Notes under the pieces: model-generated
Databases searched by the model: none
What the model was told of the DNA's origin: nothing
The model's input: the letters and a program-made list of their open reading frames with translations, nothing else
Position numbers and translations under genes: made by a program
In this document: positions 1 to 22,444 of the stretch, one piece after another
How the letters are laid out: each line of letters opens with the position of its first letter
Position numbering within the stretch: the first letter of the stretch is position 1
IMG/VR virus record: IMGVR_UViG_3300008450_007097
Coordinates: 1 to 22,444 of that record
Length of the DNA stretch: 22,444 nucleotides
Strand: one strand, 5' to 3'
Source: a virus

Positions 1-215
1 CCCCAATTCTTACTATCAAAATAGATATCATCATGACACAATACAACAATATCGTTTGTTGCTTGTTCTAAAATCATATTGTAAGCTTCGGGTAATGAGT
101 ACTTACCCTCATTTTCTATTGGGATTATTTGTGGGTTAGAGACCCCACATGATTTTTTTAATAGTTCAACAAAACTATTATCAATTTTTCTGGTTGAAAA
201 TCCTATTGTAATCAT
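1..215 (-). CDS. Glycosyltransferase, N-terminal fragment (cut by window edge)
   Basis: The first 71 codons of a minus-strand gene are present; the rest lies beyond base 1. The start ATG overlaps the stop of the UDP-galactopyranose mutase gene in a TAATG junction, so the two are probably translationally coupled. The peptide opens MITIGFSTRKID and later shows the segment NDIVVLCHDDIYFDSKNWG. A hydrophobic strand followed by an H-D-D motif is typical of GT-A fold, family 2-like glycosyltransferases, where the acidic pair holds the metal and the nucleotide-sugar. Its position directly after glf suggests, by inference only, that it could use UDP-galactofuranose. The acceptor is unknown. The C-terminal half is missing, so substrate specificity cannot be judged. 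Confidence 0.6.
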   Translation of the reverse strand, partial: MITIGFSTRKIDNSFVELLKKSCGVSNPQIIPIENEGKYSLPEAYNMILEQATNDIVVLCHDDIYFDSKNW

Positions 216-1288
216 TAAAATTGTTCTACAAAATTTAAGGCCGATAATATTACTTTGTCCATGTCATAATACTTGTATTCGGCAAGTCTACCTCCAAAAT
301 AAACATTTTTTTCCTTAATGGAAAGTTTTTTATATTGTTCGTATATGTTATTATTAGTTTCATCATTTACAGGATAATAAGGGTCTGTGATTTCAGGTTT
401 ATACTCCGTTGGAAATTCATCACTAACCCACGTAAATTCTGAATTTGAGTTTTCAAAATGTTTGTGTTCTATCGTTCTAGTTTTAGGAACTTTCTTTTCT
501 GTATAATTCATTACTGCAGTTCCTTGATAGTTTTTCATATCTAACTTTGAGTGTTCGAACCTTACAGTTTTATATTCTAAATGACCGTATTGATAGTTAA
601 AATATTTATCTATCGGACCTGTGTAAATTACATTTTTATGTTTTGGTAATTCATCAGTAAAAAAGTCGGTACTTAACTTAACGTCAATGCCGTCTAATAA
701 TTTTTCAAATATTTTAGTATATCCTTCGACAGGGATACCTTGGTATTTGTCGTTAAAGTAATTGTTATCGTAAGTTAATCTTACAGGCAACCTCTCAATT
801 ATTTCTTTAGGTAATTGTTTTGCAGATTTCATCCACTGTTTTTCAGTATAACCTTTAATAAGTTTTTTGTAACATTTTTTACCAACTAAACTTATTGCGT
901 ACTCCTCTAAATTTTTAGGGTTAGAATTATTATGTTTTCTTAAAAGTTTAAGTAACTCATGTGGGTGAGTAAGATTATATATTTTAGAAAACGTCCACAT
1001 GTTAAAAGGTAATGAATAAGTCTCACCTTTATAATTTGCGACAGGTCTATATGTGAAATCATTAAATAACGTGAATTGGTTTATCCAACCCCAAACCTTT
1101 TCATTTGAAGTATGAAAGATATGTGGACCATATTCGTGAACATTAATACCATCTCTATTTGATGTATAACAATTACCACCAATATGGTCTCTTTTATCTA
1201 TCACACATACTTTATGTCCTTTTTTATTTAATTCGTATGCACATATCGAACCAAAAAATCCTGAACCTACAATTAAAAAATCGTACAT
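215..1288 (-). CDS. glf: UDP-galactopyranose mutase
   Basis: This flavoenzyme interconverts UDP-galactopyranose and UDP-galactofuranose, the donor for galactofuranose-containing glycans. The N-terminus MYDFLIVGSGFFGS is a FAD-binding Rossmann motif (GxGxxG, residues 8-13), followed by the DKRDHIGGN segment at 31-39. The C-terminus has the family signature GGRLAEYKYYDMDKVI. The length of 357 residues is close to the 365-390 usual for bacterial Glf. I chose the ATG at 1288 rather than an upstream ATG at 1315: Glf proteins normally begin right at MYDxLIVG, and 1288 lies one base after the dUTPase stop, whereas 1315 would overlap that gene. It sits in a minus-strand operon with two glycosyltransferases, so it probably feeds a phage-encoded glycan pathway that modifies the virion or the host surface (inference). 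Confidence 0.93.
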   Translation of the reverse strand: MYDFLIVGSGFFGSICAYELNKKGHKVCVIDKRDHIGGNCYTSNRDGINVHEYGPHIFHTSNEKVWGWINQFTLFNDFTYRPVANYKGETYSLPFNMWTFSKIYNLTHPHELLKLLRKHNNSNPKNLEEYAISLVGKKCYKKLIKGYTEKQWMKSAKQLPKEIIERLPVRLTYDNNYFNDKYQGIPVEGYTKIFEKLLDGIDVKLSTDFFTDELPKHKNVIYTGPIDKYFNYQYGHLEYKTVRFEHSKLDMKNYQGTAVMNYTEKKVPKTRTIEHKHFENSNSEFTWVSDEFPTEYKPEITDPYYPVNDETNNNIYEQYKKLSIKEKNVYFGGRLAEYKYYDMDKVILSALNFVEQF

Positions 1289-1289
1289 A

Positions 1290-1901
1290 TTATAATCCTG
1301 TACTACCAAACCCATTTGAGTTACGGTCCTTATCGTTAATTTTTTCTACTTTAATTAAGTCAACCCACTTACCACTAACAACAGGACAAAGTACTGCTTG
1401 TGCTACTTTTTGACCTTTTTCTATTTTAACTTTTTGGTTTGTGGTGTTAAACATAATAACTTTTATTTCTCCTTGATAACCGCTATCTACTGTGCCTGGT
1501 GAGTTTAATACCATAAGACCTTGATTAAGTGCTAAACCACTTTTAGATCTCACTTGTATTTCATATCCATCGGGGATATCAAATCTTAAACCTGTAGGAA
1601 TTAATCCCCTATCACTTGCGTGAATCCATACGTCTTCATTTGCCCTTAAATCAAATCCCGAATCAGATTTATATTCGTAATCGGGATTTTTATTTTCACT
1701 ATCGTTAATATAACGTAGTGGTACTTTGGTATTTATAATACTTTCGTTTTGGTCATCAAATTGTTTTTGTAAATCATCAACATCAATACCCATAGACTCT
1801 AACATTGCCTGAGGGTTAGACATATCAACATTATTAAACTTACCTTGTAAGTCTTTTAACATTTTCATTTGATTCTTAATATCTTTAAATTTATCAAACA
1901 T
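1290..1901 (-). CDS. dut: dUTP diphosphatase with N-terminal helical extension
   Basis: Trimeric-type dUTPase, hydrolysing dUTP to dUMP and pyrophosphate to keep uracil out of phage DNA. All five family motifs are visible: SDSGFDLRA (79-87), RSKSGLA (118-124), GTVDSGYQGE (136-145, catalytic Asp139), GQKVAQ (163-168) and the C-terminal arm RNSNGFGSTG (193-202). The total of 203 residues is about 55 longer than a standard dUTPase (roughly 145-150). The extra part is an N-terminal, charged, helix-prone segment (MFDKFKDIKNQMKML..., ending near residue 58) that I do not recognise. The start ATG overlaps the exonuclease stop as TAATG, and glf begins one base after its stop, so translation of the operon is tightly coupled. 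Confidence 0.93.
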   Translation of the reverse strand: MFDKFKDIKNQMKMLKDLQGKFNNVDMSNPQAMLESMGIDVDDLQKQFDDQNESIINTKVPLRYINDSENKNPDYEYKSDSGFDLRANEDVWIHASDRGLIPTGLRFDIPDGYEIQVRSKSGLALNQGLMVLNSPGTVDSGYQGEIKVIMFNTTNQKVKIEKGQKVAQAVLCPVVSGKWVDLIKVEKINDKDRNSNGFGSTGL

Positions 1902-2629
1902 TATTTTAATTCTTTTAATTTTGTTATGAAATCAACTAATACTTTAACATCTTTTTCACAGTAATCGGATATCTCATTTAACCTACTTTGATTATTCCAA
2001 TATACTTCATGTACATTACCTCCATGAATAGGTCCGTCTTTTGGTGTTTCAATACCCATAGTAGAACAAACCAAATCCAATGAACCAATAGATGTGTATG
2101 ACCCGTATTGCCAAATTTCTTTTGTGTCAATTGCCTTTACCTCCCAAGGTTTAGTATCATAAGAAGGAAGAATTTTTGATGGCATAATTCCATTAATCAT
2201 CATTCTTTTTGCTAGCATCGGGATATCGAAGTTCTTAAGATTATGACCACAAAGATAGAAATCTAACTTATGACAACGATCCAATAAGTTTCTAACATCA
2301 ATTAACAATTGTTTTTCATCGTGATTAGAAAAAGTTTGTTGTTTAATTCCATCATTAGTTACAAATGCCATAGACACACAGACAATCTTTGCAAATTCAG
2401 GGACAAGTGCTGAACGTTTTTCATAAACGTCATTCATCTTTTGAAGTTCTTCTTCTAAACCATCTGCCTCAACATTGTCTTCAGGAAACCGTTTTAAGAA
2501 CCAATCAAAATATTTTACAAATTGTTCTGCAATTTTTGGGTGATTTTCTTTACACCCTTCCCAATTACGACATAATCCAACTGTTTCAATGTCTAAAAAT
2601 AAAATTTTGTTAATAGGTATGTTTATCAT
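1901..2629 (-). CDS. DnaQ-like 3'-5' exonuclease (PolB exonuclease-type)
   Basis: A stand-alone RNase H-fold exonuclease resembling the proofreading domain of family B polymerases. Exo I is FLDIET (Asp13, Glu15), Exo II is GHNLKNFDIPML (Asn130, Asp135) and Exo III is YCEKDV (Tyr223, Asp227), giving the DEDDy acidic set. At 242 residues it is a single domain, similar to the family described as predicted 3'-5' exonucleases related to PolB. A likely role is end trimming in replication or recombination, or degradation of host DNA; the sequence does not decide which. The DNA polymerase at 9749 has its own exonuclease motifs, so this protein is not a missing proofreading subunit. Its start overlaps the upstream glycosyltransferase stop (ATGA) and its stop overlaps the dut start. 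Confidence 0.85.
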   Translation of the reverse strand: MINIPINKILFLDIETVGLCRNWEGCKENHPKIAEQFVKYFDWFLKRFPEDNVEADGLEEELQKMNDVYEKRSALVPEFAKIVCVSMAFVTNDGIKQQTFSNHDEKQLLIDVRNLLDRCHKLDFYLCGHNLKNFDIPMLAKRMMINGIMPSKILPSYDTKPWEVKAIDTKEIWQYGSYTSIGSLDLVCSTMGIETPKDGPIHGGNVHEVYWNNQSRLNEISDYCEKDVKVLVDFITKLKELK

Positions 2630-3840
2630 TTTAATAAGGATTTGTATAGTTCAGCTCTGTCTTTTGTTACTTTGTTTAAGTCATAGGTATCTTTAACCGT
2701 TTCGTATAACCTTTGACCTAAGTCATAAGCAAAATTAGGGTTATCAATTAATTTTTTCATATATTTAGACCAATCACTATGGTTTTTATGTTCGTCAACT
2801 AAAAGGGCATTACCATCTGTAAATTCACCATTTTTTAATCCATGTTTTAAATCAATTGTGTATGGTCCAATATTGGATGCGATAATTGCTTTTTTATGGA
2901 ATCCCGCCTCAATAACTTTAAGTTGTGATTTAACACGATTAAATATATGGTTTTTAATCGGAGCTAATGAAACATCAAACCATTTGTAATTAGAAGCATA
3001 ACTTGTTACAGGTTTAGTCCAAATTCTATTATAGAATGGTAAAACATCTGAAACGTATTCCTCATCTTTAAATGTCATTAAAAATTCTTTATGTTTTGGG
3101 TCCACAACTCTGTAGTTATCTGTAAAAATTTCTTCATATCGAGCCCAAACTGTTTCTTCTGGTTTAATATCTCTTTGTTTTTGTTCACCTGTTTCTTTAT
3201 TTATTTCCGTAACAGTCCCCCTCGTATCAAACCCACAAAGATACATACTAAATTTATCTTTATACGACGAAAGTTTATTAATCGTACCATCTAATAATTT
3301 TAAGTCATGTAAGTGCGAAGAACCACCTAACCAACCGAATCTTAATTTGTCTGATGGTTCGGTTTTTACATTAAACTGACCTTCTTTTGGATTAATTGCG
3401 TTTGGTAAAACGTATACGTTTTTATTGAATTTAGAAATTTCATTAGCAAAAATTGAAGTGGTAGTTGTTACATGACCAGCAACTTTAAGGTTGTTCATAA
3501 TTTTTTCATGTAATTTTACCTGTATTACCATTTGGTGTACAGGATGGTCTTTGGTCGGTAACCAATAATCGTCCAAGTCCATTATGGTTACAATACCGAT
3601 TGAGTTTAACCTTTTAATTAAATCTACAGAATTGTCATAATCGTGCCCGATTGTCCTATGAAAATGTACAATGTCGTATTGCTTCCAATAGTTATAATCA
3701 TTGACTTTTGGTTCGTAATCTATATCCACGTGAAACTCATTCGGATAATTGTTTTGTAACATGACGTGAGGATCAATAGACCTAAATTTACCAACACCTG
3801 TTTTATCGGACGGTAATACTAATACTTTAATTTTGCTCAT
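2626..3840 (-). CDS. GT-B type glycosyltransferase (GT4-like)
   Basis: This 404-residue protein has the two-lobed pattern of group 1 glycosyltransferases. The N-terminal lobe has KIKVLVLPSDKTGVGKFR and YDIVHFHR (55-61). A hinge region VYVLPNAINP (142-151) is typical of GT4 enzymes. The C-terminal lobe opens with RFGWLGGSSHLHDL (167-180). A donor-binding stretch FDVSLAPIKNHIFNRVKS (288-305) is followed by LKVIEAGFHKKAIIASNIGPY (307-327). No membrane segment or signal peptide is seen, so it should act in the cytoplasm. It is the first gene of its operon, after the terminator of the preceding cluster. The TATTTAT motif abuts its ATG with no spacer. Donor and acceptor are unknown. The operon context suggests that phage particles or host surface glycans are decorated (inference). 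Confidence 0.8.
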   Translation of the reverse strand: MSKIKVLVLPSDKTGVGKFRSIDPHVMLQNNYPNEFHVDIDYEPKVNDYNYWKQYDIVHFHRTIGHDYDNSVDLIKRLNSIGIVTIMDLDDYWLPTKDHPVHQMVIQVKLHEKIMNNLKVAGHVTTTTSIFANEISKFNKNVYVLPNAINPKEGQFNVKTEPSDKLRFGWLGGSSHLHDLKLLDGTINKLSSYKDKFSMYLCGFDTRGTVTEINKETGEQKQRDIKPEETVWARYEEIFTDNYRVVDPKHKEFLMTFKDEEYVSDVLPFYNRIWTKPVTSYASNYKWFDVSLAPIKNHIFNRVKSQLKVIEAGFHKKAIIASNIGPYTIDLKHGLKNGEFTDGNALLVDEHKNHSDWSKYMKKLIDNPNFAYDLGQRLYETVKDTYDLNKVTKDRAELYKSLLK

Positions 3841-3847
3841 ATAAATA
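3840..3847 (-). promoter_or_regulatory. TATTTATA motif at the glycosyltransferase start
   Basis: In the sense of the downstream gene the sequence reads GATTTATTTATATG, so the motif runs into the A of the start codon. It belongs to a set of near-identical sites at start codons across the window. The zero spacing is awkward for an ordinary -10 element, so a role in translation initiation is also possible. Confidence 0.35.
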
Positions 3848-3876
3848 AATCTTTGTACTAAGTATAACCATATTTA

Positions 3877-3908
3877 AACAAAAAATCCACCCCAATAGGA
3901 GTGGATTT
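3877..3908 (-). terminator. Intrinsic terminator of the 3928-6447 minus-strand cluster
   Basis: On the minus strand the stem AAATCCAC pairs with GTGGATTT around a 10-base loop that can add two further G-C pairs, and T-rich sequence (TTTTTTGTTT, overlapping the stem end) follows. It lies 20 bases after the stop codon at 3928 and before the next gene start at 3840, so it separates two minus-strand transcription units. Confidence 0.8.
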
Positions 3909-3927
3909 AAAATATAAAATTATTTTA

Positions 3928-4545
3928 TTATTCCATTTTTTTAACTTTAGTAACTTTACCAATAAACAAATGTTTACCAACTTTAAATTGTATAACATCG
4001 TTTGAGTTTGTTGTTGATTCAACAATCATACCCGCATCTTTAAGTTCTTCTCTAACAACATCTCTAACAGTATCCCTAACAACATCACGAATCATAGATT
4101 TCATTTCATTAATATTGAAATTAGATGATGGTTGTTTTGTTGTTAACTCCTTAACTGATTGTGGTTGTTGGTCAGAAGTATTTGAATTCATTTTCATCAA
4201 TCTTTGCGCCCCTTCAATAATATCATCTGAAATTGTTGGTGATGATGAAGATGGTTGAACTATAGGTTGCTCAATCATTAATCTTTTAATTTCTTCAGGT
4301 AATTTTGAATTTTTAATTCTATCTGCTTCTATAGGTTTGGTTGGGTCAAAAGACCCTTTAGGTGTTGAGTTTTCTGGTAAAAATTCTTGAGGTATATTGT
4401 AATTCCCCGATATTGGTTGAAAATCCTCAACTATTGGTTTATTAATATGTCTAGAATCCATAGACCCCCTATTTATACCTTCTGTTTTTTCCATTATTTT
4501 TTTAGATACTGCCAATCTTTGCATTAAATCTTCCGCTGCTCCCAT
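3928..4545 (-). CDS. Hypothetical protein, possible virion or assembly protein
   Basis: I do not recognise this 205-residue protein. It has three visible parts. The N-terminus (1-35) is helix-prone. The middle (40-145) is rich in Pro, Ser, Asn and Gln and is probably disordered. A strongly amphipathic helix follows at about 146-172, built on the repeated unit RDVVRDTVRDVVRE, which looks like a short coiled coil that would oligomerise. The C-terminus (184-205: VIQFKVGKHLFIGKVTKVKK) is probably a small beta element. Composition and layout would suit a scaffold or adaptor protein, but this is a guess. It is the last gene of a five-gene minus-strand cluster, 22 bases downstream of the WYL gene, and is followed by a good intrinsic terminator. 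Confidence 0.6.
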   Translation of the reverse strand: MGAAEDLMQRLAVSKKIMEKTEGINRGSMDSRHINKPIVEDFQPISGNYNIPQEFLPENSTPKGSFDPTKPIEADRIKNSKLPEEIKRLMIEQPIVQPSSSSPTISDDIIEGAQRLMKMNSNTSDQQPQSVKELTTKQPSSNFNINEMKSMIRDVVRDTVRDVVREELKDAGMIVESTTNSNDVIQFKVGKHLFIGKVTKVKKME

Positions 4546-4567
4546 AATATTTTATATTTTTCTATTA

Positions 4568-4960
4568 TTAAATTTCAAGATTATCGAATTTTGCATTTAA
4601 AAATACTCTAACCATTGATTTATCTCCGTTAGGGTTATATAACGGTCTTACATCATCAAAAGTATCTCCCTGTTGTTGATAAGTCAATATTTTATCAACT
4701 CTAAAAAGTCTCCATCCAGGAATTGGGTTTCCCTTAACTTTGTTGGAGTGGGAAACTCCCTGTCTTTCCCAAGCCCTTAATACCATATTTCCTTTTTTAC
4801 TAATACCTAAACACACTGGTTCTACGTCACGATAACCTCTACCGTATTCATCACCTGCGTAATTAATTGTTATTACCTTTCTTTTTTTGATGCTATTTTG
4901 AACATCATCTAAAGCGGCAACTTCAGTAATTAATTTGCTTAAGCTATTAATTAATTTCAT
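4568..4960 (-). CDS. Stand-alone WYL-like domain protein
   Basis: A 130-residue protein whose centre (about 29-95) resembles a WYL domain: a strand VITINYAGDEY, then YRDVEPVCLGISKKGNMVLRAW, then WRLFRVDKILTY. The YRxVEPxxL and RxFRxDRI-like elements are characteristic of WYL ligand-sensing domains. WYL domains bind nucleic acid or nucleotide-like ligands and usually sit behind a DNA-binding helix-turn-helix; here there is no HTH. The N-terminus MKLINSLSKLITEVAALDD is a short basic-hydrophobic helix containing I-T-E at 11-13. This recalls T4 capsid-targeting peptides cut by the prohead protease after (I/L)xE (inference). The start overlaps the upstream stop as ATGA. Regulator or injected internal protein are both open possibilities. 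Confidence 0.65.
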   Translation of the reverse strand: MKLINSLSKLITEVAALDDVQNSIKKRKVITINYAGDEYGRGYRDVEPVCLGISKKGNMVLRAWERQGVSHSNKVKGNPIPGWRLFRVDKILTYQQQGDTFDDVRPLYNPNGDKSMVRVFLNAKFDNLEI

Positions 4961-5250
4961 GATACAGTATAATATGGGTTGTTAGATGAAAATTTATTAA
5001 CTTTTAAATCTTCTTTTCGTTCAGAAATATCTATTGAAGTTCCTGCTTGTTGGTTATAGACATCTAAATCTCCACCTGTACCCCTACCAATTTTATCACC
5101 ATTAGCAATAGCATCTGGATGAACAGAAGAATACGGGTCAGAAGGTTTAAAATCATTTCTAGGAAAAAGTTTTTTTCTTTGTTCTTCAGCAATTTGTGAT
5201 AGTGCATTATCAGGTTGCGAAAAATCTAATTTATCTGATTGTATTGCCAT
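4957..5250 (-). CDS. Hypothetical small hydrophilic protein
   Basis: This 97-residue protein is not recognised. It is polar and low in hydrophobic residues, with an N-terminal helix-prone stretch (about 10-28) and a Gly/Asp-rich middle, so much of it may be disordered or extended. There is no signal peptide, membrane segment or Cys. It overlaps the WYL gene by four bases (ATGA) and the upstream gene by one base (TAATG), which strongly supports it as a real, translationally coupled gene of the cluster. A minor virion role is possible from context only. Confidence 0.6.
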   Translation of the reverse strand: MAIQSDKLDFSQPDNALSQIAEEQRKKLFPRNDFKPSDPYSSVHPDAIANGDKIGRGTGGDLDVYNQQAGTSIDISERKEDLKVNKFSSNNPYYTVS

Positions 5251-5702
5251 TATATTATTTTTTTCATTAGTTTATTTATTCTATCTACGTTTTCATTAAC
5301 CTTTAAATCGTCTACGGTTGACCCATGTTTGTCGTTTAGGTTAAAACTATTTTTTTCATGTGAATCTAAATATTGGTTTTGCATACCAGCATCAGACTTA
5401 ATTTTTTTACCACTTAAATCATTGTCCCTCCAAACTCTTAAAACCTCATCACACCATTGTTTCATTCTATCTCCCCCATTTAATATAAATGGAGCGTCTT
5501 CTTTGTTTCCATTGTAACCATCAAACCAATTCTTAATTCTTTTAATTTGTTGATATGTTGCCTTTTTAGAAGTTCTTAAATCTTGATTTCTTTTATATCC
5601 CTCTATGTTATTATTACCACCAATCGAAGCAAAACAATCACTTAAGTGTTTTATTAACGAATCGGGTATAATTGCAATTCTATTATAAAGATTACTGTTC
5701 AT
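5250..5702 (-). CDS. Hypothetical protein
   Basis: This 150-residue protein is not recognised by family. The N-terminal two-thirds looks helical and globular, with Trp-containing segments (KRIKNWFDGYNG near 54-65 and MKQWCDEVLRVWRDND near 80-95). The last 40 residues are polar and probably include a short amphipathic helix (VDRINKLMKK). No catalytic motif is seen. It overlaps the preceding gene by 11 bases and the next gene in a TAATG junction, so it is part of the same coupled unit. Function unknown. Confidence 0.6.
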   Translation of the reverse strand: MNSNLYNRIAIIPDSLIKHLSDCFASIGGNNNIEGYKRNQDLRTSKKATYQQIKRIKNWFDGYNGNKEDAPFILNGGDRMKQWCDEVLRVWRDNDLSGKKIKSDAGMQNQYLDSHEKNSFNLNDKHGSTVDDLKVNENVDRINKLMKKII

Positions 5703-6447
5703 TTTTTAAAATTGTAATTAATTCTTTAACACTTATACCGTTATCTTTGGCCATTTTTTTAATGGACTTTATATTTCTAACTAATAAAGGGTTAATATCT
5801 AATATTTTTTTACCGACACTATCATCATTATATTTTTCTTTGTCTAATAAAACATCCTCAGCAATATCACTTTCATCTATTTCTTTTTCTTTTAAAATTG
5901 GTCTACCTACAAACCCTTTTTTATGTTTATACTTAGACTTTTTATCTCTTTCAGGACTTTTACCAAATTCATCGTCAACTCTTTGTTCTGCCTTTTCATC
6001 ATCCATGCCCAATTTTTCTTTGAAATATTTAAGACTTTCTTTCGCGTCCATATCTTTTGTGTCTTCAAAACCAAAGGCTTTTGACATGTTTTCTTCTTTT
6101 ACGTGACCTTCGCCGTAGTAACCATACCAACCTCTTAACAATGGGTCTCTTGGATTTCTTGCTGAAGGTATAATTTGGTCCATTGTTTTTGTACCTATAC
6201 CCGTACTTGCAGGGTCTAATATCGGCGTATTTGATGAAAGCCATGTACCATCGTCATCAACAAGTTCATTAACTTCAGATTCTTTAGGTTTCTTACTATT
6301 TTTAGTTTTAGACAAAAATATGTCGTGAGTCTTACAGGGCATGTATTTTCTTTCTCCATCTTCATTATGATAGTGATAACCAGCACAGCCCAAAGTTTTA
6401 GAAACTCTTTCCGCTCTTTCCTTTGTTGAATATTTATACGTTTTCAT
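5692..6447 (-). CDS. Hypothetical protein with N-terminal Cys/His cluster
   Basis: This 251-residue protein is the first gene of the minus-strand cluster. The N-terminus contains LGCAGYHYHNEDG...YMPCKTHDIF, with Cys21, His25, His27, Cys38 and His41, which could form a small metal-binding module (inference from spacing). I have an unverified recollection of similar LGCxGxH...MPCxxH segments in other large phages. The middle (about 45-190) is highly charged and Lys/Glu/Asp-rich, probably disordered. The C-terminus (about 215-251: LLVRNIKSIKKMAKDNGISVKELITILKNEQ) is helical and could be an interaction domain. Its start lies 51 bases from the divergent start of the gene at 6499, across a shared inverted repeat. 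Confidence 0.6.
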   Translation of the reverse strand: MKTYKYSTKERAERVSKTLGCAGYHYHNEDGERKYMPCKTHDIFLSKTKNSKKPKESEVNELVDDDGTWLSSNTPILDPASTGIGTKTMDQIIPSARNPRDPLLRGWYGYYGEGHVKEENMSKAFGFEDTKDMDAKESLKYFKEKLGMDDEKAEQRVDDEFGKSPERDKKSKYKHKKGFVGRPILKEKEIDESDIAEDVLLDKEKYNDDSVGKKILDINPLLVRNIKSIKKMAKDNGISVKELITILKNEQ

Positions 6448-6460
6448 GTGGGCTTTTACC

Positions 6461-6468
6461 TATAAATA
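6461..6468 (-). promoter_or_regulatory. TATTTATA motif upstream of the 6447 gene
   Basis: Read on the minus strand this is GGAGTATTTATAGG, 13 bases before the ATG at 6447. It forms one arm of an inverted repeat whose other arm serves the divergent gene at 6499. Confidence 0.45.
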
Positions 6469-6487
6469 CTCCATATAAAGTATTTAT
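6462..6487. repeat. Inverted repeat in the divergent intergenic region
   Basis: ATAAATACT and AGTATTTAT form a perfect 9-base inverted repeat separated by 8 bases. It fills the middle of the 51-base gap between two divergently transcribed genes. It can be read as two mirror-image copies of the AGTATTTAT start-site motif, one per direction. Confidence 0.75.
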
Positions 6488-6488
6488 C
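6481..6488 (+). promoter_or_regulatory. TATTTATc motif upstream of the 6499 gene
   Basis: The sequence AAAGTATTTATCTAAAAAAAG lies directly before the ATG at 6499, with a 10-base spacer. It shares the AAAGTATTTAT core with the site in front of 17008. The following A-run replaces a Shine-Dalgarno sequence. Confidence 0.4.
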
Positions 6489-6498
6489 TAAAAAAAGA

Positions 6499-9294
6499 AT
6501 GCCGACTCAGAATTTAAATACATATTATTATCCAAAATATAAATCATTATTGAATTCAAGACAATATTTTGATTTGACTTTGGCTGCGGATGAAAGGGAC
6601 TATGATGAAGAAGTTGTATTTTCTGCGGACATTATCGCGGCTAACGACGGTAATAGACTACCAATAAATATGGATTTAAACTATACCGGGTCATCACCAC
6701 AATTAACAATGACTTTTGATAATTTTTATTCAGGGGCAACTTTAGTTTCTAAAAATTATTATAATCCAAATAACTTAGATTTAAATTGTTATTCAGCATT
6801 TACAGGTGCATGTGATGTTGGTTTAGTTGCAACAGATAATGGGTTATTTACAAAAATGTCAGGAGAAACATTATATTATTCTATGGGTATTAGAAATGAT
6901 TATAAATTTCATCCACATTACTACGATAGAAGAATGAAAATGCATACCGTTACTGGATATACATTACCACCAAATCAAGTATTTTCAGGAAGACCAAAAA
7001 ATACAATATATAATATTATTTCAAAAACAGGAAGTACTGTGGGTTATTACCAAGAACTTTATGGGGGATTTTATCAAGGATTTTATAAATTGTTTGGTTA
7101 TGACTATGAGGTGTACCCTGAAAGAATGAATAAGGGTTGGACCATGGAAACTGTCATTAAACCAAGAATTATTGATGAGTATTGTATATATGAGGACACT
7201 GAAGAATACCTTAATGATATATACCCAAATAATTCAGGTACTTTCTTTTATTTTGGAACAAGGGCTGAAAACAAATATTACCATTTTGCCACAGGTAGTC
7301 CTGAATCTTATAGTAGTTATACCAGATCTACTACAGGACTTACTAGTTTACAAAGTTGTAAATGTTCAGACACTGGAGTAACAAATGCAAATTGCGTTAC
7401 TCTATACCCACAAAGTGCAACAACCGCGGTACATCAAATTGGGTGTGGGTGTGGCGCATGTACTGAACTAATACCAGTACCACCATTAGACCCTAAGTTT
7501 GATGTTCTCTCTAATGCCATGTCTATAAGATTTAGTGGTTGTCCTGCAAATCCAAGACTTTGCGTTAAGGTCATAAAGATTACAGGTGATTGCGTCACCA
7601 CTGGAAGTTGTCAAACAACAGGATTAACTTGGCAGACGGGATATACCGTAACAGAAGCATGTAGTCCACCAATATATGATGTGTGTAATTATGTTTGTAG
7701 TGCAATAACTCAGGATAGGTGGGTTATGGTTACTGCGGTATATGAAAGATATACAACTATAGAGGAATGTGATTTATATAATCTTGGGGGTTTAAATGAT
7801 ATAAGGCAAGTCACATATCAGTCAATTTTGAATAATACATCATATAATTTGATAATGCCACCTGAAACACACTCAGGAACAACAAAAGAAGATAAAGTTT
7901 ACAAAATTAGATTTGACCATAAATGGTTTGATGACGCTTGGTATAGAATGGGCAGATTAAAGTTATATATTAATGGGTATTACTTTATGGTTATTGAAAA
8001 CTTTGAAGAAATTATTCCGAGAGAATTAAACACCGAAAAAGAAAAACAAATTGGGGTCCCATTTAATATTTCTTGGGGTGGAGGTACTCAAGGATTACAC
8101 GACCATTTAATTTTTTCTTCGACCACATTAACTAACGGACCATACAAACAAGACCCAGAATTATTCCCTAATAATATTTTATCGGCAACAACATTATCAG
8201 GATTGTCAACTAACATCCTGCTAGAACAAAACTTTGGCGGTACGTTCATGGGTGGGATATCGCAATTTAGAATGTATACGGAGGCGTTTAGTAGTCCTCA
8301 AGTACAGCACGATTTTAGAATATTAAAAGATAAATTTAATTTATTTAATTACTGGTGTCCAAATTGTTTGACCCCTAATTCGGGATGTACTTCAGCATCG
8401 ACACATACAAATTCTTTAGTTTTATATAGTTCTGTTAGTGGTATTGGTAATTTTACCGGTAGTTTATCGGGAGCTTGTAGTGCAGAAGCTTGTTTAAATA
8501 ATGGGTCATGTTCTACGGTGACAGGTATAAATGTACGGGCAGATGTATCGGTTCCTGTTATTGGTACTACATTCTATAGTGCTAGTACTGGATGTACGGT
8601 AATGAGTAGTTTAAATGGTTACTATGCATTTAATAATTCAGGTACATACACAACTTATGAAATTACAAACGGTATCGTCACTTGTGTGTCAAGATGTTTA
8701 CCGGTAGGTCCAACACCAACACCTACACCTACACCAACACCTACACCAACCGCAACACCGACTCCAACTCCAACACCTACACCAACACCAACTCCTACGC
8801 CAACCGTAACACCAACACCAACAGCAACACCAACACCATCATCAATATTTAATATGGTTATTGTACAAGATGGGCCAAACGTAGTTATGTCAGGTACAGG
8901 TACAATTAATTTAACCGATTTGACACCAAGACCGTTTATTGATTTCCCAAACACATATATGTGGCCATTACAATCAAGATTCTCACCTGGACCAACCCCG
9001 TCTTGGGGTGGTAATTATTATACGGGAACCACATTTACCATGGCACCTTCTTTTGGTTCAAGTTTTTTACTTAACGCCAGTTCTGGTAGTGGAAGTGGTG
9101 TAGGGGTGGTATATAATCCGTATATTGGGTCAGAATCACTTATTATTGACTCTAGTTACGTATCAGGAGCACCTATTACAACATACAGTACTTTTAATAA
9201 TACAACTTTAAACTCATTAGGGTTAATATCAGGAACTTATACATATTCTTGGGGAACTGGTCCAAATTATGGGGTAATTATCCTACAAATATAA
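6499..9294 (+). CDS. Large Cys-rich virion surface protein, LamG-like, with Pro-Thr linker
   Basis: This 931-residue protein is most likely an exposed tail-fibre, adhesin or decoration protein. Residues 1-400 are Tyr- and Asn-rich with several Cys clusters (for example KCSD and GCGCGACTEL near 314-323). Residues about 408-611 read like a LamG/concanavalin-type sandwich: WVMVTAVYERY, then GRLKLYINGYYF, then FMGGISQFRMYTEAFSSPQV. Residues 738-780 are an almost pure Pro-Thr repeat with a few Ala and Val. The C-terminal domain (783-931) contains VVMSGTGTINLTDLT and ends LGLISGTYTYSWGTGPNYGV, which resembles a domain I remember from bacterial secreted proteins. There is no signal peptide, as expected for a phage structural protein. 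Receptor binding is inferred from architecture only. Confidence 0.7.
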   Translation: MPTQNLNTYYYPKYKSLLNSRQYFDLTLAADERDYDEEVVFSADIIAANDGNRLPINMDLNYTGSSPQLTMTFDNFYSGATLVSKNYYNPNNLDLNCYSAFTGACDVGLVATDNGLFTKMSGETLYYSMGIRNDYKFHPHYYDRRMKMHTVTGYTLPPNQVFSGRPKNTIYNIISKTGSTVGYYQELYGGFYQGFYKLFGYDYEVYPERMNKGWTMETVIKPRIIDEYCIYEDTEEYLNDIYPNNSGTFFYFGTRAENKYYHFATGSPESYSSYTRSTTGLTSLQSCKCSDTGVTNANCVTLYPQSATTAVHQIGCGCGACTELIPVPPLDPKFDVLSNAMSIRFSGCPANPRLCVKVIKITGDCVTTGSCQTTGLTWQTGYTVTEACSPPIYDVCNYVCSAITQDRWVMVTAVYERYTTIEECDLYNLGGLNDIRQVTYQSILNNTSYNLIMPPETHSGTTKEDKVYKIRFDHKWFDDAWYRMGRLKLYINGYYFMVIENFEEIIPRELNTEKEKQIGVPFNISWGGGTQGLHDHLIFSSTTLTNGPYKQDPELFPNNILSATTLSGLSTNILLEQNFGGTFMGGISQFRMYTEAFSSPQVQHDFRILKDKFNLFNYWCPNCLTPNSGCTSASTHTNSLVLYSSVSGIGNFTGSLSGACSAEACLNNGSCSTVTGINVRADVSVPVIGTTFYSASTGCTVMSSLNGYYAFNNSGTYTTYEITNGIVTCVSRCLPVGPTPTPTPTPTPTPTATPTPTPTPTPTPTPTPTVTPTPTATPTPSSIFNMVIVQDGPNVVMSGTGTINLTDLTPRPFIDFPNTYMWPLQSRFSPGPTPSWGGNYYTGTTFTMAPSFGSSFLLNASSGSGSGVGVVYNPYIGSESLIIDSSYVSGAPITTYSTFNNTTLNSLGLISGTYTYSWGTGPNYGVIILQI
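8710..8838 (+). repeat. Pro-Thr coding hexanucleotide-type tandem repeat
   Basis: About 129 bases of degenerate CCNACN units (for example CCAACACCTACACCAACACC) encode the Pro-Thr linker, residues 738-780 of the surface protein. Codon choice varies among CCA/CCT/CCG/CCC and ACA/ACT/ACG/ACC, with GCA and GTA interruptions. Unit gain or loss in steps of six bases would keep the frame, so the linker length can change freely. Confidence 0.9.
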
Positions 9295-9306
9295 ACACAT
9301 TTAATT

Positions 9307-9660
9307 ATGGAATTTTTTATACAACAAAACTCAACATTACCCATATTAAAAATGGATTTTGTACTTGATGGCAGAACAGATGCTGATGATGAATTTTATG
9401 GGATATTAGATAACGCAACTATTAGATTTTCTATGATTAGCGAAGATACTGGAATTCAAAAAATATTTATGAATGACGCATATCTTACTGAAAAATATAA
9501 AAGGAGTTTGGACTCTCCTTGGGAGTATTACATTTATTATAAATGGACACAAAAAGACACAAACAAAAAAGGAAGATATAAGGGTCAGTTTTCAATAATA
9601 TTAGAAGACGGAGAATTAATTGCGCCAATTAGAGAGGATCTTTACATTAATATTATTTGA
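9307..9660 (+). CDS. Hypothetical beta-rich phage structural protein
   Basis: A 117-residue protein starting 12 bases after the surface-protein stop, so probably co-transcribed and functionally linked. The pattern of short strands (NATIRFSMISEDTG, then WEYYIYYKWTQKDTNKKGRYKGQFSIILEDGELIAPI, then LYINII) is reminiscent of small Ig-like or upper-baseplate (BppU N-terminal-like) domains, where a D-T-x-x-x-G-x-Y turn is followed by a strand and a dG...P element. The resemblance is by eye and weak. No signal peptide or catalytic residues are seen. An accessory or attachment partner of the preceding surface protein is a plausible reading. Confidence 0.55.
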   Translation: MEFFIQQNSTLPILKMDFVLDGRTDADDEFYGILDNATIRFSMISEDTGIQKIFMNDAYLTEKYKRSLDSPWEYYIYYKWTQKDTNKKGRYKGQFSIILEDGELIAPIREDLYINII

Positions 9661-9718
9661 CAAGGGTGAATTTTACACTTATATTTAAGACAAAGGTAAA
9701 TGTCACACTTATGTGACA
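9659..9718 (+). repeat. Imperfect 30-base tandem repeat upstream of DNA polymerase
   Basis: Two adjacent 30-base units, 9659-9688 and 9689-9718, both start GACAA and share ACACTTAT near their right ends; I count 22 of 30 matching positions. The second unit carries a perfect palindrome. The repeat fills most of the 88-base gap before the polymerase start. Confidence 0.7.
9701..9718 (+). promoter_or_regulatory. Palindrome/hairpin, candidate operator for DNA polymerase
   Basis: TGTCACA-CTTA-TGTGACA is a perfect 7-base inverted repeat with a 4-base loop, ending 30 bases before the ATG at 9749. There is no T-run after it, so it is not an intrinsic terminator. It could be a repressor site in DNA or an RNA hairpin operator; T4 gene 43 polymerase is known to repress its own translation through a hairpin near its start. 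Confidence 0.55.
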
Positions 9719-9748
9719 GCTAATACACCAAACTTAAATATAAAAATT

Positions 9749-12574
9749 ATGGTTCCACAAGAAGAAATCGAACGCTTTTTATTAGGCGAAGACGAAGAAA
9801 AATATATCGTATCACTAGAATACGATTACAAATCCTCAAAGATATATAAAGTAATTCAGGACCCTGTTAAGGGAAAAATGTTACGTCCTGATACCTTCAT
9901 CCCATTTGCTTGGGTTGGTGACTTGAAAGGTAAAAACTTTTACAAGAACGATAAACACGCACAAAAACGTGCAATGAGTGAAAATGGTATCATTATCGAA
10001 AAATTAGAAGACCATGGTGATGAACGATTAAAGCAAGGTTTAACTTATTTGGTTAAAACAACAAAGACATATTCAAATCTTGTAAACTTTTTTAAAGGTG
10101 GCGGTCTTGACCCTTGGGGTAGAGATAATTCAGACTCCATCACAATTTTATCCCCCGTCGAACAATACTTAATTCAAAAAAGTAAAAGACTATTTAAAGG
10201 ATTTGATGAATATGATGATATACATAGATTTGTATTCGATATTGAGACCACAGGTTTAGATCCTAAAACGAGTAAAATGTTCTTGATAGGAATGAAAGAT
10301 AATCGTGGGTTTTTAAAAATACTATCGGCACAAAACGAAGAAGAAGAAAAACAAATGATTGTTGAATTCTTCAAAATAATTGATGAATTAAAACCATCTT
10401 TAGTTGGTGGATACAACTCAGCATTCTTCGACTTTCCATATATTTTAAAAAGAGCAGAGATATTAAAATTAAACATTAAAAAAATATCAAAGACCCTACA
10501 CCCCGACTATTCGTTAAAACAGAAAGATGGTATACTAAAGTTGGCAAATGAGATGGAACCATATGTTCAAACACAGATGTGGGGATATAATATTGTGGAT
10601 ATTGCTCACGCAGTCCGTAGGGCACAAGCAATTAACTCTGATATTAAGAGTTGGTCTTTAAAATACATCACCAAGTTTATTGAGGCAGAAAAGGCAAGTC
10701 GTGTCTACGTAGAAGGGGATAAGATTGGTAAAATATATTTTGACAATGAAGATTACTATTTAAATCCTGAAAGTGGTGGTTTTAAAAAAGTAGGTATGCC
10801 GGGTACTGAAAACCTAATGGAAAGATTCCCTGGTAAGTTTTTAGAAGTGAAAGGTTCAAACATTATTGAACGATACTTGGATGATGACCTTTATGAGACA
10901 ATGGTAGTTGATGAGCAGTTCAATCAAGCAAACTTCCTATTGTCCAAACTTGTACCAACAACATACGAGAGACTTTCTACGATGGGTACTGCTACTTTAT
11001 GGAAAATGATTATGTGTGCGTGGTCTTACAAACACAAATTAGCAATTCCTAAAAAGTTAGAAAAAAGAAAGTTTACTGGTGGTTTATCTCGTTTGGTTCA
11101 GGTAGGATACTCAAGAAACGTATTAAAACTTGACTACTCTTCCCTATATCCATCAATTCAGTTGGTACATGACGTATTCCCCGCTTGTGATGTTACAGGT
11201 GCGATGAAGAGTATGTTAAAGTATTTTAGAGATACTCGTATCAAATATAAGAACTTAGCGGGAGAATTTAAAACTTCTGACCCTAAACTTGCAATTTCAT
11301 ACGACAGAAAGCAGTTACCAATTAAAATCTTTATCAATGCATTCTTCGGTTCATTATCGGCCCCACACGTATTTCCATGGGGGGATATCGATATGGGTGA
11401 ACAAATTACTTGTACAGGTAGGCAATACCTAAGACAAATGATTATGTATTTTATGAACCGAGGTTACGTACCATTAGTAATGGATACGGATGGTGTAAAC
11501 TTTGAAACACCACAGGATAGAGTTAATTACAAATACATAGGTAAAGGATTGAATGGGTTAGTTAAAGAGGGTAAAGAATATGTTGGTGCGGAGGCTGACG
11601 TTGCAGAATACAATGACTTATTTATGAGAAATGAAATGGGTCTTGATATAGATGGGGTATGGCCAGCAACAATTAATGTGGCTCGTAAAAATTACGCACT
11701 ACTTACGGATAAAGGTAAAGTAAAACTTACGGGTAACACAATTAAATCTAAAAAACTACAGACATATGTGGCAGAATTTTTAGATAAGGGATTAAGAATG
11801 TTATTAGATGGTAAGGGTTCTGAATTTTTAGATTTCTATTATGAATATGTGAATAAAATTTATAATAAAGAAATACCACTTTCTAAAATAGCAAATAAGG
11901 CTCGAGTTAAACAATCATTAGATGATTATAAAGTTCACATCACAAAGACAACAAAGTCAGGTAGTATGATGTCAAGACAGGCTCACATGGAACTTTTATT
12001 ACAGGCAAATAAAAATCCAGGTCTTGGTGATACAATATATTATGTAAACAATGGTGAAAAAAAATCTCACGGTGACGTACAAAAGAAAAAAGATTCGTTA
12101 GTTTTAAATTGTTACTTAATTGATGAAAAAGAAATTGAGATGAATCCTGATTTATTGGGTGAGTATAATGTACCAAGATACTTGGCAGCATTTAACAAAA
12201 GAATTGAGCCGTTATTAGTTGTTTATAGTCCTGAAATTAGACATGATATATTAATTGAGGACCCTAAAAATCAACCAATCTTCACTAAATCACAGACAGA
12301 ATTAGTGAGAGGTTACCCAATGAAAGACGCACATCAAGATACGTTAGATGAGGTTTTAACATTATCTGATACTGAAATATCATTTTGGCAAAGTGTAGGT
12401 ATTGACCCATATTATATGTATATAGACGACACTTTGGAATTAGTTAATAAAGATTATGTTGAAAGTAACAGGTCTTTAATGTTAGAGGAAATATCTAAAA
12501 ATATTAAAGTAGATTCTGAAGAATTATATGAATTTGACGTTGATGGGGATTTGATGGCTCTTAGTTTTGACTAA
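9749..12574 (+). CDS. Family B DNA polymerase (T4 gp43-like)
   Basis: Replicative polymerase with proofreading. Exonuclease motifs: FDIETTG (Asp164, Glu166) and GGYNSAFFDFP (Asn223, Asp228). Polymerase motifs: A, LKLDYSSLYPSI (Asp462); B, KIFINAFFGS (Lys526, Asn530); C, VMDTDGV (Asp579, Asp581). A KxY-like element, ARKNYALL, follows. In motif C the usual YGDTDS is replaced by VMDTDG, so the Ser after the second Asp is Gly; both catalytic Asp are kept. The length of 941 residues is somewhat above the 898 of T4 gp43. A GTG at 9713 would extend the frame by 12 residues but lies inside the palindrome; ATG 9749 has the A-rich leader seen elsewhere. The stop overlaps the convergent gene by four bases and sits in a terminator stem. 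Confidence 0.92.
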   Translation: MVPQEEIERFLLGEDEEKYIVSLEYDYKSSKIYKVIQDPVKGKMLRPDTFIPFAWVGDLKGKNFYKNDKHAQKRAMSENGIIIEKLEDHGDERLKQGLTYLVKTTKTYSNLVNFFKGGGLDPWGRDNSDSITILSPVEQYLIQKSKRLFKGFDEYDDIHRFVFDIETTGLDPKTSKMFLIGMKDNRGFLKILSAQNEEEEKQMIVEFFKIIDELKPSLVGGYNSAFFDFPYILKRAEILKLNIKKISKTLHPDYSLKQKDGILKLANEMEPYVQTQMWGYNIVDIAHAVRRAQAINSDIKSWSLKYITKFIEAEKASRVYVEGDKIGKIYFDNEDYYLNPESGGFKKVGMPGTENLMERFPGKFLEVKGSNIIERYLDDDLYETMVVDEQFNQANFLLSKLVPTTYERLSTMGTATLWKMIMCAWSYKHKLAIPKKLEKRKFTGGLSRLVQVGYSRNVLKLDYSSLYPSIQLVHDVFPACDVTGAMKSMLKYFRDTRIKYKNLAGEFKTSDPKLAISYDRKQLPIKIFINAFFGSLSAPHVFPWGDIDMGEQITCTGRQYLRQMIMYFMNRGYVPLVMDTDGVNFETPQDRVNYKYIGKGLNGLVKEGKEYVGAEADVAEYNDLFMRNEMGLDIDGVWPATINVARKNYALLTDKGKVKLTGNTIKSKKLQTYVAEFLDKGLRMLLDGKGSEFLDFYYEYVNKIYNKEIPLSKIANKARVKQSLDDYKVHITKTTKSGSMMSRQAHMELLLQANKNPGLGDTIYYVNNGEKKSHGDVQKKKDSLVLNCYLIDEKEIEMNPDLLGEYNVPRYLAAFNKRIEPLLVVYSPEIRHDILIEDPKNQPIFTKSQTELVRGYPMKDAHQDTLDEVLTLSDTEISFWQSVGIDPYYMYIDDTLELVNKDYVESNRSLMLEEISKNIKVDSEELYEFDVDGDLMALSFD

Positions 12575-12583
12575 GAGTTTTTT
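12558..12583 (+). terminator. Intrinsic terminator containing the polymerase stop codon
   Basis: CTCTTAGT-TTTG-ACTAAGAG is a perfect 8-base stem with a 4-base loop, directly followed by six T residues. The polymerase TAA stop (12572-12574) lies in the right arm and the last sense codons (Leu-Ser-Phe-Asp) form the rest. The T-run is on the plus-strand side only. Confidence 0.8.
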
Positions 12584-12903
12584 AATCCGTCTGACGATAA
12601 AATATACCAAAAGTCACCAATTTTTTTAAACTCAACACAAGCGCCTTTATCTAATTCTATTTCATCAAATTCTTCATCAACAAGACTGTCACCTTTAACA
12701 TTAACTCTAGTTAATGCCTTTATAACAACATGGTCTGTAGTGTTTGAATTTAAAATTAACTGACAAACATCAACATCTTTTACCACTATTGTTGATTCGC
12801 CATTTGTGGTATATTTTGGTTCAGTTACCACGGCATTATCTGAAGTAATTACTTCAAATCCGTGTATTATTCTCTTAGATGGTATTGACCTAAATATTGG
12901 CAT
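12571..12903 (-). CDS. Small beta-rich phage structural-type protein
   Basis: This 110-residue protein is not assigned to a named family. The sequence alternates strands and turns (GFEVITSDNAVVTEP, then STIVVKDVDVCQLILNSNTTDHVVIKAL, then IELDKGACVEFKKIGDFWYILSSDGLKNS). The ending CVEFKKIGDFWYILSS is like the last strands of small beta-sandwich fibre or decoration domains (F-x-x-x-G-x-WYIL). It starts four bases after the stop of the gp13-like neck gene, so it is co-expressed with it, and its stop overlaps the polymerase stop on the other strand. A virion role is inferred. Confidence 0.6.
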   Translation of the reverse strand: MPIFRSIPSKRIIHGFEVITSDNAVVTEPKYTTNGESTIVVKDVDVCQLILNSNTTDHVVIKALTRVNVKGDSLVDEEFDEIELDKGACVEFKKIGDFWYILSSDGLKNS

Positions 12904-12907
12904 AAAA

Positions 12908-14026
12908 TTATATTACGGTATATGGGCTTGTAAACGCTCTGAATTTTAATAATTTATTTAAATTTTCAGCTTGGAGTGCTTTTTGCTCCATCATTTTTTC
13001 AGGTCTTAATCTTTCTAAACGAGTCTTTAATTCTTCCCATAACATGGTTTTTTCATCTTTAGCCTCTGTTTGTAAAGACTGATATTCTAAAGTAAGTTCA
13101 GAATCAGGAGTTTTTAAATTACCACTAAATTTACCTCTAACTCTACCTAATGTTTCTTTACAATATGCGGTAAACCATCTACGGACCCAAGTTTGTGCTG
13201 GTGAATTAAGCCTATCCCATCTTAATTTATCTAATGGTATATCTGAAGGTAGCCTAACAACATCTGGATTTTTAGATAAACAATCTTCTCTATCAAAAGT
13301 GTCATAATACCAATACCAAACTCGATAATCATTCCTTCTCATATTACCAAAGTCAAACTTACCTCCAGGTACATTCATTAAATGTATTGCCTTTTTACCT
13401 TCAGGTAGTGCCGTAACTCTATAAGTTAAATCACCGGTAATGATTCTTCTTTTCATTTGGATATCGGACATTCTTAATAGAATGTCAAATGCGGGTGTAA
13501 TAAAATAGTTACCTGTTGTACCCATTTGTGAAAATCCCGCCCCACCACCTAAACCAATACCTCCAAATCCACCAAATCCACCCATAAATGGGTCAAAGTA
13601 CGCAGCATCTAATTCAGGTCTTGCAAACCATAATAGTTCGTTTAGTTCTCTACCAGCAGGTATTTCATATATTTGTTGATTAGGTACTAAGTCAATATAA
13701 TCCTTTTTTAAAACCCAATCACCACCCGCCTGTAAACCTACAATTTTAGAATATGCATAAGTGTATTGGGTCTCCCAATCCATACTACGTGTTGATAGTG
13801 CTCTTGTTATAGATTGTTCATCAAGATTTAAACCGTAAACCGAGGTCCATTGAGATTCGATTAACCAATCTTGAACATGTTGTTCATAATCCTCTATAGA
13901 AAGTTCCAATAAAGAATCCATCATTTCATCATCCAACTCAACTCCACGTAACGGTGCACCTAAAAGATTACGTATTCTTTTATAAAGTTTACTTCTTTCT
14001 GGTTCGTTAATGATTACAATAGACAT
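12908..14026 (-). CDS. Neck protein, T4 gp13-like
   Basis: This 372-residue protein matches the general pattern of T4-type neck protein gp13, which closes the portal and joins head to tail. The N-terminus KLYKRIRNLLGAPLRGVELDDEMMDSLLELSIEDYEQHV is the usual helix pair with the L-G-x-P turn. A segment DYIDLVPNQQIYEIPAGREL follows. The C-terminal helices contain WVRRWFTAYCKETLGRVRGK and EEKTMLWEELKTRLERL-type repeats (actual start DEKTM). An unusual feature is a Gly-rich loop near residues 145-170 (GGFGGFGGIGLGGGAGF). The assignment is by pattern, not alignment. It is placed on the opposite strand from the gp14- and gp15-like genes. Confidence 0.6.
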   Translation of the reverse strand: MSIVIINEPERSKLYKRIRNLLGAPLRGVELDDEMMDSLLELSIEDYEQHVQDWLIESQWTSVYGLNLDEQSITRALSTRSMDWETQYTYAYSKIVGLQAGGDWVLKKDYIDLVPNQQIYEIPAGRELNELLWFARPELDAAYFDPFMGGFGGFGGIGLGGGAGFSQMGTTGNYFITPAFDILLRMSDIQMKRRIITGDLTYRVTALPEGKKAIHLMNVPGGKFDFGNMRRNDYRVWYWYYDTFDREDCLSKNPDVVRLPSDIPLDKLRWDRLNSPAQTWVRRWFTAYCKETLGRVRGKFSGNLKTPDSELTLEYQSLQTEAKDEKTMLWEELKTRLERLRPEKMMEQKALQAENLNKLLKFRAFTSPYTVI

Positions 14027-14039
14027 AATATATTTTCTA

Positions 14040-14047
14040 TATAAATA
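14040..14047 (-). promoter_or_regulatory. TATTTATA motif upstream of the gp13-like gene
   Basis: On the minus strand the sequence reads GATATTTATATAG, 13 bases before the ATG at 14026, inside the 47-base gap after the SOD-fusion stop. It could give the neck gene its own transcription start within the operon. Confidence 0.45.
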
Positions 14048-14073
14048 TCATTAAAATAAAAAGACTTACAATT

Positions 14074-15156
14074 TTACTTTTTTTCTAATAGTGAATTAAA
14101 AGAATCATTAACAAATTCCCAATTAACCACTTTCCAAAAATTTTTAATATACTCGTCTCTTTTGTTTTTATACTTTAAATAATATGCGTGTTCCCATAGG
14201 TCTAAACCTAATAGTGGATATCCATTTTCTTTTTCTGTATTCATTAATGGATTATCTTGATTTGATGTTGTTGTGATTTTTAACTTATTATTTTTTGTTA
14301 ATATTAACCAAACCCATCCAGAACCAAATTTTGTTTTACCCTCTTCCTCAAATTTTTCTTTAAATTTTTCAAAAGAACCAAAATCTTTTTCTATTTTAGA
14401 TAATATAGGGTCTTTTATTTGTTGTTTTTTTGGGGATAGCATTTTCCAAAACAAAGCGTGATTAAAGGCACCACCACCATTGTTTTTAACAATTTTATTA
14501 AATTTAGAAACTTTTTTAATGATTTCTTCTAATTCTAAATCAGGACCTTTAATTTTTTCTAACTCAACATTTAATTTTTCAACATAAGTTTTGTAATGTT
14601 TAGTGTAGTGAGTTTTCATAGTTTCACTATCAATAAAAACACCCACAGAGTCATAATTATAAGGTAATTTTTCTATACTTATTTTTTTTATTTCGGTTAT
14701 AATGTTTTGTTTTGATACTGATTCTATTTTTAATTTATTTTCTATTTCTTCAATTTTTTCTTTAAATGGGGAATATAATTTTTTTTCAATAGATTTATTA
14801 TCCTTTTCAAATTTTTTAATATCTGCACCGGCTTTAGCGTTAGCTTCATCTTCATTTTTACCGCCAATGTCCTTACCTTTTTTTCTTTTTAGTACGGTTC
14901 TTTGATATTCATGAATCCACTCATGTGATAATGTTTTTAAAATATCTCGATTAATCCGGTCTTTAACTAAAATTTTTAATAAACTACCACTTGTTCTTGA
15001 ACCAGTGGTCATTTTACCGGTTCTATTTTTTTGAAAACTAATGGTAACGTCGTTTTCTAACGGATGTTCCTTTTTTAAAAAGTTTATGAATTCTTTAATT
15101 AAAGATTCCCCACCTTTTGTCGGAGTACACCCAATATATTTAATCTTAACTTCCAT
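14074..15156 (-). CDS. Zincin-like metallopeptidase / Mn-type superoxide dismutase fusion
   Basis: A 360-residue two-domain protein. Residues 1-130 contain HEWIH (78-82) followed by NEDEANAKAG (101-110), the HExxH plus downstream Glu arrangement of zinc metallopeptidases. Residues 130-160 are a charged helical linker. Residues 163-356 are a full Fe/Mn superoxide dismutase: LPYNYDSVGVFID, MKTHYTKHYKTYV, NNGGGAFNHALFW, FGSGWVWL, PLLGLDLWEHAYYLKYKNKR and FWKVVNW. All four metal ligands are present (His183, His233, Asp319, His323), as is the gateway Tyr191. Gln300 in NQDNPLM and the GGG stretch fit the Mn subtype. There is no signal peptide. It lies 12 bases after the SNF2 stop and is followed by the neck gene. 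Peptidase activity is inferred; the SOD fold is clear. Confidence 0.88.
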   Translation of the reverse strand: MEVKIKYIGCTPTKGGESLIKEFINFLKKEHPLENDVTISFQKNRTGKMTTGSRTSGSLLKILVKDRINRDILKTLSHEWIHEYQRTVLKRKKGKDIGGKNEDEANAKAGADIKKFEKDNKSIEKKLYSPFKEKIEEIENKLKIESVSKQNIITEIKKISIEKLPYNYDSVGVFIDSETMKTHYTKHYKTYVEKLNVELEKIKGPDLELEEIIKKVSKFNKIVKNNGGGAFNHALFWKMLSPKKQQIKDPILSKIEKDFGSFEKFKEKFEEEGKTKFGSGWVWLILTKNNKLKITTTSNQDNPLMNTEKENGYPLLGLDLWEHAYYLKYKNKRDEYIKNFWKVVNWEFVNDSFNSLLEKK

Positions 15157-15160
15157 GATA

Positions 15161-15168
15161 TATAAATA
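15161..15168 (-). promoter_or_regulatory. TATTTATA motif upstream of the SOD fusion
   Basis: The minus strand reads TTGATATTTATATATCATG; the motif is four bases from the start codon and begins directly after the SNF2 stop codon (TGA). It fills the whole gap between the two genes. Confidence 0.4.
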
Positions 15169-16932
15169 TCAACGTCCGTTAGAAATCATTTTTAACATTT
15201 CTTCTATTGCAGATGCGTCATCCATCATATCATCACCCATAACGGTTGATATGATTTTTTTCTTTCTGTTTAAGATGTCGTAGATGGCACCTTCAATTGT
15301 ATTTTCAAATAAAGGGTAATAAACTGATGTGGAATTTTTCTGACCAATTCTATGTGAACGGTCTTCGGCTTGTGCGTGTTCAGCGGGTACAAATGATAAG
15401 TCATTCATTATTACCGCTTCGGCAGCAGTTAAAGTCAAACCAACACCCGCGGCTTTCAAGTTACCAACAAATACTTTAATCTTATCGTTAGTCTGAAATT
15501 CATCAACAGCATTTTGACGATGAGGTTTTGAACAACTCCCATCTAAATAAACTGCCGACTTACCAAAATGTTGGTAGATTTGTTGGAGGGTGTCGGTGAA
15601 GTTTGTGAATATGATTACTTTTTTACCTTGCTCAATAATATTTTCAGCCAACTCAATCGTGTTATTAATTTTTTCCTGAGCAATCACTTTTCTAACCTTC
15701 ATTAATTTACCAAATTGAATTGTTAATGAATTGGATTCTTCGGGATTTTGGTCGTACCAATCATAGTATTCACCCATCAATTCTTCATAATCTTTAGATT
15801 TTAACCTTAAATAAACGGGTGTGATAATTTTTTCGGGTAAATCTAAAACCTCTTCTTTTAATCTACGTAAAATGTGTGTTTGAGTTCTTTCTCTTAATTC
15901 GTCAAGATTAGTTGCTCCTTGAACATTCCAAACTTTTCTTTTACCAACATTAAACTGAAAACCATTACAATACCTTTTAGCGTACGCCATCCAATTCATA
16001 GCCACAGGACTATCAACAATGTTCAATAAATTATAATAATTCATAGGTCGTGATGTCATAGGTGTTCCTGATAACAACCAAACTCTTTCTATTCTTGATA
16101 TGATGTCATTTACGATTTTAGTTCTTTGCGCTTGTGGATTTGAAATCATATGTGCCTCATCCATAATGACTAAATCAAATTTTGTCTTTAGAATTGTTGA
16201 GTCGTCTTTTTTCTTAATCTCGTGGAAATTTTTTAAGATGTCATAGTTGATGATTACAAAATCATGTTGATCTGAAAATTTTTTACCTTCTGCAATATAT
16301 ACGGTTCTGTCTGAATAATTTTCAATTTCACGTTGCCAATTAATTTTTAATGATGCGGGACATATAATTAAAATCTTTTTTGCGCCTGTTTCTAAAGCGG
16401 AGATAATTGTTGATGTGGTTTTACCAAGACCCATATCATCGGCCAAAATAAACTTTTTATTTCTAACCAACTTTTCAATTGCCTCAATTTGGTGAGTCAT
16501 TGGCATTCTGTGTTTATACTTACTATAATCTATAACAACATTTTTCACTTCGTTATCTTTAACGAGTGCTGATTTTGGCATCCAAAAATCATAAGTTGTG
16601 TCACCTGAAAATATTTTACCCCAAATGTGATACGATTTATCTTTTTCGACCAAAAGCTTTTCAACGTATATTTCAGTCGGTTCCTTGGTATACATTTTAT
16701 CCTCCATTAATTTTTTACCAAAGTATGAATCCAGTTTAACCCATTTTTTTGCAACTTTTGGTTGTACGTTATGATAATTAATAATGTATTCAGATTGAGG
16801 TCTTGTGGGAACAAAAGACTTACTATTTTGTTTTTTGTGTTTTAAATTAAGGATGTAATTATTAGACCCTTCATAATTATCTAAAATTAAAAGGGCCTTG
16901 GACTCTGGCGTTTTTGATATTGCATCTTCCAT
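15169..16932 (-). CDS. SNF2-family helicase/translocase
   Basis: A 587-residue superfamily 2 ATPase. The first 140 residues are an unassigned N-terminal region. Motif Q/I follows: MTHQIEAIEKL and LADDMGLGKT (163-172). Then come DEAH (258-261), SGTPMTSRP (288-296), VIIFTNFTDTL (439-449) and AEDRSHRIGQ (522-531), which is the classic SNF2 motif VI. Members move on double-stranded DNA and remodel protein-DNA complexes or branched DNA. In a T4-like phage it may serve fork remodelling or recombination, where T4 uses UvsW (inference). The frame extends to a TTG at 16962, but ATG 16932 (MEDAISKTPE) is the better start, preceded by TATTCATA, a one-mismatch version of the start motif. It heads the minus-strand operon. 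Confidence 0.88.
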   Translation of the reverse strand: MEDAISKTPESKALLILDNYEGSNNYILNLKHKKQNSKSFVPTRPQSEYIINYHNVQPKVAKKWVKLDSYFGKKLMEDKMYTKEPTEIYVEKLLVEKDKSYHIWGKIFSGDTTYDFWMPKSALVKDNEVKNVVIDYSKYKHRMPMTHQIEAIEKLVRNKKFILADDMGLGKTTSTIISALETGAKKILIICPASLKINWQREIENYSDRTVYIAEGKKFSDQHDFVIINYDILKNFHEIKKKDDSTILKTKFDLVIMDEAHMISNPQAQRTKIVNDIISRIERVWLLSGTPMTSRPMNYYNLLNIVDSPVAMNWMAYAKRYCNGFQFNVGKRKVWNVQGATNLDELRERTQTHILRRLKEEVLDLPEKIITPVYLRLKSKDYEELMGEYYDWYDQNPEESNSLTIQFGKLMKVRKVIAQEKINNTIELAENIIEQGKKVIIFTNFTDTLQQIYQHFGKSAVYLDGSCSKPHRQNAVDEFQTNDKIKVFVGNLKAAGVGLTLTAAEAVIMNDLSFVPAEHAQAEDRSHRIGQKNSTSVYYPLFENTIEGAIYDILNRKKKIISTVMGDDMMDDASAIEEMLKMISNGR

Positions 16933-16988
16933 TAATATATGAATAATAATAAAACAAAACAAAAAATCAATTTTTTAAAATTTTAAAG

Positions 16989-16996
16989 TATTTATA
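16989..16996 (+). promoter_or_regulatory. TATTTATA motif upstream of the 17008 gene
   Basis: TTAAAGTATTTATAATAAAA lies 11 bases before the ATG at 17008, in the divergent 75-base gap with the SNF2 gene. It shares the AAAGTATTTAT core with the site before 6499. Confidence 0.45.
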
Positions 16997-17007
16997 ATAA
17001 AAATTTT

Positions 17008-17490
17008 ATGAAAAAAATAATAAAACTTACAGAATCTGATTTAGCAAGAATTGTTATAAATGTTATAAATGAAAATAACAATGAAAAAAAAAGAAGTCAT
17101 ATACTTTTATATAACTGTCTGATGACTAAAACTAATTGGTATAATAAATCAAATATCAGAAGCGTTGAAAATAAAAATTGGTCAATTATCGAAGGTAGTT
17201 TAGAATCGGGCGATAAAGTAGTTTATGCAAGAGAATTTGTTAACGAAAAATTAAAAAATCGAGAAATAAATTATGGTTCACAACGTTTAAGATGTGAGCG
17301 TAAAAACAGTAAAATTAATTGTCAACTTTTAACGTTTATGGATGGAGACAAACAGAGTATTTGGCTACTGAACAAAACTTATGTTGGAGATAAAAAATTT
17401 ATTTGGTACAGTGAAGGTGTTACAACAACATGTGATGAACTTCAAAAAATTGTAAATGATGAAGCAAATAAAGCACATATTAATGACTAA
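17008..17490 (+). CDS. Small protein with LTESDL-type N-terminal helix
   Basis: This 160-residue protein of unknown function has its own start motif and its own terminator, so it is a single-gene unit. The first 22 residues form a basic, amphipathic helix: MKKIIKLTESDLARIV, then INVINE. I recall this LTESDLxxIVxxVIxE pattern at the N-terminus of otherwise unrelated proteins in uncultured phages, from memory and unchecked. The I-N-E at 20-22 fits the (I/L)xE consensus of T4-type prohead proteases, so the segment may be a removable packaging or targeting peptide (inference). The remaining 138 residues look globular, with strands rich in Trp, Tyr and Lys and four Cys (near 38, 95, 104 and 147). 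No catalytic motif is visible. Confidence 0.6.
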   Translation: MKKIIKLTESDLARIVINVINENNNEKKRSHILLYNCLMTKTNWYNKSNIRSVENKNWSIIEGSLESGDKVVYAREFVNEKLKNREINYGSQRLRCERKNSKINCQLLTFMDGDKQSIWLLNKTYVGDKKFIWYSEGVTTTCDELQKIVNDEANKAHIND

Positions 17491-17509
17491 TTTAAAATTA
17501 AATTTTTGT

Positions 17510-17535
17510 AACCCACTTTAAAGTGGGTTTTTTGT
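17510..17535 (+). terminator. Intrinsic terminator after the 17008 gene
   Basis: AACCCACTTTAAAGTGGGTT is a perfect 20-base palindrome (stem of about 8 pairs, loop TTAA), followed by more T residues (TTTTGTTTT). It lies 20 bases after the stop and separates the gene from the gp14-like gene. Confidence 0.88.
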
Positions 17536-17543
17536 TTTATTAG

Positions 17544-17551
17544 TATTTATA
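17544..17551 (+). promoter_or_regulatory. TATTTATA motif upstream of the gp14-like gene
   Basis: TTAGTATTTATAGTTATG places the motif only three bases from the start codon, just downstream of a terminator. No other in-frame ATG is near, so if this is a -10 element the transcript must be essentially leaderless. Confidence 0.4.
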
Positions 17552-17554
17552 GTT

Positions 17555-18070
17555 ATGGCAGAGAATAAAGTTCCAATTACTCGTTTAAATAAGTTTTTTT
17601 CTGAACAAGATTTTGATTTGGATATATCTATGGGTGACGAATGGTTAGGTGGAGATATGAATTTTACCGTGGTATTATATAGAGTTGATAGACAAAGAAC
17701 TGTAAATGATGATGTTTATGGTGAAACTTTAGAAGATGGTATACAATTTTTACCTCCTGTTGAATTTAAAGGATATGTACAAGTTGAGCAACCTTCTAAT
17801 GTTGATTACGGGGCATCTAAAATCTCACAAACAGAACCAGGTAATATTAAAATTGGTGTTTACCAAAAACAATTAGATGAGTTAGGTATACAGATTTCAT
17901 ATGGTGATTATATTGGTTATTATGAGACTGAAACAAGAGTTAGGTATTATACAGTCGTAAATGATGGTCGTGTTATTTCGGATAATAAACACACTTATGG
18001 TGGTTATAAACCATTCTATCGTTCTATTATTGGAGCACCTGTAAATGAAAATGAATTTAGAGGAATATAA
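17555..18070 (+). CDS. Neck / head-completion protein, probably T4 gp14-like
   Basis: A 171-residue protein, mostly beta, with MNFTVVLYRVDRQRTVNDDVYGE near the start, then FLPPVEFKGYVQV, then ISYGDYIGYYETETRVRYYTVVND, and a tail KPFYRSIIGAPVNENEF. The order D-x-x-YGE, then a P-V-E strand, then GDYIGY, resembles the gp14 neck proteins of T4-like marine phages (DxxxGE ... GD-hydrophobic-I). It is shorter than T4 gp14 (256 residues). The assignment rests on this pattern and on its place directly before a gp15-like gene (two bases apart), matching the T4 order 13-14-15. A different connector role is possible. Confidence 0.5.
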   Translation: MAENKVPITRLNKFFSEQDFDLDISMGDEWLGGDMNFTVVLYRVDRQRTVNDDVYGETLEDGIQFLPPVEFKGYVQVEQPSNVDYGASKISQTEPGNIKIGVYQKQLDELGIQISYGDYIGYYETETRVRYYTVVNDGRVISDNKHTYGGYKPFYRSIIGAPVNENEFRGI

Positions 18071-18072
18071 AA

Positions 18073-19113
18073 ATGGCATTACCTAAAAAAATAAAAAATT
18101 ATTTACCTTTAACTCCAGAAAAAGTTGGTAGGGAGCGAAGACAGGAAATGTTAGACGACATTACTGACCAAGGAACCTATTTACCCAAAGGAGTTTTACA
18201 TGCGGATTTAGATAAAGGTATGTTAGATTTTGTTAAAGAAACATTAAAATTAGTTGTCGATGAAAAAACAGTACCAACAATTAATAAAATAATAACGAAC
18301 CAAAACTGGTCACAATTTGTTGAGTCTTGGAATTTTCAAGATTTAGATAATAACGTGTCGTTACCTTTTATTGCCACTGTTAGACTACCGGAAGTAAAAT
18401 ACGGAACATTTCAAGGAGGTGCCGCAAACATACCAAATAGAAGGCAATTTTTTTATTATACTGTACCAACTTGGGACGGTCAAAGAAAAGGCGCTACAGT
18501 TTATAAAATCCCTCAACCAGTCCCTGTTGATATTACATTTAATGTTAAGTTATTTTGTAATAGGATGAGAGAGCTTAATGATTTTAATAAAATTGTTATG
18601 CAAACTTTTACATCAAAACAAGCATACACTCAAATTAAAGGTCACTATATACCTATAATAATGGAAAGTGTTGGGGATGAGTCGGCAAAAGATTTAGAAA
18701 AAAGAAAGTACTACATTGCAAACTATACTTTTATTATGAAAGGACTTCTTATAGATGAAGAAGAGTTTCAAATATCACCCGCAATATCAAGGCAGGTCAC
18801 TATGTTTGAAGTGGATACAAAAGTAAGAGGTAGAAACGTAAAACCACAACCCCCAAGACCAAATTATTTTGATTTAAATTTAACTTTTGTTGTTGGGGTA
18901 ACACAACTAACTGAAGTTTTTAGATATACCGCAGATTTAAAAGTTGGGGAAATAGATAATGTATCGTCTTATTCTGTTTTTATAAATGGTAATTATGTCG
19001 GTGACGATTTAACAACTATACAAATTACTGATGGAGATACGTTTTTAATTACTGTAACAAAGATAGACCCAACTAAATCGGCAACCATATATACAACCGC
19101 ATATTTAGTTTAA
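18073..19113 (+). CDS. Tail sheath stabiliser/terminator, T4 gp15-like
   Basis: A 346-residue protein. The central region (about 85-245) follows the gp15 pattern: SLPFIATVRLPEV, then a long loop, then KIPQPVPVDITFNVKLFCNRMRELNDFNKIVMQTF, then KYYIANYTFIMKGLLIDEEE. The P-V-P-(V/F)-D-(I/L)-T-x-N-V segment and the following helix match T4 gp15, which caps the finished sheath and tube and joins the tail to the neck. Residues 260-346 add a beta-rich domain not present in T4 gp15 (272 residues), ending in Ig-like strands (SYSVFINGNYVGDD...FLITVTKI). It begins two bases after the gp14-like stop, and its stop directly abuts that of the antisense RHH gene. Confidence 0.6.
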   Translation: MALPKKIKNYLPLTPEKVGRERRQEMLDDITDQGTYLPKGVLHADLDKGMLDFVKETLKLVVDEKTVPTINKIITNQNWSQFVESWNFQDLDNNVSLPFIATVRLPEVKYGTFQGGAANIPNRRQFFYYTVPTWDGQRKGATVYKIPQPVPVDITFNVKLFCNRMRELNDFNKIVMQTFTSKQAYTQIKGHYIPIIMESVGDESAKDLEKRKYYIANYTFIMKGLLIDEEEFQISPAISRQVTMFEVDTKVRGRNVKPQPPRPNYFDLNLTFVVGVTQLTEVFRYTADLKVGEIDNVSSYSVFINGNYVGDDLTTIQITDGDTFLITVTKIDPTKSATIYTTAYLV

Positions 19114-19311
19114 CTACTCCCCATATAAATCTTTTTTTACTTCACAATTTTTTTTAATTAAATTCTCTAAAAATTTATACATTTTAAGTCCATTTTCTTC
19201 GCAGTATTTCTTTAATAAATTATGAGTTTCTTCTGATATTTTTAAGTTTTTTATCTTTTTCATTTTGTAAAAAGTTATAGGTAGAAAAAAGGTAGATTTT
19301 TTTCTTACCAT
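19114..19311 (-). CDS. Ribbon-helix-helix (Arc/CopG-like) DNA-binding protein
   Basis: A small basic protein of 65 residues from ATG 19311, or 49 from ATG 19263. The core KNLKISEETHNLLKKYCEENGLKMYKFLENLIKKN (21-55) fits the ribbon-helix-helix fold: one strand, helix 1, a G-L turn and helix 2. Such proteins dimerise and bind operators through the strand. It is antisense between two late structural genes, tail to tail with the gp15-like gene and head to head with the sheath gene 88 bases away, so it could control the sheath promoter (inference). ATG 19311 has a TATTTATC motif two bases upstream; ATG 19263 gives the tighter RHH protein. Confidence 0.6.
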   Translation of the reverse strand: MVRKKSTFFLPITFYKMKKIKNLKISEETHNLLKKYCEENGLKMYKFLENLIKKNCEVKKDLYGE

Positions 19312-19313
19312 TT

Positions 19314-19321
19314 GATAAATA
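19314..19321 (-). promoter_or_regulatory. TATTTATc motif upstream of the RHH gene
   Basis: The minus strand reads AATATTTATCAAATG, two bases from ATG 19311. This is a variant of the window-wide start motif with C in the last position, like the site before 6499. Confidence 0.3.
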
Positions 19322-19357
19322 TTATATAAGGGTAAAGTTTTTTGTGTTTTGACGAGG

Positions 19358-19365
19358 TATTTATA
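19358..19365 (+). promoter_or_regulatory. TATTTATA motif upstream of tail sheath
   Basis: GAGGTATTTATATAATAAAA lies 33 bases before the sheath ATG at 19399, the longest spacing in the set and the one most like a promoter with a normal leader. No Shine-Dalgarno is seen; the leader is A/T-rich. Confidence 0.5.
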
Positions 19366-19398
19366 TAATAAAATAAAAATTTAAATACTTTTTAAAAC

Positions 19399-22300
19399 AT
19401 GGCATCATCTAACAAAGTTTTCGTTTCTCCTGGAGTTTACACATCTGAAAGAGACTTAACATTTGTTGCACAAAGTGTGGGTGTAACAACATTGGGAGTT
19501 GCGGGAGAAACCTTACAAGGACCTGCTTTCGAACCAATTTTTATTACAAATTTTGACGAATTCCAAGTTTATTTTGGAGGAACAAGTCCAGAAAAATTTG
19601 TAAACACACAAATACCTAAATACGAATTAGCTTATATCACTAAAGCATATTTACAACAATCAAATCAACTTTTTGTTACTAGGGTTCTTGGGTTATCAGG
19701 ATATGATGCGGGACCATCTTGGTCTATTGTCACTATAGGAAATGTTGACTCATCATCTATTGTTGCAACCGGTAATACTGGACCGGTAAATGTATTATTT
19801 ACGGGAACAACAGGTACTTCAGCTAATATTACATTAACAACAGTACCATCTTCTTTAAACGTTGACGGTAATTTTTATAACACATATACAGAATACAATG
19901 GTGGTACATCTTCAGTTGAATCTGATTTAAAAACTTACCTTTCTAATCAAGTTAATTTGGCCGGAACATCATCAACAGGTACAACTTCTATGTTTTGGGG
20001 TATTGTCAGTGGTGGAACATTTAACCTTGTGACAGGTGGGTCTATTAATACAGTAACGGCATATACTGAAAACTTTGGTGTTACATCAGCAAGTGGTGGT
20101 ACATTAAATTCAACCACTAACGATGCTTGGTTCTATGGGTTATTTAATTACCAAAATAATACGGTAAATACATATTACGGACAAGGTTTTGGTTGTTCTC
20201 TTGGTTCACTATCGGGAACTGGTGGTAACTATTCAGGTTCTGCCAAATTTTACATCACAAACTATTCAGGTACCCCATATACCGAATACGATGACATGGT
20301 TGTTGCAACTTTAAGATCAAGAGGGATTACTACTTATAGCTCAACACAACATGGTCCAAAATTTGAAGTTACTGGTACAACAGATGTTGCCATGATATGT
20401 ACAAATACGTATTCAGGTGTAACTAAAAATCCATATTTACCATTCTCAATATCAGGCGTAACATATGACGGAGATAATTTTGAATTTGAGACTTCAATGC
20501 AATCAACAGATAAAAACTTTATTAGAAAAGTATTTGGTGGATCTAATTTTGGTAAAAATAGAACTGAAGTTCCTCTTTTTGTTGAGGAGACTTATTCAAG
20601 TTTACTTTTAACAGGTTACAGAGCAGGTCAAATTAGAGGTCTATATTGTGACTTAGTATCTTTACCCGGTGTTACTGATGTGTCGAGTCCTGATTATTCA
20701 GACTCTTTAGGATTTTATTTAGAACAATATCAAACACCTGAAACACCATACTTGGTTTCTGAACTTAGAGGTAATAAAGTTTACAAATTATTTAAATTTG
20801 TTTTAATATCTGACGGTAACGCAGCAAACACACAGGTTAAAATGTCAATAGGTAATATATCATTTACTAATGGTACATTTGATGTATTTATTCGTGATTT
20901 CTTTGATAACGACCAAAATGTTAAAGTTATTGAAAGTTTTACTAATTGTTCTATGGATCCATCAAATAACAATTACGTAGCTAACAAGATTGGTACATCT
21001 AATGGTGAGTATCAGGTTAAATCTAAATACGTAATGTTGGAAATGAGCGATGAAGCACCAATAGATGCATTACCTTGTGGTTTTGAGGGATATATTTCAA
21101 GAGAATATGCTAACGCAACTCCACCTTTTGTAAACTATAAAACTAAATACTACACGGCGGGAGAAACAATTTACAACCCTCCTTTTGGTTCAAGTTCTGG
21201 TGGCGATAATCCTGTAATTTCAAGTGGAGAAAATCCAAGAAAGGCATACTTAGGTATATCAAATATAACGGGTATCGATTATGATTTTTACCAATATAAA
21301 GGAAAACAAATACCGGCAAGTTTGGCGACAGATACTACAGGTATCGCTTGGGGATACTTAACTAAAGGTTTCCACATGGATAGTGGGGCTACGGTTGTAA
21401 CAATAGCTAATGGTTACTCTACATCAGGACAATCAGCATTTGAAGTAGGGGTTAGTTCATTTAATTCTGAACCTACAGATGCTTCTAACGCATACTATAG
21501 ATTAAACACTCGTAAATTTACTATATTAGCGTATGGTGGTTTTGATGGTTGGGACATTTATAGAGAATCAAGAACAAATACTGACACATACGCTTTAGGT
21601 CAAACAGGTTTCAAAAACGGAGCTGCTACTTCAGTAACATATCCTACGGCAACAGGTTGGGGGGCGTTTAAAGCAATTTCAGGACCTAATCAAGAAAGTT
21701 GGGCAAATACTGACTTTTACGCATACAAATGGGGACAGTCAACTTTCGCAAATCCTGAAGCAACAAACATTAATGTATTTGCAACTCCGGGTATTGATTA
21801 TGTAAACAATTCTAATTTGGTTGAAGATGCGATTGACATGATTGAGACTGATAGAGCTGATTCTATTTACATTACCACGACCCCTGACTTTAATCTGTTC
21901 TTACCGACATACCAAGATATCGAAGAGGGGTTAATTTACCCTCAAGAAGTTGTTGATAATTTAGAAAATACAGGAATCGACTCTAACTATACGGCAACTT
22001 ACTACCCGTGGATTTTAACAAGAGACACTGTTAATAATACTCAAATCTATATCCCACCAACTTCTGAAGTTGTTAAGAATTTAGCGTTGACAGATAACAT
22101 TGCATTCCCTTGGTTTGCATCAGCAGGTTACACAAGAGGTCTTGTAAACGCAATTAGAGCAAGACGTAAGTTAACACAAGACGATAGAGATACTCTATAT
22201 AAAGGTAGAATTAACCCAATCGCAACATTCTCTGATGTAGGTACAGTGATTTGGGGTAACAAAACAATGCAAATTAAAGAATCTGCACTTGACAGAATCA

Positions 22301-22444
22301 ACGTAAGAAGATTGTTATTACAGGCACGTAAATTGATTTCAGCGGTAGCGATTAGATTGTTGTTCGAACAAAACGATAACAAAGTAAGACAAGACTTCTT
22401 GGATTCAGTTAACCCGATCTTGGATTCAATTAGAAGAGATAGAG
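19399..22444 (+). CDS. Contractile tail sheath protein, T4 gp18-like (3' end outside window)
   Basis: The frame is open from ATG 19399 to the window end, at least 1015 codons. The N-terminus MASSNKVFVSPGVYTSERDL, then TTLGVAGETLQGPAFEPI and NQLFVTRVLGLSGYDAGPSW, is the conserved sheath start. The C-terminal domain contains FPWFASAGYTRGLV, RRKLTQDDRDTLYKGRINPI, GTVIWGNKTMQIKESALDRI and the helix RRLLLQARKLISAVAIRLLF. Sheath subunits polymerise around the tube and contract to drive injection. T4 gp18 is 659 residues, so this protein carries more than 350 extra residues, probably as Ser/Thr/Gly-rich insertions after residue 108 and through the middle. These would project on the outside of the tail. 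No frameshift is seen. Confidence 0.93.
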   Translation, partial: MASSNKVFVSPGVYTSERDLTFVAQSVGVTTLGVAGETLQGPAFEPIFITNFDEFQVYFGGTSPEKFVNTQIPKYELAYITKAYLQQSNQLFVTRVLGLSGYDAGPSWSIVTIGNVDSSSIVATGNTGPVNVLFTGTTGTSANITLTTVPSSLNVDGNFYNTYTEYNGGTSSVESDLKTYLSNQVNLAGTSSTGTTSMFWGIVSGGTFNLVTGGSINTVTAYTENFGVTSASGGTLNSTTNDAWFYGLFNYQNNTVNTYYGQGFGCSLGSLSGTGGNYSGSAKFYITNYSGTPYTEYDDMVVATLRSRGITTYSSTQHGPKFEVTGTTDVAMICTNTYSGVTKNPYLPFSISGVTYDGDNFEFETSMQSTDKNFIRKVFGGSNFGKNRTEVPLFVEETYSSLLLTGYRAGQIRGLYCDLVSLPGVTDVSSPDYSDSLGFYLEQYQTPETPYLVSELRGNKVYKLFKFVLISDGNAANTQVKMSIGNISFTNGTFDVFIRDFFDNDQNVKVIESFTNCSMDPSNNNYVANKIGTSNGEYQVKSKYVMLEMSDEAPIDALPCGFEGYISREYANATPPFVNYKTKYYTAGETIYNPPFGSSSGGDNPVISSGENPRKAYLGISNITGIDYDFYQYKGKQIPASLATDTTGIAWGYLTKGFHMDSGATVVTIANGYSTSGQSAFEVGVSSFNSEPTDASNAYYRLNTRKFTILAYGGFDGWDIYRESRTNTDTYALGQTGFKNGAATSVTYPTATGWGAFKAISGPNQESWANTDFYAYKWGQSTFANPEATNINVFATPGIDYVNNSNLVEDAIDMIETDRADSIYITTTPDFNLFLPTYQDIEEGLIYPQEVVDNLENTGIDSNYTATYYPWILTRDTVNNTQIYIPPTSEVVKNLALTDNIAFPWFASAGYTRGLVNAIRARRKLTQDDRDTLYKGRINPIATFSDVGTVIWGNKTMQIKESALDRINVRRLLLQARKLISAVAIRLLFEQNDNKVRQDFLDSVNPILDSIRRDR

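Follow-up and report, generated by a model that had tools for sequence, protein, structure and literature searches.

What a WYL domain does in a phage, when it stands alone and begins like a capsid-targeted protein, was the question raised by ORF 4568-4960 (minus strand) of a 22,444-base window, a fragment of a virus record with a partial tail-sheath gene at its right end. In the initial annotation the product was described as a stand-alone WYL-like domain with a leader resembling those of T4 internal proteins (IPs), which could be packaged in the head and injected to act on host defence or transcription. Features of the window are collected in Table 1.

Table 1. Positions of the WYL gene, its parts, its neighbours and the second predicted leader within the 22,444-base window (h, hydrophobic; ↓, predicted cut)
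Feature	Positions	Strand	Remarks
Stand-alone WYL-domain protein	4568..4960	-	130 aa, 14.8 kDa
Predicted capsid-targeting leader, residues 1-13, MKLINSLSKLITE	4922..4960	-	L3, h7, h10, h11, E13 spacing
Predicted prohead-protease cut, Glu13↓Val14	4919..4924	-	T4 gp21 site L/I-x-E; clade capsid LINE↓A
Predicted mature part of WYL protein	within 4568..4960	-	117 aa, 13.4 kDa, pI 9.4
WYL domain, residues 16-94, Sm-like fold	4679..4915	-	Pfam match and fold comparison
Conserved basic loop, R84-L-F86-R87-V-D-K90	4691..4711	-	probable equivalent of the PafB beta4/beta5 ssDNA loop, by motif
C-terminal motif NPNGDKSM, residues 109-116, family-specific	4613..4636	-	outside Pfam WYL; (nearly) invariant in A1
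First gene of operon, encoding a 251-aa DUF3721-domain protein	5692..6447	-	conserved gene order
150-aa protein, same operon as WYL gene	5250..5702	-	49/49 loci
97-aa protein, directly upstream of WYL gene, stop/start overlap	4957..5250	-	49/49 loci
205-aa protein, directly downstream of WYL gene	3928..4545	-	49/49 loci
Glycosyltransferase-like protein (404 aa), PolB-type 3'-5' exonuclease, dUTPase	1290..3840	-	remainder of conserved run
Second predicted leader, MKKIIKLTESDLARIVINVINE, on ORF 17008-17490	17008..17073	+	leader family 2

The ORF was confirmed as a real gene encoding a WYL domain. Residues 16-94 matched Pfam WYL (PF13280) at 26.8 bits against a curated cut-off of 21.8, and WYL was matched at E ≤ 0.01 by 24 of 31 diverse homologues. 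An AlphaFold2 model of the 130-residue protein (pLDDT 77.8, pTM 0.71) was compared with the PDB using Foldseek, and the top folds were PafBC, BrxR, DriD-ssDNA and CapW-ssDNA; the probability against solved WYL folds was 1.00, but E-values were only 1e-3 to 8e-2 and TMq was about 0.5. A PDB sequence search gave no significant match, so the assignment rests on the Pfam match and the fold comparison; a PHROGs search gave nothing convincing. A T4 gp2-type DNA end protector was considered as the fold and set aside, its fold matches being weak (E 0.13-0.2). No HTH was found with Pfam, just 15 residues precede the WYL domain and, because no further domain was found, the protein is taken to be a stand-alone WYL domain, as first described. 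Some homologues (L052, L056 and relatives) are extended at the C-terminus by a further helical part of about 100 aa.

The product begins with MKLINSLSKLITE, as stated in the initial annotation, and the leader ends in LITE at residues 10-13. In T4, the gp21 cut follows L/I-x-E, and proteins are directed to the prohead core by IP leaders 10-19 residues long. The main determinants of targeting in the 10-residue IPIII leader are residues 4 and 7, and those of processing are residues 8 and 10 (PMC9026906). Counted back from the cut these residues are P7, P4, P3 and P1, and the WYL leader matches them: residues 7 (P7), 10 (P4) and 11 (P3) are hydrophobic, and residue 13 (P1) is Glu. An [LIV]-x-E at residue 13 or 14 was kept in 74 of 74 distinct close homologues (72 counted by pattern and two more, starting MNL, by eye) while its middle residue varied freely, so the I-T-E motif is not a chance feature. 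L3 was invariant, and residues 7, 10 and 11 were hydrophobic, with Ala at residue 7 in two homologues. The leader lies outside the Pfam WYL match and was modelled with low confidence (pLDDT 52 for residues 1-10). Of the earlier description "short, basic", the first word held (13 residues) and the second held only weakly (charge +0.5 at pH 7).

No prohead-protease or capsid gene was found in the window, and the protease was therefore sought in relatives. Two longer contigs sharing window genes (54.9 and 63.2 kb) had no protease. Of 32 WYL-bearing contigs, 23 had a gp21-type (S77) protease scoring above cut-off, among them the closest large one, G041 (291,867 bases), and a gp23-type capsid protein was found in 19 of 24. 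The T4-like head set of the relatives comprised gp23 capsid, gp20 portal, T4-type terminase and S77 protease. In 18 of 18 sequences the N-terminal region of the capsid protein had, around residue 60, QAS[HF]LINE↓A, ten protease N-termini read GKG[IL]L[VI]E, and some WYL leaders read INEAAS, the same letters as in capsid LINE↓AAS. In one relative (G014) the protease/capsid/portal region includes a bS21 gene on the opposite strand. bS21 is a hallmark of Bacteroidetes lake phages, in which it is likewise placed in the head region and which were described with no mention of WYL (PMC9723584); because of the G014 gene a Bacteroidota host is likely for the WYL-bearing phages. When one mismatch was allowed, TATAAATA sites resembling T4 late promoters were no more frequent than expected by chance.

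Reuse of leaders was examined in 1385 proteins of six relatives with leader families (G001, G002, G004, G005, G014 and G019), counting protein pairs that were alike over residues 2-16 and had no BLAST similarity from residue 31 on. There were 1486 such pairs, against 10-15 at three internal offsets, and 767 at a higher score, against 0-1. N-terminal clusters were of the types MKxIITExQYxxL, MKKxIRLTESDLxRIVxRVINE, MKxLIRxILREE, MNLQENIxRI and xVISEQ; one large cluster consisted of ordinary signal/lipoprotein peptides and was set aside. The strict spacing of the WYL leader, MxLx3hx2hhxE, occurred in 15 of 1528 proteins, with WYL proteins making up five of the 15; the same spacing ending in eight other residues instead of Glu occurred in none of the 1528. 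Bulk counts of [LI]xE near N-termini were just mildly raised; the leader signal lies in the recurring leader families and not in these bulk counts.

Leader family 2 was scanned for in IMG/VR with a DNA pattern fixing residues 1-12 only, which returned at least 127 distinct proteins with at least 92 unrelated body families. Among the matches listed, residues 13-22 were conserved though outside the search pattern, with E22 in 111 of 127 and mostly hydrophobic residues at 15, 16, 19 and 20, and conservation stopped at (I/L/V)xE↓. A tblastn search of INPHARED with the family-2 leader gave nothing, the query probably being too short. Regular-expression counts of tagged proteins were 42 in G001, 48 in G002 and 39 in G004 (~300-kb genomes); because a few of these matches are false, 35-45 tagged proteins per ~300-kb genome was taken as the estimate. 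In the window itself ORF 17008-17490 (plus strand) has a predicted cut MKKIIKLTESDLARIVINVINE↓NN before a body found in only three IMG/VR contigs. In the six relatives a few leader families ending in (I/L)xE are shared by dozens of unrelated proteins in each genome, which gives a readable list of candidate packaged proteins; the leader strings tried were not found in the literature searched. Together, the protease, the capsid site and the reuse of leaders in relatives strongly support the capsid-targeting-like N-terminus first proposed, and the retained [LIV]xE and the capsid LINE↓A support I-T-E as a site of prohead-protease type.

Relatives of the WYL protein were confirmed in 198 viral IMG/VR stretches in a first scan and in 453 in a second. 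A scan of GTDB genomes with the WYL alignment gave no relative, and INPHARED held only three, all in uncultured phages of 636-735 kb; no cultured phage carrying the gene was found there. The WYL-bearing phages are large and mostly aquatic. Every one of the 49 loci covered by 19 kb of sequence or more kept the gene order DUF3721, 150 aa, 97 aa, WYL, 205 aa, glycosyltransferase, exonuclease, dUTPase, accompanied by a divergent fibre-like gene. The WYL gene was single-copy, occurred in 9 of the 11 contigs of 50 kb or longer that have a protease, and was conserved to a degree comparable to other core genes; its constant gene order and high conservation speak for a core rather than an accessory gene. 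Those operon neighbours whose folds are known belong to nucleotide/DNA metabolism or are sugar genes; none is a head gene, and the head genes lie about 28-35 kb away.

Three further genes of the window were noted. The UDP-galactopyranose mutase gene at 215-1315 (minus strand) occurred in only 2 of 49 loci, while its neighbours occurred in all 49. A 931-aa fibre/adhesin-like protein containing a PTPTPT repeat tract is encoded at 6499-9294 (plus strand). The product of 14074-15156 (minus strand) is a fusion of an N-terminal part, which bears a metalloprotease-like HEWIHE (HExxH) motif, to Fe/Mn superoxide dismutase domains (residues 161-351).

WYL folds bind several ligands. Binding of ssDNA by PafB requires R211/R214 and also R181, R204/R208 and Y196, with F210 located in the R211/R214 loop (PMC11804915, PMC6789036). 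In the phage family R84, F86, R87 and K90 of an R-x-F-R-x-x-K motif were invariant or nearly so. By hand alignment the W-Y-L triad position (beta3) reads M59-V60-L61, in which only Leu seems kept and the Tyr required for ssDNA binding by PafB appears as Val; because the canonical Trp-Tyr appears as Met-Val, the ligand may differ from those of known WYL regulators. Both the loop and the triad correspondences were placed by motif and not by residue-level structural alignment. The conserved basic loop and the basic mature part (pI 9.4) make nucleic-acid binding plausible, and action through single-stranded nucleic acid is put forward tentatively, as somewhat short of probable. Nothing specific was found to support the action on host defence or transcription suggested at the outset: this is a syntenic core gene with conserved residues of nucleic-acid type, and its fixed gene order and its conservation speak against an anti-defence role of the fast-evolving kind.

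We propose that the first 13 residues of the WYL precursor would serve as a T4-type capsid-targeting sequence, that the precursor would join the prohead core, and that the gp21-like serine protease of the phage would cut it after Glu13 (I-T-E↓V). The basic 117-residue WYL/Sm-like domain would remain in the head with the DNA and enter the cell at infection, where its conserved basic loop would most likely bind single-stranded nucleic acid. A core early step is envisaged, for instance protection or sensing of the incoming DNA or an effect on transcription, and not the role of one among many variable anti-defence factors. The WYL fold, the invariant (I/L/V)xE, the T4-like head module and protease of the relatives and the reuse of the leader spacing are established at the level of sequence, and to that extent the earlier interpretation stands; its host-directed action gained no specific support, and the nucleic-acid role in the host given here is a guess. 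Cutting of the leader by the prohead protease is judged very probable, and packaging in the head hardly less so. Packaged proteins need not be ejected, and ejection with the DNA is given a modest balance in its favour. Taken as a whole, from leader to single-stranded nucleic acid, the proposal is considered fairly probable.

The leader could instead belong to the fold, because AlphaFold2 draws residues 2-25 as one helix; residues 1-13 would then make up the opening turns of that helix of the WYL domain or serve as a dimer contact, with Glu13 structural and no cut, and the conservation of the leader does equal that of the domain. This reading is improbable: the L3/h7/h10/h11/E13 spacing recurs on unrelated proteins, never with the other last residues tested, and a second, larger WYL subfamily has the WYL core in common (hhalign E 1e-9 and 2e-11) but lacks the 13-residue N-terminus. 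Members of this subfamily (L488-L536, L213, L214) are about 300 aa long, with an extra C-terminal region. The phages that encode them are T4-headed, about 150-735 kb in size, and have divergent S77-like proteases that score under the Pfam cut-off. In L213, LIREAA at residues 28-33 is split from the WYL domain by a 17-residue insertion. Around residue 26 most members have an [LI]xE with D or N as the next residue, which might be another cut site, and their phages' capsid protein carries SINE↓N; this is suggestive only.

Packaging and cleavage might also serve the head interior, with the protein organising or decorating DNA or aiding assembly and having no host-cell job. A basic, single-copy core protein with fixed gene order and core-gene-level conservation would suit such a role, as would the T4-headed phages of the larger subfamily, but the metabolic and sugar neighbours, the distance from the head genes and the ligand-sensing function of WYL domains elsewhere speak against it, and it is regarded as rather unlikely. 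Less likely still is an expressed, non-injected cytoplasmic sponge or decoy for ssDNA or cyclic nucleotides that blunts WYL-controlled BREX/CBASS. The defence regulators BrxR and CapW do have the WYL fold (PMC9122601), and other nucleotide sponges are used by phages (PMC11722364), but such a sponge leaves the leader without a role, conservation this deep and a gene order this fixed are not typical of variable anti-defence genes, and none of the genes beside the WYL gene was recognised as serving defence or anti-defence. An Acb4-type sponge was rejected as the identity of the protein, the Acb4 type being dsRBD-like and not WYL.

The proposed packaging of the WYL protein resembles that of T4 IPI, IPII, IPIII and Alt in the short N-terminal leader with hydrophobic spacing and an (I/L)-x-E end, in the T4-type protease and capsid protein of the same phages, and in a leader common to unrelated proteins. 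It differs from that of the T4 IPs, to which no sequence relation was found, in that the WYL gene is conserved core whereas T4 IPs are variable, and in the use of several leader families, predicted to tag dozens of proteins in each genome. The ejection proteins of giant phages offer a further comparison. In phiKZ and SPN3US a T4-related protease likewise processes many head proteins after Glu; there, however, the phiKZ motif is S/A-x-E and most SPN3US propeptides have 111-254 residues, whereas the leaders predicted here have 13-22 residues and end in I/L-x-E. With PafBC, DriD, BrxR and CapW the protein shares an Sm-like WYL fold and a basic R-x-F-R-x-x-K/R loop; unlike them it has no HTH and no recognised WCX domain, its triad Trp-Tyr is apparently Met-Val, and it is phage-encoded and leader-bearing.

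To our knowledge no WYL protein has previously been shown to be virion-delivered. If the proposal is true, this phage protein would be the first, a conserved core cargo and a first candidate for a nucleic-acid sensor or binder delivered by a virion. In the wider picture, which we hold to be nearly as probable as its opposite, large T4-headed, probably Bacteroidota-infecting phages would load dozens of unrelated proteins into each virion by way of a modular code made up of several leader families with (I/L)xE ends; a stand-alone WYL protein, injected and binding single-stranded nucleic acid as infection begins, would be one fixed member. The head cargo and injected proteins of jumbo phages are mostly unknown so far. 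If the leaders are capsid addresses, about 10% of genes would be tagged in three ~300-kb genomes, and the injected set of hundreds of uncultured phages would become readable from sequence.
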